Notes under the pieces: model-generated | Database searches by the model: none | Seen by the model: only the letters and a program-made list of their open reading frames with translations | Told to the model about the DNA's origin: nothing | Source of the DNA: Candidatus Binatia bacterium | GTDB lineage: Bacteria; Desulfobacterota; Binatia; HRBIN30; BPIQ01 | Assembly (NCBI GenBank): GCA_026004195.1 | Contig: BPIQ01000002.1 | Location: forward strand, 372,001-436,000 | Direction: 5' to 3' | Length of the DNA stretch: 64,000 bases | Program-made: the position numbers and the translations under genes | Part shown: in pieces, positions 1 through 64,000 of the stretch | Layout of the letters: every line of letters starts with the position of its first letter | Numbering within the stretch: the stretch's first letter is position 1

Positions 1-1561
1 GTTCACGAAGACGTACTCGATCCCTTCGGGCGGTTCCGCCGGGTTTTCGAACGTCGCCCGGTCCCGCAGCTTCTCCCGGTCCACGACGACCAGGTCGGCG
101 GCGCAGCCGGGCCTGACCCAACCGCGGTCTTTCCAGCCGAGCCGCTCGGCGGCACCGCCGGTGCTTTTCCGGACGGCCTCCTCGAACGAGAAAAGGCCCT
201 CGGCCACGTAACGGCCGAGAACCCGAGGAAACGTCCCGTAACTCGCCGGGTTCTGGTGGCCGCTGCGCGTCACGAAGGTGTCGGTCTCCACGAGGCAGAG
301 GGGATGCGAGAGGACGGCTCTCAGAGCCGTCTCGTCCCGCTCGTCGCCGCTGTAGGTGTGGATGAGCACCCGCGCCATCCGGCGGCTCTCGACCACGAGG
401 CGGGCGTAGAACTCGAAGGGGTCCATTCCCTCGCGCTCGGCCGCTTCGGTGACCCGCAGGCCGTTGTACTTCTCGAAACGAGGGGCGTTGCTTTTCATGA
501 TCTGGATGTCCCCGAGATCGAGGCCGAGTTCCGAGAAGACCGCCCGAGCCAGTTCGCCGAGCGCCTTTCGCTCCGAAGGGCTTTCCAGAACCTCTTCGAG
601 CCGCGGGAGGATGTTCGGCGGGAAGAGCACGCTCGCCGTGGTGTTCCCTGCGGTGTACGGGAAGGCGTCGAAGGCGACGTCGAGCCCGCGGCTCCGGTAC
701 TCCTCGATCCGCTGGAGCGTCGTCCGGTAGTAGGGCCAGGTCCGCCGGCCCACGAAAATGAGATGGCTCACCTGGACCCGCGCTCCGGCGCGGTCCGAAG
801 CGGAAAGCACCTCTTCGAGCGCGGCCAGGTTGTGAGGGAGTTCGTGGGGATCGGCATCGTAGACCCCGCTGATCCAGCTGTAGGCTTTCAAGTGCGAGGT
901 GAAAAGCTTGCCCGACTGCGCTGCCCAGCGTGCGCACTCGACGAGTTCGTCCGCTCCCGCGAAGATCCCCGGCGGGTAGCCGAGTCCGGTGCTCACCCCC
1001 ACGCACCCGGCGTCCAGGCTTTCGCGGACGAGGCTTTCCATCTCGCGCAGCTCCTCCCGGCCCGGCACCCGGGGATCGAGCGGTCCCGTGACCGCCGCCC
1101 GCACCGTCCCGTGGCCGACCAGTTCGGCCACGTTGAGAGCCACGCCCTGCCTCGAGAGAAGTTCGAGGAACTCCTGCATCGTCTGCCAGCGGAGCTCGAT
1201 TTCCTCGTCCCGGATGAGCCGGCTCGCGTCCTGGGCGGCCGCCCGGTTGCGCTCGGTCAGCGGGGCCGGGCTGAAACCGCAGTTGCCGCCGACGATCGTC
1301 GTGATGCCCTGACGGACGAAGGGCTCGAGGAGCTCGCCGTGATCTTCGCTGACCAGAAGCCAGTCGGCGTGGGAGTGGATGTCGATGAAACCGGGCACGA
1401 ACCGTCTTTCCGCGAACGTCGAGAGTCCGTTCGGCCTCGATCTCCCCGAGCTCTCCCACGGCGACGATCTTGCCCCGGCTCAGGGCGACGTCGGCCCGGC
1501 GGGCCGCAGCCCCGCTCCCGTCGACCACCTGCCCCCCGACCAGTTTCCACTCGCACTGCAT
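1..1561 (-). CDS. N-acyl-D-amino-acid deacylase (D-aminoacylase family), frameshifted, 3' end beyond window
   Basis: Amidohydrolase-superfamily enzyme expected to hydrolyse N-acyl-D-amino acids to carboxylate and free D-amino acid, probably in the cytoplasm. The ATG at 1561 opens a normal family N-terminus (LVGGQVVDGSGA, then DVRGKTV), but the metal-binding motif VPGFIDIHSHAD lies in another frame from about 1398. One extra base near 1396-1402 explains the jump. After it the frame is open to the window edge and keeps NCGFSPAP, TSHLKAYS, VSHLIF and DTFVTRSGHQNPASYG, which carry the usual Cys, His, His and Asp metal and catalytic positions. About 20 C-terminal residues are missing beyond position 1. 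The upstream extension of the second frame meets a stop at 1480, so the first frame really is needed. Family assignment is firm; whether the frameshift is real or an assembly error is open. Confidence 0.82.
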   Translation of the reverse strand, partial: MQCEWKLVGGQVVDGSGAAARRADVALSRGKIVAVGELGEIEAERTLDVRGKTVRARFHRHPLPRRLASGQRRSRRAPRALRPSGHHDDRRRQLRFQPGPADRAQPGGRPGREPAHPGRGNRAPLADDAGVPRTSLEAGRGSQRGRTGRPRDGAGGGHGTARSPGAGPGGAARDGKPRPRKPGRRVRGGEHRTRLPAGDLRGSGRTRRVRTLGSAVGQAFHLALESLQLDQRGLRCRSPRTPSQPGRARRGAFRFGPRRSAGPGEPSHFRGPADLALLPDDAPADRGVPEPRARRRLRRLPVHRREHHGERALPAEHPPAARRGSGKPFGAKGARRTGSGGLLGTRPRSRGHPDHEKQRPSFREVQRPAGHRSGRARGNGPLRVLRPPRGREPPDGAGAHPHLQRRRAGRDGSESRPLASPLPRGDRHLRDAQRPPEPGELRDVSSGSRPLRGRGPFLVRGGRPEKHRRCRRAARLERPRLGQARLRRRPGRRGPGEAAGPGDVRKPGGTARRDRVRLRE

Positions 1562-1607
1562 CGTTCGCTCCCGAAACTAGCAGGCTGCCTTCCCGGGAAA
1601 AGCCACC

Positions 1608-2381
1608 TCAGTCGAACGATCCGTGACGACCCGACCCGCCGGCGAATCGAGCCGCCCCGGCGGCCGTTTCCCCGGACCGAACGACCTCGAGCCCGAGCTC
1701 CGTTTCCTTCGCAAGAGCGCGATCGAGCGGGAGATCCCACTGCAGGTACGCGGAAAGCCGGTCGCTCCGAAGGCAGCGCTGAGGGAAGCGCGCGAGGCGG
1801 AACGCGAGTTCTTTCGCCGCGGCGAGCGCGCTACCGGGCTCGACCAGCCGGTTCACGAGTCCCATCCGCAACGCTTCCTCGCCGCTCACGCCCCTTCCCG
1901 TGAGGATGAGGTCCATCGCGTGGCTGTGGCCGACGAGGCGGGGGAGGCGGACGGTTCCCCCGTCGACGAGCGGCACCCCCCAGCGTCGGCAGTACACGCC
2001 GAAGACGGCGTCGCGTGCCGCGATCCGCAGGTCGCACCAGAGGGCCAGCTCGAGCCCGCCCGCGACGGCATATCCCTCGACCGCCGCGAGAACCGGCTTC
2101 GAGAGCAAAAGGCGGGTCGGACCCATGGGACCGTCGCCCGAAAGCTCGACGCGGTTTCCCCGCCCTTCGGCGATCGCCTTCAGGTCGGCGCCCGCGCAGA
2201 ACGTTCCCCCGGCGCCGGTCAAAATCGCGACGGAAAGCTCGGGGTCCGCATCGAAGCGGCGGAAGGCCTCGGCGAGTGCGGCCGCCGTTTCCGCGTCCAC
2301 GGCGTTTCGGACCTCGGGGCGGTCGATCGTCACCACGGCCACCGGCCCCTCGCTCTCGTAAAGGACTTTCCGGTCGTTCAC
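1608..2381 (-). CDS. Crotonase-fold protein (enoyl-CoA hydratase/isomerase family)
   Basis: A 257-residue crotonase-superfamily protein acting on acyl-CoA thioesters. The oxyanion-hole segments are clear: GTFCAGADLKAI near residue 65 and AVAGGLELALWCDL near 108-117. Glu111 matches the first catalytic glutamate of enoyl-CoA hydratase. The position of the second (Glu164 of rat crotonase) is Cys131 in FGVYCRRWGVPL, so true hydratase activity is doubtful and an isomerase or hydrolase role is possible. The GTG start at 2381 overlaps the fabF stop as GTGA, so the two genes are translationally coupled, which suggests a joint role in acyl-chain metabolism. Confidence 0.87.
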   Translation of the reverse strand: MNDRKVLYESEGPVAVVTIDRPEVRNAVDAETAAALAEAFRRFDADPELSVAILTGAGGTFCAGADLKAIAEGRGNRVELSGDGPMGPTRLLLSKPVLAAVEGYAVAGGLELALWCDLRIAARDAVFGVYCRRWGVPLVDGGTVRLPRLVGHSHAMDLILTGRGVSGEEALRMGLVNRLVEPGSALAAAKELAFRLARFPQRCLRSDRLSAYLQWDLPLDRALAKETELGLEVVRSGETAAGAARFAGGSGRHGSFD

Positions 2382-3622
2382 GGCTCCCACCTCTTGAGCA
2401 CCATCGAAGCGTTCGCTCCCCCGAACCCGAAGGAATTCGTGAGGGCGTAGCGTACCTCCCCCTTGCGCGCCCGGTGCGGGACGTAATCGAGGTCGCACTC
2501 CGGATCGGGGTGGTCGAGGTTGATCGTCGGGGTGAGGATTCCGGTCTCGAGCGTCTTCACGGTGAGCAGCGCCTCGAGAGCCCCGGAAGCTCCGATCAGG
2601 TGACCCGTCATGGACTTGGGGGCGCTCACGGCGAGCCGGTAAGCGTGCTTTCCGAAGACGAGCTTGATGCCCTGGGTTTCGTTCACGTCTCCCACCGGGG
2701 TCGAGGTCGCGTGCGCGTTCACGTAGTCGATTTCCTCCGGGGCCAGACCCGCGCTCGCAAGAGCCGCCCGCATCGTCTCGGCCACCCCCTCCCCGTTCGG
2801 ACGCGGCGAGGCGATGTGGTACGCCTCCGATGTCGTGGCGTAGCCCACGATCTCCGCGTAGATCCGTGCCCCCCGCTCGAGCGCGTGGTCGAGAGACTCC
2901 AAGACGAGCACGGCGGCGCCTTCCGAGAGGACGAAACCGTCCCGGTCCCGGTCGAACGGCCGGCTCGCCTTCTCGGGCTCGTCGTTCCGCAGGCTCACGG
3001 CGCGGGAGTTCGCGAAGCCTGCGACTTCGCTCGGGTCGATCAGCGCGTCCGTACCGCCGGCCAGGACGACGTCGCACGTGCCGTCCCGGACGTAGCGCCA
3101 GGCCTCGCCGATCGCGTTGAGACCCGAGGCGCAGGCGTTGCCGATCGTGAAGTTGGGACCCCGGATTCCGAGCCGCATGGCGACCTGGGCGGAGCACATG
3201 TTCGTCGTGATGGCCGTGATGTAGAACGGGGATACGGACTCCGGCCCTTCGGCCAGAAAGCGCGCGATGGTCCGGAAAATCGTGCGCGCACCCCCGTTGT
3301 TGTTCCCCAGGACGACGCCGACACGGACGGGGTCCTCGCTCGAGAGCACGAGGCCCGCGTCTTCCACGGCGAGAACGGAAGCGCCGACGGCGTAGCGGGA
3401 AAAATCGTCCATGCGGCGCAGGTGCTTCGCGGGCACGAACCTCTCGGGGTCGAATCCTTTCACCTCCCCGGCAATGCGGCAGAGCTGGTTCGACGCGTCG
3501 AAAAGCGTGATCGGCCCGATCCCGGACCGGCCCGCGCACGCGCTCTCCCAGATCGTCTCCACTCCCGTGCCGAGAGGGGTGACCCCTCCGAGTCCCGTCA
3601 CCACGACCCGTCGCGACCCCAT
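2378..3622 (-). CDS. fabF: Beta-ketoacyl-ACP synthase II (FabF/KAS II family)
   Basis: Condensing enzyme that joins acyl-enzyme and malonyl-ACP in fatty acid or related acyl synthesis. The 414-residue length is standard for FabF. The active-site Cys lies near residue 164 in IGNACASGLNAIGEAW, the two catalytic histidines in NAHATSTPVGD and KSMTGHLIGASGA, and the C-terminal glycine-rich loop in NSFGFGGANAS. The ATG at 3622 gives the usual MxxRRVVVTGLG start; an in-frame ATG at 3637 is possible and has a GGGGGAA Shine-Dalgarno. No acpP, fabG or fabD lies nearby. The coupled crotonase downstream suggests a specialised acyl pathway rather than the core fab operon. Confidence 0.92.
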   Translation of the reverse strand: MGSRRVVVTGLGGVTPLGTGVETIWESACAGRSGIGPITLFDASNQLCRIAGEVKGFDPERFVPAKHLRRMDDFSRYAVGASVLAVEDAGLVLSSEDPVRVGVVLGNNNGGARTIFRTIARFLAEGPESVSPFYITAITTNMCSAQVAMRLGIRGPNFTIGNACASGLNAIGEAWRYVRDGTCDVVLAGGTDALIDPSEVAGFANSRAVSLRNDEPEKASRPFDRDRDGFVLSEGAAVLVLESLDHALERGARIYAEIVGYATTSEAYHIASPRPNGEGVAETMRAALASAGLAPEEIDYVNAHATSTPVGDVNETQGIKLVFGKHAYRLAVSAPKSMTGHLIGASGALEALLTVKTLETGILTPTINLDHPDPECDLDYVPHRARKGEVRYALTNSFGFGGANASMVLKRWEP

Positions 3623-3674
3623 AGCGAGCCATCCCATAGCTCAGGGTTCCCCCGAACGAAAGACGAACTTGGCG

Positions 3675-4763
3675 CTAGCGAAGCGAGACGAGGACGTAGG
3701 CCAGGGCCCCGGCCACCGGAGCGGTCGCCAACCAAGCCCACGCGACGCCGGAGACCCAGCGTTTGCTTCCGTCCCCGCGCAGCGCCGCGACGGCGAAAAG
3801 GGACCCGCAGGCCGTGTGCGTGGTCGAAACGGGCAAGCCCAGCCGGCTCGCCCAGAGAACCAGAAAGGCCGTGGCGAGGTTGGCGGAAAGGGCCTGCGAC
3901 TCGTCCATCGGGGTGATCCTGCGACTCATCGTCCGAGCCACCGGTGCCGACCGTAACCAGCCCCCCACACAAACGGCGAGTATGACCGGCAAAAAAAGCT
4001 GCCAGCTCGAAGCCCCGCCCAGACCGAGGAGAAGCCCCGCGATCTTCGGCGTGTCGTTGAGACTCCGCGCCACGCCCACCGCCGCAGCCGAAAGCACGTG
4101 GAGCGCCCGAAGGCAGGAGTCGAAAGGCACCGAAATCCCCGGCCAGCCGGCCTGCCGGCACTCTTCGCCCGCGCCCCGGTGCAAAAGGAGCGAAGACCTC
4201 GCAGCCGGCGCGGGCCCCGCGCCCAGCGGGACGGGCGTCTCCACGACGCACAGGCATTCCTCGCGCCCCCCAAACCGCGCCGCGAGGGGCCGAAGGGAGA
4301 AGAAAACGCCGCCGCAAAGCGCGAAGGCCAGGACCGGGCTCAGGAGAAGCGGGGCGACCATGCCCGAGACAAGGGCACCTGTTCCGAGAGCTCCGCCGAC
4401 GCGACCGAGTGCCGCCCCGGCGAGCGCGCCGAGAAGGGCGTGCGTAGTGGAGACGGGAAGGCCTGTCCGAGAGGCGACGAAGACGGTGGAGGCCGCCGAC
4501 GCGGCGACGGCAAAAAGAAAGCGGGGCTCCCGCGTCAGCTCCGCCGGAACGATCCCCGCTCCCTGGAAGCGGCGCGCGAGCGCTTCTCCCCAGAACACGG
4601 CGAGAAGCCCCCCGGCGAGGGCGGCCCCCGTCGCGAGGGCGAGCGCCCCCTTCGGACCCAGGACGGACGCCCCCTCGAGCGTCGCCACGGGCTTCGCGTT
4701 GTCGTTGGCTCCGTTGGCGTACGCGAGAAAGAGAACGGCGGCAAAACAGAGAAGAACTTCCAC
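3675..4763 (-). CDS. pit: PiT-family inorganic phosphate transporter
   Basis: Inner-membrane low-affinity phosphate (metal-phosphate) symporter of the PHO4/PiT family, about 362 residues. It has the two signature repeats: ANGANDNAKPVATL at the N-terminus with GLPVSTTHALLGAL, and GLPVSTTHTACGSLF in the C-terminal half. Between them are long hydrophobic stretches and a charged cytoplasmic loop. The GTG start at 4763 follows GGGGGAGAA at good spacing; longer upstream translations are not PiT-like. It lies 22 bp downstream of the arsM-like gene on the same strand. Co-transcription is plausible and interesting because arsenate enters cells through phosphate permeases, but that link is inference. 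Confidence 0.9.
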   Translation of the reverse strand: MEVLLCFAAVLFLAYANGANDNAKPVATLEGASVLGPKGALALATGAALAGGLLAVFWGEALARRFQGAGIVPAELTREPRFLFAVAASAASTVFVASRTGLPVSTTHALLGALAGAALGRVGGALGTGALVSGMVAPLLLSPVLAFALCGGVFFSLRPLAARFGGREECLCVVETPVPLGAGPAPAARSSLLLHRGAGEECRQAGWPGISVPFDSCLRALHVLSAAAVGVARSLNDTPKIAGLLLGLGGASSWQLFLPVILAVCVGGWLRSAPVARTMSRRITPMDESQALSANLATAFLVLWASRLGLPVSTTHTACGSLFAVAALRGDGSKRWVSGVAWAWLATAPVAGALAYVLVSLR

Positions 4764-4785
4764 CGGTTCTCCCCCGGTTGGCCTC

Positions 4786-5949
4786 TCAGCCGCAAGAGCC
4801 GCCCGGCGGGCAGCAGGGCGAAGTCGCTTCCGTCGTGACCCGGTACTCCGCGCCCTTGGTTTCGCGCGGATGTCGCACGGCGTCGCGCGAGCAATCGAAA
4901 GGTCGAGCCTCCTCGGGAGAGACCGGCACGCGCGGCTCGACCGGAAGAATGTCGCGAGCATAGGGCTCGCGCGTGTAGATGCGGAACGTCTTCTCGCACA
5001 CGGCCATGGGCACGCCGCGACGGAGCGTGTGCCCGTCGTCGTCCCGAACCTCGCGCCACGGACCCCGGTAAATCACGGCCTGGTTGTGGTCCCAGCACTC
5101 GCCCTCCTTCCCCTTGTAGGCCGCCACCGTGACGGAACGGAACTCGATGCCCTCGACCGTTCGCCAGGGCTCCGCGTCCCGCCGCAGGATTTCCATTCCG
5201 TAGAAGCCCGCTCGGGCGAACGCTTCGAGGAACTCCGACTCCTGGAACGCACCCGAAATGCAGCCCGACCAGAGCTCGGGATCCGCCTTGAGGGAAGGGG
5301 GCACGGGCTCGTCGGAGACGATGTCCGAGATGACGGCACGACCGCCGCGCCGCAAGACGCGAAAAATCTCGGCGAAAAGTCGCTCCTTTTCCTCGTCCCG
5401 GACGAGGTTCAGGACACAGTTCGAGACGACCACGTCGACCGACTCGTCGGGCACGAGCGGTGCCTCTTCTCTCTGGCGCTCGAGCTCCCGTTCGAGCTCG
5501 ACCAGGTCGTCGAGAGAGCGCACGGGTCGCTCGGCGAGCCGCTTCTCGAGAGCCTCGAGGTCCGTTCGCAAGTCCTGGATGCGGGCCCGCAGAAAGACCA
5601 CGTTGTCGTAGCCGAGTCGCGAGGCCACCTCGGGCTGGTAGCGGCGGGCCAGAGAGAGCATTTCGGGATGGAAATCGACGCCGATCACCCGCCCCTCGGG
5701 GCCCACGACCTGTGCGGCGAGAAAGCAGCCCTTGCCGCTTCCCGAACCCAGGTCGAGAACCGTCTCGCCGGGACGGAGGTGGCGGGACGGGTCACCGCAC
5801 CCGTAGTCCCGCTCGACGACCTCGCGAGGCAGCACGGCCAGGAGCCGCTCGTCGTATTCCACGGGGCAACAGAGGCTCGCCTCCTTCTCGCGAGCCGCTT
5901 TCGCGTAACGGTCGCGGACGGCAGCCTCGACGTCCAACCTCGACGACAT
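4786..5949 (-). CDS. arsM: Arsenite S-adenosylmethionine methyltransferase (ArsM-like), with insertion and Cys-rich tail
   Basis: Class I SAM-dependent methyltransferase predicted to methylate As(III). The SAM loop VLDLGSGSG is near residues 64-72. The three cysteines that define ArsM are present: Cys51 in DYGCGDPSRHL, Cys178 in VVSNCVLNLV and Cys230 in WSGCISGAF. Two features are unusual: a charged, probably coiled-coil insertion at about 125-165 between the SAM fold motifs, and a C-terminal tail ending CCPPGGSCG that could bind As or metal. At 387 residues it is longer than typical ArsM (roughly 280-370). The ATG at 5949 has a strong GAGGAGG site. No arsR is in view, so its regulation cannot be read. 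Another thiol-metalloid methyltransferase role is the main alternative. Confidence 0.78.
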   Translation of the reverse strand: MSSRLDVEAAVRDRYAKAAREKEASLCCPVEYDERLLAVLPREVVERDYGCGDPSRHLRPGETVLDLGSGSGKGCFLAAQVVGPEGRVIGVDFHPEMLSLARRYQPEVASRLGYDNVVFLRARIQDLRTDLEALEKRLAERPVRSLDDLVELERELERQREEAPLVPDESVDVVVSNCVLNLVRDEEKERLFAEIFRVLRRGGRAVISDIVSDEPVPPSLKADPELWSGCISGAFQESEFLEAFARAGFYGMEILRRDAEPWRTVEGIEFRSVTVAAYKGKEGECWDHNQAVIYRGPWREVRDDDGHTLRRGVPMAVCEKTFRIYTREPYARDILPVEPRVPVSPEEARPFDCSRDAVRHPRETKGAEYRVTTEATSPCCPPGGSCG

Positions 5950-6145
5950 GGCACACCTCCTCGTTGTTTTTTCCCGGCGTTGTTCCCCACGTTCGGGGGG
6001 CGAAGGCTCTTTACCCCCTTTCCGTGGCCGGGAGCAAAACGACGTGTACGGGCTTCGCTTCCCCTTCGGTGAAACTAGAACCTCGGCCGCCCGCCTTTGG
6101 TTCCCGGTCCTTGTGGCACGGGCAGGAGAGGGTTAGAGGGAAGGC

Positions 6146-8359
6146 GTGGAGTCGGCATCGCTTCGCACGAAGAAGTCCTGGCTTCCTTTCGGGCTCGACC
6201 GGACCAAGCCCCGGCACTACCGAGAGATGCTCCGCGTGGCCTGGGAAAACCGCGATCAGGCACGCTACGCGTGGCGCATTCTCAAGGAAGGCGTGTGCGA
6301 CGGCTGCGCGCTGGGAGTCTCGGGCTTCCGCGACTGGACGATCGACGGGGTCCACCTCTGCATGACGCGCCTTTTTCTCCTCCGCCTCAACACGATGCCC
6401 GCTTTCGACCCCTCTCTTCTCGCCGACGTCCGCGAGCTCCGGCAGCGGAGCAACGAGGAGCTCCGAGCCCTCGGAAGGATCCCGGTTCCGCTCCTGCGAA
6501 GAGCGGGCGAGCCGGGCTTCCGGCCCGTCTCCTGGGACGAAGCGCTCGAGCTCGCGGCCGGCGCCTTGCGGAAGGCTCGACCGGACCGGATCGCCTTCTA
6601 CCTCACCTCGCGCGGGCTCACGAACGAAACGTACTACGTGGCGCAGAAGCTCGCCCGGCTTCTCGGGACGAACAACATCGACAACGCGGCCCGGCTCTGT
6701 CACGCGCCGTCGACGGCCGCCATGAAACGTGCGCTCGGCGTCGCGGCGAGCACCTGTAGCTACCGGGACTGGATCGGGACCGACGTGATTCTCTTCTTCG
6801 GGTCGAACCCGGCGAACGACCAGCCTGTCGCGACGAAATACCTCCTCGAAGCGAAGAGGAAGGGCACCCGCGTCGTGCTCGTGAACCCGTATCTCGAGCC
6901 CGGCATGGAACGCTACTGGATCCCGTCGGATTTCCGCAGCGCTCTTTTCGGCACGGCGCTCGTCGACGAATGGTTCGCCGTACGAACGGGCGGAGACCTG
7001 GCCTTCTGCTCGGGCGTGCTGCGCGCGCTCCTCGAACGGGGCCGCTACGACGAGGAATTCGTCCGGGAACACACGACGGGCTTCGAAGACGTCGAGGCGT
7101 ACCTTCGGGGGCTCGACTGGAGCGATCTCGAGTCCGAAGCGGGACTTCCGAGGAGCGAAATGGAGCGGTGCGCGCGGATTCTCGCCGAGGCCCGCTCGGG
7201 GGTTTTCGTCTGGAGCATGGGGGTGACCCAGCACTCGTTCGCCGCCGACACGGTGCAGGCCATCCTGAACCTGGCGCTCTGTCTCGGCTTCGTGGGCCGG
7301 GAGTTCTGCGGGGTCGTGCCCATTCGGGGCCACTCGGGGGTGCAAGGCGGAGCGGAAATGGGCGCCTACGCGACGGTGTTTCCGGGAGGCGTGCCCATCT
7401 CCCCCGAGAATGCCCGCGCGTTCACGGAACTCTACGGCTTTCCCGTGCCCGAGCGTCCGGGCCTCACGGCACCCGAAATGGTGGAAGCGGCCGTGCGCGG
7501 AGAGCTCGACGTTCTCTACTGCGTCGGCGGGAACTTCCTCCGGACGCTCGCGGACCCCGCCTTCGTCGCCCGCGCCCTCTCGCGCCTCCCCGTTCGCATC
7601 CACCAGGACCTCCTGTTGACCGAGCAGGTCTTCCTCGACCCCGAAGAAGCCGTGCTGCTCCTGCCGGCCAAGACGCGCTACGAACAGGACGACGGCGGAA
7701 CGGAGACGACGACGGAGCGGCGGGTTCTTTTCAGCCCGGAAATCCCCCGCCAGCTCGGCGAAGCCCGGGCGGAGTGGAAAATCCTGCGGGATCTGGCCGC
7801 CCGGGTCGCGCCGGAACTCGAAGCGCGTTTCGGGTGTCGGACCGGATGGGAGATTCGGCGGGAGATCGCACGCGTCGCGCCGCAGTACGACGGCATCCAG
7901 CACCTCGCGAAAGCCGGAGACTCCTTCCAGTGGGGCGGGCGCCTTCTCTGCCGTGGAGGGCGGTTCCCCACCCCGGACGGGCGTGCCCGCCTCCGGCCCG
8001 TGCCGCTTCGCCGCGAGCCGGCGCAATCCGGGACCTTCCGGCTCTCCACCCGTCGGGGCCGCCAGTTCAACAGCATGGTCTACGCTCCGGTCGACCCGCT
8101 CACGGGCGCTTCGCGGGACGCGGTCTTTCTTTCCCCCGACGACGCGGCCGAACTCCGTCTACGAAGCGGGGACCCGGTCGTGCTCGTGAGCGAACACGGC
8201 CGCTTCCGCGGGCGAGTCCACCTGGCCCCGCTCGGGCGCGGCAACGTGCAGGTCCACTTCCCCGAGGGAAACGTGCTCCTCTCCCCGCAAGCTCGCGACC
8301 CGGTCTCGGGCGTTCCCGACTACAACGCCGTCGTCCGAATCGAACGGGGGAACGCGTGA
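6146..8359 (+). CDS. Molybdopterin-dependent oxidoreductase, FdhF/YdeP-like alpha subunit
   Basis: A 737-residue protein of the bis-MGD oxidoreductase superfamily, closest in layout to the YdeP/formate dehydrogenase alpha-like branch. An N-terminal cysteine set (Cys51, Cys54, Cys72 in GVCDGCALG and VHLCMTR) sits where other family members bind an Fe-S cluster. Cys185 in NAARLCHAPST occupies the Sec/Cys Mo-ligand position of formate dehydrogenase. The C-terminal molydopterin-dinucleotide domain follows from about residue 620 (STRRGRQFNSMVY). GTG start at 6146 after GAGGGAAGG. No twin-arginine signal, so it is probably cytoplasmic. The coupled fdhD supports a functional Mo/W enzyme. The substrate is unproven; formate or another small oxidisable compound is likely. 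Confidence 0.85.
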   Translation: MESASLRTKKSWLPFGLDRTKPRHYREMLRVAWENRDQARYAWRILKEGVCDGCALGVSGFRDWTIDGVHLCMTRLFLLRLNTMPAFDPSLLADVRELRQRSNEELRALGRIPVPLLRRAGEPGFRPVSWDEALELAAGALRKARPDRIAFYLTSRGLTNETYYVAQKLARLLGTNNIDNAARLCHAPSTAAMKRALGVAASTCSYRDWIGTDVILFFGSNPANDQPVATKYLLEAKRKGTRVVLVNPYLEPGMERYWIPSDFRSALFGTALVDEWFAVRTGGDLAFCSGVLRALLERGRYDEEFVREHTTGFEDVEAYLRGLDWSDLESEAGLPRSEMERCARILAEARSGVFVWSMGVTQHSFAADTVQAILNLALCLGFVGREFCGVVPIRGHSGVQGGAEMGAYATVFPGGVPISPENARAFTELYGFPVPERPGLTAPEMVEAAVRGELDVLYCVGGNFLRTLADPAFVARALSRLPVRIHQDLLLTEQVFLDPEEAVLLLPAKTRYEQDDGGTETTTERRVLFSPEIPRQLGEARAEWKILRDLAARVAPELEARFGCRTGWEIRREIARVAPQYDGIQHLAKAGDSFQWGGRLLCRGGRFPTPDGRARLRPVPLRREPAQSGTFRLSTRRGRQFNSMVYAPVDPLTGASRDAVFLSPDDAAELRLRSGDPVVLVSEHGRFRGRVHLAPLGRGNVQVHFPEGNVLLSPQARDPVSGVPDYNAVVRIERGNA

Positions 8360-9180
8360 GGGCGTCGGAACTCCGACCCGTCGTCTCCTGGGAACTCGGA
8401 GGGCGGGCGTGCGAGCGAACGGACGAGCTCGCGCGCGAGGAGCCCCTCGAAGTCCGCGTCGACGGCCAGCCCGTGTCGGTCACGATGCGAACCCCGGGCG
8501 AGGACGCGGAGCTCGCCCTCGGCTTCCTTCTGAGCGAGGGGCTCCTGCGGGACCGGGAGCAGGTGCGGGACGTCGTCGTGGATCCGGCGTGCAACGTCGT
8601 GGACGTGTCGCTGCGGCCCGGAGTCGAAGTGGACCTCGCGCGGCTTACCCGACACGTCTTCGCGTCTTCGAGCTGCGGGCTTTGCGGAAAGGCGACGATC
8701 GAAGCCGTCCACGGGAACTTTCCTCCCCTCGAGCCCGGCTTTTCCGTGGCCGCCCACGCGATCTTGCGCCTCGCCGAAAGCCTCGGGCGTTCCCAGCCTC
8801 TCTTCGCGCGCACCGGAGGGCTCCACGCGGCCGCCGTGGGAGACGACCGCGGCGAGCTCCTGGCCGTCCGGGAAGACGTGGGACGCCACAACGCCGTGGA
8901 CAAAATTCTCGGCTGGGCTTTCCGGGCGGGGCGCTGGCCTCTCGACCGCCACGTCCTCTTCGTTTCGGGCAGGGCGTCCTTCGAGATCCTGCAAAAGGCG
9001 CTCTCGGCGCGCATTCCCGTCGTCGCCGCGGTCTCCGCTCCCTCGAGCCTCGCCACTTCGTTCGCGCTCGCGAGCCGTCAGGCACTCGTGGGATTCGTGC
9101 GCCCCCCGCGCATGAACGTCTACAGTTGCCCGGAACGGATCCGGTTCGAGCCCGCGGGGGAGAGCTCGCGATCTCAGTGA
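8356..9180 (+). CDS. fdhD: Formate dehydrogenase accessory sulfurtransferase FdhD
   Basis: FdhD passes sulfur from a cysteine desulfurase to the Mo cofactor of formate dehydrogenase-type enzymes, which need it for activity. The 274-residue protein keeps the catalytic CGLCGK pair (Cys107, Cys110), the RTPGEDAELALGFLL segment and the ALREDVGRHNAVDK-type signature (AVREDVGRHNAVDKI). Its GTG start overlaps the stop of the oxidoreductase as GTGA, showing translational coupling and making the upstream enzyme its likely client. The last 7 bases overlap the convergent LON-domain gene. Confidence 0.94.
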   Translation: MRASELRPVVSWELGGRACERTDELAREEPLEVRVDGQPVSVTMRTPGEDAELALGFLLSEGLLRDREQVRDVVVDPACNVVDVSLRPGVEVDLARLTRHVFASSSCGLCGKATIEAVHGNFPPLEPGFSVAAHAILRLAESLGRSQPLFARTGGLHAAAVGDDRGELLAVREDVGRHNAVDKILGWAFRAGRWPLDRHVLFVSGRASFEILQKALSARIPVVAAVSAPSSLATSFALASRQALVGFVRPPRMNVYSCPERIRFEPAGESSRSQ

Positions 9181-9809
9181 GGCGGCTCGTCCCGGCGCCC
9201 GCGCGTTCGCAGGTGGGCCAGAAAATCGAGGACGTCGCAAAGTCGCCGAGCGCGCTCGCCGAGAGAAGGCGCTTCGAGGAGCGCCTGCTTTTCCACGGGT
9301 TCCGTGTCGAGAGCGTGGCAGAAAAAATTCACGAGGAACCCGTCCCCGGCCGTCTCGAGGACGCGGCGAACCCGGTCGTCGACCCCCGGCGGCGGGCAGA
9401 GGCGGAGCCTTTCGAGGATCCGAGCGCGGAGCTCCGGAGCCAAGGGGGTCTCGGCCTCGAGTGCGTCTCGCCAGGCCACCCGCGCCACCCGGTAGGGGCG
9501 GGAGCGGTCTTCGGAAAGGACGGTGAACTCGCGGACGCCCTCGAGCAGCAGAAAAAAACGCCCGTCCGGAAGCTCTTCGAGCTCGGTGATTTTCCCGGCA
9601 CAACCTACGGCGAAAATCTCGGGATTCTCGAAATACCTGGGCTTCCAGTCGCCGCGCAGGAGCGTCATGCCGACGAGCCGGTGCGAACCGCGGACATCGC
9701 GCACGAGGGCCCGGTAGCGGGGCTCGAAGACGTGGAGTGGCAAGGGAACGCCGGGAAAGAGGACGACGTTGGGGAGCGGAAAGAGCGGGAGTTGCTCAGG
9801 CAGCTCCAT
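9174..9809 (-). CDS. LON substrate-binding domain protein (Lon N-terminal domain, stand-alone)
   Basis: A 211-residue protein made of the Lon protease N-terminal (PUA-like) domain without AAA or protease parts. The opening LPLFPLPNVVLFPGVPLPLH and HVFEPRYRAL are typical of the family. Such stand-alone proteins are common and poorly understood; a role in recognising damaged or unfolded protein is only presumed. Its ATG at 9809 lies inside the 3' end of the Fur-family gene (14 bp overlap), so it is the last member of the rubrerythrin-DUF3501-Fur cluster. Confidence 0.85.
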   Translation of the reverse strand: MELPEQLPLFPLPNVVLFPGVPLPLHVFEPRYRALVRDVRGSHRLVGMTLLRGDWKPRYFENPEIFAVGCAGKITELEELPDGRFFLLLEGVREFTVLSEDRSRPYRVARVAWRDALEAETPLAPELRARILERLRLCPPPGVDDRVRRVLETAGDGFLVNFFCHALDTEPVEKQALLEAPSLGERARRLCDVLDFLAHLRTRGRRDEPPH

Positions 9810-10200
9810 TCCTCTCGCCGGACTCCCGCCCGCACCGCGGGCACAGGCCGAAAAGACCCAGGACCCGCCCCCGCACGACGTACCCCTCCCGCCGCAAGCG
9901 ATCGGTCCGAACGCGCGGCCGCACCTCGCCCGAGAGGTCGATGAGCCGCCCGCAGCCCTCGCACACGAAGTGGTCGTGCGGGAGCACGTTCCCGTCGTAA
10001 CGCGCGGGCTCGCCCTGCACCCGGACCACGCGCGCTTTTTCCGAGTGGACGAGCTTTTCGAGGTTACGGTACACGGTGCCGAGGCTCACGCGGGGAAGTT
10101 TGCGCCGCACCGCGCGGAACACATCGGCCGCCGTCGGGTGGTCGAGCTCGTGGAGCGCGTGCGCGACGGCTTCGAGCTGGCGCGTGCGCCGCTCCCTCAT
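9796..10200 (-). CDS. Fur/PerR-family metal-dependent transcriptional regulator
   Basis: A 134-residue Fur-superfamily repressor. The winged-helix recognition segment RVSLGTVYRNLEKL is near residues 37-50. The regulatory metal site is suggested by HDHF (His75, His77), and the structural Zn site by CEGC (Cys80, Cys83) and CPRC (Cys120, Cys123). Its position downstream of rubrerythrin and DUF3501 favours a PerR-like peroxide or iron response over general iron uptake control. It may bind the AT-rich dyad at 11339-11361 in front of rubrerythrin, making an autoregulated operon; that is inference. Overlaps DUF3501 by 4 bp. Confidence 0.9.
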   Translation of the reverse strand: MRERRTRQLEAVAHALHELDHPTAADVFRAVRRKLPRVSLGTVYRNLEKLVHSEKARVVRVQGEPARYDGNVLPHDHFVCEGCGRLIDLSGEVRPRVRTDRLRREGYVVRGRVLGLFGLCPRCGRESGERNGAA

Positions 10201-10781
10201 CGCTCCGCGAGATCCTCGAGGAGGGATTCTCGGACCGGGCCCTCGATCGGGGCACGAGCCTGGTAGTTCGGGTGGGAAATCACGATCGCTGCCGGCACCC
10301 CGGGGTCTGCGAAGGCTTCGCGGGCCTTCGGGTCGAACGGGAAGCGGACGTACTGCACGGCGCTGAGCTTGTCTTCCTTGCTGCGGCCGGCCTCGAAAAC
10401 TCCGGGCACCCGCAGTCCCTCCCCGAGCTCGATGGCCACGGCCCGGTCGATTCCCTGGAGCCGCAGGAGCTCGGGGCGGATCTTTTCGTATTCCGTGATC
10501 TCGATGAGCATCGTGGAGCTCAGCTCGCCGGGCTCCGGGATCAGCGAGTTGTAGATCTCGATCTCTTCGCGGATCCGGTCGATGTCCGTGATGGACTCGG
10601 CACGCAGCATTTCCTGGATCTGGAAGAGGACCGTGTCGAAGTTCTCGAACACGAACGTGATCCGGTCCCCCACGGCGACCCGCCGCCTCCGCTTGAGCTC
10701 GATGATGCGCCGGCGGAACTCGTCGCGGATCCGCTCGTAACGGCCGAGGCCCACGACGTCGTCCAGCGTAACTTTCCTCAC
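10197..10781 (-). CDS. DUF3501 family protein
   Basis: A 194-residue cytoplasmic protein with the DUF3501 pattern: VTLDDVVGLGRYERIRDEFR at the start, then GDRITFVFENFDTVLFQIQE and SAVQYVRFPFDP. The function is unknown. In many genomes this family sits beside rubrerythrin and an Fe-S oxidoreductase, pointing to peroxide or oxidative defence; here the Fe-S partner is absent. The GTG start at 10781 has a GGTGGAG site; a longer upstream extension would run into rubrerythrin and has no family similarity. The stop overlaps the fur start by 4 bp. Confidence 0.83.
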   Translation of the reverse strand: MRKVTLDDVVGLGRYERIRDEFRRRIIELKRRRRVAVGDRITFVFENFDTVLFQIQEMLRAESITDIDRIREEIEIYNSLIPEPGELSSTMLIEITEYEKIRPELLRLQGIDRAVAIELGEGLRVPGVFEAGRSKEDKLSAVQYVRFPFDPKAREAFADPGVPAAIVISHPNYQARAPIEGPVRESLLEDLAER

Positions 10782-10843
10782 GGCTCCACCGAGGACCGGA
10801 GGGGCGCGAAGCCCCTCCGGTTCCGCGCGCGGTCCGACCGCGC

Positions 10844-11269
10844 TCAGAGCTTCAGGCTCTCGAGTCCCTTCGTGAAACGGCCGGCGTGAGATTTCTCCGC
10901 TCGCGCCAGCGTCTCGAACCACTCCGCGATCTCGTCGAACCCCTCTTCTCGAGCCGTCTTGGCGAAGCCCGGGTACATCTCCGTGTACTCGTAGGTCTCG
11001 CCTTCGATCGCGGACTTCAGGTTCTTTTCCGTGTCGCCGATCGGCAGGTTCGTCACCGGGTCACCGACTTCCTTGAGAAAATCGAGGTGGCCGAAGGCGT
11101 GTCCGGTTTCCGCCTCCGAGGTGTCCCGGAAAAGACCCCCGATGTCGGGATAGCCTTCGATGTCGGCCCTGCGGGCGAAATAGAGGTAACGGCGGTTCGC
11201 CTGCGACTCGCCCGCGAAGGCGGTCTTCAGGTTCTCGTGGGTTTTGGTTCCTTTGAGCGACTTGGCCAT
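10844..11269 (-). CDS. rbr: Rubrerythrin (diiron domain only)
   Basis: A four-helix-bundle diiron protein that reduces hydrogen peroxide. The ligand set is visible: Glu21 ([13 protein letters not shown]), Glu52-Glu54/His57 (SEAETGHAF), Glu91/Glu94 ([14 protein letters not shown]) and Glu125/His128 ([11 protein letters not shown]). The 141-residue protein lacks the C-terminal rubredoxin domain, so an external electron donor is needed. A strong GGAGGAGG site precedes ATG 11269. It heads the rbr-DUF3501-fur-LON run and has its own promoter and operator-like dyad. Confidence 0.93.
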
Positions 11270-11307
11270 GGTCCTTCCTCCTCCTTTTCCGAAAAGATTG
11301 CCCGACC

Positions 11308-11338
11308 GGCTCCCGGGACGGTGCGCGTCCCGGGAGCC
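11308..11338 (-). other. Perfect 13-bp inverted repeat in the rubrerythrin leader
   Basis: Arms GGCTCCCGGGACG and CGTCCCGGGAGCC are separated by 5 nt. The element lies between the predicted transcription start and the rubrerythrin ribosome-binding site, so it would form a leader hairpin. It has no U-tract on either strand, which argues against an intrinsic terminator for the upstream GST gene. mRNA stabilisation or a protein-binding dyad are alternatives. Confidence 0.6.
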
Positions 11339-11361
11339 TTATCAGTAATGCTTCCTAATAA
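11339..11361 (-). promoter_or_regulatory. Fur/PerR-like AT-rich operator dyad over the rubrerythrin -10 region
   Basis: Imperfect palindrome with arms TTATTAGGAA and TTACTGATAA around a 3-nt centre (8 of 10 positions symmetric), strikingly AT-rich in a G+C-rich region. It covers the -10 box and the expected start site, an ideal repressor position. Fur and PerR sites have this size and AT-rich dyad form, and a Fur-family gene lies in the same operon. Confidence 0.6.
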
Positions 11362-11383
11362 AGGACCTGGGAGCCCCTGTCAA
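11355..11383 (-). promoter_or_regulatory. Sigma-70-type promoter of the rubrerythrin operon
   Basis: A perfect -35 TTGACA (11378-11383), 17-nt spacer and -10 TATTAG (11355-11360), placed between the GST stop and rubrerythrin. Predicted leader about 79 nt. Confidence 0.68.
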
Positions 11384-11390
11384 CCGGGGG

Positions 11391-12008
11391 TCAGCCCGAA
11401 AGGCCCAGGACTCGCACGCTCGGCCGCACCCGCAGCCTCTCGATCCACGCGTGGAGCGCCTGCCACGCCGGGTCGAGCGTGACCCCGAGCCGGGAAAGCA
11501 CGAGGAGCCCCGGAACGAAAGCGATGTCGGCGAGACTGAAGTCGCCCACGAGAAACTCGGCCCCCTGCTGCAGGAACTGGCTCTGCAACCAGCCGAGGCT
11601 CTGCCGGATCTCGTTCCTGTACTGCTCGATTCTCGCCGCGTCCCGCTCACCTTCCGGTTTTTCGAGCTCGCAGAGAATCCAGTAGACACGCGGCAGGAAA
11701 ACGCTGTCGCTGTAGTCCTCGAGCCACCGCACCTTGGCCCGACTGGCCGAATCGTCGGGCATGACCGGCGGGTAAGGGTATTCGTCCTGCAGGTACTCGT
11801 TGATGATCGTCGACTCGTACACGATCACGTCCTCGTCCTCGAGGACGGGGACTTTGCCGTAGGGATTCTTCCTCAAGAATTCGGGGGACCTCTGCTCGTT
11901 CTTCTTCAAGTCGACCGTGACCAGGTCGTAGGGAAGTTCCTTTTCCGCCAGAACCACCCGAACCTTCTGGCCGTACGGGCAATCCGGATAATCGTACAAG
12001 AGCCTCAT
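11391..12008 (-). CDS. Glutathione S-transferase family protein (SspA-like)
   Basis: A 205-residue GST-fold protein. The thioredoxin-like N-terminal domain has the candidate active Cys in DYPDCPYGQKVR, the cis-proline turn YGKVPVLED and the glutathione-contact motif VYESTIINEYL. The all-helical C-terminal domain follows (DFSLADIAFVPGLLVL). The arrangement resembles stringent starvation protein A and related omega-like GSTs. Real activity (thiol transfer, detoxification or RNA polymerase binding) cannot be told from sequence. It lies 75 bp downstream of lipA on the same strand; a TATAGA sequence in that gap may be its own promoter. Confidence 0.88.
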   Translation of the reverse strand: MRLLYDYPDCPYGQKVRVVLAEKELPYDLVTVDLKKNEQRSPEFLRKNPYGKVPVLEDEDVIVYESTIINEYLQDEYPYPPVMPDDSASRAKVRWLEDYSDSVFLPRVYWILCELEKPEGERDAARIEQYRNEIRQSLGWLQSQFLQQGAEFLVGDFSLADIAFVPGLLVLSRLGVTLDPAWQALHAWIERLRVRPSVRVLGLSG

Positions 12009-12083
12009 TTCCGTCGGACCCCTTTTCTCGCGGGCGGGAGGAGAATCGCAAAAAAGATCGCTCGTGTCTATAGCAAAACCGCC

Positions 12084-12968
12084 CTAGAAGGAGACACTCC
12101 CGCCGCGCGCACCCTCGACGTGGGTCCACGCGTGATAGGAGCTCCGGACGAGAGGCCCTGCTTCCACGTGCAGGAAGCCGAGCCTCGAGGCGTCGGCCCG
12201 TAGCTCTCGGAATTCTTCCGGCGGAACGTAGCGAACGACCGGCAGGTGCTTCGAACTCGGACGCAGGTATTGTCCGAGCGTGAGAATGTCGCATCCTACG
12301 GCCCGCAGGTCGCGCAGCACGGCGAGAACCTCCTCCCGCTCCTCCCCGAGGCCCAGCATGAGGCCGGTTTTCGTCAGGAGTTCGGGCCGAAGCTCCTTCG
12401 CCCGCCGGAGGATTTCGAGGCTCCTCTCGTAGCGGGAACCGGGGCGAACCCGTTTGTAGAGGCGGGGCACGGTCTCCACGTTGTGGTTCAGAACGTCGAT
12501 CGGCGAGCCGACGACCACCTCGAGCGCGACGGGATTCCCCTGAAAGTCGGGAATCAGGACCTCGATCGAGCACCGCGGGATGCGCCCGCGCACGGCCCGG
12601 ACCGTCGCGGCGAAGTGGCTCGCGCCCCCGTCGGGAAGGTCGTCGCGGTCGACCGAGGTGAGAACCACGTGCCGGAGCCCGAGCCGCTCGACGGCCTCGG
12701 CCACCCTCGCCGGTTCTTCCGGGTCGAGAGGGCGCGGGCGGCCGTGCGCCACGGCGCAGAAGCCGCAGTTCCGCGTACAGACGTCTCCCATCAACATGAG
12801 CGTCGCCGTTCCGTGAGCCCAGCACTCGCCCAGGTTGGGGCACTGCGCTTCCTCGCAAACGGTGTGGAGCCGAAGGCCCCGCAGGAGGCGGCGAAGCTCG
12901 AAGACGCGCTCCCCCACCGGGGCCCGAGCTTTGATCCACTCCGGGTGGCGGCGCGCTACGGTGGTCAT
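12084..12968 (-). CDS. lipA: Lipoyl synthase
   Basis: Radical SAM enzyme that inserts two sulfurs into octanoyl groups on E2 and GcvH proteins. It has the auxiliary cluster cysteines [12 protein letters not shown] (Cys38, Cys43, Cys49), the radical SAM cluster CTRNCGFC (Cys64, Cys68, Cys71) and the C-terminal RSSYHA serine. The start chosen is ATG 12968, which overlaps the lipB stop as ATGA; a longer upstream start would invade lipB. Length 294 residues is normal. Last gene of the E2-E3-lipB-lipA operon, whose E2 is the obvious substrate. Confidence 0.97.
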
Positions 12969-13639
12969 GGCTCCGAGGGTGCCTCGAATCCGAAAACCGA
13001 GCAAAATTCCCGGACGAGGACCGGCACCGCTTCTTCGACGCCGACCCGGTCTCCCCTTTCGCGAGCGATCGAGGTCACGCTCTCACCGGGAAGGGCGCAC
13101 GGAACGATCGCCTCGAAGAAACGGAGGTCGGTCTCGACGTTGAGAGCGAGGCCGTGGTAGGCGACCCAGCGCCGGACCCCGACGCCGATCGAGGCAATTT
13201 TTCCCCCTCGGCTCCAGACGCCCACCAAGCCCGGGCGCCGGAACGCTTCGACACCGAAACCGCGACAGACCCGGATCGCCACCTCTTCGAGTGCCTGCAC
13301 GTAGCGGCGGACGTCGCGCCCCTGCCGGGCGAGCGCCACGATCGGGTAGGCCACGAGCTGGCCCGGGCCGTGGAAGGTAGCCGCTCCGCCCCGCCCCACC
13401 CGGAACACCGGTACGCCCAGGCGTGCCGGGGCCCCGAGGAGATCCTCCTCCCTGGCCCCTCGACCCAGGGTGTACACCGGCTCGTGCTCGAGGAGGAACA
13501 GCGTGTCCGGGATCCTGTCCTCGAGCCGCGCGCGAAGGGTTTCGTCCTGCAGAGCGAGCGCGCGGTCGTAGGGAACCCGGCCGAGCCACCGCACCGCGAG
13601 CCGCTCGTTCGGTGCACGTTCGGTCCCGGGGCACGCCAT
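12965..13639 (-). CDS. lipB: Octanoyl-[ACP]:protein N-octanoyltransferase
   Basis: Transfers octanoate from ACP to lipoyl domains, the step before LipA. Signature elements are [17 protein letters not shown], the catalytic Lys147 in GGKIASIG and the acyl-accepting Cys181 in FEAIVPCAL. 224 residues. It starts 6 bp after the lpdA stop and overlaps lipA by 4 bp, so lipoate assembly is directly linked to production of its lipoylated client. Confidence 0.96.
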
Positions 13640-13645
13640 GGGAGC

Positions 13646-15037
13646 TCAGAAGTTGATGGACCGGCCTTCCACCGCGAGCGCCGCTTCCATGATCGCCTCC
13701 GAGAGCGTCGGGTGCGGCCGCACGTAGGTCCCGAGCTCGGTGACCGTGGCCTCGGCGAATTTCGCGAGTCCGACCTGCGAGATCAACTCCGTCGCCCCCC
13801 TCCCGACGATGTGGCCCCCGAGGATTTCGCCGTACCGGGCGTCCACCACGACTTTGACGAACCCCTCCCTGTGTCCGGTCGCGACGGCCTTGCCCGACGC
13901 CGTAAAGGGAAAGCGACCGACCTTCACGTCGAACCCACGCCGGCGAGCTTCTTCCTCGGTGAGCCCGACGGTCGCCACCTCCGGCTGGCAGTAGACGCAG
14001 CTCGGGATGAGGTCGTAATCGACTCCCGTGCTCCTCTCTCCGGCCAGAAATTCGACCGCCGCGATTCCTTCCTCCGACGCCTTGTGGGCGAGAAGCGGCG
14101 CTCCGACGACGTCCCCCACGGCGAGCAGCTCCGGTTTTTTGGTCCGGAACCGCTCGTCCACCCTCACGAACCCTCGCTCCACCTCGACGCCGAGCTCTTC
14201 GAGGCCGAGCCCGCCCGAGAGCGGAGCTCGCCCCACGGCGACGAGAACCTGCTCCGCGCGGAGTTCGAGTTCGCCCTCGGGGCCTTCGAAGGCGACCACC
14301 GCCCCGTTCTCGCCGACGCTGCGGCACTCCTTGTACCGGGTCCGGGTCTTCACGACGACCTTCCGGCGCTGGAAAGCCCGCTCGAGCTCCTTCGCGACGT
14401 CGCGGTCCGTGCCGGGAAGCAACTGTTCCTCCATTTCGACGATCGTCACCTGCGCCCCGAACGCCGCGTACACGTACGCGAACTCGACCCCCACGGCCCC
14501 GCCCCCGATGACGAGGAGGGAGCGGGGAAATCGACGGCTCTCCAGGGCCTGCCGGCTCGTGAGCACCACCCGACCGTCGACGTCGAGGCCGGGAAGGGTC
14601 CGCTCGGTGCTGCCCGTCGCGAGCAGGACGTGCTTCCCCTCGAGGGTCCGGCTCCCGCCGTTCGCGCACACCCGGACACGCTGCGGCGTCTCGAGCGTCG
14701 CCTCTCCGGGAACCAGGACGATGCCGTGTTTCCGGAAAAGGCTTTCCACCCCCTTGGCGAGCCGGTCCGCCGCCTTGCGGCTGTGGGCGATCACGCCTCC
14801 GTAGTCGAAACCGAGCCCCTCGGCGCGAAGGCCGAGGGATTCCGCGTCGCGGACCGATTCGTAGAGCTCGGCGGCATGGAGGATGGCCTTCGAGGGAATG
14901 CATCCCCAGTTCAGGCACACACCGCCCGCACGGTCCTTCTCCACGACGGCGACCCGCATTCCGAGCTGCGCCGCGCGGATGGCCGCGACGTAGCCCCCCG
15001 GCCCCGCCCCGACCACGACCAGGTCGTAGGTTTCCAT
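13646..15037 (-). CDS. lpdA: Dihydrolipoamide dehydrogenase (E3)
   Basis: FAD-dependent disulfide oxidoreductase that reoxidises dihydrolipoamide of 2-oxoacid dehydrogenase complexes with NAD+. It has the N-terminal FAD motif VVGAGPGGYVAAI, the redox disulfide GGVCLNWGCIPSK (Cys41, Cys46), the NAD-binding LVIGGGAVGVEFAYV and the C-terminal His-Glu pair in HPTLSEAIMEAAL. ATG 15037 gives 463 residues and lies 5 bp after the E2 stop, so it is the second gene of the operon. Confidence 0.96.
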   Translation of the reverse strand: METYDLVVVGAGPGGYVAAIRAAQLGMRVAVVEKDRAGGVCLNWGCIPSKAILHAAELYESVRDAESLGLRAEGLGFDYGGVIAHSRKAADRLAKGVESLFRKHGIVLVPGEATLETPQRVRVCANGGSRTLEGKHVLLATGSTERTLPGLDVDGRVVLTSRQALESRRFPRSLLVIGGGAVGVEFAYVYAAFGAQVTIVEMEEQLLPGTDRDVAKELERAFQRRKVVVKTRTRYKECRSVGENGAVVAFEGPEGELELRAEQVLVAVGRAPLSGGLGLEELGVEVERGFVRVDERFRTKKPELLAVGDVVGAPLLAHKASEEGIAAVEFLAGERSTGVDYDLIPSCVYCQPEVATVGLTEEEARRRGFDVKVGRFPFTASGKAVATGHREGFVKVVVDARYGEILGGHIVGRGATELISQVGLAKFAEATVTELGTYVRPHPTLSEAIMEAALAVEGRSINF

Positions 15038-15042
15038 CGCTC

Positions 15043-16227
15043 TCAATCCATCACCAGGTGGACGGGGTTTTCCAGGATTTCCCGCAAAGTACGGAGAAAC
15101 CGGCCCGCCTCGGCACCGTCGAGCTGCCGGTGGTCGCAGGAGAGGGTGACGCGCATCGTTCTGGCCACCTCGAGGCGGTCCCCGCGCACGACCGGCCGGG
15201 GTTTGACCGCCCCCACGGCCAGAACGGCAGCGTGCGGCGGGTCGATGATCGCGGCGAATTCGTCGACGTCGAACATCCCGAGATTCGAGACGGCGAAAGT
15301 GGATCCCCGCAGGTCGTCCCCCGAGAACTTCCCCTGACGCGCCGCGGCCGCGAGCCGGTTCGCCTCGGCCGCGATTTCCTGCAGGCTCAGACGTTCGCAG
15401 TGGTGGATGACGGGAACGACGAGCCCGTCCTCGAGCGCCACGACCATGCCGAGGTGCACTTCGGAGCCGAGGACGATGCCGCCGTCCACCCACCTGCCGT
15501 TGACCCTCGGGTGGCGAACGAGCGCCAGCGCGACCGCCTTCAGGACGGCGTGCGTCACCGTGATCCGCAAGTGCTCCCCGACGCGACGTTTCACCATTTC
15601 GAGGAGGCGGAGCGTTTCGGTCATGTCGATTTCCGCGGTGACGTAGAAGTGCGGGATCTCGCGCTTCGCTTCCGTCATCCTGCGGGCGATGGCCTGTCGC
15701 ATGCGCGAAAGCTCCACTCGCCCCTCGACGCCTTCCGACACCGGACGCGCCGCCTCGGCGCCCGTCGCGGCTTCGACGTCCCGGCGCACGATCTTCCCCT
15801 GCGGGCCGCTCCCCACCACGGCCTCGAGCTCGACGCCCCGCTCCTCGGCCACTTTTCGGGCCAGAGCGGAAGCGCGCGGGGGCACCGTGCTCGGAGCTTC
15901 CACGGGTTTTTTCGGCTCGGGCCGGGGCGGGACCGTGGACTTTTCTCCGGCGGGAGCCGGTTTCTCTCGCGAAGGCGCGCGTTCCCCGCCTTTCGGCTCG
16001 AGAACGGCGAGCACCGCCCCTACCTTGGCCGATTCTCCCTCGCGGACGCGGATTTCTTTCAGAATTCCCTCGCGGTCCGCCTCGAGCTCCATGTCGGCTT
16101 TGTCGGTTTCCACCTCCGCGATGACCTCGCCGACCCGGACCTCGTCGCCGACGCTCTTGAGCCACCGAAGGATCTTGCCTTCCTCCATGGCGTCCGAGAG
16201 TTTGGGCATGACGATCTCGTTGTCCAT
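15043..16227 (-). CDS. pdhC: Dihydrolipoamide acyltransferase (E2) of a 2-oxoacid dehydrogenase complex
   Basis: A 394-residue E2. It has one lipoyl domain with the modified Lys43 in ETDKADMELEA, an Ala/Pro/Lys-rich linker, an E3-binding domain (VAEERGVELEAVVGSG, about 130-165) and a catalytic acyltransferase domain ending in the active-site motif SCDHRQLDGAEAG. The ATG at 16227 is preferred: an in-frame ATG at 16248 would overlap a perfect -10 box. No E1 genes lie next to it, so pyruvate versus acetoin or branched-chain specificity is unresolved; the symbol reflects the commonest case. Confidence 0.9.
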   Translation of the reverse strand: MDNEIVMPKLSDAMEEGKILRWLKSVGDEVRVGEVIAEVETDKADMELEADREGILKEIRVREGESAKVGAVLAVLEPKGGERAPSREKPAPAGEKSTVPPRPEPKKPVEAPSTVPPRASALARKVAEERGVELEAVVGSGPQGKIVRRDVEAATGAEAARPVSEGVEGRVELSRMRQAIARRMTEAKREIPHFYVTAEIDMTETLRLLEMVKRRVGEHLRITVTHAVLKAVALALVRHPRVNGRWVDGGIVLGSEVHLGMVVALEDGLVVPVIHHCERLSLQEIAAEANRLAAAARQGKFSGDDLRGSTFAVSNLGMFDVDEFAAIIDPPHAAVLAVGAVKPRPVVRGDRLEVARTMRVTLSCDHRQLDGAEAGRFLRTLREILENPVHLVMD

Positions 16228-16246
16228 CGCAGCCTCGCCGGCGCGC

Positions 16247-16252
16247 ATTATA
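16247..16252 (-). promoter_or_regulatory. -10 box of the E2-lpdA-lipB-lipA operon
   Basis: Consensus TATAAT 20 nt before ATG 16227, in an otherwise G+C-rich gap after rnhB. No good -35 is seen at 16-18 nt, so an activator may be needed. Confidence 0.5.
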
Positions 16253-16272
16253 GCGGCGGCTCCCGCAAGGGA

Positions 16273-16932
16273 CTACCCGCGGCGCTCGAAACCCGGAAGG
16301 AGAGGCTGCGCGACGGAAAGAAACGACCGGCGGTGCCAGGGGCAGGGTCCGAAGCGTTCGAGAGCCTCGCGATGCTCGCGAGTGCCGTACCCCATGTGTC
16401 GGGCGAATCCGTACCCGGGGTAGAGCCGGTCGGCTTCGCGCATGAGCGCGTCGCGGGTCACCTTGGCCACGATGGAAGCCGCGGCAATCGAAAAACTCCG
16501 GCGGTCTCCGCCCACGATCCGCTCCTGTGGGATCTCGATGCCCGGGATCCTCCTACCGTCGACCAGGAGGTAGGCCGGACGGACCGACAACGCTTCGACC
16601 GCGCGTCGCATCGCGAGGAGAGCCGCGTGGTACACGTTGAGGCGGTCGATCTCTTCCACCGTCGCGATCCCGATCCCGAGGGCTCGCGCGTTCTCGCGGA
16701 TCTTCTCGGCCAGCCGCTCGCGCCGGGAGGGGCCGAGACGTTTCGAATCGTCGATCTCGCGGTCGCGAAAATCCCGCGGGAGAAGAACCGCCGCCGCGAC
16801 CACCGGCCCGGCGAGAGGCCCGACGCCGGCCTCGTCCACGCCGGCCACGTCGAGGATTCCCCGCTCCCAGAGCCTCCGTTCCGGACGGAGGAGGAACCCC
16901 ATCCTCGCCGCCCGCCGCCTCGCCGCCCGCAC
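16273..16932 (-). CDS. rnhB: Ribonuclease HII
   Basis: Cleaves RNA in RNA-DNA hybrids and single ribonucleotides in DNA. The catalytic acidic set is visible: [14 protein letters not shown] (Asp33, Glu34), DSKRL, YLLVDG and SIVAKVTRD. 219 residues from the first ATG; Met11 (MGFLLRPER) is an equally good start. It begins 11 bp after the VanZ-like gene and ends 20 bp before the E2 -10 region. Confidence 0.95.
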
Positions 16933-16942
16933 GACCTCCCCC

Positions 16943-17407
16943 CTAGCGGACGTTCCGACCGCCGGCCGTCCTGCGCGCCGCGCGCCCGAGGAACAGCATC
17001 GCCTGTGCGGCGAGCGCCCCCGCGAAATCGATGCCGCTGTCCCCGAGCGAGGGCGTCCGCGCCGTACCGAACGCCTGGTGCCACTCGTCCACGAGACCGA
17101 AAAGACCCGAGACCACGAGCGCCGTCAAGGCCCAATCGCGGCGCCACCGCCGTAGGCGACCGGCGCGCATGGCCCAGAAGACGAGCAGGCTCAGGACGAA
17201 AAACTCGACGAAATGGGCGCTCTTGCGGATGACGGCGTGGGCGAAGAAGATGCCCTCGCGCCCGATGCCCGGAAAGAGAAACCGGAGAAGAGGGTCGATG
17301 TAACGATGCGTGTTGTCCGCGGAAAACGCGTCCGTCGAAAGGAACGAAATGAGCACCATCCACGCGGCGACCGCGGCCCAGTAGCGGAGCCGTACGGAGA
17401 GCGGCAC
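16943..17407 (-). CDS. VanZ-like family membrane protein
   Basis: A 154-residue polytopic membrane protein with about four hydrophobic segments. The VanZ-like signature is clear: [15 protein letters not shown] and later DEWHQAF with a [15 protein letters not shown] tail. VanZ gives low-level teicoplanin resistance in enterococci, but most chromosomal homologues have no known role; no van genes are nearby. Probably co-transcribed with rnhB. Confidence 0.85.
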
Positions 17408-17451
17408 CGGTCCGGCGGGCTCTCGTGCCTCAAAAGACGGAAGACCGGGCG

Positions 17452-17907
17452 ATGACGCGCGTCGTGCTTTTTCTTCTCGCGCTCGCAGTGCTCCTCCTCT
17501 TGTTCGTTCGGTTCGGAAAGGAACGACGCCGGGAGATGCCGCGGCCCGAACCCACCCCTACGGCCCGGAGCACGCCCACACCGGGCCGGGTCGAGCCGCC
17601 CACCGCGGGCCCGGAAGCGCGACGGTTCCGGCTCGCCGGGGTGGCGGTCGCACGGTCCGGAGGGTACGCCGTCGTCGAGGATCCCCGTGGACGAACGGTT
17701 CTGTATCGGGTGGGCGAAGAGGTCCCGGGGTTGGGAAAGCTCGTACGGGTGGAGGAACGAAGGGCCTTTTTCCGGGGCCCGGAGGGCGATCTGGTGATGG
17801 AAATCCGCCCCGCTCCGACGCCCACGGCCGCTCCTGCCGGCTCTCCGCCGAAGCTCAGGACCCCGTCGCCCTCGCCGGCCGGCACTGTTCCAGGATCACT
17901 TCCTTGA
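17452..17907 (+). CDS. Membrane-anchored periplasmic protein with GspC/PilP-like domain
   Basis: A 151-residue protein with one N-terminal membrane anchor (VVLFLLALAVLLLLFV), a Pro/Thr-rich linker and a small beta domain at about 60-120. In that domain AVVEDPRGRTVLYRVGEEV and AFFRGPEGDLVMEI resemble the homology region of type II secretion GspC and type IV pilus PilP. A second Pro/Thr/Ala-rich stretch forms the C-terminus. No gsp or pil genes adjoin, so it may be an orphan. The ATG at 17452 is preferred over an in-frame GTG at 17425. Its 3' end overlaps the convergent kinase-like gene by 53 bp. The domain assignment is moderate. Confidence 0.6.
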   Translation: MTRVVLFLLALAVLLLLFVRFGKERRREMPRPEPTPTARSTPTPGRVEPPTAGPEARRFRLAGVAVARSGGYAVVEDPRGRTVLYRVGEEVPGLGKLVRVEERRAFFRGPEGDLVMEIRPAPTPTAAPAGSPPKLRTPSPSPAGTVPGSLP

Positions 17908-18958
17908 GACGCTCGGGGTCGATGGGCTTCTTGAAGAGGACACCCTCGAGGCCCTCCATGCGGCTCCGCTTGATGACGTGGTCGCGGTCGTAGTAGTAGC
18001 CCGTCATCAGGACGACAGGAATCTTCCGGGTTTCCCGCACCCGGCGGAAGAGCTCGTACCCGTCGAGGTCGGGCATCACCACGTCGCTGATCACGAGGTC
18101 GCAGGGCTCCTTCTCGAGGATTTCGAGCGCCTGTTCGCCGCCGCCCGCCATGTACACGCGACAGCCTTCCGCTTCGAGCAAGTCGCGGAGCGAGGTGCAG
18201 ACGCCGAGGTCGTCGTCGACGACGAGGATACGCAGCCCCGCGAGTTCCCCGGCCCCGACCCTGGGCCTCGGGGAGAGGTCCGCCATGCGCGTACCCTCGA
18301 GGTATTCCCGGGTCCTGTACTCCTCTCCGCTCGCCAGGTCGACGAGTCGAGCGATGATGGCCTGCACCTTCCCCACTTCCCGGCGGATTCCCTCGATGCG
18401 CTCCTCTTCGACGACCAGTTCCTCCTCGTTCGCCTTCCGGCGAACGAACTGCTCGAGAAGCGAGAGCTGGTTGAGGATCACTTCGAGGGGAGAGTTGATC
18501 TCGTGGCAGAGCCCTACGGCGACTTCCCCGAGCGTGGCGAGCCGTTCGTGCCGCCGGATTTCCCGGAGGTCCTTGGCGAAACCGATCGAACCGATCTCGA
18601 GCCCGGCCTCGTCGTAGAGGATCGACCCGGAAATGGCCACGGGAATGTGGTTCCCGAGCCGATCGACGAAGGTCGTCTCGAAGTTCTTGACCTTGCCCGG
18701 GCCGCCGTACTCGTCGCTCCGCATGGCGGCCATGACCCGCTTGGCCTCCTCGAGGCTCGGGTAGAGCTGCACGACGTTGGCTCCGAGGATCTCGGGGGCG
18801 CTGTAGCCCAGGATCTTCTCGGCGCCGTCGTTGTAGAAGGTGATCGTGCCGCTCCGGTCGACCGCGACGACGATGTCCGGCGAACTCTCGATCAACCGCT
18901 CGAGATACTCCCGCGGGAAGCGACCCGAACCGCGACGCGCCGCTCTAGCGAGGGCCAT
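17855..18958 (-). CDS. PAS-HisKA-receiver protein lacking a HATPase domain
   Basis: A 367-residue signalling protein. A PAS domain (about 18-130, FYNDGAEKILGYSAPEILG) is followed by a dimerisation/phosphoacceptor helix pair with His152 in GLCHEINSPLEVIL, and a C-terminal receiver domain from about 242 (RILVVDDD, phospho-acceptor Asp292 in ISDVVMPDLDGYE, MTGYY, FKKP). The ATP-binding HATPase_c domain expected between H-box and receiver is absent: only about 75 residues separate them. It may act as a phosphorelay intermediate or an orphan partner for a separate kinase. Alone on its strand between gspC-like and frhB-like genes. Confidence 0.85.
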   Translation of the reverse strand: MALARAARRGSGRFPREYLERLIESSPDIVVAVDRSGTITFYNDGAEKILGYSAPEILGANVVQLYPSLEEAKRVMAAMRSDEYGGPGKVKNFETTFVDRLGNHIPVAISGSILYDEAGLEIGSIGFAKDLREIRRHERLATLGEVAVGLCHEINSPLEVILNQLSLLEQFVRRKANEEELVVEEERIEGIRREVGKVQAIIARLVDLASGEEYRTREYLEGTRMADLSPRPRVGAGELAGLRILVVDDDLGVCTSLRDLLEAEGCRVYMAGGGEQALEILEKEPCDLVISDVVMPDLDGYELFRRVRETRKIPVVLMTGYYYDRDHVIKRSRMEGLEGVLFKKPIDPERLKEVILEQCRPARATGS

Positions 18959-18982
18959 GGGGCATTCTCTCGACGAAAATCC

Positions 18983-20161
18983 CTAGCTCGCAAAACCCGG
19001 CGGCCGAACCGCCTCGGGAGTCCGCCCCGGGGGCACGGGCACGCGAACCCGCTGCTTGCGAGCGAGACGGAGCAGCACCTTCATGGAGTTTTCGAACTCC
19101 TCGATGGGCCTGGTTTCGAACACGCCGTCGGAGACGGCCGCGTCGAAATACTCCTCTCCCTTTTTCGTCCGCACGATCGTGATCGTCCATCCCATCGCCC
19201 CCACACCCCCGCACGAAAGGTCGGCGAGCTCCGCCGAGAAGTCGCCGCAATGGTGGCATTCGGGCCGGGCGTATTCCTGGGCTCTGCGGAGGCTCATCTC
19301 GACGAGCTCGCCGTCTTTCTTGTAGATGAGAACCTTTCCCTTCACGTTGAACTTCGCGATGTCCCCGAGCGGGATGCCGAGTTCGCCCTCGATCGTCTCC
19401 TTCATGAGTCCTTCGAAGGTGAAGACTTCGCTGCAGAGGAGCCCGATCTGGAGCTCGACGATCTCGGCGAAGCCCTTCAGGAAAGACCGCTGTCGCTCGA
19501 TGTGCTTTTCTTTCTTGCGCCCGTTGTCGAGAAACGCCGGGTCCGTCCACTCCATTTTGCGGACCGGCGTCACCTGGCACGGCACCCCCACGAACGCCAC
19601 CCGCCGCAGTCCCATCTCGCGCGCCTGCTCGAGCGCGAGATTGTTCGGGCAGTACGTATACCAGGAAGTGCCGGTCTCGAAAATCTCCCGTTCCGTCGTC
19701 ACCACGAGAGGCCGGGGCGCAGCCGGCTTTTCCGGGTCGGCGGCCGACACCACGGCACCGTCGATCCTGCCGGTACGCCGAGCCCAGGCGAGAAGGCCCG
19801 TCACGACCCCGCCGTCCTGGCAACGCGCGACGACTTCCGGATCCGTCGCACGTGCCACGAGGACCTTCCGGTAGCGCCCGAACGTGCCCCGATACGGGGC
19901 TTCTCCGGCCAGGTGTGCCTCCCCGAGCACGTGCTCCCGCGGGCCGAGGCGGGGGCACACCTGCGCGCACACGTCGCATCCGATCCCCTCGCTGATCCCG
20001 CAGAAGTCGAACGGAGCCGTGGCCTTGGCCACCTGCTTCGGCTTGCCCTCGACGTAGTCGATCACGTTGTGGGGGCACACGAGCACGCAGGAACCGCATT
20101 CGCAGCAGCTTCCGTAGGCCACCACCTCGTTCATCATTTCTCGGAAGCTGGGATGCCGCAT
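18983..20161 (-). CDS. FrhB-like flavin/Fe-S oxidoreductase (coenzyme F420 hydrogenase/dehydrogenase beta family)
   Basis: A 392-residue protein with two N-terminal [4Fe-4S] motifs, CCECGSCVLVCPHNV (Cys20, 22, 25, 29) and CDVCAQVCP (Cys62, 65, 69 with Cys54). The FrhB N- and C-domains follow, including GVVTGLLAWA, FVGVPCQVTPVRK and the CHHCGDFSAELADLSCGG segment with further cysteines. The family passes electrons between FAD, Fe-S clusters and F420 or other partners. A deazaflavin-type LLM oxidoreductase is also encoded in this window, but no F420 biosynthesis genes are. It has its own promoter inside the 3' region of comEC. Confidence 0.87.
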   Translation of the reverse strand: MRHPSFREMMNEVVAYGSCCECGSCVLVCPHNVIDYVEGKPKQVAKATAPFDFCGISEGIGCDVCAQVCPRLGPREHVLGEAHLAGEAPYRGTFGRYRKVLVARATDPEVVARCQDGGVVTGLLAWARRTGRIDGAVVSAADPEKPAAPRPLVVTTEREIFETGTSWYTYCPNNLALEQAREMGLRRVAFVGVPCQVTPVRKMEWTDPAFLDNGRKKEKHIERQRSFLKGFAEIVELQIGLLCSEVFTFEGLMKETIEGELGIPLGDIAKFNVKGKVLIYKKDGELVEMSLRRAQEYARPECHHCGDFSAELADLSCGGVGAMGWTITIVRTKKGEEYFDAAVSDGVFETRPIEEFENSMKVLLRLARKQRVRVPVPPGRTPEAVRPPGFAS

Positions 20162-20223
20162 GGAAGTCCCTTCGGCCCAAAGAAAAACAGGACGAGCGAT
20201 CCACCCCCTCGTCCTTCCTACCG

Positions 20224-20252
20224 ACGATAGACCCGCGCCTACCCACAGTCAA
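20224..20252 (-). promoter_or_regulatory. Sigma-70-type promoter of the FrhB-like gene
   Basis: TTGACT (20247-20252), 17-nt spacer, TATCGT (20224-20229); start codon 63 nt downstream with a GAAGGGA site. The promoter sits where comEC would be expected to end. Confidence 0.6.
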
Positions 20253-22667
20253 CGTCGGTTTCCCCCGAGGGTTGCGCCACGCGCGTGCCGCGAAGCGCCC
20301 GTCGGGCCAGAGCCGGACCACGACCGCCCCGTCCCGGTCCGTTCTGCGGAGCGGGATGCCGCGTTCCTCGTAGGTCCGCAGCACGGCCGCGTCCGGGAAC
20401 CCGAAACGGTTTTCGTGACCGCAGGAGACGACGGCCAGGCACGGCTCGACCGCCCGCACGAAAGACGGGCTGCTCGACGTGCCACTCCCGTGGTGCGCCA
20501 CCTTGAGTACGACGCTCCGGAGCTCGGAGCCGAAACGCCGGACAAGGCGCTCCTCTCCTTCCCGCTCGACGTCCCCGGTCAGAAGAACGCTCGCCTGTCC
20601 GCAGGCGACCCGGAGAACCACGGACCAGTCGTTGGGATCGCCCCGCGGCTCGCCGGGAGGCGGACCGAGAACCTTCACGTGGCAAGGTCCGACTTCGCGA
20701 ATCTCCCCGGCGGCCACGCGCACGGCCGCCACGCCCTGGCGGAGGATTTCCTCCTCGAGCTCCCTGTACGAGCGGGAAGAACTCCTCGCTCCTCCGTGCC
20801 AGAACTCCCGCGGACGGAACGCGCGCACGAGGAACCGTAGCCCGCCGTAGTGGTCGTACTGCGGGTGGGTCGACACGAGGTAGTCGATGCGCCCGATCCA
20901 GCGATAGGCGAGGTAAGGCCCGACGATACGCTCCCCGGTGTCGAAAGAAAGCGCTCCACCCGCGTCGACGACCAGGACCTCCCGGCCCGGGAACTCGACG
21001 ACCACGGCGTCCCCCTGACCCACGGAGAGGAACGTGACCCGGAGAAAATCCTTCGCGCACCGATCGCGGAGGAGGAGAGCCGTCACGATCGCGAGCGCCG
21101 CGAGCCCGAGCGAGACGCACCACCGCCGACCGCGCCCGCGAAGAGCCAGAAAGCCGAGCGCCGCCGAGTAGAAGCTCGCGAGCTGGAGCAGCGTGGGCTT
21201 CGGGACGGACCCGCTCGCCCACCCGGGCTCTCCGAGCGCGCGCACGAGAAAGACCCCGAGCGAAGCCACGTACGAGGCCAGCTCGAGACAGAGCCGACCC
21301 GCAGGCTCCCAGAGCACGCCGAGAAAAGCCGCGAGGAGACCGCACGGCACGAAGAGAGTGCCGAGCAGCGGAACGACGAGGGGGTTGGCCAGGACCGCGA
21401 CCCAGGAAAGCCTCTGGAAGTGGAAGGCGAGAAGCGGAGCGGTAGCGACGAAGGCGGAAACGGCAAGGAACGCGTACGACGCGACCGCGAGCCCGATGCG
21501 TCGCCCGCGCGTCGTCGGGCCTCCCCGTCGCTCCGTTCGCTCCCGGAAAAGACGGTGGCCCAGAACGAGAAAGAGCACCGCCGAAAACGAAAGCTGGAAT
21601 CCCGCCTCCCGCACCGCGCCGGGAGTCCCGAAAGCCACGAACAGCGCCGCGAACGAAAGCCCTACGAGTGCGTCCACCCGCCGCAAGAGGAGAAGAGGCA
21701 GCAGGAGCGCGCTCACCATCACGAAGGCGCGGGTCGTCGCCACGCCCCCGCGGGCGAGCGCGACATAGAAGCACGCCGCGACCCACCCCCCGGCCGCGGC
21801 CCAGGCGGACACGACGGTGCGCAGAAGAAGCCACTGGCTTCGGGCGAGAAGCCAGCGGCAGACCACGTAACCCGCCCCGGCCACGAGACCCACGTGCAAG
21901 CCCGAAATGGCGAGAAGGTGGGCGACTCCCGCCGCACGAAACGCGCCGACGAGCTCTTCGGGCATTCCGTCCCGCTCGCCCAGAACCAGCGCCACGAAAA
22001 GTTCCCGGGCCGGCGAGGAAGCGTGGCGGTCGAAAAATTCCCTCACCGACCGGCGGAACGCGGAGATCCCGCGCGGGGCGGGCTCCGCGAGAAGTTCCAC
22101 GGCAGCGTCGTCGAAGAGGAACGCCGTCGCGTGGATTCCCCTGCGGGCGAGGTACCCGGCGTAGTCGAATTCCCCGGGGTTTCCGAAGTTGCGGGGGCGC
22201 CGCATGCGCAGGAGGGCTTCGAGCGTGGCCCCCTCTTCCCAGCGGCGCTCGGGGCGAAACACCGTGAGGAGGACCTTTCCGTGGAACGGCTCCCAGGATC
22301 CGCGACGCTCGACGGCGGAAACGCCGAGGAGAAGCTTCCGACGCCGGCCGGGGCCCGAGCGGCTTTCGAGCACGGAGGCGCGCAGCCGTACGGTCCCGGG
22401 CACGAGCGTGGCGACGTGCGCGGGATCCGCCGGCGGATGGCCGATCCTCTCGACCTGCACCATCCCGACCAGGCATCCGAGCCCGACCAGCCCGACGCGC
22501 CAGACCGGGCGGCCGAGGACGAGCCCGAGAAGGGCGAGCACGGCGGGAAGCCACGGGGCGGCTCCCGGACCGAGCCCCTGTCCTCCGAGAACCCCGGTCG
22601 CGAGCCAGAACGAGGGAGCGTGCAAGAGCGGTCCGAGCGCCGCACTCCGTCGTGCCGTCCGTGGCAT
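20239..22667 (-). CDS. comEC: ComEC/Rec2-type DNA internalisation protein (no in-frame stop at expected end)
   Basis: Inner-membrane channel protein for uptake of single-stranded DNA in natural transformation. It has the N-terminal DUF4131-type region, the Competence domain with many membrane helices (AGVAHLLAISGLHVGL is the family hallmark) and a C-terminal metallo-beta-lactamase-like domain (FLSVGQGDAVVVEF, STHPQYDHYGG, LLTGDVEREGE, LKVAHHGSGTSSSPSF). ATG 22667 follows AAAGGGG. ComEC similarity stops near 20250, but the reading frame stays open to 18945, running through the whole FrhB-like gene in another frame. The end given assumes a small indel restoring the nearby stop; the literal frame is 18945-22667. 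No other com genes are in view. Confidence 0.8.
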
Positions 22668-22728
22668 GTCGCCCCTTTCGGTCTCCTTTTCCCTTCGGCC
22701 TCGACTCTCGCCGAGCCGAGAGAAAAGT

Positions 22729-24585
22729 TCAAGCCGCGCTCTCGAGGTGCTCCTTGATCGTGGCCGCGAGCGTCCGGGTGAGGCCCGGTACCGACGCGAT
22801 CTCCTCGACGCTCGCCTCACGGAGACGTTTCACGCTGCCGAAGTGCCGGAGCAGCCTGCGCCGTCGCGCCGGCCCGACACCCGGGATGGCGTCGAGGGCG
22901 GAAGTCACGGTCGAGCGGGTTCGCAGCTCTCTGTGGTAGGTGTTCGCGAACCTGTGCGCCTCGTCCCGGACCCGCTGCAGGAGAAAAAGAGCGTTCGAGT
23001 TCCGCCTGAGGATCACGGGATTTTTCCGGTTCGGGAGGAAAACTCGCTCTTCGGAATGCTTGACCTCGGCGGAAAACGGCGCCCGCTCGGTCCGCATCTT
23101 GGCCAGGGCGACCACGTCCACGCTCTCGATCCCGCACTCCCGGAGGACGGCCAGGGCCACGTTGAGTTGCCCGATCCCCCCGTCGACGACGAGCAGGTCC
23201 GGCAGACCCCACTCCGTCCTCTGGAATCGGCGCTTGAGCACTTCGTACATCATGCCGAAGTCGTCGGCTCCGGCGACGGTCTTCACACGAAACCGCCGGT
23301 ACGACGCCTTGTCGGGCTCGCCCTCGTCGAACGTGACCATGGAACCCACGGCGAGCCGGCCCTGGATGTTCGCGATGTCGAAACACTCGATCCTCTTCGG
23401 CGCGTTGCGCAGCCCCAGCACCGAGCGAAGCTCCTGCAGCATGGCTTCGCGCTTCTCCCCTCCGTGGTGCCGCTCGCGGAAGCTCTGCCGCGCGTTTTCC
23501 ATCGCCATCTCGAGGACGCGGGCCTTGCTCCCGCGCAAGGGCCGGAACACCTCGACCTTCCGCCCCTTGCGCTCGCTCAGGTACTCGGAACGGCTCTCCT
23601 CGTCCTCGAGTTCGACGGGCACGAGGACCTCGTCCGGGATGTAGCGGTCCCCCTGGTAGAACTGCGTGAGAACGGAAGCGAGAACCTCCTCGTCCGGGAG
23701 CTCGATGTCGCGCAGGCTGTAGCTCTGGTTCCCGGTGAGTTTCCCGCGCCGGACGAAAAGGACCTGCACTTCGACGAACCCGCCTTCCCGGTAGAAGCCG
23801 AACACGTCCTGGTCGGCTCCCCAGTGCGTGACGGCTTGCTGCCGCTCCTGGGTTTTTTCGATGGCGCGAATCCGATCGCGAACCCGTGCGGCTTCCTCGA
23901 AGCGAAGCTCGTCCGAAAGCCGGAACATTTCGGCGCGGAGCTGCTCGACGAGGTCCGAACTCTTTCCTTCGAGGAGAAGCATGGCCTGCCGGACGTGCTC
24001 CCGGTAGACCTCCGGGTCGACGGGCAGGCAACACGGCGCGAGGCACCGCTTGATCTGGTACTCGAGGCAAGGGCGCGAGCGGTTGCGGAAGACGGCGTCG
24101 CTGCACGTCCGGAGCGGGATCACTTTGCGGATCGTGTCGAGCGTGTCGCGAACGGCCTGGGCCGAGTGGAAGGGGCCGAAGTAGCGGCTTCCGTCTTTCA
24201 CGATCTTCCGCGTCACCAGCACCCGCGGCCACGGCTCCTGCAGCGTCACCTTCACGCTCACGTAGGACTTGTCGTCCTTGAGCCGGATGTTGTAGCGGGG
24301 CTTGTACTGCTTGATCAGGTTGTTCTCGAGGATGAGCGCTTCTTTGTCGTTCCGCGTGACCAGGGTTTCCACGTCGGCGGCGCGAGCCATGAGAAAGCGA
24401 ACCTGGTGGCGTTCGTCGCCGCCGCGCAAATACGCGCGGACCCTGGCCCTCAGGTTCTTGGCCTTGCCGACGTAAATCACCTTTCCCTGGCGGTCCTTCA
24501 GGAGGTACACGCCCGGCTGCGCCGGCAACGCCTCGAGCTTTTCCTCGAGCGTGGAAGGCACCGCTCCCGAAACCCTGTCTTCCAT
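22729..24585 (-). CDS. uvrC: UvrABC system protein C (excinuclease subunit)
   Basis: Makes both incisions in nucleotide excision repair with UvrA and UvrB. The 618-residue protein has an N-terminal GIY-YIG nuclease (GVYLLKDRQGKVIYVGKAKN), the cysteine cluster PCLEYQIKRCLAPC linked to an Fe-S cofactor in recent UvrC work, a UVR motif (ELRFEEAARVRDRI), the RNase H-like 5' nuclease (IECFDIANIQG, LLVVDGGIGQL) and C-terminal helix-hairpin-helix repeats (IPGVGPARRRRLL). ATG 24585 lies 10 nt after a perfect -10 box. comEC starts 62 bp downstream. Confidence 0.97.
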   Translation of the reverse strand: MEDRVSGAVPSTLEEKLEALPAQPGVYLLKDRQGKVIYVGKAKNLRARVRAYLRGGDERHQVRFLMARAADVETLVTRNDKEALILENNLIKQYKPRYNIRLKDDKSYVSVKVTLQEPWPRVLVTRKIVKDGSRYFGPFHSAQAVRDTLDTIRKVIPLRTCSDAVFRNRSRPCLEYQIKRCLAPCCLPVDPEVYREHVRQAMLLLEGKSSDLVEQLRAEMFRLSDELRFEEAARVRDRIRAIEKTQERQQAVTHWGADQDVFGFYREGGFVEVQVLFVRRGKLTGNQSYSLRDIELPDEEVLASVLTQFYQGDRYIPDEVLVPVELEDEESRSEYLSERKGRKVEVFRPLRGSKARVLEMAMENARQSFRERHHGGEKREAMLQELRSVLGLRNAPKRIECFDIANIQGRLAVGSMVTFDEGEPDKASYRRFRVKTVAGADDFGMMYEVLKRRFQRTEWGLPDLLVVDGGIGQLNVALAVLRECGIESVDVVALAKMRTERAPFSAEVKHSEERVFLPNRKNPVILRRNSNALFLLQRVRDEAHRFANTYHRELRTRSTVTSALDAIPGVGPARRRRLLRHFGSVKRLREASVEEIASVPGLTRTLAATIKEHLESAA

Positions 24586-24595
24586 GGTCCCCGCG

Positions 24596-24601
24596 ATTAT
24601 A
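24596..24601 (-). promoter_or_regulatory. -10 box of uvrC
   Basis: Consensus TATAAT only 10 nt before ATG 24585, implying a 5' leader of a few bases at most. Divergent from the HAD promoter. Confidence 0.55.
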
Positions 24602-24634
24602 ACTCCCGCGCCGTCGCGGAAAAACGAAGCCGCT

Positions 24635-24664
24635 TTGACTCGAAAACGCCCTCTCCCCCACAAT
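24635..24664 (+). promoter_or_regulatory. Promoter of the HAD/nucleosidase operon (predicted leaderless)
   Basis: TTGACT (24635-24640), 18-nt spacer, CACAAT (24659-24664); GTG start codon follows after 7 nt, so transcription should begin at or next to the start codon. Confidence 0.58.
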
Positions 24665-24671
24665 AGCGGGC

Positions 24672-25340
24672 GTGATCCACGGCATCGACGTCGAGCGGGT
24701 GCGCGCCTCGGTTTTCGACCTGGGCGGGGTTCTCTTCGAAGGAGGGCCGGCCACGGTCGTCGAATTCGGACTGCGCTGCGGCCTCGAGCCCGAACGCTGG
24801 CGGGAGCTCCGCAGGGAGCTTTTTTCCGACGAGGGCCCCTGGGCGCGAGTCGAGCGCGGCGAGATGGCGCTCGAGGATTTCGCTCGCCTTCTGAAGGACA
24901 CCGTCGAGAAAGCGGGTGGCTCCGTCGACCTCGACCGGGCACGTCGCTTCATGGGAGACGACGGAAACGGGGAGGGACGCATCCGCCGGGAAATCCTCGA
25001 GGCCATCGGGCGGATCCGTCGGCGGATGCCGACCGCTCTGCTCACGAACAACGTAGCGGAGTGGCGAGAATCGTGGCGGCGCACCCTTCCGCTCGACGAC
25101 CTCTTCGACGTGGTCGTCGACTCCTCGGAGTGCGGCTTCCGGAAGCCCGAGCCCAGGATCTACGAGCTCACCCGCGCCAGGCTCGGCGTTCCGCACGACG
25201 GAATCTTTTTCGTGGACGACCTCGGCGTGAACTTGAAGAGCGCGCGAGCCCTGGGCTGGCAGACACTCAAGTACGAAGACACGGCGCGGGTGCTCGAGGT
25301 CCTCGAAGCGCTCGGACGGGGCCCGTCGCTGCGGGCGTGA
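24672..25340 (+). CDS. HAD-superfamily hydrolase
   Basis: A 222-residue HAD phosphatase-like enzyme of the epoxide-hydrolase/ACAD10-like branch. Motif I is FDLGGVLFEGG (Asp nucleophile, but Gly-Gly in place of the common second Asp); motif II is in ALLTNNVAEW; motif III Lys is in CGFRKPEPRIYEL; motif IV is IFFVDDLGVNL. A helical cap lies between I and II. The missing motif-I acid/base Asp may mean non-phosphatase chemistry. GTG start at 24672. Overlaps the following nucleosidase gene by 4 bp. Confidence 0.87.
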   Translation: MIHGIDVERVRASVFDLGGVLFEGGPATVVEFGLRCGLEPERWRELRRELFSDEGPWARVERGEMALEDFARLLKDTVEKAGGSVDLDRARRFMGDDGNGEGRIRREILEAIGRIRRRMPTALLTNNVAEWRESWRRTLPLDDLFDVVVDSSECGFRKPEPRIYELTRARLGVPHDGIFFVDDLGVNLKSARALGWQTLKYEDTARVLEVLEALGRGPSLRA

Positions 25341-26029
25341 AAGAGGCGCGGCGAGTCGGCGTCTTCGCGGCCATGAGGTGGGAGTGCGCTCCGGTGCTGC
25401 GCCTTCTCGAGAATCCCCGCCGCCGCCGTGCGGCCTGGGGCCGGGTGTGGGAAGGTTCCGCCGGGGATCTTTTCGTCGCGGTCGTGAAGACGGGGATCGG
25501 CAGAGCCGCGGCCCGCAAGGCGGCGGACGGGCTCGCCCTCGAAGGATCCTTCGACGCTTTCGTGTGCCTGGGTTGCTGCGGCGCCCTGGTCCCCGGCCTT
25601 CGACCCGGGGAGCTCGTCGTCGCCACCGAGATCCTGGACGAGAGCACGGGAGAGGTGCTTCCCTGCGCCGGAAACCTGGCCGAGTGCTTTTCCGAACTCG
25701 CACGATCGGCGGGGCTTCCGCTCGTGCGGGGAAGGTTCCTCACCGTCACGAAACCGATCCTCGGCCGCGAAGCCAAACTCCGCGCCCGCGAGCGCACGGG
25801 CGCCGTCGCCGTCGAAATGGAGGCGGGTGGCATCGCGCAAGCGGCCCGCTCCCGACGAATCCCCTTCGCCGCCGTGCGTTCCGTGCTCGACGTGGCCGAA
25901 GAGACGGCGGACGTCTCCGCTACGGCCGGCCTCGCCGGCCTTCCCCGGGCGTTCCGCGAAAGTCGCTCCGCGCTCCGGGCCTTCTCCGCGGCGTGGCTCG
26001 GCAGCCGGCTCGGGAGCGGGCGCCCGTAG
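25337..26029 (+). CDS. Nucleoside phosphorylase/nucleosidase family protein (MTA/SAH nucleosidase or HpnG-like)
   Basis: A 230-residue PNP/UDP-family protein. Family marks are VGVFAAMRWECAPVL at the start, KTGIGRAAARKAADGL, a GCCGALVPGLRPGELVVAT strand-turn-strand, and GAVAVEMEAGGIAQAA, where the VEMEA glutamate recognises ribose. The pattern is like hopanoid-associated phosphorylase HpnG and the futalosine/MTA nucleosidases. No hopanoid genes adjoin, so the substrate is open. The GTG start overlaps the HAD stop (GTGA), suggesting the pair work on one nucleotide-sugar-type substrate. Confidence 0.75.
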   Translation: MKEARRVGVFAAMRWECAPVLRLLENPRRRRAAWGRVWEGSAGDLFVAVVKTGIGRAAARKAADGLALEGSFDAFVCLGCCGALVPGLRPGELVVATEILDESTGEVLPCAGNLAECFSELARSAGLPLVRGRFLTVTKPILGREAKLRARERTGAVAVEMEAGGIAQAARSRRIPFAAVRSVLDVAEETADVSATAGLAGLPRAFRESRSALRAFSAAWLGSRLGSGRP

Positions 26030-26097
26030 AGGCACCTTGCCCGCTTCTTCCGGAGCGGCTTCGGCGCCCCGACCGCAACGACGGCGAGCGGGGAGCC

Positions 26098-26403
26098 TCA
26101 GGGGCGCTCGCCGATCAGGTACGTGACGCCGTCCTTTCCGGCCTGCGCCGTGTGGATCGTTCCCTTCGGGAGCATGAGCCGGTCTCCCGGACGCAGGTGG
26201 AACTCCCGCCCGTTGGCACCGAACGTCATCTCTCCTTCGACGATCCAGAGGCTCTCGTCGTGGTCGTGCGAGTGGGGGGCGTAGTACGTGCCGCCTTCGT
26301 CCCTCCAGCGGAAGACGTCGAAGCCTTCCTCTTCGAGGCGCCGCCGCAGATCCTCTTCCGCCGGCGGGCTCGGCTCGCTCCACGGAATGACTTCGAGTCG
26401 CAT
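26098..26403 (-). CDS. Small cupin-domain protein
   Basis: A 101-residue single cupin barrel. Metal-binding motif 1 is HSHDHDESLWIVEGEM (His, His, Glu) and motif 2 is PGDRLMLPKGTIHTA (His). A good GAGGAGG site precedes the start. Such proteins can be isomerases, dioxygenases or sensors; the sequence does not decide. It lies 58 bp downstream of the amidase on the same strand. Confidence 0.85.
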   Translation of the reverse strand: MRLEVIPWSEPSPPAEEDLRRRLEEEGFDVFRWRDEGGTYYAPHSHDHDESLWIVEGEMTFGANGREFHLRPGDRLMLPKGTIHTAQAGKDGVTYLIGERP

Positions 26404-26461
26404 GGTGCCGCCTCCTCGGGAGCGATTCTCGCCCCGAGGCTACAGCCTACCCGCCCGCCCT

Positions 26462-27904
26462 TCAAGGCCGTCGCGGCCTCCACGCCGAAAGCGGGGAACG
26501 GAGCTCCCGGAGGCCGGGGGCCGCCTCGACGAAACGTTGCGCGAGGGCGAGAAGTCTCGCCTCCGAGAAGCGAGACCCCACGAACTGGACCCCGACGGGG
26601 AGCCCCTCCGCCGAAAGACCCGCGGGCACGGCGACGGCCGGAAGGCCCGCGAGGTTGGCGGGAGCCGTAAAACGCGCGCAGATTTCGGGAAGCCACACCT
26701 CGGTTCCGTCGACGACCCTTTTTTCTTCCCCGATCCTGGGCGCCGGGATGGGAGCCGTCGGAAGCACCACCACGTCCACTGCGTGGAAGACCAGCTCCCA
26801 GTCTCTCGTCACGAGGCGGCGGTCGACGGAGCCCCGGACGATGTCTTCGATCGTGAATGCCCGGGCCATGGCGACGAGCGGTTCCGTTTCGGGGCCGAAC
26901 TCGAGCTTGCGCGTGCGCTCGAGCTCGCGGAACCACGGAAGCCCTTCCGCGCCCATCGCGGTAAAGAGCGCGCCCAGGACCTTCTCCGCGTGCGGAAAAC
27001 GCACGGGAGCGATCTCGGCCCCGAGTGCCTCGAGCGAGGCGAGAGCGGCGCGGTAGGCGCACTCGACGTCGGGATCGAGCGAGACGCCGAAATGTTCCGG
27101 ATACACGCCGACCCGGAGCTCGTCGAGGTCGCGGTCGAGCTCTTCGAAGTAGTTCGGGACCGGGACGCGCATGCTCCACGGGTCCTCCGGATCGAAGCCC
27201 GCCATGGCCCGGAGCAGGATCGCGAGGTCCGGAACGGACTTCGCGATCGGGCCGGCCACGGCCAGCGAGGATCCCTCTCGGCCGAACTCGCCGCGGTTGC
27301 TCACCAGGCCGACCGTGGGCTTGAGGCCGAAACAACCGCACCACACGCTCGGAAACCGGATCGACCCACCACCGTCGCTTCCCGTCGCGGCGAGACAGAG
27401 GTCGGCGGCCACGGCCGCGCCCGAGCCGCCGCTCGAGCCTCCGGGGACGTGGTCGAGGTTCCACGGATTCCGGGTCGGTCCGAAAAAGTAGTTGTTCGTC
27501 GTAAGCCCGAGCCCGAGCTCGTGCGTCGCCGTCTTGCCGACGATCACCGCTCCCGCTTCCTTGAGTCTCGTGACGATGTGCGAATCTCTCTCGGGTACGT
27601 GATCGCGGAACATCCCCGAGCCGTACGTGGTCCGGATGCCCGCGGTGTCGTAGAGGTCCTTCACCCCGATCGGTATCCCGTGGAGGGGTCCCCGGTAGAA
27701 TCCCGAGCGGATCTCGCGCTCGGCCTCGGCCGCCCGGCGCTCGGCTTCCTCGCGGCAAACGGTGGTGAACGCGTTGAGTTTCGGGTCGAGCTCCTCGATG
27801 CGGTCTAGGACGGCGCGCGTGAGTTCCACCGGCGAGATCTCCCGCGAGCGCAGAAGAGGCGCCGCCTCTTCCACCGTGAGCGCACAGAGTTCGCGTTTTT
27901 TCAT
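26462..27904 (-). CDS. Amidase-signature family hydrolase
   Basis: A 480-residue amidase with the Ser-cisSer-Lys triad: Lys in PIGVKDLYD, cis-Ser in GGSSGGSGAAVAA and nucleophile Ser in GSDGGGSIRFPS. The family hydrolyses carboxamides, including aryl and acyl amides; GatA is a member, but no gatB or gatC is present and the flanks differ from GatA. ATG 27904 has GGGAG 8 nt upstream and is preferred over a GTG at 27913. A second, NylA-like amidase lies at 52.9 kb. Confidence 0.9.
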   Translation of the reverse strand: MKKRELCALTVEEAAPLLRSREISPVELTRAVLDRIEELDPKLNAFTTVCREEAERRAAEAEREIRSGFYRGPLHGIPIGVKDLYDTAGIRTTYGSGMFRDHVPERDSHIVTRLKEAGAVIVGKTATHELGLGLTTNNYFFGPTRNPWNLDHVPGGSSGGSGAAVAADLCLAATGSDGGGSIRFPSVWCGCFGLKPTVGLVSNRGEFGREGSSLAVAGPIAKSVPDLAILLRAMAGFDPEDPWSMRVPVPNYFEELDRDLDELRVGVYPEHFGVSLDPDVECAYRAALASLEALGAEIAPVRFPHAEKVLGALFTAMGAEGLPWFRELERTRKLEFGPETEPLVAMARAFTIEDIVRGSVDRRLVTRDWELVFHAVDVVVLPTAPIPAPRIGEEKRVVDGTEVWLPEICARFTAPANLAGLPAVAVPAGLSAEGLPVGVQFVGSRFSEARLLALAQRFVEAAPGLRELRSPLSAWRPRRP

Positions 27905-28026
27905 CTCTCCCACTCCCGAAGCCCCCTTCTACTGCCCGGCCACCCTCGAAGAAAGCCCGCGACTCCGGGCACTGCGACCTTTCCGGCTCTGCCGTCGCAG
28001 CGGCAGCAAGGGCCGGAGGAGGCCGC

Positions 28027-29124
28027 CTACGCCCCCGACCCCACGAAGTCGGCGAGCCGGCGCCCGCCCGCCTTGCGCACACGCGCCGCCAGCTCTCGGG
28101 CGAGAAGACGCGGCAGGAGCGCGCCCTCGTAAACGAGGCCCGTGTACACTTCGACGAGAGAAGCACCCGCGAGAACCTTCTCCCAGGCATCCTCGCCCGA
28201 AAACACGCCGCCGACGCCCACGATCGGAAGCTTTCCCTCGGAGTGGCGGAAAATCCGGCGGATCACCTCGTTCGAACGCTCGCGAAGGGGCGCACCGCTG
28301 AGCCCGCCACCGGAAAAGGGCAGGCCGCCGCTGTTTTCGACCGCGAGCGTGTTCGTCGCGACGATCCCGTCCACCCCGGTTTCGAGGGCGACGTCGACGG
28401 CTTTGCGAACCGCATCCCCCGGAAGATCCGGAGCGATCTTGAGGAGGAGGGGACGCTTCCGGAGCTTTTTCTCTCTCGCCAACTCTCGGTTTCTTTCCAC
28501 CAGACCTCCGACGAGTCGCCGCAGCTCGCTCTCGCGCTGGAGCTCTCTGAGCCCCGGGGTGTTCGGGGAGCTCACGTTGACGACCAGGAAGTCCACGAAA
28601 GGAAGCAGGGTCTCGAGCGTGAAAAGGTAGTCTTCCTGTGCCTGCTCGAGCGGCGTCGCCGCCGATTTGCCGACGTTCCCGCCGACCGGCAGGGGCAGCT
28701 TCGCCCGCCGCCAGCGTTCCATCCGAGCCGCCACGGCCGGCGCGCCCTCGTTGTTGAATCCGAGCCGGTTGACCAGGGCCCGCTGCTCGACCAGCCGCGC
28801 GATCCGGGGTTTCGGGTTTCCCTCCTGCGGAAGGGCCGTGACCGTCCCCACTTCCGCGAAACCGAAGCCGAGGAGCGGGAGCACCGGCACGACGCGAGCA
28901 TTCTTGTCGAAGCCGGCCGCCAGTCCCACCGGATTGGGAAACCGGAGGCCCCAGAGCTCCTGTTCCACCTCCGGGCCCGAAGGCGGAGACGCGACCGTGC
29001 CCGTGCGGAAGGCGAGCTCGGCGGCCAGGGCGAGCCACCCGAGCACGAGCTCGTGCGCCCTTTCCGCGTCGAGCGAGAAAAAGAGGGGACGAGCCAGCCG
29101 GTAGAGAAGGACCTCGGGCTTCAT
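28027..29124 (-). CDS. pyrD: Dihydroorotate dehydrogenase (quinone), class 2
   Basis: Membrane-associated flavoenzyme of pyrimidine synthesis that passes electrons to quinone. The class 2 N-terminal amphipathic extension (LLYRLARPLFFSLDAERAHE) is present. FMN and substrate motifs are FPNPVGLAAGFDKNA, NRLGFNNEGA, VVNVSSPNTPGLRELQ (catalytic Ser of class 2), LLKIAPDL and VGVGGVFSGEDAWEK. 365 residues. Its ATG overlaps the stop of the LeuD-like gene by 4 bp. Confidence 0.95.
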   Translation of the reverse strand: MKPEVLLYRLARPLFFSLDAERAHELVLGWLALAAELAFRTGTVASPPSGPEVEQELWGLRFPNPVGLAAGFDKNARVVPVLPLLGFGFAEVGTVTALPQEGNPKPRIARLVEQRALVNRLGFNNEGAPAVAARMERWRRAKLPLPVGGNVGKSAATPLEQAQEDYLFTLETLLPFVDFLVVNVSSPNTPGLRELQRESELRRLVGGLVERNRELAREKKLRKRPLLLKIAPDLPGDAVRKAVDVALETGVDGIVATNTLAVENSGGLPFSGGGLSGAPLRERSNEVIRRIFRHSEGKLPIVGVGGVFSGEDAWEKVLAGASLVEVYTGLVYEGALLPRLLARELAARVRKAGGRRLADFVGSGA

Positions 29125-29576
29125 CCGGCGCGGCCCAACGTGCCGCCGTGGTAGAAGACACGGTAACGTTCGAGCTCGGCGTCCGTGAGATTCCGGATGA
29201 CGTAGCGGTCCCCGGAGCTGTGGTTCACGACGCGATAGCTCTCGATGTCGAGACGCAGGCTGTCGCCGTCTCGAATCGCGCGGACCTCCTCGATCGCCAC
29301 GGCCGGAAGACCCATCTCGATCGCGAGCGCGAAAAAGGCGGGGTCGAAAGACGCGCCGAGGAGCGCACCGACCCCGGCGGAGACGAGCTCCAGGACAATA
29401 CGCCGCTCCGCCCCCTCCCCGCATCGATGGCCGCCCACGAGGAAATCTCCGGGCGAAAAACCGGCCGGAAGGGCTTCGAGCCGCGCGAGAGCGTCGCTCG
29501 ACTCCCCGATCCACCAGGCCCGGCCGTTGAGGGCGGGATAGGCCACTTCGGCGGGTGGGCGATCTTCGACGGGCAT
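29121..29576 (-). CDS. Aconitase-swivel (LeuD-like) domain protein
   Basis: A 151-residue protein resembling the small subunit of isopropylmalate dehydratase. The swivel core GDFLVGGHRCGEGAERRI parallels the GxxFGxGSSREHA loop of LeuD, and LGASFDPAFFALAIEMGLP parallels its SFxDIFxxNxxxxGLLP segment. The loop is modified, lacking the usual SSREH residues. No leuC, leuB or aconitase large subunit lies nearby. It is coupled to pyrD, an unusual pairing. A small regulatory or orphan hydratase subunit is possible. Confidence 0.62.
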   Translation of the reverse strand: MPVEDRPPAEVAYPALNGRAWWIGESSDALARLEALPAGFSPGDFLVGGHRCGEGAERRIVLELVSAGVGALLGASFDPAFFALAIEMGLPAVAIEEVRAIRDGDSLRLDIESYRVVNHSSGDRYVIRNLTDAELERYRVFYHGGTLGRAG

Positions 29577-29584
29577 CGAGCCGA

Positions 29585-29614
29585 AAGATACACGCGCTTT
29601 CCGACTCGGGGCAA
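29585..29614 (-). promoter_or_regulatory. Promoter of the LeuD-like/pyrD pair (predicted leaderless)
   Basis: TTGCCC (29609-29614), 18-nt spacer, TATCTT (29585-29590), then 8 nt to ATG 29576; no Shine-Dalgarno is seen between. Confidence 0.5.
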
Positions 29615-29774
29615 CGTCGGGGGAATCCCCACGCGAAGGACTCCGGATGCCGAAGCGCGGCTACGGTGGAGAGCGACCGCCCACGGTCGCCATGCCAGGC
29701 CGAGGCAGGTTTTCCCGGCGGATACCGGTCCGGGGAAGTCTCGGCCGGTGGCGAAGCCCTCCGGCCGCCGGGAT

Positions 29775-30815
29775 TCAGAAAAGCGAGAGCTGCCCCTCGG
29801 GCGGTATTCGGAACGAGGACGGGTCGAGGGCGGGAAGGGGACGGTCGAGGCCGTAGCGCCGAGCGGACACCCGGAAGAGCGAAGCGAGCTGTGCCGCGTA
29901 GGGACCCTCGCCTCGCATCCTCGTTCCGAATCGGGCGTCGCTCAACCGGCCTCCCCGGCACTCGCGAATCCGCCCCTCGACGCGGCGACGCCTTTCCGGG
30001 AAACAGCGATCGACCCAGTCGAGGAAAAGACGGTCGACGGGCTTCGGAAGTCGCAGGAGCACCCAGGAAGCGGACGCGGCGCCGGCCGCGGCAGCGGACG
30101 AGAGAATCCGCGGAATTTCCTCGTCGTTGAGACCCGGGATGACGGGCGCGACCATGACGCCGACGGGAACCCCGGCACGCGCGAGCGCCGAGATCGTCTC
30201 GAGGCGCCGCCCGGGACGAGCAGCCCTGGGCTCGAGCTTACCCGCCAGGTCGTCCCGCAAGGTGGTCAGCGAAACGAAGACGGCGACGGCTCGGTAGCGT
30301 GCGAGCTCCTCGAGCAGGTCCAGGTCGCGGAGCACGAGAGCGCTCTTGGTCACGATCGCCACCGGGTTCCGAAACTCGGCGAACACCTCGAGGCAGCGCC
30401 GCGTGAGGCGGAAGTAGCGCTCGCCGGGCTGGTAACAGTCGGTGTTGCCCGAAAGCGCCACCGTCTCGGGCCGCCATTTTTCCGAAAGAAAGTGCGCGCG
30501 CAAAAGCTCGGGAGCTTCTTCCTTGACGAAGATCCGCGTCTCGAAATCGAGACCGGCCGAGAACCCGAGATACTCGTGTGTCGGCCTCGCGTAGCAGTAG
30601 ATGCAGCCGTGCTCGCAGCCGCGGTAGGGGTTGAGACTCCACCGAAACCCGACGTCGGGACTCTCGTTCTCGGCGAGGGCGGACCGGCTCGCATCCCGGT
30701 AATACACCGTGGGAACGCGCTCGCCGAACTCCGTCTCTTCGAGCTCCACGTGGATCCGCTCGTACCGGTTTTCCGGATTCGCGCCCGTCCCTCGTCCGCG
30801 CGGGGGTGACGCCAT
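29775..30815 (-). CDS. PA0069/Rv2578c-type radical SAM protein (SplB-like)
   Basis: A 346-residue radical SAM enzyme related to spore photoproduct lyase. The cluster motif is RGCEHGCIYCYARPTH (Cys67, 71, 74). Conserved family parts are the RGRGTGANPENRYE start, ALSGNTDCYQPGE, IVTKSALVLRDLDLL and VPVGVMVAPVIPGLND. The family is widespread with no proven substrate; DNA photoproduct repair is only suspected. ATG 30815 fits the family start and has AGAAAGG upstream. It ends in GQLSLF, a possible beta-clamp-binding motif (QLSLF), which would tether it to DNA replication or repair. Confidence 0.88.
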   Translation of the reverse strand: MASPPRGRGTGANPENRYERIHVELEETEFGERVPTVYYRDASRSALAENESPDVGFRWSLNPYRGCEHGCIYCYARPTHEYLGFSAGLDFETRIFVKEEAPELLRAHFLSEKWRPETVALSGNTDCYQPGERYFRLTRRCLEVFAEFRNPVAIVTKSALVLRDLDLLEELARYRAVAVFVSLTTLRDDLAGKLEPRAARPGRRLETISALARAGVPVGVMVAPVIPGLNDEEIPRILSSAAAAGAASASWVLLRLPKPVDRLFLDWVDRCFPERRRRVEGRIRECRGGRLSDARFGTRMRGEGPYAAQLASLFRVSARRYGLDRPLPALDPSSFRIPPEGQLSLF

Positions 30816-30934
30816 CGATGCCTTTCTACCCGGCACCCACCCGGAAATCCAAACCCGGCGGACACGTCGTGCATGGAAAACGTACCCTCCACCTCCCGAC
30901 ACCCCTCCGCGGACGCGATCGGAGGGCCCGGGGT

Positions 30935-32570
30935 TGTGAACAAATTCGGGTCTTGGCGAAAGGCCAGCGAAGCAGGAGCTCGCCGGGGTCGGTCGGAGGA
31001 AAAAAGAGAAGGCTGGCGGCCTCCGGGGTTCCCACCGAGCCCCGGCTTGCCACCTCCTTCCGGTCTTTTCGTCTTCGGTTTCGGCCCTCTCTCTCGCCTA
31101 CGACGCCTTAGCTTCCGCCCGCGGCCGCAAGAAGGGCGAACCACCGCAGCAGGTTGTAGGTGATCACGTTCAGCAACACGATGCACCGCACCTTCGTTCT
31201 CCCCCGTAAGACGATCTTCCCGAGCGTCCTCCAGCGCTTGAGGTCCGCGTGCACCCGCTCGCTCACCCGAGCCCGCACGCCGTAGATCGCCCGCCCCTCC
31301 GGTGTCCTCATCCTCTCTTTGAGCTGCCGCACCGCTTCGCTGTCCCGGGGCCGCACCTCGTAGGGATCGGGCTTCCCCTTCCTTTTCGGTAAAGCCCCGT
31401 AAAGCTCCACACCCCGCGCACTGAGCTCCTCCACGTTCTCCACGCTCGTGTAGCCCGTGTCCACCACATACTGCTCCGGAAGCCTCTCGAACCTCCGCTC
31501 AAGCTGCTCCAGCATCGGCACCGCCTCGGCAAAATCCGTCCTCCCCTGACTCACCTCCACCCCCACCACCACCTCGCTCTCCGCGTCCGTCGCCAGCTGG
31601 ACATTGTAGCCCGGAAGATACGCCCCGCCCGTCTGCCGCATCACGCGCGCCTCGGGGTCCGTCGTCGAGCTGCGTGGCTCCCCCGAGGGCTCCTTCGCCC
31701 CCTTCTTGTAACCCTCGCGCTCCCTCTCCAAAGCCCCGAGCTCCTCGAGCGCCCTCGTAAGCCTCCTCTCCCTCTCCTCAAGCGCTCGCCTCTGCGCAGC
31801 CTGCTTCCTCCTCGAGAGGCTCCGCCGTGCCGGTGCCTCGAGCTCCCCACGCAGCGCCTCGATCTGTCTGCGTACCTCCGCCCGCAGCTCCTCCACCTTC
31901 TTTCTCCTCCGAAACGACCGGTCCCCGGCCGAAGCTCGCACCCGCGTCCCGTCCTGCGCCACCCGCCGAAGCCGCACCAGCCCCTCGGCCATCATCACCG
32001 CCAACACCTGCGTGAAAAGCTCCTCGAGCGCCTCCGCGTTCTCGCTCCGAAACGTGCTCAGCGTGTGGTAATTCACCGGTACCCCCGCCCCGAAGCCACC
32101 GGTAGGCCACGTGCTGCTCCGTCAACCTCTCGAGCTCCCTCGCACTGCCTACCCCCTCCGCCGTCGCATAGAGCCACAGCGCCAAAAGCACCTGCGGATC
32201 CGTCGCATCCCGCCCCGCCCAGCTCCCCCGCGCCTTGATCCTCTCGTAAAAGGCCGAAAGGTTCAGCTTCTTCACGACCGCCAACACACTGCGGGCCCGG
32301 TGCGTCTGAGGCAGCTCGCCGTCCAGATCCACCACCTCCCACCGAAGCTGGCTCCGCTCCGCTCTCACCACCCGCGGTGCCGCCTTCGCTGCCTCCGCCC
32401 GCCGCCGCTCCCGCGCCTCCGCGAGCCTCCGCTTCCTCTCCTCCGCACTCTCCCCGCCCAGAAGCTCCACCTGCTCCATCCCTTCACCTCCCCACCGTAG
32501 CTTCCCCTCCCTACCACACTCCGCCCCCAGAGCCGAATCCCTCCAGGGTAAATTTCCGAATTTTTTCACA
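30935..32570. mobile_element. IS1182-like insertion sequence (about 1.64 kb)
   Basis: Bounded by 15-bp imperfect terminal inverted repeats that match at 14 positions: TGTGAACAAATTCGG at 30935-30949 and the reverse complement of TGTGAAAAAATTCGG at 32556-32570. Contains one frameshifted transposase. No clear target duplication is seen. Flanks (ATCGGAGGGCCC on the left, CCGCTCTGTCGGGTCC on the right) look like the two halves of one repeat-family palindrome, so it probably inserted into a repeat. Confidence 0.75.
31108..32479 (-). pseudogene. IS1182-family DDE transposase, frameshifted
   Basis: The N-terminal part starts at ATG 32479 (MEQVELLGGESAEERKRRL) with the DUF772-type segment LNLSAFYERI and ending in AYRWLRGGG. 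The C-terminal part resumes in another frame at VPVNYHTLSTFRSENAEAL. One extra G in the GGGGG run near 32085-32090 explains the shift. Catalytic-domain marks remain: VAQDGTRVRASAGDRSF, YVVDTGYTSVENVEEL and RVSERVHADLKRWRTLG. The element is probably inactive unless ribosomal frameshifting on the G-run restores the product. Confidence 0.82.
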
Positions 32571-32576
32571 TCCTCC

Positions 32577-33000
32577 CCGCTCTGTCGGGTCCGTGTTCGT
32601 GCGTGGCGCGGCCCCCGCCCCCCCGGACGCGACGGAGCGCGTCCCTCCGGCCGGCCGCGTTCGCGGGAATCACGAATGGCGCGCGTTTCCTCCACCCTCC
32701 GCAATCGGAGGGCCACGCTCTGTCGTGGCCCTGTCCGTCGGAGGGACCCGCTCTGTCGGGTCCGTGTTCGTGCGTGGCGCGGCCCCCGCCCCCCGGACGC
32801 GACGGAGCGCGTCCCTCCGGCCGGCCGCGTTCGTGGGAATCACGTACGGCGCGCGTTTCCTCCACCCTCCGCAATCGGAGGGCCACGCTCTGTCGTGGCC
32901 GCGGTCCGCGAAGGGACCCGCCATTCGGGGCCGGCGTGCGGGCGCGTCCCCCGCCCCCCGGACGCGACGGAGCGCGTCCCTCCGGCCGCGTTCGCACGTG
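32577..33000. repeat. Palindromic repeat array A
   Basis: Contains three R1 palindromes (GGACGCGACGGAGCGCGTCC at 32625, 32795 and 32960), two R2 (GGCCACGCTCTGTCGTGGCC at 32711 and 32881) and one full R3 (GGACCCGCTCTGTCGGGTCC at 32744) plus a truncated R3 at the IS border. R1 faces the opposite way to R2 and R3. Period about 165-170 bp. No gene is supported in 32571-33063; open frames here are translated repeats. Confidence 0.85.
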
Positions 33001-33063
33001 ACCGGGCCGTACACCCCCGTACGGGGCGGGAAACACCCGTACGCGTCGCCGGGATCGCCCGGA

Positions 33064-33846
33064 TCAAACGAACGGGTTCCCCAGGTTGAACTGCTTTCCG
33101 ATCGAAGCGTAGTCCACGCCGGGCTTTCGCTCGTACTCCGGCGGAAACAGCTCCCGTTTTCTCGCGAAGTACGCCTCGCGACGGTCTCCTGCCGAAGCGG
33201 GGTTGAACGTGAGGTAGTACGCCCTCCGAGGCCCCGGACTTCGGTTGGGCCCCGAGCGGTGCGGAACCCAGGCGTCGAAGACGACGATGTCTCCGGGCTC
33301 CGCGAGCACCGGAACGACCTCGTATCGTTCGAGGACGCCGTCACGCAGCGTTCCGTCCGGCTTCTGCGGGAGAAAGACCCGCACGCACGCGTCGCGGGCG
33401 AGCTCGAGGCAACCGTTCTCGAGCGTGAACGGATCGACGGGCACGAGAAGCGTGAGATGGTGCTCGACGCCGAAGTCTTTGTACGCCGGGGCGTCCTGGT
33501 GCGGGGCGAAGCCAGCGCCTCCGGGCAGTTTGAAGTTGATCTTGTCCTTGAAAAGGACGACGGGCTCCCCGCAGAGCTCGGCGAGAAGTTCGAGCACCCG
33601 CGAAGACAGGAGAAGACCCCGGAGCCCGTCGTGATAAGGGACGAAATTCTCGATCCGCGCGAGCATCTTCTCGCCGGTGTCGGACCTGCGCTCGCAGTAG
33701 CGCATCCACACACCCGGCTCCTCCGGCCACCCGGCCAGCTCCTCGGTCCAGGCGCGCAGCTCGTCGATTTCTCCCGGTCCGAAAAACGACCGGAGCCAGA
33801 GCCACCCGTGACGCTGCCAGTGATCGCGCCGCGACTCGTCGAGCAT
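33064..33846 (-). CDS. Phytanoyl-CoA dioxygenase (PhyH) family protein
   Basis: A 260-residue Fe(II)/2-oxoglutarate-type oxygenase. The facial triad is visible as His116-x-Asp118 in FAPHQDAPAY and His196 in DAWVPHRSGPN, followed by the 2-oxoglutarate Arg region RRAYYLTFNPAS. PhyH members hydroxylate lipids, halogenated or nitrogenous small molecules; the substrate cannot be read. ATG 33846 (MLDESRRDHW) opens the usual N-terminal helix. Flanked by repeat array A downstream and the divergent LLM gene upstream. Confidence 0.88.
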   Translation of the reverse strand: MLDESRRDHWQRHGWLWLRSFFGPGEIDELRAWTEELAGWPEEPGVWMRYCERRSDTGEKMLARIENFVPYHDGLRGLLLSSRVLELLAELCGEPVVLFKDKINFKLPGGAGFAPHQDAPAYKDFGVEHHLTLLVPVDPFTLENGCLELARDACVRVFLPQKPDGTLRDGVLERYEVVPVLAEPGDIVVFDAWVPHRSGPNRSPGPRRAYYLTFNPASAGDRREAYFARKRELFPPEYERKPGVDYASIGKQFNLGNPFV

Positions 33847-34045
33847 CGCGAAAGATCCAGCTACCAGAAGGAAGCGCGCAAGGCGAGACGAGCGTCGCGC
33901 GAACGGAGCTCCCCCGTACGTCGGCTGGCGCCGAGAAAAACCCGAGCCGGCGGGATTTCGTAGCCGCGCGGGCCCGGGCGGACAGAGCTTCCGATCCGGC
34001 CCTGTTTCCTGGCGTTCTCCCCGGGGAAGGCGCCCGCGAGCATGG

Positions 34046-34073
34046 TGGACACGTTCGGGGGGCGTGATAGAAG
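34046..34073 (+). promoter_or_regulatory. Promoter of the LLM oxidoreductase gene
   Basis: TGGACA (34046-34051), 16-nt spacer, TAGAAG (34068-34073); ATG 34105 follows with an AAGGAGGAAG site. This rules out the longer in-frame start at 34042. Confidence 0.5.
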
Positions 34074-34104
34074 CTCGGGCAACGCCGAAGGAGGAAGAAG
34101 CGCC

Positions 34105-34980
34105 ATGCAGCTCGGTCGACTCGGTGTCTGGACGTTCCTCGACGCTTTGGACGCACGCCAGGCCGCAGCTTTCGCGCGCCGGGTCGAGGAGCTCGGCTAC
34201 GCGGCCCTCTGGATTCCCGAGGCGCTCGGCCGCGAGGCGTTCGCCACCTCGGCGTGGCTTCTCGCAGCCACCGAGCGCCTCGTCGTGGCCACCGGAATCG
34301 CCAACATCTACGCCCGCGACCCCGTGACGATGGCCTGCGGGCAAAAGACGCTCGCCGAGCAGTCGGGCGGGCGATTCCTGCTCGGAGTGGGGGTGTCCCA
34401 CAAGCCGCTCGTCGAGGGCGTTCGCGGTCACGACGCGAGCCGGCCGCTCGAGACCATGCGGCGGTACCTGGAGAAAATGCAGGCTGCCCCGTACATGGCC
34501 GTCCCACCGCCGGAAGCCCCCCCGACCGTGATCGGAGCGCTGCATCCGGGAATGCTCCGGCTCGCGGCGGAGAAAACTCGCGGCGCGCATCCCTATCTCG
34601 TGCCCCCCGAACACACGAAGTTCGCGAGAGAAATTCTCGGCCCCGATGCCTGGCTCTGCGTCGAGCAGAAGGTACTCCTCGAAAGCGACCCGACGAGGGC
34701 GCGAGATACGGCCCGGAAGGCCATCTCCATGTACCTCGGCCTCCCCAACTACCGGCGGAACCTGGCACGGTTCGGGTTTACGGAAGAGGACATGGCGAAC
34801 GGTGGCAGCGACCGCCTGGTGGACGCCGTCGTGGCGTGGGGCGACGAAAGCAAACTGCGCGACCGCATCGAAGCCCATTTCCGGGCGGGCGCGACCCACG
34901 TCTGCATCCAGCCCGTTCACCCCGAGGGAAAGCCGCTCCCGGACGAGAAAGTTCTCGAAGTCCTGGCCCCCGGACGCTGA
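34105..34980 (+). CDS. LLM-class (luciferase-like) F420-dependent oxidoreductase
   Basis: A 291-residue TIM-barrel oxidoreductase. The family start is LGRLGVWTFLDALDA, followed by ELGYAALWIPEALGREAF, ATGIANIYARDPVTMA, GRFLLGVGVSH and RGAHPYLVPPEHT. It is of the F420-type (TIGR03620-like) rather than FMN monooxygenase subgroup. It implies that the host makes or uses F420, which fits the FrhB-like gene, although no F420 synthesis gene is in the window. Strong Shine-Dalgarno before ATG 34105. Confidence 0.87.
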   Translation: MQLGRLGVWTFLDALDARQAAAFARRVEELGYAALWIPEALGREAFATSAWLLAATERLVVATGIANIYARDPVTMACGQKTLAEQSGGRFLLGVGVSHKPLVEGVRGHDASRPLETMRRYLEKMQAAPYMAVPPPEAPPTVIGALHPGMLRLAAEKTRGAHPYLVPPEHTKFAREILGPDAWLCVEQKVLLESDPTRARDTARKAISMYLGLPNYRRNLARFGFTEEDMANGGSDRLVDAVVAWGDESKLRDRIEAHFRAGATHVCIQPVHPEGKPLPDEKVLEVLAPGR

Positions 34981-35147
34981 GGCCCGGCCGTACCGGGAAG
35001 CGCTACACATGTGCCGGCGAGTCCTCCACCCGGCGGCCCGGGCTCCGCTCGCCGACTCGCCTCGGGCCGCGCGAGGCGCACGCAAAAGCCTGCCGCCGGC
35101 ACCCGACCTCGCGGTTTCGTCCCGGAGGGTCGGGCCGGGGGCCCCCG

Positions 35148-35176
35148 CTGACATCCGGCCCGACCGTTCTTAATAG
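35148..35176 (+). promoter_or_regulatory. Promoter of the RaiA-sigma fusion gene
   Basis: CTGACA (35148-35153), 17-nt spacer, TAATAG (35171-35176), about 40 nt before the GTG start, in a 239-bp gap otherwise without genes. Confidence 0.48.
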
Positions 35177-35185
35177 GCATGACAG

Positions 35186-35204
35186 GCCGGTCCGCGGGAC
35201 CGGC
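35186..35204 (+). other. Leader hairpin beside the ribosome-binding site of the RaiA-sigma gene
   Basis: Perfect 8-bp stem (GCCGGTCC / GGACCGGC) with a 3-nt loop, ending one base before the GGGAGG ribosome-binding site. It could mask or expose translation initiation. Seen directly; its role is inference. Confidence 0.5.
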
Positions 35205-35219
35205 GGGAGGTGACGTTCC

Positions 35220-36212
35220 GTGCTCAAGTGGGAAGCCTTCTACAAGAGCGTCGAGGCCACACCCCGGATCAAAGCCGACGTGGAGCGGCAGGTTCGCAGG
35301 GTGGAGCGCCGCGCGCAAACGTTCGGCGACGACCTGCTCTTTCTGCGCATCACGCTGGAAAAACACCCCCGTAAGAACAGCTTCACCACCGGCCTCACGC
35401 TCGAGCTCCCGCGCGGCGAGCTCCACGCGCGCGAGGAAGCGCCCGACCCCTACCTGGCGACGAAACGTGCGTTCGACTGGCTCCTCGAGCAATTCGACGG
35501 ATACAAGAGCCAGCTTCGCCACGAACGCGGCTACAAGCGGAAGAGGACGCCGTGGACACCCCCGGTACCCGAGCAAGCGCAGCCCGAAGCCAGGGAAGTG
35601 CTCGAGCTCCTGCGCCCCCACTTCGAACGACTCGAGAACTACGTCCGCCGGGAAATCGCCTTCCGGATCCACGTGGGGGACCTGGGCCCGGGGGACCTGA
35701 AGGTCCCCGACGTCCTCGACGACGTCGTTTCGACGGCCGTCGAGCGCTTCGCGGAGAGACCCGAGCAGGTTCCGCTCGACCGCTGGCTCTACCAACTCGC
35801 GCGGGACCGCGTCGAGCGCGCCGTGTCGGAAGTCTCGGAAAAGGAGTCCTCCGCCGTCCCGCTCGAAGAAGAAACACCTCCGGACGAGGAGATCCCCGCC
35901 TCGCCGGACGAAGCGTTCGTGGAGCTCCTCGAACCTGTCGAGGATCGCTTCGAAGACGTTCTTCCCGACGAGGGAATCGGCACACCCGCGGAATCCGTCG
36001 GTACCGAAGAGCTGACTCGGCTCGTTCACCGAACGCTCGGTTCCCTACCCCGCAGCACCCGTGACGCCTTCGTTCTCTGCGTTCTCGAGGGATTCGACCC
36101 CGAAGAGGCAGCGTGGGTGACGCGAACCGACCCGGGGGAGATTCGCCGCGAGATCGAGAAAGCACGGGAGATTCTGCGAGATAAGCTCCGGCAGGCCGGA
36201 GTTCTGGCCTGA
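35220..36212 (+). CDS. Fusion of a RaiA/HPF ribosome-hibernation domain with an ECF-type sigma factor
   Basis: A 330-residue protein with three parts. Residues 1-100 resemble the RaiA/HPF beta-alpha-beta-beta-beta-alpha fold (RRVERRAQTFGDDLLFLRIT, LELPRGELHAREEAPD, ATKRAFDWLLEQFDGYKSQL). Residues 125-200 look like sigma region 2 (LENYVRREIAF, DVLDDVVSTAVERF, WLYQLARDRVERA). An acidic linker (about 205-262) leads to a clear sigma region 4 at 265-325 (LGSLPRSTRDAFVLCVLEGF, DPGEIRREIEKAREILRDKL). GTG 35220 has GGGAGGTG upstream. The gene is followed 21 bp later by a BaeRF gene. It could be a sigma factor held on ribosomes, or a hibernation factor regulated through a sigma-like module. Sigma-4 and RaiA calls are good; sigma-2 is moderate. 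Confidence 0.75.
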   Translation: MLKWEAFYKSVEATPRIKADVERQVRRVERRAQTFGDDLLFLRITLEKHPRKNSFTTGLTLELPRGELHAREEAPDPYLATKRAFDWLLEQFDGYKSQLRHERGYKRKRTPWTPPVPEQAQPEAREVLELLRPHFERLENYVRREIAFRIHVGDLGPGDLKVPDVLDDVVSTAVERFAERPEQVPLDRWLYQLARDRVERAVSEVSEKESSAVPLEEETPPDEEIPASPDEAFVELLEPVEDRFEDVLPDEGIGTPAESVGTEELTRLVHRTLGSLPRSTRDAFVLCVLEGFDPEEAAWVTRTDPGEIRREIEKAREILRDKLRQAGVLA

Positions 36213-36233
36213 GGAAGCCCGCGGAGAAAACCC

Positions 36234-37385
36234 ATGGTCACCGCTTACGACATCGAAAAGCTCTTGCAGTTCGACAGTCCCGACGTCCCGATCTCGAGCT
36301 TCTACCTCGACGTGGACGGCAGACGTGTCACGCCCCGGGAGTACGAAACGGCGGCCAAGGACCTGATCAAGGCCCGCCGCGAGGAAACCGAGCGTTCCGA
36401 CCTGCCCCATGCCGCGAAAGCTTCCCTCAAAGAGGATTTCCGCAAACTGGAAGAGTTCGTGGTGCAGGGGTTCGCCCGCGACGACACGCGCGGCCTCGCC
36501 GTGTTCAGTTGTTCGGCGAAAGATTTCTGGCAGGTCTACCGCCTTCCGCGACCCGTCAAGAACGCCTACGTGATCGGCCACCAACCCTACGTCCGGCCCC
36601 TCACGCTTCTTCTCGACGAGTACCATCGCTTCGGCTTCTGTCTGGTCAGTCGGGAGAAGGCGCGGATTTTCGAGTTCTACCTGGGAGAGGTCCTCGAGCA
36701 CACCGAAGCCTTCGAAGAAGTGCCAGGGAAGGTGAAGGTCGCGGGCTGGTACGGCCTCGAGGAACGCCGGATCGAACGCCACATCGAAGACCACGTGCGG
36801 CGTCACCTGAAAGCCACGGCCGAGTGGCTTTTCCGGGAGTTCCGCCGGAGAAAATTCGATTACGTCATCCTGGGCGGGAAAAGCGACCTGCTGCCGGAAT
36901 TCGAGCGTTTTCTCCACCGCTACGTCCGCGACCGGATCGTCGCGCGGCTCGAGATGGACGTCGACGCTCCGGTCGACGAGGTGCGCCGTCGGCTTCTCGA
37001 AGAGGAAAGGCGGTTCGAGGAGCGACAGGAACGGGTGCTCGTCGCCGAGCTCGAGGAGCAGGCGAGCAAGAAGGCTTACGGCATCGCCGGCCTCGAGGGA
37101 ACGCTCCAGGCGCTCGCGGCCGGCGCCGTGAGAATCCTCCTCGTCGACGACGGCTTTACTGCCCCCGGACGGCGCTGTCCCGCGTGCGGCTTCCTCTCGG
37201 CAGGCGACGAAGCCCAGTGCCCGATTTGCCGGGAGGGCCTCGTGGCCGTGTCCGACATCGTCAACGAGGCCATCGAGGAAGCCTACCGGCAGGGAGGCGA
37301 GGTCGAACACGTTCTCGGCAATCCGACGCTCGAGAGGCTCGGGCACATCGGCGCGCTTCTACGGTTTCCCTTGACACCTCCCTGA
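36234..37385 (+). CDS. BaeRF-family protein (bacterial eRF1/Vms1-like) with zinc-ribbon insert
   Basis: A 383-residue protein of the bacterial archaeo-eukaryotic release-factor group. The N-terminal part has SFYLDVDGRR and the eRF1-like middle domain (ARIFEFYLGEV, FDYVILGGKSDLLPEFERFL). The last domain has GIAGLEGTLQALAAGAVRIL, matching eRF1 domain 3, interrupted by a zinc ribbon RRCPACGF/AQCPICREG near 313-330. No GGQ motif is seen, so peptide release by the classical mechanism is unlikely. It is probably co-transcribed with the RaiA-sigma gene, suggesting a ribosome stress or rescue role. BaeRF-hibernation factor links are known in comparative genomics; the biochemistry is open. Confidence 0.75.
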   Translation: MVTAYDIEKLLQFDSPDVPISSFYLDVDGRRVTPREYETAAKDLIKARREETERSDLPHAAKASLKEDFRKLEEFVVQGFARDDTRGLAVFSCSAKDFWQVYRLPRPVKNAYVIGHQPYVRPLTLLLDEYHRFGFCLVSREKARIFEFYLGEVLEHTEAFEEVPGKVKVAGWYGLEERRIERHIEDHVRRHLKATAEWLFREFRRRKFDYVILGGKSDLLPEFERFLHRYVRDRIVARLEMDVDAPVDEVRRRLLEEERRFEERQERVLVAELEEQASKKAYGIAGLEGTLQALAAGAVRILLVDDGFTAPGRRCPACGFLSAGDEAQCPICREGLVAVSDIVNEAIEEAYRQGGEVEHVLGNPTLERLGHIGALLRFPLTPP

Positions 37386-37422
37386 CGCCCGCGCGCGACG
37401 GCCGCCTTTTCCCTGCCCCAGG

Positions 37423-38180
37423 AATCGGAGGGCCACGCTCTGTCGTGGCCGTGTTCGGGAACGGAACCGGCGGTCGTTGCCAACGTTCGACCGGCACGTG
37501 CCCCGCCCCCCCCGGACGCGACGGAGCGCGTCCCTTCGGCCGTGGTCGTCCATGCTGCGAACGTCGATGCTCGAACGCAAACGGCTCACGTCGTTTCCCC
37601 CCCCATCCCCGGACGCGACGGGGCACGTCCCTCCGCGTGGAACGCGTTCGCGCCCTGGCGGGGCCGTTGGTCGCCGACGTGACGGAAAACGCCCGTACGG
37701 GGCCTCCGTTTCGCGTGGGGGAATCGGAGGGCCACGCTCTGTCGTGGCCGTGTTCGGGAACGGAACCGGCGGTCGTTGCCAACGTTCGACCGGCACGTGC
37801 CCCGCCCCCCCCCGGACGCGACGGAGCGCGTCCCTCCGGCCGTGGTCGTCCATGCTGCGAACGTCGATGCTCGAACGCAAACGGCTCACGTCGTTTCCCC
37901 CCCATCCCCGGACGCGACGGGGCACGTCCCTCCGCGTGGAACGCGTTCGCGCCCCTGGCAGGGCTGTTGGTCGCCGACGTGACGGAAAACGCCCGTACGG
38001 GGCCTCCGTTTCGCGTGGGGGAATCGGAGGGCCACGCTCTGTCGTGGCCGTGGTCATCGAAGGGACCCGCCCTGTCTGGTCCGTGTTCGCGGATGCCGCG
38101 AACGTCGATTCCTCGAACGCGAAACGACCACGGCGCCGCCCCGCCCCCGGACGCGACGGAGCGCGTCCCTCCGGGTGCAA
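37423..38180. repeat. Palindromic repeat array B, about 300-bp tandem unit
   Basis: Two near-identical tandem copies begin at R2 palindromes at 37423 and 37722 (spacing 299 and 300 bp), with a partial third from 38022. Each copy holds one R2, one R1 (37514, 37814; another at 38149) and a variant R1 with GGGGCACG in its second arm (near 37605 and 37910). The stretch contains no supportable gene, although frames run open through it. Confidence 0.85.
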
Positions 38181-38239
38181 CTCGAACCTTGACACGGACT
38201 TCCCTTCGGTTCTATTCGCCCGAGGGCCACGGAACGGGG

Positions 38240-40102
<1,863 letters not shown>

Positions 40103-40133
40103 TGCCTCGACGCCCAGGTTCTTCGAAAGGCAC

Positions 40134-41357
40134 GTGAACCCCTTCGGTCTCGACCGGGTCGCGTACGAGAACCGGCCCGAATTCGCGGATCTCGACGGCG
40201 ACGGCGACCTCGACGCCCTGGTCGGGAGCTACCAGGGCGAGCTCACGTTTTTCGAGAACACGGGGAGCGCCAGCGATCCCACCTTCGGAGACCCGCGGAC
40301 GTCCCCCTTCGGCCTTACGGCCCACGATCGCGGGGCTAGCCCGGCCGTGGTCGACATCGACGGGGACGGAGACCTGGACGTTTTCGTCGGTTTTCGGTCG
40401 GGCGAAGTCTTCTTCTTCGAGAACACGGGCAGCGCGACGGATCCGGCTTTCGCCGGACCCGAGCCTCTTGCGTTCGGCCTACAGTCCGTCGGGTACGACG
40501 CCTCGCCCGAGTTCGCCGACGTGGACGGCGACGGCGACCTGGACGCATGGGTCGGAACCCGAGGGGGCGACACGTTCTTTTTCCGGAACACCGGTAGCGC
40601 TTCGAGCCCGGCCTTCGAAGGTCCCCAGACGAATCCCTTCGGCCTCGTGAGAGCGTTCGGACAAAGCCGGCCGACGTTCGCCGACGTGGACGGGGACGGC
40701 GATCTGGACGCGTGGATCGCCAACGGGAATTACGTCGAGTACTTCGAGAACACCGGAAGCAGTTCGCTTCCGGCCTTCGGGGGCAGGCGGTTCGATCCTT
40801 TCGGCTTGGTGGCGTACTCCGGCTATGCGGTCGGCGTCGACTTCGCCGACATCGACGGGGACGGCGACCTGGACGCTTTCGTCGGGGAAAGTGTCGGCGA
40901 AATCGTATTCTTCGAAAACCGACCGGCTCTCGTCGTGCTCCCCGAACCCACTCCTACGGCTTCCCCGACGCCGACTCCCAGTCCGACTCCGACGCCGACG
41001 GCCACCCCGACTCCGAGCATCTCACCTACCGCCACGGCGACTCCGACTCCGAGCACCTCACCGACCGCCACCCCGACCGAGACCACGGCTCCCTCGCCGA
41101 CTCGGATGGAGTCCCCCACAGCAACGCCCACGGAGACGCCTCCGCCCACCCCGACTCCCACACCCGCAACACCGTCGCCCACGGCCACGGAGTTTCCCCC
41201 ACGTGGAGACCTGGATGGGGACGGTGACGTGGACGGGGAAGACCTCGAGTTTTTGCTCCGCGAGATCTTCGCACCTTCGCCCGGCACGGAAGCGGACGTG
41301 AACCGCGACGGGCGCGTCGGCGCCGCGGACGTCGTCGCCCTGCTCGACCGAATCTGA
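40134..41357 (+). CDS. 3' part of the DxDGDGD-repeat protein with Pro/Thr linker and dockerin-like domain
   Basis: Continues the upstream repeat series with five more units (15 in all), from MNPFGLDRV onward. A roughly 80-residue Pro/Thr/Ser-rich linker ([10 protein letters not shown] type) and a C-terminal dockerin I-like module follow: [17 protein letters not shown] and [18 protein letters not shown] are two EF-hand-like calcium loops 30 residues apart. Dockerins dock to cohesins or anchor surface proteins; no cohesin is in view. The GTG at 40134 is merely the first start after the frameshift, so this piece is probably not an independent gene. Confidence 0.75.
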
Positions 41358-41372
41358 ACGGTCGCCCCCCAA

Positions 41373-41933
41373 CCCCCGGACGCGACGGAGCGCGTCCCTC
41401 CGTGGGCGTCGCCGCGTTTCTCGGAGGGACCCGCTCTGTCGGGTCCATGTTCGTGCGTGGTACCTCCGTCCCCCCGCGGACGAATTCGGAGGGCCACGCT
41501 CTGTCGTGGCCGTGTTCATGCGTGACACGTCCGTCTGCCCCCGAAACGAAATCGGAGGGCCACGCTCTGTCGTGGCCGCGTTCGCAAATGGCACCGGCGG
41601 TCATCGGCGACGTCCGACCGTCGCGTCCCCGCCCCGCCCCCGGACGCGACGGAGCGCGTCCCTCCGTGGGCGTCGCCGCGTTTGTCGGAGGGACCCGCTC
41701 TGTCGGGTCCATGTTCGTGCGTGGTACCTCCGTCCCCCCGCGGACGAATTCGGAGGGCCACGCTCTGTCGCGGCCGTGGTCATGCGTGACACGTCCGTCT
41801 GCCTCCGAAACGAAATCGGAGGGCCACGCTCTGTCGTGGCCGCGTTCGCAAATGGCACCGTCGGTCATCGGGGACGTCCGACCGTCGCGTCCCCGCCCCA
41901 CCCCCGGACGCGACGGAGCGCGTCCCTCCGACC
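41373..41933. repeat. Palindromic repeat array C, exact 264-bp tandem unit
   Basis: R1 palindromes at 41378, 41642 and 41906 are exactly 264 bp apart. Each unit has R1, then R3 (41427, 41691), then two R2 copies (41492 and 41558; 41756 and 41822). The R2 at 41756 has one stem change (CGCGGCC). No gene is supported in 41358-41961. Confidence 0.87.
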
Positions 41934-41961
41934 GTTTCGGGTATGGCGATCGGGGCATCCG

Positions 41962-44900
41962 TCAACGGAAATCGTGCGATCGGGGCATGGCTTCCTCGGG
42001 GTCGAGCCGCATCCGGTAACCCACGCCACCGCGCTGGGTGACGACGTAGGGGGGAAGAGCCAGCTCCCGAAAACGGGAAGCCCGGACGTGGACGACGCCG
42101 TCGACTTTCTGAAGGCGCCCTTCGACTTCGAGCAGCGGTGCCGTGTGGAGCACCGTCCGGTAACGCCGAAAGAGGTGGGGCGTGACGACGGCGTTCGACG
42201 TGCCGGTCTCGTCCTCGAGCGTGAGAAAACAAAAACCCCTGGCCGTGCCAGGGCGCTGCCGCACGATCACGAGACCGGCCGTCCGCACCCAGAGACCGTC
42301 CGGAAGTTCCCCGATCTCCCTCGCGCTCACGACTCCACGGGACCGCAGCTCCTCGCGGAGGTGAGCCATCACGTGCCGGCCTACCGTGAGACCCGTGCCC
42401 CGGTAGTCGGCCAGCGTGCGCTCGAGCGGTGTCATCTCGGGAAGCGGCACCTCTTCGCCCGGACCCGCCGGTCCTTTGCCGGCGAAAAGCGGCCCCCTCG
42501 GCACGGCCGCGACCTGCCAGAGTGCCTCGCGACGGCGGAGCCCGAAACAGGCGAACGCCCCGATCTCGGCGAGCGTTTCGGCTTCCTCTTCCCGGAGCCC
42601 GCACCGGGCCACGACTTCGGCCACCGACCGGAAGGGCCTCCCCTCTTCGATCTTCCTTCCTGCCTCCTCCCGCAACCCCTGCACGTACTGGAGTCCCAGC
42701 CGCACGGCGAGCTTCCCCTCGCAGCGCTCCACCGTGCACCGCCACGAAGAGCGGTTCACGTCGACGGGAAGCACGCGCACGCCGCGACGCCGGGCGTCCT
42801 GGACGAGCGTGGCGGGGTGGTAGAACCCCATCGGGAAGTTGTCGAGCAGGGCGCAGTAGAAGACGGCCGGGTGGTGCACCTTGAGATAGGCCGAAGCGTA
42901 GGCGAGGAGCGCGAAGCTCGCCGCGTGCGACTCGGGAAAACCGTAGAGCGCGAACGAGGTGATACTCCGCACGATCTCCTCCACCGCGGGCCCCACGATG
43001 CCGTTGCGCGCCATGCCCTCGCGCAGCCGTTTTTCGATCGCGCGCATCCGCTCCACCGATCGTTTGAATCCCATCGCGCGGCGCAGCTCCTCCGCCTCCC
43101 CGCCGCTGAACCCGGCCGCCACCATGGCGATGCGGAGAAGCTGCTCCTGGAAGAGCGGAACCCCGAGCGTCCGGGCCAGGATGGGCTCGAGCGAAGGGTG
43201 CGGGTAGGTCACGGGCTCCCGCCCGGCCCGCCTCCGCAGGTAGGGGTGGACCATCTGGCCCACGATCGGGCCGGGGCGGATGATGGCGACCTCGACGACG
43301 AGATCGTAGAAGCGCTCGGGCTTCATGCGGGGCAGGGTCGCCATTTGCGCCCGGCTCTCCACCTGGAAGACGCCGATCGTGTCCGCCCGCCGGAGCATTT
43401 CGTAAACCTTCGGGTCGTCCGGCGGGAGCTTCGCGAGATCGAGCTCCACCCCCTCGTGCTCGCGCACGAGCGCGATGGAATCCTGGAGTACGGCCATCAT
43501 CCCGAGGCCGAGGAGATCGACCTTGATGATCCCGAGGTCGGCACAATCGTCCTTGTCCCACTGGACGACGACGCGTCCCGGCATGGCCGCGGGCTCGAGA
43601 GGCACGACCTCGTCGAGCCGGCCGGCTGCCAGCACCATCCCGCCCGTGTGTTGCCCGAGGTGACGCGGCAGGTTCTGGATGCGCGAGACCAGGTCGAGCC
43701 ACAACGCAGCCCGGAGACTCCGGGGATCGATGCCGCCTTCGGAGAGCTGCTCCCGGAGCTCGTCGGTCTCGTCGAGAAAAGCAAAGCGGCGGAGAAGCCT
43801 GGCCACACGGTCCACCTGCTCGAGGGAAAAGCCGAGCACCTTGCCCACCTCGCGTACGGCGCTGCGCAGACGGTACGTGATCACGTTGGCCGTCATGCCG
43901 GCGCCCCGTTCCCCGTAGCGACGGTAAACGTACTGGATCACCTCCTCGCGCCGCTCTCCGCTCGGAAGGTCGATGTCGATGTCGGGCCACTCCCCTCGCT
44001 CCTCGGAAAGAAAACGCTCGAAGAGAAGATCCATGCCCACGGGATCGACGGCCGTGATCCCGAGGGCGTAGCAAACGGCGCTGTTCGCCGCGGAGCCCCG
44101 TCCCTGGGCCAGGATTCCCCGCTCCCGACAGTACCGCACGATGTCCCACACGATCAGGAAGTACCCGGGGAGCCCGAGCTTCTCGATGATCGCGAGCTCG
44201 TGCTCGAGCTGGGAGCGAACACGGGGAGAGAGGTTTCCGTAGCGTTTCCGTGCCCCCTCCTCGACCAGTTGCCGGAGGTAGCCCGCGGGGCTCGTCCCGG
44301 GCGGCAGCGGAAAGTCGGGAAAGCGGTATCCCAGGTTCTCGAGCGTGAACTCGCAACGCTCGGCCACGCGCTCCGTGGCGGCAAGAGCCTCGGGAAGGTC
44401 GGAGAAAAGCTCGCGCATCTCGCGGGGAGATTTGAGATGACGCTCGGCGTTCCGCTCGAGAAGACGGCCTGCCGCATCGAGCGTCGTTTTCTCCCGGATG
44501 CAGGTGAGCACGTCCGCGAGCTTGCGTCCCTCGGGGGTGGCGTAGTGCACGTCGTTCGTCGCCACGACGGGAATCCGGTAGTGGCGGGCAAGGTCGAGGA
44601 GCGTCCGGTTCCGCCGCTCCTCGACGGGATCGAAGTGGCGCTGGAGATCCACGAAGAGGCGGTCCGAAAAGAAAGCCCGCAGCCGGTCGACGGTCCTCTG
44701 CACGGTCTCCGGATCCCTGCGCCGCAAGGCCGCCGCCACGACCCCCGACTCCCCTCCGGCCAGGCAGAGAAGACCTTCCGTGTGCCCCTCGAGGTCTTCC
44801 CAACCCGCGCGCCCTTCTCCTTTCGGGGCACGGAGCTTCACGTTCGTGAGGAGCCGGCAGAGGTTGCGGTACCCCGCACGGGATTCCACGAGAAGGTAAA

Positions 44901-45138
44901 GCGTCGCCTCCGAACCGAGCTCGGGCAGAAAAAGACGCAGCTCGCATCCCACGAGCGCCCGGATCCCCGCCGCGAGCGCGGCCCGGTGAAAACGCGGGGC
45001 GCCGTACACTCCGTCCGTATCCCCGAGCGCCAGGGCCCGGTAGCCCAGCGCGGCCGCTCGCTCCACGAGGTCTTCGGGCAGAGAAGCCCCCCGTAAAAAA
45101 CTGAACGCACTCCGGCACCGAAGCTCGACGTAGCCCAT
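41962..45138 (-). CDS. dnaE2: Error-prone DNA polymerase DnaE2 (ImuC)
   Basis: C-family polymerase of the SOS mutasome with ImuA and ImuB. It has 1,058 residues. The N-terminal PHP domain (RSAFSFLRGASLPEDLVERA) is metal-site degenerate as in DnaE2. The palm catalytic aspartates are in WPDIDIDLPSGERREEV with IIKVDLLGLG; the QGRGSAANSAVCY finger motif and a C-terminal OB fold follow. It lacks the long tau-binding tail of replicative DnaE. It is third in the imuA-imuB-dnaE2 order but separated from imuB by 339 bp. SOS induction is expected from the family. Confidence 0.96.
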   Translation of the reverse strand: MGYVELRCRSAFSFLRGASLPEDLVERAAALGYRALALGDTDGVYGAPRFHRAALAAGIRALVGCELRLFLPELGSEATLYLLVESRAGYRNLCRLLTNVKLRAPKGEGRAGWEDLEGHTEGLLCLAGGESGVVAAALRRRDPETVQRTVDRLRAFFSDRLFVDLQRHFDPVEERRNRTLLDLARHYRIPVVATNDVHYATPEGRKLADVLTCIREKTTLDAAGRLLERNAERHLKSPREMRELFSDLPEALAATERVAERCEFTLENLGYRFPDFPLPPGTSPAGYLRQLVEEGARKRYGNLSPRVRSQLEHELAIIEKLGLPGYFLIVWDIVRYCRERGILAQGRGSAANSAVCYALGITAVDPVGMDLLFERFLSEERGEWPDIDIDLPSGERREEVIQYVYRRYGERGAGMTANVITYRLRSAVREVGKVLGFSLEQVDRVARLLRRFAFLDETDELREQLSEGGIDPRSLRAALWLDLVSRIQNLPRHLGQHTGGMVLAAGRLDEVVPLEPAAMPGRVVVQWDKDDCADLGIIKVDLLGLGMMAVLQDSIALVREHEGVELDLAKLPPDDPKVYEMLRRADTIGVFQVESRAQMATLPRMKPERFYDLVVEVAIIRPGPIVGQMVHPYLRRRAGREPVTYPHPSLEPILARTLGVPLFQEQLLRIAMVAAGFSGGEAEELRRAMGFKRSVERMRAIEKRLREGMARNGIVGPAVEEIVRSITSFALYGFPESHAASFALLAYASAYLKVHHPAVFYCALLDNFPMGFYHPATLVQDARRRGVRVLPVDVNRSSWRCTVERCEGKLAVRLGLQYVQGLREEAGRKIEEGRPFRSVAEVVARCGLREEEAETLAEIGAFACFGLRRREALWQVAAVPRGPLFAGKGPAGPGEEVPLPEMTPLERTLADYRGTGLTVGRHVMAHLREELRSRGVVSAREIGELPDGLWVRTAGLVIVRQRPGTARGFCFLTLEDETGTSNAVVTPHLFRRYRTVLHTAPLLEVEGRLQKVDGVVHVRASRFRELALPPYVVTQRGGVGYRMRLDPEEAMPRSHDFR

Positions 45139-45477
45139 CCCTACCTCCGACCGGCAGGACCGTTTCCCGAAGAAAAGGCGCGGAGCATGTGGAAAATTTC
45201 CGTCTGCCTCATCGCGGCCTGCGATTTCCTTGGATTTTTTCGTGCGGAATCCGAGCGGCGCCGGATTCGTTCACGAACCCATGGAGCCCGGGGGCCTGTC
45301 CCTCGCACGCGATCCGGACCGTCGGATTCGTCCCGTCCTTGCGTGCGAAATTCGGCCGATCTTCGCGCGAAATTCCGCCGGCCCGGGATGTTTCACGAAC
45401 CGCTGCCTCTCCGGCGCGTGGGATCTTGCCGGGAAGGCCGCCCCGCCCGCTCCTCCCGAAAGCCGCCGGACCCGGAT
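45139..45477. other. Gene-free 339-bp spacer between imuB and dnaE2 with short repeated motifs
   Basis: No gene is supported. Read on the minus strand it holds two copies of GGTTCGTGAA (one extended to GGGTTCGTGAACGAATCC) and two of GAATTTCGC followed by GCG or ACG. GTTCGTGAAC is a near-dyad. The spacing is unusual for an otherwise compact cassette and may hold a separate dnaE2 promoter and operator. No terminator was recognised. Confidence 0.4.
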
Positions 45478-46968
45478 TCAGTCGTACACTCCGTCCGCGT
45501 ACCATGCTCGCGTCGCACGTTCGCAGTAGAGCCGGTACACACCGCCGTCGCTCAACTGCACTTCGTAGTAGTCGCGGCTCCGTGCCCCGTCGTTCCACCA
45601 GTCGGATTCGACGCGCCACGGCCCGGCAACGAGGACCACGCGACCCGAAAGCCCTTCCCCGCGCACGTAGTCGAGCCTTCCCCGGTCGTAGAACACCTCG
45701 AGAGGTCGCGGGGGACGGAAAGCTCGCAAGGCCAGGGGGAAACAGCCACGAGCTTCCGCGACCTGCGAAGCCCTCTCGCGCGCCGAAGCGGCAGAAGAAG
45801 GAAAGGGACCGAGGGTGAAAAGGTCCGGCCAGTGGGAGTCGGCCACGCCGGGTGTGCCCACGGAGTCCGCACCGCAGAGGGCCACGAGACGGGCGAGCGT
45901 GACGGAAAGCTTTTCGGGAGAAGGCCCGGAGGGTCGAAAAAGGTCGAGCTGCGCCGGGCGCAGGAGCTCGGGCGTGGCCCGCAGCCGGATCCCTTCCACG
46001 GGAGCGGAAGGCGGAGAGTTCTCGAGCCGGAGCCGCACGAGGGCGAGTAGAGCCTTCACGTCGTTGCTCGGCACGGCCACGGGCACCGTGCGCCGCTCTC
46101 GCCCTCCGCTCGTGAGGCCCAGTTCGAGCTCGAGCTCGCCACACACGAAACCCCGGAGCTGCGCCCGGGCCACGAGGCGATCGAGGAGCCGGCGTGTCAC
46201 GAAAAGAAAAGGTTCGAGGGTCTCGATGCCGTACTCGAGCTCCGTGCTTTCCTCGAGGACGAGGGGCGCAGGACGAGCCACGAGAGGGTGGGGATCCTCG
46301 CCCCGGGCCTTTCGAACGAGACTCACCCCTTCGCTCCCGAGCCGTGTTCCCACGGCGTCGACGGGGAGGGCGAGGAGCTGTCCGACCGTGCGGATTCCCC
46401 ACCGGCGCAGTTTCCGGGCGAGCTCGGGGTCGGGCTCGAGCGACTCCACCGGCAGGGGAGCGAGAAACGCCCACTCTTCCCCCGGCGGGATGACCGTCAC
46501 GCCCCCGCCGTCCCGCGCCGCGAGGTAAGCGGCCACTTTGGTCGACCCGAGACCCACGTGCGCTTCGATGCCCACGGCTCGGGCGCGCCGGGCCAGGGCG
46601 TTCGCCAGGGCGAGTTCGGTGGGAAACATGCCGCCGAGCCCGTCCACGTCGAGGTAGACGACTCCGCGGCCCGCGTCTTCCACCCGGGGCGAAAGGGAAT
46701 CCGCCACGTCGCAAAGTGCAGCTTGCGTAGCCCTTTCGGCTTCGGGATCCGCCGGACGCAGGGCGACCCGCGCATCCACGCCGCGGGCCTGCGTCGCGGT
46801 CATCCCCGGCGTCACGCCGAGGCGAGCGGCGAGGTCGGAGACCGCGACCACGAGGGCCCGTGCTCCGGGGCCGTCCGTGACCGCCAGCGCCTCTCCGCGC
46901 CGCTCGGGCTCAACCCGCAGCACGGCGGCCAGAGGCAGGTCGGGAACGTAAAGACAAGCAACCCGCAT
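45478..46968 (-). CDS. imuB: ImuB, catalytically inactive Y-family polymerase
   Basis: Hub of the ImuA-ImuB-DnaE2 mutasome that links DnaE2 to the sliding clamp. A 496-residue Y-family fold (VACLYVPDLPLAAVL, YLDVDGLGGMFP, VGLGSTKVAAYLAA) with the palm acidic set not conserved as in active DinB. A beta-clamp-binding motif QLDLF occurs in the C-terminal half (about 356), followed by the ImuB C-terminal domain (ALRAFRPPRPLEVF). ATG 46968 has GGGAGGGCG upstream and overlaps the imuA end by 59 bp. Confidence 0.94.
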   Translation of the reverse strand: MRVACLYVPDLPLAAVLRVEPERRGEALAVTDGPGARALVVAVSDLAARLGVTPGMTATQARGVDARVALRPADPEAERATQAALCDVADSLSPRVEDAGRGVVYLDVDGLGGMFPTELALANALARRARAVGIEAHVGLGSTKVAAYLAARDGGGVTVIPPGEEWAFLAPLPVESLEPDPELARKLRRWGIRTVGQLLALPVDAVGTRLGSEGVSLVRKARGEDPHPLVARPAPLVLEESTELEYGIETLEPFLFVTRRLLDRLVARAQLRGFVCGELELELGLTSGGRERRTVPVAVPSNDVKALLALVRLRLENSPPSAPVEGIRLRATPELLRPAQLDLFRPSGPSPEKLSVTLARLVALCGADSVGTPGVADSHWPDLFTLGPFPSSAASARERASQVAEARGCFPLALRAFRPPRPLEVFYDRGRLDYVRGEGLSGRVVLVAGPWRVESDWWNDGARSRDYYEVQLSDGGVYRLYCERATRAWYADGVYD

Positions 46969-47731
46969 GGGACGCCCTCCCCACCTCCGCATCCACCCAA
47001 CGAAACGCGAAATCCCGCCATCGGCCTGGCGGGCCGAGCTTGCTCCGCACGAGCCGCCCGCGGGCGTCGAAGCCGCCGAAAAGGCCGGGGCCGTGCGTAC
47101 ACCACACCGTCGCGGTCCTCTCCATCTCGACGACGAGCGCGGCGAAGCTTCCGACCGAACGCCGAGGCGTGAGGACGGCGAGGGCCGTGGCCGACCGCAG
47201 TGCCGCGCGGGCGAGCCTGGCCCAGAGGGACGGCATCTGCAGGCGCCCGGGCGGAGCTCCCTCCACGTCGAGCGTCACGAGTGCGAATCCCCGGGTCGAG
47301 AGAATCTGCTCGGCACACCGCAAACCCTCTCGCCAGGAGGGAGGCCGAACCCAGAGAAGAGTGGCGAGCTCGATCCCCGCGCGCACGGCGCTCGGCGGGT
47401 CGAAGGCGTGGGGGAAGTCGAGAAGAGCGGCGAACTCCCCCCGCCCCGTTACTTCGGCCAGCACCGCGTAGAGAAAAGAAGTGCGGCCAGGACCCACGAT
47501 CTCCCAGACCCGCCCGCGAAGGATCCCGCCCTCGAGAAGCTCCGCGAGAGGAGCCGAGAGGGGCAGAAAAGGCGGGGGCTCCGGGATAGCCCCCCACCGA
47601 ACCGTGCCCGGGAGCTCGAGCTCGCGGAGGATCGCTCGTCGAGAAGGGACCTCGAGGGTTCGTCGTGCGGTCCCACCGGACGGCAGGGGGAGATCGAGCC
47701 TCTCGACGGGAAGCGAGGTCCTGGGATGCAC
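46910..47731 (-). CDS. imuA: ImuA, RecA-like mutasome protein
   Basis: First gene of the mutagenesis cassette. The 273-residue protein has a RecA-like core with a degenerate Walker A (WEIVGPGRTSFLYAVL), then CAEQILSTRGFALVTLD and LRSATALAVL. It is thought to inhibit RecA and to recruit the polymerase. GTG 47731 is the only start before the conserved region; it lies 7 nt after a -10-like box, so a leaderless mRNA is predicted. Annotated SulA/RecA-like in many genomes. Confidence 0.86.
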   Translation of the reverse strand: MHPRTSLPVERLDLPLPSGGTARRTLEVPSRRAILRELELPGTVRWGAIPEPPPFLPLSAPLAELLEGGILRGRVWEIVGPGRTSFLYAVLAEVTGRGEFAALLDFPHAFDPPSAVRAGIELATLLWVRPPSWREGLRCAEQILSTRGFALVTLDVEGAPPGRLQMPSLWARLARAALRSATALAVLTPRRSVGSFAALVVEMERTATVWCTHGPGLFGGFDARGRLVRSKLGPPGRWRDFAFRWVDAEVGRASHAGCLSLRSRPASGRRAAG

Positions 47732-47738
47732 GGAGCGG

Positions 47739-47768
47739 ATTTTCGCCTTATTTTCGCCAGAGAGTCAA
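47739..47768 (-). promoter_or_regulatory. Promoter of imuA-imuB with overlapping direct repeats (candidate SOS operator)
   Basis: TTGACT (47763-47768), 18-nt spacer, GAAAAT (47739-47744). Two direct copies of GGCGAAAAT (47739-47747 and 47750-47758), 11 bp apart, about one helical turn, fill the space between -35 and -10. A repressor bound there would block the promoter. LexA sites vary between phyla, so this is a candidate, not an assignment. Confidence 0.5.
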
Positions 47769-48169
47769 CCCCCCTTGTCTGCCCCACCGTCGAGCTCGAG
47801 GAGGCGGCCCCGGGGGTGACGGGCCAGGGGCCGCACCGAGAATATTCGTCTCGAGTGCCCTCGAAGAGGCAGCCCCGGGGTGACGGACCACGCTCGCCCC
47901 GGGCCTCGGCGGTGATCCGCACCGACCACCCGGTAGGTTACCCTTACAGGCCGCGAGCAGTCGCCGGGGCGGGGGTCACAGGCGGGCTCCCGCGGCTCCC
48001 GACCGGGACCTGGCCTGCCGACGCCCGTGCTGCAGGAGGACCCCCCGCAGGCGTTTGCAGTCACCGGCGGCGTTCGTCTTCTTCCTGCGTGCTTGGAGGG
48101 CTTATCGCGGCGGGCAGGCCACGGTCGGCTGCCACGAGCGGGCAACCCGCCCGCGGCCCAAGAATGCCG
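47769..48169. other. Gene-free 400-bp region with a partial direct duplication
   Basis: No gene is supported. Two imperfect copies of a segment like CTCGAGGAGGCGGCCCCGGG followed by GTGACGG occur about 66 bp apart (near 47800 and 47866). The rest is G+C-rich without recognisable signals. Confidence 0.4.
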
Positions 48170-50814
48170 CTACGGTAATGGAAATCTGAAGGTACGAAAG
48201 ACCGCCTTGAAGGTGCGCACCGTGCCGGCGGCGTTGGCTCCGTTTCTCCGTAGGTGCACGCCGGTGAACGTCTGCCCGAAGCAGATTCCGGCCTCGGAGT
48301 CGATCACCTGAACCGTCATGTTCACCAGCGTGGGCACCGGCACCGCGGGGTCGGGGAGGTTCACCCCTTTGCCGACGACGGAGACCTTGGTTTGCTTCGG
48401 TCTTCCCGCAGGGCCGGCAAGCACCGCGACCAGTTCGAGGCCGTCGTTGGCCCGCGTCCTGTCCCGGTACCTGTAGCCCTTGTCGCCCACCGCAGCCCAG
48501 TTCGCGCCTGCCGGAGCCCGGAGCTCGGCAATCAGCGCCTGGCCCTCCCACACGCAGGACTGCGTAAGCCGCCGTCGACGTCGGCTTGCCCAGCTCCGCC
48601 CCCACGCGCCGTGGCGTGCCCCGGACGAGCCGGAGTCTGAAGACGTCCCTCCTGTCGTTGTTCGCGTCCCTGATCAGGATCGCCGCCTTCGTCGGCGCAT
48701 CGCAGCCCGCAAGCGGTGCCGAGGGGCAAGCCGGCCCCCCCAAGAAGGGTTCGTCGAACACGTACGCCGAGCCGCGCTGCCCGTCGTAGCCGTGTGCACC
48801 CACCGCTACCTTTCCCCCGGCGATTGCAACCGAGCCACCGAACCAGGCGTCCGGCGCGGCGTCGGGAGCCATGAGCTTGGCGGTCTCGTTCAGCGTGCCC
48901 GCCCAGCCCGTACCGGGCTCGACGAAGAGGTACGCGGAACCCTGGTTTTTCTGCCCGCCGATGTCGTCGTTGACAGCGCCTACCACCACCGTGTCCCCAC
49001 TGATCGCCACGGAGTCGCCGAAGTTGTCGAACGCAGCACGGTCCGAGGCGGTAAGCTTGGCCGTCTCGGTCATGTCCGCCCAGCCCGTCCCCGGCTTCAC
49101 GAAGACATACGCAGAACCCTGATTGAACTTCGCGCCGATGTCGTCAAAGGGCGCCCCTACCACCACCGTGTCCCCGGCGATTCCCACGGAGGCTCCGAAC
49201 ACGTCGAATTCCTGGCCGTCGGAGGCGGTGAGCTTGGCCGTCTCCGTCATATCCGCCCAGCCGGTCCCGGGCTTCACGAACACGTACGCCGAGCCGCGGA
49301 AGCTGTCGTCGCCGTACGCACCGACCACCACCGTGTCCCCGCTGACCGCCGCGGAGTAGCCGAATCCGTCCCCCGTTGCGCCGTCGGAGGCAGTGAGCTT
49401 GGCGGTCTCGGTCAGCGTGCCTGCCCACCCCGCGCCGGGCTCGACGAACGAAAACGTATGCCGAGCCCCCACTCTCGTATCCCGGCGCGCCCACCACTAC
49501 CGTGTCGCTGTCGATCGCCACGGAGAAGCCGCCCACGCCGTCGGAGGCAGTAAGCTTGGCGGTCTCGGTCAGATTGCCCGCCCAGCCCGTGGCGGGCTCG
49601 ACGAAAACGTACGCCGAGCCTTTGCCCGGCGCGCCCACCACCGCCGTGTCGCCGCTGATCGCCACGGACCTGCCGAACTCGTCACCCGCCGCGCCGTCCG
49701 AGGCGGTGAGCTTCGCCGTCTCGGTCATGTCCACCCAGCCCGTGCCGGGTTTGACGAACACGTACGCCGAGCCCTGGTGCGTGTTCGCGCCGATGTCGTC
49801 GAAGCGTGCGCCCACCACCATCGTGTCGCCGTCCAACGCCACGGAGTAGCCGAAGAAGTCACCCGCGGCACCGTCGGAAGCGGTGAGCTCGGCCTGCCGC
49901 ACGAAGGGGTCGATGGTGACGGGGTACTCGGCACCCGCGTCGTCGACCTCGATGGCGAGGGTCGCGCCTGCAAGCTCGAGCCGGGCGGGAAGCTCCTGGC
50001 CCTTCGCGTCCCACGCAGCGAGGCCCCGGTAGGCGAGCACGGCGGAGCCGCCCGGGCCACGCAGGACGAGCCCCCGGCCGTCCTCCTTCATCTCCGCGTG
50101 CAGCGTACCTGCCTGCTCGATCTCCACCCGCAGCGGCGCCCGCGCGGCCAGGCCCGCCGGACGCTCCGCGACCGTGAAGCCCTGCTCGAGGCCGAGAGGG
50201 CCGTTCACGTACCACTCCGTCACCACGCCCCGCCGGTACTCGACGCGGTTCCTGTCGGCCACGGGCATGACGTCGGCACCCCGCACATCCCCATCGGCGA
50301 TGCCTGCCCACCGGAGCCGCCATGTCTCGCCGCCCGCGTGCAGCTCGACGCCGCCTGCGGCAAAGACCGCACGCACGCCATGCCGCGGGTTCCCGGCCTC
50401 CAAGCGCCCGTCCCGGCGCACGCGCACCTGGTACGCCTGGGTATCGCGACCGAGTACACGCGAGATCGCCCCCTGCGCCGCAACCGGCAGGTCTCGAAGC
50501 GTGAGCCGCTCCTTCGCAGCCGCTGCACCTCCGTTCTCGCCTGCCTGCGTCGCGGACGCCCCAGGGTCGCCCGCCTGCGGTGCGGACGCGGCAGTCACGC
50601 CCGCCTGCAGCGCCGCGCCTACCGGCCCCGGCCCTCCGCCGGCCAGCAAAAGCAGCGCGGCGCAAAAAAGCGCCGCTTCCGCCAATGCCGCCGCACTGCG
50701 GCTTTCCCCCCGCCCGACTGACGCTCCTACCGATCTCCCGGCCGTGGAAAGAGGCGCGTTCGCTGCGCCCTCGGAGCCCGAAAAAACCCGCCTTCGGAGT
50801 CCGGCTGCCGCCAT
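48170..50814 (-). pseudogene. FG-GAP/integrin-like beta-propeller surface protein, frameshifted twice
   Basis: ATG 50814 (GGGGGG upstream) opens a signal-type segment (LAEAALFCAALLLLAGGG), an N-terminal domain of about 270 residues (DTQAYQVRVRRDG, TEWYVNGPLGLEQGFTVAE) and seven to eight repeats of about 55-60 residues with the pattern ETAKLTASDG, FGYSVAISGDTVVVGA, GSAYVFVEPGTGW. A 4-bp tandem duplication (CGAACGAA, 49445-49452) shifts the frame; sister repeats lack it. A second shift near 48555-48580 separates the last part (WEGQALIAELRAPAGANW to VFRTFRFPLP). The whole would be about 880 residues. Likely secreted or surface-exposed; now probably inactive. Confidence 0.75.
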
Positions 50815-51165
50815 GGGTGCCCCCCTTTCGGTTTCCCACTGCTCCCTGGGGCCGAGCGCGGGCTTAAAGCCGGCGGAAGACGGAGAAAACGAACTCGTCG
50901 AGGGGCGCGCTCTCCGGACCCGAACTCGCCCCCAAGATGGTCTCGAAACGATTCGACTCGTAGTCCGGCCAAGGGCTCCTTGTCAACGGGGGCTCGACAG
51001 GAAGTCGAACCGATGCGCAGAACGCAAAGTGGAAACCCGGGGCCTGCGAGCCACTTGGCCACGGTGCCCCTGCTCGCGCCCCGGCGGCCCGCGACGTACC
51101 ACTCCGTGACGCAGCCGTCGACGAGGGGGGCGGCTCGAGCCGCTCGTACTCGGCGTCGAGATCCT
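50815..51165. other. Gene-free stretch with a fragment of the VOC gene and tRNA-like remnants
   Basis: No intact gene. A 50-bp segment beginning at 51134 and running to 51183 matches 52228-52277 inside the VOC-family gene at 49 of 50 bases (codes ICLDVKDLDAEYERLE). Farther down, the minus strand around 50988-51070 has tRNA-like pieces (GTGGCCAAGTGG, GGTTCGA) that do not fold. The region looks like recombination debris beside VapBC. Confidence 0.55.
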
Positions 51166-51570
51166 TCACGTCGAGACAGATGTTGCGACGGCACGGATGT
51201 CCGTGCGTGCGAAGTCGGCGCCCTTGTACAGCAGCGGAACGTCGAGGACTTTGGCCAGTGCGTAGGAAAAGCAATCCCCGAAGTTCAACCCCGCAGCATG
51301 CCGTCCTTTTCCGAACCGGAAGTACGCGTGCCGTGCTACGTGGGCCTGCTGGCCGTCCACGGCAACGAGCTCGATCCCCGCCTTCGAAAGGAACAGGTCC
51401 AGGTATCGCAGCCCTTCTGCGCCGTACCTCGCCTCGATGACGATCGAGGTCTCCACGAAAGTCGCGGCAGACATGACGCAACTCGCAGCATTCTCGATCG
51501 CCTCGTTGAACACCCGCCGTTCGGGCTCGTTCTGGAAAATCGCCAGGAGCGCCGAAGTGTCGATCACCAT
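51166..51570 (-). CDS. vapC: VapC-type PIN-domain toxin
   Basis: A 134-residue PIN ribonuclease. Acidic residues: Asp4 in MVIDTSALLAIF, Glu in ATFVETSIVIEAR, Asp in LNFGDCFSYALAK and Asp in YKGADFARTDI. It would cleave RNA, often tRNA, when freed from VapB. ATG 51570 overlaps the vapB stop by one base. The natural C-terminus (ARTDI) runs into ATSVST, whose bases and stop codon come from a duplicated VOC-gene fragment, so the 3' end was probably rebuilt by recombination; all catalytic residues remain. Confidence 0.9.
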   Translation of the reverse strand: MVIDTSALLAIFQNEPERRVFNEAIENAASCVMSAATFVETSIVIEARYGAEGLRYLDLFLSKAGIELVAVDGQQAHVARHAYFRFGKGRHAAGLNFGDCFSYALAKVLDVPLLYKGADFARTDIRAVATSVST

Positions 51571-51824
51571 CAGCGTGGAAGGCCTCTCTCGTCGTAGCCG
51601 ATGATGTCGTCCGCCGGCCGTCGATCCCGCACCGGGAGCGCGGCACACTCCAGCGCGATCTCGTCGAGCTCATCGGCCAGACGCCGCTGCGCCCGCTCGC
51701 GACGCAGCCGCGCTAACCGCTCCCTCAGGGAGCGAATCACCGCCTCGGTCTTCGTTTCGCCTGCGAGTTTCGCAACCGCCGCCGCCAGTCGCTCCGCCTC
51801 TGGATTCCTGATGTTCAACGCCAC
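51570..51824 (-). CDS. vapB: VapB-type antitoxin
   Basis: An 84-residue antitoxin of the Rv0623/PSK-like group: an N-terminal short DNA-binding segment (MALNIRNPEAERLAAAVAKL, TKTEAVIRSLRERL) and a C-terminal toxin-binding tail (ADDIIGYDERGLP). GTG start with GGAG upstream. The 5' flank holds two direct GTGTAG copies 9 bp apart and AT-rich sequence (CATATCTATAC) that may be the autoregulatory operator. Directly precedes vapC. Confidence 0.87.
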   Translation of the reverse strand: MALNIRNPEAERLAAAVAKLAGETKTEAVIRSLRERLARLRRERAQRRLADELDEIALECAALPVRDRRPADDIIGYDERGLPR

Positions 51825-52068
51825 GGTTTCTCTCCGTATAGATATGTGGCTACACGACTACACGCTCCCCGTCAATCAGCCGTGTCGCGCTTACTGGCAA
51901 AGAGCCGTGAGGCTCACGCGCGAACCCGACAAAGCGGACTCCGCGCCGGGAACCGTCGGGACAAAAACGCATCCTGTCGGGCACCCCGGCGAGCCGACAC
52001 GAAACGGCCGCGGTCGGTGAGGGGAGTGCATATCCCGCGCCTGGCGTGCCGGACAGGCGGCCCGTCGG

Positions 52069-52551
52069 CTACCCCGAGCCGATCCTCCCTTCGCGTAACG
52101 CGATGGGGCTCGTGTCGTCGAGAATCTCCTGAAGCTCGATGACGTTGCCGTCCGGGTCGCGGCCGTAGGTCGTCCGAAGGCCCATCCCGATGTCCTTCGG
52201 CGGGCAGTGAAACACCATCCCCGCGGCCTCGAGCCGCTCGTACTCCGCGTCGAGATCCTTCACGTCGAGACAGATGTGCGTGATCCCGTGGTCGCAAACG
52301 GGCCGCCGTGGGTCGGACTCGCGCGGCCGCGGAGACTCGTACTCGAAAAGCTCGATCACCGTGTTCCCCGCGCTCAGCATGACGGCACGCGCAGCCGAGT
52401 TCTCGAGCCCGGTGATCTCGTCGGCGACCTGCGTACCCTGTTTCCACGCGAACTCGAACACGACGCGAAAGCCCAGGAGATCGCGGTAGAACGCGAGAGC
52501 GCGTTCGAGGTTCGGGGTCGAGATGGCCGTGTGGTGCACGCCTCGAATCAT
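52069..52551 (-). CDS. VOC-superfamily (glyoxalase/dioxygenase-like) protein
   Basis: A 160-residue two-repeat VOC protein. Start IRGVHHTAISTPNLERALAF has the first metal His; GNTVIELFEYESP supplies the Glu; CDHGITHICLDVKDLD the second His; DPDGNVIELQE the last Glu. Resembles methylmalonyl-CoA epimerase/glyoxalase-type proteins, but the substrate is unknown. A 50-bp piece of its second half is duplicated about 1.1 kb away at the 3' end of vapC. Confidence 0.88.
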   Translation of the reverse strand: MIRGVHHTAISTPNLERALAFYRDLLGFRVVFEFAWKQGTQVADEITGLENSAARAVMLSAGNTVIELFEYESPRPRESDPRRPVCDHGITHICLDVKDLDAEYERLEAAGMVFHCPPKDIGMGLRTTYGRDPDGNVIELQEILDDTSPIALREGRIGSG

Positions 52552-52864
52552 CGTCTTGCCCTCCGGCTGTCCTTATGGCGCGGCCCGCGACGGAAAGCCA
52601 GGAACGCGCGGCCCACGACACAAGCCAGGACTGCGAGGCTCGCCTCCTTCCCGAACGATGGCTTCCGGAGGAAGGCGCACCGCGCGGGCGGGGAGCACCC
52701 CGGCTGCGATGCCTCCGCGAGAAGACGGCCCCCGGGCCGGGAGAGTCGCCAGAGAGAAAGTTCTCGAGCAGGAGCACGACCTGCGCCGGCCTTCGCCCGA
52801 GCGGCTTTCAGCCGAAGGCAACCGTTGGACTTCCCCCAGGCGGCGTCGTAAAGGGAAACCCGCC
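52552..52864. other. Gene-free 313-bp divergent region between VOC and amidase genes
   Basis: Must hold the promoters of both divergent genes. I see no convincing -35/-10 pair, no repeat-family copy and no supportable small gene; open frames here have no recognisable similarity. Confidence 0.35.
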
Positions 52865-54310
52865 ATGTCCGACGAACTCGCTTTTCTCGACGCGACCGCG
52901 CAAGCCGACCTCGTCCGGCGCGGCGAAGTGTCGCCGGCCGAGCTCGTCGATCGCGCGATCGAACGAATCGAAAAGCTCGACCCGCAACTGAACGCCGTTA
53001 TCACGCCGCTTTTCGAAAAGGCGAGAAAGCAGGCGCGCGACCCGAACCTCCCTCGGGGCCCCTTCCGGGGCGTTCCTTTTCTTCTCAAGGATCTCGTTTG
53101 CCAGAGTGCCGGAGACCCTTACCACTGCGGCATGAAAGTCCTCAGGGAACGGGGCTGGATCTCCGACCACGACACGTACCTCGCGGCCAGGTTCCGGGCT
53201 GCGGGTTTCGTCTTCCTCGGAAAGACGAACGTGCCCGAGCTGGGCCCCATTCCGACGACGGAGCCCGAAGCTTACGGACCGACCCGCAATCCTTGGGACA
53301 CGGCCCGCTCGCCCCTCGGCTCGAGCGGTGGCTCGGCGGCAGCCGTGGCCTCGGGGATGGTTCCCGTGGCGCACGGAAACGACGGCGGCGGATCGATCCG
53401 CATCCCGGCTTCGGCCTGTGGGCTCGTGGGCCTCAAGCCCTCGCGCGGGCGAACGTCGCTCGGCCCCGATCTCGGGGAATCCTGGCACGGGCTGGTCGCC
53501 GAGCACGTGCTCGCGCGTTCGGTGCGAGACACCGCCGCGATTCTCGACGCCGTCGCCGGTCCCATGCCCGGAGACCCCTACTTCGCTCCGCCCCCGGCCC
53601 GTCCTTTTCTCCTGGAAGTCGAAGCCCAGCCGCGTCCTCTCCGGATCGGATTCTGGACCGAAGCGCCGAATCGCGCGGTCGCCGTGCACCCGGAGTGCAA
53701 AAAGGCCGCGGAGTCCGTGGCCACCCTTCTCGGAAGCCTCGGCCACAGGGTCGAAGAAGCCCATCCCCGGGCTCTCGAGGAAGAGGAGTTCCAGCACCAC
53801 ATGGCCACCGTCGTCTGCTGCTGGACGGCGAGGGATCTCGACTACTGGAGCGGTCAGCTCGGGCGGAAGCTCGGCCCCGACGACGTCGAGATTTACACCT
53901 GGCTCGTGGCCGAACGCGGAAAGGGAATCCCGGCTTCCGAATACATCGCGAGCACGCAGTGGTTCGAAGCCTACAGCCGGCGTGTGGCCGCGTGGTGGGA
54001 GGAGGGGTTCGATGTTCTGCTGACGCCCACGCTCGCCGAACCGCCGCCGCTCCTCGGAGACGTGAAGTCCACGAAAGAAAACCCGGATCGGGGTCTCGTG
54101 CGGGGGCTGCCCTTCGTCGTCTTCACGGCGCCCTTCAACGTCACAGGGCAACCGGCGATCTCGCTGCCGCTCCACTGGACGCCCGAGGGTCTACCCGTGG
54201 GCGTGCAGTTCGTAGCACCCTACGCCCGGGAGGACCTCCTCCTCGCCATCGCCGGGCAGCTCGAAAAGGCGTGCCCCTGGAAGGACCGGAAGCCCCCGGT
54301 CCACGCTTGA
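52865..54310 (+). CDS. NylA-like amidase (amidase-signature family)
   Basis: A 481-residue amidase. Triad: Lys in [12 protein letters not shown], cis-Ser in [15 protein letters not shown] and nucleophile Ser in [13 protein letters not shown]. The DPYHCGMK stretch after the catalytic Lys, plus [16 protein letters not shown], are typical of the 6-aminohexanoate cyclic dimer hydrolase (NylA)-like branch, which also acts on other cyclic or linear amides. ATG 52865 starts [17 protein letters not shown]. 17 bp upstream of the glycosyltransferase gene on the same strand. Confidence 0.88.
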
Positions 54311-54327
54311 GGATCGGGTCGGGACGC

Positions 54328-55455
54328 ATGCCGTCGGTCTTCCTCGTCTCGATCGGCGCAGTGTGGTTCTCCACCGTCGGCTACCTCGTTCTCCTCGCTC
54401 TCGTGGCGGCCATTCGACGGCGGAGGGCCCCGGCGGTGCGCAGGGCTCGGCCCGAGCTTCCCGCCGTCGCCGTCGTCGTCCCCACCTGGAACGAGTCGCC
54501 CCTCATCTCGAGAAAGCTCGCCAACCTCGCCGCCACCCGCTACCCGAGCGACCGGATACGCGTTCTCGTCGCCGACGGCGGCTCTTCGGACGGGACGGCG
54601 GAAATCGTGCGAGGGTACCGATTCTTCGGGAACGAGGTGCCGGTCCTGACGTTCGACGGCGGAGCGCACCAGGCCGCGCAGATTTCCATGGCTCTCGACG
54701 CCGTCCCCGAGGAAATCGTCGTCGTCACCGACGCGGATGCGGAGCTCGCCCCCGACTGTCTCGAGAAGCTCGTCCTCCACCTTCTCGAACACCCGAGAAC
54801 GGCGGTCGTCGGGGCGCTGGTCGAGCCCGAGACGGGGATGCCGGAAGAAGCGGTTTACTGGTGGCTCCGGAATCTCCTCTGGTCGCTCGAGGGGGAAGCT
54901 CTGGGGTGCGCGAACGTTTCGGGCGTGTGCTTTGCTGCACGGCGGAGTCGGTTTCGGCCCGGCCCGAGGGCGCACGCGTTCGACATTCGCGTGGCGCTAT
55001 GCGGAGCCCTCGCCGGCTGGGAGGTCCGTCTTTGCCGAGCCGCCCGGGCCCGGGAACTCCGGGTGCCCCAGGGTCGGCGGGAGTTTCTCCGTTTTCGCGT
55101 CCGCCGGGGGACGGGGTTTCTCCGGGAGCTTCTCGACGCTTGGCGGGCCGGAAGCTTGCCCCGCCGGCTGCGTGTCGCCTGTGTCGTCCGTCTCTGGAAC
55201 CTCCTCCTGACCCCGTTTTTCGTCGCCGCTGCCGCCGTGGCGGGGTCGGCCCTCTTGTCGACACGCCTCTGGTGGGTTCCGCCGGCTACGACCGCCCTCG
55301 CTTTCGCCCCCCTTTTTGCCCTGCCTCTTCTCTCCTCGACGCTCCGTCCCTGGGCCCGAAGCCGCCTCCCCATCGCCACGCTCCGGTGTGCGTTCTGGAC
55401 GTGGCAGTCGCTTCTGCGGATCGCGACCTCCGCGGCGCGAACGGTGCCATCGTGA
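54328..55455 (+). CDS. GT2-family glycosyltransferase, membrane-bound
   Basis: A 375-residue glycosyltransferase. An N-terminal membrane helix (WFSTVGYLVLLALVAAI) leads into the GT-A domain: VAVVVPTWNESPLISRKL, VLVADGGSSDGTAEI and the DxD-type VVTDADAEL. C-terminal membrane helices (LTPFFVAAAAVAGSALL and later) anchor it. The acceptor-site QxxRW motif is not evident. It would transfer a sugar from a nucleotide-sugar to a lipid or surface polymer. Its stop overlaps the radical SAM start (GTGA). Confidence 0.84.
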   Translation: MPSVFLVSIGAVWFSTVGYLVLLALVAAIRRRRAPAVRRARPELPAVAVVVPTWNESPLISRKLANLAATRYPSDRIRVLVADGGSSDGTAEIVRGYRFFGNEVPVLTFDGGAHQAAQISMALDAVPEEIVVVTDADAELAPDCLEKLVLHLLEHPRTAVVGALVEPETGMPEEAVYWWLRNLLWSLEGEALGCANVSGVCFAARRSRFRPGPRAHAFDIRVALCGALAGWEVRLCRAARARELRVPQGRREFLRFRVRRGTGFLRELLDAWRAGSLPRRLRVACVVRLWNLLLTPFFVAAAAVAGSALLSTRLWWVPPATTALAFAPLFALPLLSSTLRPWARSRLPIATLRCAFWTWQSLLRIATSAARTVPS

Positions 55456-56453
55456 AAGGACCCGGTCGGACCACTCTCGCCGGGCGCACCCTGGCTCACC
55501 TTTTTCGCGAGCTGCATCCCTTCGAGGTGCAGGCAGCGCTCCTGAAGGCGTGCAACTTGCGGTGTTCCTACTGCCGCTGCCCGGAGCTGCGAACCTCGCT
55601 TCTCGACACCGCGCAGTGGTTCGAGGTGATCCGCGGCCTTCGCAAGCTCGGCACGTTGCGCATCAAATTCCAGGGAGGCGAGCCGACGCTGCGCGCGGAC
55701 TTTCGCGAACTCTCGAGGGAAACGAAAAGGCTCGGGATGCGCGCCGCCGTCGTGACCAACGGCATCCCCATCTCACGGGACCCGAGCCTCCTCGACTTCC
55801 TCGACGAGGTCGTCGTGAGCCTCGATTCGACCGATGCCGAGCGCAACGACCGCTTCCGTGCACCGGGATCCCATCGGGGGGCGACCCGGACGATCGAGCT
55901 CGCCCGCGAGCGCGGGCTTCGAACCGCCGTGAACATGGTCGTCACACGGGAGAACTTCGACGAGGTCCCCTCGATGCTCGAGTTCTGCGAGGCCCGGGGC
56001 GTCCTCTTCCATGCGCAGCCCGTGGGCTTCGACCTCTCGTCCTACGACCCGAGCGCCAGGCAGTTCGCGCTCACGGACGAAGAGATCCGCGAGCTCTCGC
56101 GCCGACTCGCCGAGTGGAAACGCGAGAGAAGAGGAATACTTTTTTCGGCGCACGCCTACGAACGAGCGAGCCGGTGGGGGGACTTCTCGCAGCAGAACTT
56201 GCTGCGAGAAGAGGAGTCGCGCTGCATGGCGGGACGATTCTACGTCCACATCGAGCCGAACGGCGATGTCCATCCCTGCTCGTGCATCCAGGGTTTCCGG
56301 CCGAAGAACGTCGTGCGCGACGGTCTCGAAGAAGCCCTGCGGCACGCCCGCCACCACCACTGCGCCGACTGTCCCCACGTCTACCTGAACGAACGAAAGC
56401 TACTGTTCTCGTTCCGCCCCGGCGTCGTCTGGAAACAGCTCGCTGGACTCTAG
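55452..56453 (+). CDS. Radical SAM/SPASM-type protein coupled to the glycosyltransferase
   Basis: A 333-residue radical SAM enzyme. Cluster motif KACNLRCSYCRC near residues 38-48, then the IKFQGGEPTLR glycine-rich SAM segment and VVTNGIPIS. The C-terminal region has cysteines in RCMAGRFYVHIEPNGDVHPC, SCIQG and HCADCPHVY, matching a SPASM-type auxiliary cluster domain. SPASM enzymes modify peptides or sugar/cyclitol substrates; with the coupled GT2, a modified glycan or glycopeptide is possible. No precursor peptide was seen. GTG 55452. Confidence 0.82.
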   Translation: MKGPGRTTLAGRTLAHLFRELHPFEVQAALLKACNLRCSYCRCPELRTSLLDTAQWFEVIRGLRKLGTLRIKFQGGEPTLRADFRELSRETKRLGMRAAVVTNGIPISRDPSLLDFLDEVVVSLDSTDAERNDRFRAPGSHRGATRTIELARERGLRTAVNMVVTRENFDEVPSMLEFCEARGVLFHAQPVGFDLSSYDPSARQFALTDEEIRELSRRLAEWKRERRGILFSAHAYERASRWGDFSQQNLLREEESRCMAGRFYVHIEPNGDVHPCSCIQGFRPKNVVRDGLEEALRHARHHHCADCPHVYLNERKLLFSFRPGVVWKQLAGL

Positions 56454-56660
56454 CCCTCACTGGCACGGCGCCCGTGGCCGGGCAGGACGCCCCGTGCTTT
56501 CGGCCGACCCTGGCTCGCAAGCGTTCGCGCGGAGCGACCGAGCGGAGGCACACGAAGTTCGTGGCGTCCTCGCGACGGCTCCTGCCATCGACGGCTCCGG
56601 TCGAGACGGAACGTGACCCTCCAGACGAAGGCGCCAGGCCGCGTTCATTCTCCCCCACCC

Positions 56661-57173
56661 TCGGACGCGACGGAGCGCGTCCCTCCGGGTGGGAGGCGTT
56701 CGCGCCTGGCAAGGTCGTTCGTCGCCGACGCGGCGGAAAACGCCCGTACGCGGCCTCCGTTTCACGCGTGGGGAATCGGAGGGCCACGCTCTGTCGTGGC
56801 CGTGTGCGTGAATCATACCGGCGATCATCGGCGACGTCCGACCGGCCGCCCCCCCGGACGCGACGGAGCGCGTCCCTCCGGGTGGGAGGCGTTCGCGCCT
56901 CGCAAGGTCGTTCGTCGCCGACGCGACGGAAAACGCCCCGTACGCGGCCTCCGTTTCGCGCGGGGGAATCGGAGGGCCACGCTCTGTCGTGGCCGTGTGC
57001 GTGAATCATACCGGCGATCATCGGCGACGTCCGACCGGCCGCCCCCCCCCGGACGCGACGGAGCGCGTCCCTCCGGGTGGCCGTGGTCGCGATGCCGGGG
57101 ACGTCGATGGTCGAACACGAACGGCCGCATTCATTACCTCCCACCCCGGACGCGACGGAGCGCGTCCCTCCGG
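56661..57173. repeat. Palindromic repeat array D
   Basis: R1 palindromes at 56663, 56856, 57051 and 57148 (spacing 193, 195, 97) alternate with R2 at 56782 and 56975. The spacers repeat (TCGCCGACGCGGCGGAAAAC type) and match those of array E. The 5' flank (56454-56660) has no gene. The array ends about 55 bp before the mntA promoter. Confidence 0.87.
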
Positions 57174-57228
57174 ATGCGTCGGTGTCACCCAGGGAACGCC
57201 GCGCCGGCGCTTTGCCCCGAATCCGTGC

Positions 57229-57234
57229 TAGAAT
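57229..57234 (+). promoter_or_regulatory. Extended -10 promoter of mntA-hepT (predicted leaderless)
   Basis: TGC-TAGAAT: a TG extended element followed by a 5-of-6 -10 box, then 8 nt to ATG 57243. No good -35 and no Shine-Dalgarno. Confidence 0.52.
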
Positions 57235-57242
57235 GCGCCGTG

Positions 57243-57653
57243 ATGGGAGACCCGACTCCTCGGAAAATCGAGCCCCTTGCCCGGAAGCACGGAATTCTGC
57301 TCCTCCTTCGCTTCGGCTCTACGGTCACGGGAAAAACGCACTCTCGAAGCGACGTGGACCTTGCGGTGTTGCTCTCCCGTGTCCCGGACTCCCTCGGCGC
57401 TTACACGGAGCTCCTCGAAGACCTCCAGGGCCTCTTCCCGCACCGAGAAGTCGACGTGGCCATCTTGAACCGGGCCGACCCGCTCTTCCTGCGGAAAATC
57501 ACGGAGGCCTGCGAGCTTCTCTACGGGTCTCCCCGCGAGCTGCAACGCTTCAAAATCTACGCGTTCAAAAGGTACCAGGACTACCGCAGGTACCTCGACA
57601 TGGAACGCCGTTACGTCGAGCGCGGTCTCGGCCGAGGGACCGACCCGCCATGA
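57243..57653 (+). CDS. mntA: MntA-type nucleotidyltransferase antitoxin
   Basis: A 136-residue minimal nucleotidyltransferase. The active-site pattern is RFGSTVTGKTHSRSDVDLAV (GS plus DxD) with the third acidic residue in REVDVAIL. MntA AMPylates a tyrosine on its HEPN partner to neutralise it. It overlaps hepT as ATGA. The C-terminal half is helical (YAFKRYQDYRRYLDMERRYV). Confidence 0.9.
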   Translation: MGDPTPRKIEPLARKHGILLLLRFGSTVTGKTHSRSDVDLAVLLSRVPDSLGAYTELLEDLQGLFPHREVDVAILNRADPLFLRKITEACELLYGSPRELQRFKIYAFKRYQDYRRYLDMERRYVERGLGRGTDPP

Positions 57654-58081
57654 TGGACCGAGAACTGGTCACGCGGAAGATGGCTCTGATCATGGCCGAC
57701 TTGCGGGCGCTCGAACGCCTGGCTCACCACACCAAGGAACAATACCTGAAAGACCCGACGGACGAGGTCCTGGCGGAGCGATACCTCGAGCGAATCGTCG
57801 GCCGAATGATCGACATCAACTACCACGTAATCACGGAGACCGGACATCCCCCACCGAAAGACTACTTCGACTCCTTCGTCCGACTGGGTCGCATCGGCGT
57901 TTTGCCCCCCGAATTCGCGAAACGAATCGCGGCGAGTGCGGGCCTTCGGAATCGCCTGGTCCACGAGTACGACGAAATCGACCCCGAACGGGTCTACGAG
58001 GCACTGCAGGCAGCCGTCCGAGACGTACCCACGTACCTCAGGCACGTGGACGAGTTTCTCGAAAAAACCCCCGAGCCGTGA
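57650..58081 (+). CDS. hepT: HepT-type HEPN ribonuclease toxin
   Basis: A 143-residue all-helical HEPN (DUF86) protein. The catalytic RX4HXY motif is complete as RNRLVHEY (Arg100, His105, Tyr107); Tyr107 is the expected AMPylation target of MntA. Family features LERIVGRMIDINYHVI and GHPPPKDYFDSFVRLG are present. A defence or stress-type toxin-antitoxin pair with the preceding gene. Confidence 0.92.
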   Translation: MMDRELVTRKMALIMADLRALERLAHHTKEQYLKDPTDEVLAERYLERIVGRMIDINYHVITETGHPPPKDYFDSFVRLGRIGVLPPEFAKRIAASAGLRNRLVHEYDEIDPERVYEALQAAVRDVPTYLRHVDEFLEKTPEP

Positions 58082-58107
58082 GGGCCACCATCGGACCCGG
58101 TGCCGCA

Positions 58108-58131
58108 CGAGCGCTCCGTCGCGTCGGGGGG
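58108..58131 (-). repeat. Single degenerate R1 palindrome
   Basis: GCGCTCCGTCGCGTCGGGGG lies in reverse orientation to the array R1 copies, with stem mismatches. It sits in the 296-bp gene-free gap between hepT and the DUF1232 gene; I see nothing else in that gap. Confidence 0.5.
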
Positions 58132-58342
58132 CGGAGGTTCGTAGAGAGCGCGATTGCACCGGCGACAGAGCGTCGAACTTGCAGGCCGGAGAATCGGACT
58201 CGGCTCCTTTCGCCGCGCGCCGCGCGGGATGACCGCGGGCGACGTTTTCGATGCACTGCAGTACCCCCGGGGCGACCGCCGGGCAGTCGCCAGGGCCACG
58301 GCGCATAACGGGTGGCCCGCCGCGTCGCCGAAGAGGAACTCC

Positions 58343-58371
58343 TGGCCAGCGGAAGGGTCGCGGGTTAGTAT
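58343..58371 (+). promoter_or_regulatory. Promoter of the DUF1232 gene (predicted leaderless)
   Basis: TGGCCA (58343-58348), 17-nt spacer, TAGTAT (58366-58371), then 6 nt to ATG 58378. Confidence 0.42.
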
Positions 58372-58377
58372 GGGGCC

Positions 58378-58788
58378 ATGCCAACCAGCGGTCTCCATTC
58401 CTCTCTCCCGTCCGTCCTGGAAAACCACCGGAAGAAACTCGAGGCGACGGCCCGCTCGATCGACGAACGCTTCGAGGAAATCCAGCGCCATGCCCGCCGC
58501 GTCTCCCCCCGCCGCTTCCGGCAGTTCCTTTCGCGGCTTCGCCTGGCTGCGGAGTTGCTGCTCGACTTAAAGCGCGGGGAGTACCGAAAGCTCCCCTGGG
58601 CTACGGCGAGCGCTCTCGGTCTGGCTCTCGCCTACTTTCTCCTTCCAGCCGACTTCATCCCCGACTTCGTGCCCTTCTCGGGCTTCGTCGACGACGCTCT
58701 GGTCCTCGGGCTCGTCTTCGCCGGTGCCGAAGCCGACCTGAGAGCTTACTGCCGGCACCGCGGACTCGACGAAAGCGAGTACTTCTAG
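58378..58788 (+). CDS. YkvA/DUF1232 family membrane protein
   Basis: A 136-residue protein with a helical N-terminal half and the DUF1232 membrane segment ALAYFLLPADFIPDFVPFSG and FVDDALVLGLVF. The LLPxDxIPDxxPxxGxxDD pattern is diagnostic. The function is unknown; it is widespread in bacteria. Confidence 0.88.
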   Translation: MPTSGLHSSLPSVLENHRKKLEATARSIDERFEEIQRHARRVSPRRFRQFLSRLRLAAELLLDLKRGEYRKLPWATASALGLALAYFLLPADFIPDFVPFSGFVDDALVLGLVFAGAEADLRAYCRHRGLDESEYF

Positions 58789-58967
58789 CGGGCTGGTCGC
58801 GACGAGCACCTTTTTGCGTGTGACGGGGGAACACCCGCTCCGGTGTCGAGAGCGGTGTCAACATCCCGGCGGGCTACGGGCAGGTCCCGAATGCCGGGAT
58901 ACGAAAGCACGTGTTCGTCGGACTTCGATTTGCCCGAAAGACGCGGCCCGCGTTAAGGAGTCGAACG

Positions 58968-59351
58968 ATGGGGGTTTTTCGCGTCGCCTGTGAGATCGTC
59001 AATCCCCGGCAACCGCGCCGGACCGTCCGGATTCCGGCGGCGCTGGTCGACTCCGGGTCGGAATTTACGTGGATTCCAGCCGAGGCACTCGCGCGTATCG
59101 GCATCCCCGTGGCGAAAAAAGACCAGGCTTTCGTTCTCGCCAACGGGCAAGTGGTGACCCGTCCCGTGGGCTATGCGATCATTCGGGCGGCCGGGTTCGA
59201 GACCGTGGACGAAGTCGTTTTCGCCGAGCCCGGAGACTTGACGCTCCTGGGAGCGCGGACACTGGACGGCTTCGGAGCCAGGGTGGATGCGCACAAGAGG
59301 CGGCTCGTCGCTTCGGGGCCACACCTGGCCGCCGGTCCGCACCGGGAATAG
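58968..59351 (+). CDS. Retropepsin-like (clan AA) aspartic protease family protein
   Basis: A 127-residue single-domain protein. ALVDSGSEFTWIPAEAL contains the DSG(S) active-site triad of retropepsin-like folds. GFETVDEVVFAEPGDLTLLG and the LGARTLDGFGARVD flap/strand pattern complete the fold. Active enzymes are dimers. ATG 58968 follows TAAGGAG 8 nt upstream and excludes a longer start. It could also be a non-catalytic paralog. Confidence 0.8.
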   Translation: MGVFRVACEIVNPRQPRRTVRIPAALVDSGSEFTWIPAEALARIGIPVAKKDQAFVLANGQVVTRPVGYAIIRAAGFETVDEVVFAEPGDLTLLGARTLDGFGARVDAHKRRLVASGPHLAAGPHRE

Positions 59352-59513
59352 AGGGACAAGGCGGCACTCGACAACCCGGGACGGGCACCGGTCGGGCTCA
59401 CCTCCGGTCCCGCGGTACGCCGAGAGGGACCGTCGCTTACGACGAGCACACGCAGGTCGCCCCCCGGTCCGCACCTGCGCCGCCAGGGGCGGCCCGTGAG
59501 GTTCTGCGTCCCC

Positions 59514-59825
59514 TCAATCGTCCCCCTCGAGATAGTCGGCGAGCAGGCCGCGGCTGTGCTCGTCCTCGTGGCAGTAGACGCAGAGGTTCTCCCAGTTGCT
59601 CCCGTCCGGCGGGTTGTTGTTGTGGTTTCCGTCCCTGTGGTGGACGGTGAGCAGGTGGACGTTCGTGGCGTCGAACTCCCGGCCGCACTTGGCGCAAATC
59701 CACCCGTGGATGGCGAGCGACCGTTCCCTGTAGCTTTCCTGCCGCGCCCGGCGCGCCTCGCGGATGACGCTTTCTACGTCGACGGGACGCTTTCGTTTCG
59801 ATCTCGGACGAAAACTCCAGGGCAT
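59514..59825 (-). CDS. HNH nuclease, YajD-like
   Basis: A 103-residue HNH-family protein. The beta-beta-alpha-metal core is LLTVHHRDGNHNNNPPDGSN with Asn and His, flanked by zinc cysteine pairs CAKCG and CVYCH and the trailing HEDEHSR. The basic N-terminus (PRSKRKRP) fits DNA binding. YajD-like HNH proteins are small and of unknown role. It lies beside repeat array E and could be involved in DNA breaks there; that is speculation. Confidence 0.85.
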   Translation of the reverse strand: MPWSFRPRSKRKRPVDVESVIREARRARQESYRERSLAIHGWICAKCGREFDATNVHLLTVHHRDGNHNNNPPDGSNWENLCVYCHEDEHSRGLLADYLEGDD

Positions 59826-59922
59826 GGAAGCTAGCCTCGCTCTCGTGTGTTCACGACTTCCTCTCTTATACCGCGATCTGCACCTCTCGTTGAGAGAGAG
59901 CGACCGAGGCGCACGAAGCCCC

Positions 59923-60436
59923 CCGGACGCGACGGAGCGCGTCCCTCCGGGTGGGAGGCGTTCGCGCCTGGCAAGGTCGTTCGTCGCCGACGCGGCGGAA
60001 AACGCCCGTACGCGGCCTCCGTTTCGCGCGGGGGAATCGGAGGGCCACGCTCTGTCGTGGCCGTGTGCGTGAATCATACCGGCGATCATCGGCGACGTCC
60101 GACCGGCCTCCGCCCCCCGGACGCGACGGAGCGCGTCCCTCCGGGTGGAACGCGTTCGCGCCTGGCAAGGTCGTTCGTCGCCGACGCGGCGGAAAACGCC
60201 CGTACGCGGCCTCCGTTTCGCGCGGGGGAATCGGAGGGCCACGCTCTGTCGTGGCCGTGTGCGTGAATCATACCGGCGATCATCGAGCGACGTCCGACCG
60301 GCCTCCGCCCCCCGGACGCGACGGAGCGCGTCCCTCCGGGTGGCCGTGTTCCTCGACGGCGCAACGTCGACCTGCCGATGCGAACCGACACGTTCGTTCC
60401 CCCGCCCCCCGGACGCGACGGAGCGCGGCCCTCCGA
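59923..60436. repeat. Palindromic repeat array E
   Basis: R1 palindromes at 59925, 60119, 60314 and 60411 (spacing 194, 195, 97) and R2 at 60043 and 60237. The architecture and spacers are the same as in array D. The last R1 has a changed arm (GCGCGGCC). No gene is supported in 59826-60529; a TGCTAGAGG sequence near 60480 may be the promoter of the next gene. Confidence 0.87.
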
Positions 60437-60529
60437 CCGCGTCCGCGTCGCCCGGGGATTTCCGCCGAGCGCCGTTTCCTGCTAGAGGGGAGGGGTCGCC
60501 CCCGGGGCGGTTCGGGCGGAGGAGTCGAG

Positions 60530-62392
60530 ATGGCAGGCAAGGCGGAAGGAAGGGGTTCAGGGCGAAGGGTTCGGGGCTTGCTGCTTTTCCTCGTTCTCTG
60601 CTCCTGCGGCGGAGGAGGTGGCGGGAGCGCGGAGTCGACCATCACCGTGAACGACCCCGACTTTCGGGGTGCTTCCGCGGACGGGCTTCTGAGCCTCTCC
60701 GAAGCCATCGAGCTCGCCACCGGGCGCCGCATTCTCGCCGACCTCACGTTGCCCGAACGCGAACAGATTCGGGGAACGCCGGGTCGGGGGAAGCGCGACG
60801 TCATCCGTTTTCAGGCAGGCCTCAGGTCCGTGCAACTCCGCAGGACCGACGAACCTTCGGGCTCCCTCCTTCCCCGTCTCGACGACCCCGGCGACTCCAT
60901 CGTGGGAAACGGGACCGTGCTCGACGCGAGGCTCATGGACGGGATACCGCAGCGGGGCGGCGACCCCTGGCCGCTCTTCACCGACACGTTTTTCGGAACG
61001 ACGGACGCGGCTCCGCTCCTGGTCGTGGACGCGAGCGACATCACGGTGCGGGGCCTCGTCGTCGAGAACTTCCCGGGACCCGCGATCCTGGTGCGGGGAG
61101 CGCGACAGAGGCAGAACGTCGAGATCGCGGACAACGTCGTCCGCGGGCCGGGACGGAACACCTCCGCCTCGGGCATCCTGGTCGTCGCGGGACCGAACCG
61201 AAGCGACTTCCGGCTTGCCGATGTCCGCATCACGGGCAACGTCCTCTCGCGGGTGTCGACGGGCATCCTCGCCGTCGCCGGCAGCAGCGTCGGCGCGGGC
61301 GGTGCGGCGCGCTTCAACGTCCTCGAGGGGGTCGACATTTCCGAGAACCGCTTCGAGGACGTGCTCCGGGGCGTCGTCGTCGCCGCGGCCCAGGCAGCGG
61401 CCGGCGGGCAAGCTTCCGACAACCGCCTCGTGGCCGTCACCGTTCGGTCGAACGAGTTTCTCGCCACGCTCGACGCGGGGATCCGCGGGGGAGCCTCGAT
61501 CCTTCTCGACGGCGGCGTCGCGGCAGCGAATTCGACCGAGCAGGTGCTCGTCCGCGACAACGCCTTCGACGGGAGCGCGGACCCCGGACGGGAGAACGTG
61601 GCGATGGCTTTTGTCACGACGCGCGTCGTGAGCCGGGGCGCTTCCGAGGAGGACCTCTTCCGCGAGATCCTGGTCGAGGAAAACGTCGTCGAGGGCTATG
61701 AGACCGGGGCCTTGTTCGCCGCGGCGGACGCCGACCGGTGCGGCGAAGGGTGCGACCTGACCGAGAACGTTCTCGAGAACGTCGATCTCCGCGGGAACGC
61801 CTGGCGAAGCACCGGCACCGGAGTGCTCGTGACGGCGGCGCGCTCGAGCGAAGCCGCGGCCCTCGTCCGCGAGAACCTCGTGCGGCGTGTCCGCCTCGAA
61901 GGCGAGCGAGTCGAATCGTCGGCGACGGGGCTTCTCGCGACCGCTTGTTTCTCCCGGGGTCTCGAGCCCGGAGCGGGCGTCCTCGGCGGAACGCTCGACT
62001 TCCCGGGCCGTGGCCGTGCGGGCCAGCTTCGCGGCAACGACCTCCTCGACGTCGAGTTTCGCGACGGCGTGGTCGAAGGCGAGACTCCGGTGATGCTCCA
62101 CGGCGGGCTCGCCGTGGACACGGACGACGACGTGGCCGACTGCACCCACACGAAAGTCCGAATCCGGCGGAGCGAGCTCGTGTCGGCGGGGCCGGAGCTC
62201 CTGCTCGTCGGAGGGCGCGTCGTCGGTGGCGGCAGCGTGCGGCAGTGCGTCTTGCGGGACGTGGAATCGCGGGAAAACCGCACCGATCGGGGCACGAGCG
62301 TAGCCCTTTCCATCCTCGATCAGGCCGCCGAGGACGGCGCCCCTCCGGACAGCGTCCGCGACAACTTCGTCGACGACGTGCGCCGGAACTGA
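60530..62392 (+). CDS. Predicted lipoprotein with right-handed beta-helix repeats
   Basis: A 620-residue exported protein. The signal ends in a lipobox-like LCSC (lipid Cys26) and a Gly-rich tail. The rest has many beta-helix coils of about 25-35 residues with Asn/Val ladders (VEIADNVVRGPGRN, VRITGNVLSRVSTG, ILVEENVVEGYETG, VDLRGNAWRSTGTG). The fold resembles pectate-lyase-type helices, but no catalytic site was recognised. GGAGGAG lies before ATG 60530. It probably sits on the outer membrane or cell surface. Confidence 0.75.
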   Translation: MAGKAEGRGSGRRVRGLLLFLVLCSCGGGGGGSAESTITVNDPDFRGASADGLLSLSEAIELATGRRILADLTLPEREQIRGTPGRGKRDVIRFQAGLRSVQLRRTDEPSGSLLPRLDDPGDSIVGNGTVLDARLMDGIPQRGGDPWPLFTDTFFGTTDAAPLLVVDASDITVRGLVVENFPGPAILVRGARQRQNVEIADNVVRGPGRNTSASGILVVAGPNRSDFRLADVRITGNVLSRVSTGILAVAGSSVGAGGAARFNVLEGVDISENRFEDVLRGVVVAAAQAAAGGQASDNRLVAVTVRSNEFLATLDAGIRGGASILLDGGVAAANSTEQVLVRDNAFDGSADPGRENVAMAFVTTRVVSRGASEEDLFREILVEENVVEGYETGALFAAADADRCGEGCDLTENVLENVDLRGNAWRSTGTGVLVTAARSSEAAALVRENLVRRVRLEGERVESSATGLLATACFSRGLEPGAGVLGGTLDFPGRGRAGQLRGNDLLDVEFRDGVVEGETPVMLHGGLAVDTDDDVADCTHTKVRIRRSELVSAGPELLLVGGRVVGGGSVRQCVLRDVESRENRTDRGTSVALSILDQAAEDGAPPDSVRDNFVDDVRRN

Positions 62393-62393
62393 C

Positions 62394-62867
62394 TCACTCG
62401 GGGTCGGCAAGATCGGGCCGGAATTCGGGATGGGCCGCGAGCCAGGCCGCGGCTCCTTTCTGCGACTCTTCGTTTTTCTTGTTGATGAAGCGGTAGATCG
62501 GGCCTTCGAACACCCTCAGAAGAGGATTTCGTATATGGAAAGACTCCCGGAAGCGGAGTCGCGTCCGGTTCGGCCCGATGGGTTCCAGCTCCACGGACCC
62601 GCTGAGCCCCGTCCGCAGCATGACGTAGTCGTACCCTCGGTTCGGGCGAACGTTTTTCACGAGCTCGTACGACTCGCCGCGGAGCCCGAACGGCAACGGG
62701 TAGACGACCTTGCGCAAGAGACCGTTTCCGTTTTCGTCGCCCGGCCAGACGATCTCCACGTCGAGAACGGAAGGGGCGAACTCCTTCCAGAGGTGGTAGC
62801 TCTGGAAAAGGGCCCAGATTCGCGCGGCCGAGAACGGCATTTCCATTTCGAACTCGTGGTGGCGCAT
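62394..62867 (-). CDS. SRPBCC (START/Bet v1-like) family protein
   Basis: A 157-residue protein of the polyketide-cyclase/ligand-binding SRPBCC fold: HHEFEMEMPFSAARIWALFQ, LWKEFAPSVLDVEIVWPG, then SVELEPIGPNRTRLRF and a C-terminal helix (INKKNEESQKGAAAWL). It binds a hydrophobic ligand in a central pocket; the ligand is unknown. It converges with the beta-helix gene (2 bp apart) and diverges from the outer-membrane gene. Confidence 0.82.
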   Translation of the reverse strand: MRHHEFEMEMPFSAARIWALFQSYHLWKEFAPSVLDVEIVWPGDENGNGLLRKVVYPLPFGLRGESYELVKNVRPNRGYDYVMLRTGLSGSVELEPIGPNRTRLRFRESFHIRNPLLRVFEGPIYRFINKKNEESQKGAAAWLAAHPEFRPDLADPE

Positions 62868-62949
62868 AACCGAGACCTTCCGTAGCAGCCGCTCGCTTTT
62901 CCCGTCAACGGGCCTTGCCCGGCAGGGACGAGCTTGCTAGCTCGCGCGC

Positions 62950-64000
62950 GTGCGACGGTTTCCGGTCCTGGCGGTCGCCCTTCTGAGTCTCTTCGGGAAT
63001 GCGGGATCCGCCCGCCCCGCCTGGGAAGCAGGGCGGCCGGACTCCGAGCTCCCGGCAGGAGTGGGGGCCAGCTACTCCTACCCGGCCGGCCGGTGGTCTC
63101 TCGAGTACCGCTACGAGCGTCTTTCGTTCGGCGGCCTTCGCGACGGCGAAAAAGACCTCGTGCCCGCGCAGGTCCTCGCCGACTTCCCGGCGGTGATGAC
63201 GGAGATGGACGCGGAGACACACGTGCTGCGAGCGCGTTACGCGCTCGGGGACCGTTGGACCGTCTTTTCGCTTTTCTCCTTCGCGCTCCGGTCGATGGAG
63301 GTGCGGACGCGGGAAGGACGAAAGGTGCGGCTCGACTCGGAGGGAGCGGGGGACTGGCACACGGGGCTCTCGCGTTTTCTCTACGAGAACGGACCCCACG
63401 AACTCCACCTGGAAGCGGGGCTCGGGCTTCCGACAGGATCGATCGACGAGAAGGACCGCTGGATCGACGGCGCCCGAAGGAAGCTCCCTTACCCCTTGCA
63501 GCTCGGCTCGGGCACCTTCGACCTCCGTCCGGCCGTCGTCTACCTGGGAATGCAGGGGCCCTGGTCCTGGGGGCTCTATCCCGCCGGAACACTCCGCCTC
63601 GGGAAGAACAGCGCCGGCTACGACCTGGGCGACACCCTCGAAGTTTCCGGTTGGGCCGCCCGGAAGTGGACCCCCTGGCTTTCCACGTCGCTCCGTTTTT
63701 CGGCCGAGATCCGGCCGAACATCCGAGGAAGGGACGCCGACCTCGACCCGGCCTCGCTGCCGGCCGCGGACCCGGACCGAATGGGCGGCGAGCGTGTGGA
63801 CCTGCTCTTCGGCTTCCAGCTCTCGAGGGCTCGCGGCTTTCTCGGGGGACATCGCCTGGGCCTCGAAGCGGGCCTTCCCGTCCACGAATCGCTGGAAGGC
63901 CCGCAGCTCGAGCGGGACTGGCGGCTTTACCTGGCGTGGCGCAAAACCTTCGGAGAGCCGGTGCCTCAGGCCCCGAAGCGCATGGCCAGGCCGCAGCCGA
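62950..64000 (+). CDS. Outer-membrane beta-barrel protein (transporter-like family), 3' end beyond window
   Basis: At least 350 residues. The signal peptide is short (RRFPVLAVALLSLFGNAGSA). The mature part alternates aromatic and small residues in strand-like stretches: VGASYSYPAGRWSLEYRY, GDRWTVFSLFSF, LGLPTGSIDEKDRW, YPLQLGSGTFDLRPAVVY. The TGSIDE and LGSGTFDL motifs occur in a barrel family often annotated as transporter, linked to small-molecule or metal passage in some genomes. GTG 62950 is the only start after an in-frame TAG at 62938. Continues past the right edge. Confidence 0.78.
   Translation, partial: MRRFPVLAVALLSLFGNAGSARPAWEAGRPDSELPAGVGASYSYPAGRWSLEYRYERLSFGGLRDGEKDLVPAQVLADFPAVMTEMDAETHVLRARYALGDRWTVFSLFSFALRSMEVRTREGRKVRLDSEGAGDWHTGLSRFLYENGPHELHLEAGLGLPTGSIDEKDRWIDGARRKLPYPLQLGSGTFDLRPAVVYLGMQGPWSWGLYPAGTLRLGKNSAGYDLGDTLEVSGWAARKWTPWLSTSLRFSAEIRPNIRGRDADLDPASLPAADPDRMGGERVDLLFGFQLSRARGFLGGHRLGLEAGLPVHESLEGPQLERDWRLYLAWRKTFGEPVPQAPKRMARPQP

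Follow-up and report, generated by a model that had tools for sequence, protein, structure and literature searches.

Balon is a hibernation factor that binds the ribosome together with RaiA (PMC10901736). Its genes lie in stress operons, in which RaiA is the commonest neighbor, and alternative σ70 genes are also found near them (PMC10901736). A link between baeRF and HPF was noted in 2019 (PMC6514570). On the transcription side, the joining of a sigma-like module to a sensor is a known design. PhyR, which mimics a sigma factor in the general stress response of Alphaproteobacteria, has the correct structure of an ECF sigma with degenerate promoter- and core-binding regions (PMC8103513), and its mode of action is to bind an anti-sigma factor (PMC8103513; PMC4598750). 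Other ECF sigmas, such as those of the ECF41/SigJ type with SnoaL, consist of σ2, a linker and σ4 plus a fused regulatory domain. According to a review, nothing mechanistic is known about the regulation of ECF sigmas by N-terminal extensions (PMC8103513). In addition, one tLST was reported to contain a 'sigma 24 like' factor, whose HPF part went unremarked (PMC8290217).

The protein described here resembles each of these and departs from each. It carries the HPF/RaiA (YfiA) domain, PF02482, with TM-scores of 0.83-0.90 to HPF on the ribosome or in crystals, but in place of the C-terminal domain of long HPF it has a σ2-σ4 module. It shares the architecture of ECF sigmas with a fused regulatory domain, and 7qh5 is the best PDB profile match over its sigma part, but its extension is N-terminal and of the ribosome type, and the promoter-contact residues appear to be largely lost. 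As in PhyR, a sigma-like module is joined to a sensor, and in most lineages its recognition helix is acidic; unlike PhyR, the protein has HPF instead of a receiver, occurs outside the Alphaproteobacteria, and has an invariant Asp in region 2.2. Whereas Balon loci have separate RaiA and σ70 genes, the neighbor of the Balon-type gene here is one protein with both an HPF and a sigma-like part. Fusion genes of Alphaproteobacteria lie in tLST islands, usually between ClpK and HdeD, but the present locus is not itself a tLST. No mention of an HPF-sigma fusion was found in the open-access papers searched, two ECF reviews included; within that literature the family is undescribed, and the wider literature may differ.

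The window, a stretch of 64,000 nucleotides from a Candidatus Binatia bacterium (contig BPIQ01000002.1), carries the fusion gene followed by a baeRF gene (Table 1).

Table 1. Features of the fusion gene and its downstream neighbor, in window coordinates
Feature	Position	Strand	Basis or detail
Perfect 8-bp inverted repeat/hairpin directly before the ribosome-binding site	35186..35204	+	sequence
GGGAGG, ribosome-binding site of the fusion gene	35205..35210	+	sequence
HPF-sigma-like fusion gene, 330 aa, GTG start	35220..36212	+	ORF, Pfam, NCBIfam, AlphaFold2, Foldseek
HPF/RaiA domain, aa 1-100	35220..35519	+	Pfam PF02482; AlphaFold2; Foldseek match to HPF on 70S ribosomes
Basic linker, aa 101-121	35520..35582	+	net charge +3; low pLDDT at 102-110
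σ2-like helical domain, aa 122-211	35583..35852	+	TIGR02937, AlphaFold2, Foldseek
Acidic linker, aa 212-255	35853..35984	+	net charge -15; family motif around QPD..L.LED
σ4-like helix-turn-helix, aa 256-325	35985..36194	+	Pfam PF08281 and PF22233
21-bp intergenic spacer	36213..36233	+	fusion end to baeRF start
Balon-related baeRF family 10 gene, 383 aa	36234..37385	+	PF18854, NF052288, PDB 8v9j
Zinc ribbon CxxC-CxxC within the Pelota-like domain	37176..37229	+	Cys at aa 315, 318, 329, 332

The first gene encodes a true fusion of HPF/RaiA to an ECF-type σ2-σ4 module. The initial annotation had proposed such a fusion, and it is confirmed because curated profiles, PDB sequence searches and the predicted structure concur. 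In Pfam, the RaiA-type model Ribosomal_S30AE matches residues 9-99 (28.9 bits, cut-off 23.7) and the region 4 model Sigma70_r4_2 matches residues 268-317 (28.5 bits, cut-off 25.7). PF22233, the PhyR sigma-like model, is barely above its cut-off (28.6 versus 27 bits). The Pfam models of sigma region 2 have no match in the window copy; the region 2 fold is therefore assigned from the predicted structure and from the NCBIfam sigma70-ECF model TIGR02937 (residues 163-323, E 2.9e-9), whose 36.8 bits lie below the cut-off of 42.9. Neither a receiver domain nor the C-terminal dimerization domain of long HPF has a Pfam match in the protein, and so the sigma part occupies the place of the latter. A profile built from 25 relatives matched ECF sigmas in the PDB (7qh5, 1e-12; σE, 3.6e-12) and, separately, HPF chains at about 1e-5. 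The S30AE model is matched by 21 of these 25 at E 0.01 or better.

An AlphaFold2 model made on the alignment of 25 relatives has a mean pLDDT of 78 and two well-defined parts: an HPF β-α-β-β-β-α fold over residues 1-100, then helices at 122-211 and 256-325 separated by a low-confidence stretch at 212-255. The relative placement of the parts is unreliable (pTM 0.53). With Foldseek, the HPF part matched 8uu7, HPF on the Listeria 70S ribosome, with a TM-score of 0.83 of target, and 4hei with 0.90; the sigma part matched 5uxx, RpoE from a sigma-anti-sigma complex (TM-score 0.74 over 204 columns), as well as E. coli σE (6jbq). These two independent folds rule out a single unrelated fold. The acidic linker described at the outset is also borne out, and it is disordered in the model. 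An artifact of gene prediction or assembly is ruled out, as the single ORF is kept in more than 100 genomes. The same genome encodes a canonical long HPF separately (C1:825343, 85.8 bits, adjoining a PTS IIA-like gene); thus, the fusion is an extra, specialized protein and not the general hibernation factor.

The second gene belongs to the Balon-related baeRF family 10. Its product matches PF18854 (baeRF_family10) with E 4.5e-33 and 115 bits against a Pfam cut-off of 27.1. It also matches NF052288, the hibernation factor model of the MSMEG_1130 family, with E 1.3e-18, although its 67.2 bits are below the equivalog cut-off of 480. The sole relative found in a PDB search is Balon MSMEG_1130 on the ribosome (8v9j, E 1.3e-7), and the four zinc-ribbon cysteines are invariant in 8 members of the baeRF family. 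The profile, the spacing and the cysteines agree with the earlier description of a zinc-ribbon BaeRF gene just behind the fusion. The role in ribosome rescue given to it there is unsupported, because the protein is kin to Balon and lacks GGQ; neither a GGQ nor a NIKS motif was found in the window baeRF protein. From its sequence, the protein is predicted to act in ribosome hibernation, not in rescue.

The leader of the fusion gene does contain a hairpin with an 8-bp stem, as first noticed, but the translational control suggested for it is without support: the leader folds no better than shuffled sequences (z -1.15). Nor is the hairpin a repeated operator, since its sequence has a sole exact copy in the genome.

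The fusion is not confined to this genome. A first genome scan with the window protein as sole query found no relatives, because these are merely about 20-38% identical to it (mostly 24-38%). A search of 84,980 genomes that used an alignment of proteobacterial sequences, with confirmation by tblastn, yielded 121 confirmed end-to-end relatives. Of the 121, 80 were retained (L059-L138), and they come from Burkholderiales, many Alphaproteobacteria, two Gammaproteobacteria and one Blastocatellia MAG. In the phylum of the window, 8 of 297 sampled genomes have a near-full-length fusion, the window's own included; the class of the window has it in 5 of 148 genomes and the Acidobacteriota in 21 of 297, two of these matches being partial. 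A tblastn search of plasmids gave 20 records, six of which have one place spanning at least 80% of the query; they are annotated as sigma-70 family or FliA-like. Methylorubrum extorquens AM1, a cultured bacterium, has a copy on its megaplasmid. Full-length relatives are thus present in more than 100 genomes of Alpha-, Beta- and Gammaproteobacteria, Acidobacteriota and the window's phylum. The statement that HPF and sigma factors are normally separate holds for the majority of proteins; the fusion nevertheless has a wide distribution already, under the sole annotation of a sigma factor.

The pairing with baeRF recurs as well. In five loci of Acidobacteriota (L175, L177, L178, L181 and L192), baeRF directly follows the fusion on its strand, with gaps of 31, 48, 32, 24 and 53 bp, respectively. 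In Blastocatellia locus L075, it follows the fusion after 313 bp, with a small ORF in between. Profile checks identified both domains of the fusion in L175 and baeRF family 10 in L175, L192, L152 and L075. Because the pair repeats across Acidobacteriota and L075, the two-gene operon predicted at the outset appears to be real and recurrent. In L152, which is from the window's class, baeRF lies about 2.8 kb upstream of the fusion, within the same cluster, which also includes Hsp20, DnaJ and a Clp ATPase. Mapped onto a tree of 45 fusions, the trait of having baeRF as direct neighbor requires four changes, at least three of them forced by well-supported branches; the link is therefore either ancient and often lost or repeatedly gained. 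The small ORF of L075 (L075:6527-6814) encodes 95 residues with HxxxCxxC and is zf-HC2-like (E 0.0049, below cut-off), a possible anti-sigma gene. It was the only such candidate for a recurrent cognate anti-sigma gene; other HxxxCxxC matches near fusion genes were not anti-sigma-like on reading, and the window copy has no adjacent anti-sigma gene.

Relatives of the fusion usually sit within proteostasis clusters containing Hsp20, FtsH, ClpK, GroEL, DnaK, HdeD or HtrA. The fusion ORF was located in 78 named loci, and each of these has at least one of the stress-cluster genes searched for; within the stretch examined, Hsp20 occurs in 66, ClpK in 59, FtsH in 51, HdeD in 48, and GroEL and DnaK in 14 each. 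ClpK is directly upstream of the fusion in 56 of the 78, which are not independent cases because many are near-copies of one mobile island. Annotated tLST-like islands with the fusion are found in Roseomonas, Agrobacterium and Paracoccus, and in Burkholderia and Paraburkholderia the fusion lies in a GroES-GroEL-DnaK cluster. Within the window's phylum, the neighbors are Hsp20, an SDH-type protease and MarC (L051, L052), HtrA and SurA-like genes (L044-L047), or a site-2 protease (L048, L049). Several copies from Acidobacteriota outside the baeRF-linked clade have no proteostasis neighbor among the genes searched for. The window fusion has an F420-dependent oxidoreductase upstream and a long repeat protein downstream; the hsp20-clpG(K) core of tLST, present for most alphaproteobacterial relatives, is absent beside it. 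Since the neighbors are varied yet mostly related to proteostasis, a single function under protein or ribosome stress may be inferred.

Several other features were observed in these regions. The gene immediately upstream of the fusion in L045 (L045:6692-7651) encodes a diadenylate cyclase of the DisA type, and SurA-like and HtrA-like genes belong to the same cluster; in two Acidobacteriota loci a STAS-domain gene of the anti-anti-sigma type is directly downstream (L189:7596-7997, L190:7393-7734). The repeat protein of the window (38514-41357) has about 15 units of roughly 165 bp with a DxDGDGDLD motif and a proline-threonine-rich stretch; one spacing, near 40006-40181, is 175 bp, and the ORF is interrupted at 40102/40134, which points to a frameshift in its gene. 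GC-rich dispersed repeat families, with units of about 40-260 bp and the core CCGGACGCGACGGAGCGCGTCCCTCCG, fill intergenic stretches at 32576-33049, 37423-38193 and 41361-41950. An apparent transposase gene at 31108-32716 on the minus strand consists of two overlapping frames and is perhaps frameshifted.

Whether the sigma part still works as a sigma was judged from its residues. The comparison set was 27 distinct control ECFs from loci of the searched genomes, to which PhyR and EcfG-type proteins were added; the latter two came from six fusion-bearing genomes of Alphaproteobacteria. The recognition helix of σ4 has a mean net charge of -1.8 in the fusion family and -3.0 in PhyR, but a positive one in control ECFs (+2.3) and EcfG (+4.6); the difference between the family and the control ECFs is significant when kinship is ignored (Mann-Whitney p 6e-11). 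The helix of the window copy has a net charge of -1 and is basic at 4 of 5 tested -35-contact positions, and in BaeRF-linked copies the charge is about neutral on average. In region 2.2, all 45 fusions have Asp (Asp167) at a position where 60% of control ECFs have Gln and PhyR has Ala, Arg, Leu or Val. The FRG-type (aromatic-R) loop before the WL motif of σ2 is R-P in the family. In alphaproteobacterial fusions, σ4 is the least conserved domain, with 47% identity versus 75% for HPF, whereas a fixed promoter would call for the reverse. A single-sequence PDB search with the sigma part gave PhyR 9by5 as the best match (6.5e-8), then σE (3.5e-6), whereas family-wide Sigma70_r4_2 is matched by 21 of 25 relatives and the PhyR model by 4 of 25. 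Much of the promoter-reading chemistry of ordinary ECFs thus appears to be lost, and promoter recognition is in doubt because the recognition helix is acidic. The earlier idea of a sigma factor kept inactive on ribosomes is weakened: the σ2-σ4 fold stands, but promoter recognition is doubtful.

A simple GGAAC-based scan of 11 regions upstream of fusion genes found no ECF-type promoter motif, and a shared promoter of this kind was rejected. No RpoH-like site was detected ahead of the fusion gene. The Hsp20 promoter conserved in Burkholderiales does resemble one recognized by RpoH. This very conserved promoter, upstream of Hsp20b in L009, L053, L054 and L059-L074, reads CTTGAAA, spacer, CTATCTTA. 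It is followed by a conserved 5' leader with a AGGCGAAC...GTTCGCCT inverted repeat near the start codon, perhaps an RNA thermometer.

The explanation we favor, and hold tentatively, is that the protein is a ribosome-linked sigma mimic, whose HPF part would bind the small subunit and whose sigma-like part would bind a transcription-side partner without reading a promoter. The HPF part would dock on the 30S subunit of idle ribosomes, and docking would hide or expose the sigma-like part, such that occupancy sets whether the module is free. The module may capture an anti-sigma factor or RNA polymerase; stalled or hibernating ribosomes would then change the running sigma or stress program. The Balon-type partner, presumably co-expressed from the neighboring gene, would fill the ribosomal A site. 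A mimic, or another RNAP-side binder, is preferred over a plain sigma because the acidic -35 helix resembles that of PhyR. The altered σ2 loop and region 2.2, the fast divergence of σ4 in Alphaproteobacteria, the PhyR 9by5 match and the degeneracy reported for PhyR (PMC8103513) point the same way. The two independent folds, the retention of the fusion in 121 relatives, in Acidobacteriota and in scattered members of the window's phylum, the stress neighbors at every one of the 78 loci, and baeRF directly after the fusion at six loci are also consistent with it. However, the basic contact positions of the window copy, the near-neutral BaeRF-linked copies, the better family-wide match to Sigma70_r4_2, and the absence of an anti-sigma gene adjoining the window copy argue against a mimic, as does the receiver domain of PhyR, which the fusion lacks; moreover, the charge comparison was made without regard to kinship. 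A true ECF sigma with an N-terminal HPF sensor, inactive on the ribosome and upon release joining RNA polymerase to turn on its own stress cluster, is somewhat unlikely. The σ2-σ4 fold, the ECF profile matches, neighborhoods that form coherent chaperone and protease regulons, and the below-cut-off zf-HC2-like ORF of L075 would suit it, and it is most plausible for the window copy with its basic -35 positions. It fits poorly, however, with a recognition helix that is acidic and poorly conserved in most lineages, with the replaced Gln, with the negative GGAAC-based scan and with the RpoH-like promoter of the neighboring Hsp20.

The invariant Asp lies in the core-binding helix and hints that contact with RNAP may have been kept while DNA contacts were lost. 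This raises the idea of a double hibernation factor, in which HPF would hold the ribosome and the sigma-like module core RNA polymerase, again without promoter reading, so that both are parked together. Two folds for two machines and the Balon-type partner agree with this, and there is a precedent in E. coli, for which two sources describe coordinated hibernation of ribosome and RNA polymerase by separate proteins (PMC6134199, PMC6904343). Nevertheless, core binding is hypothetical and Asp departs from the usual Gln, making the idea improbable. Even less probable is a sigma-like part with no transcription role, a spent helical module that, like the C-terminal domain of long HPF, would serve ribosome dimers or chaperone contacts. 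Its position in place of that missing domain and the rapid evolution of σ4 in Alphaproteobacteria would be accounted for, but the σ2-σ4 fold is kept across great divergence and the same genome has a separate long HPF.

Together, these considerations make it probable, by a slight lean, that the fusions form a widespread class of ribosome-bound sigma regulators. In such a class, the state of the ribosome, sensed by HPF, would be passed within one protein to the sigma network, with the sigma-like part as a mimic, a true sigma or an RNAP tether, often with a Balon-type gene in one operon, and on mobile stress-tolerance islands. As far as is known, transcription is matched to the state of the ribosomes chiefly by ppGpp and by distinct proteins that act on one machine or the other. 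If the link to the ribosome is true, the coupling would be categorically new, since one protein spanning the ribosome and the sigma network would connect the two directly and physically. It would also explain why Balon-type genes adjoin sigma factor genes, and it would supply the transmissible stress-tolerance island with a regulator, whose gene carries only a sigma factor annotation there.
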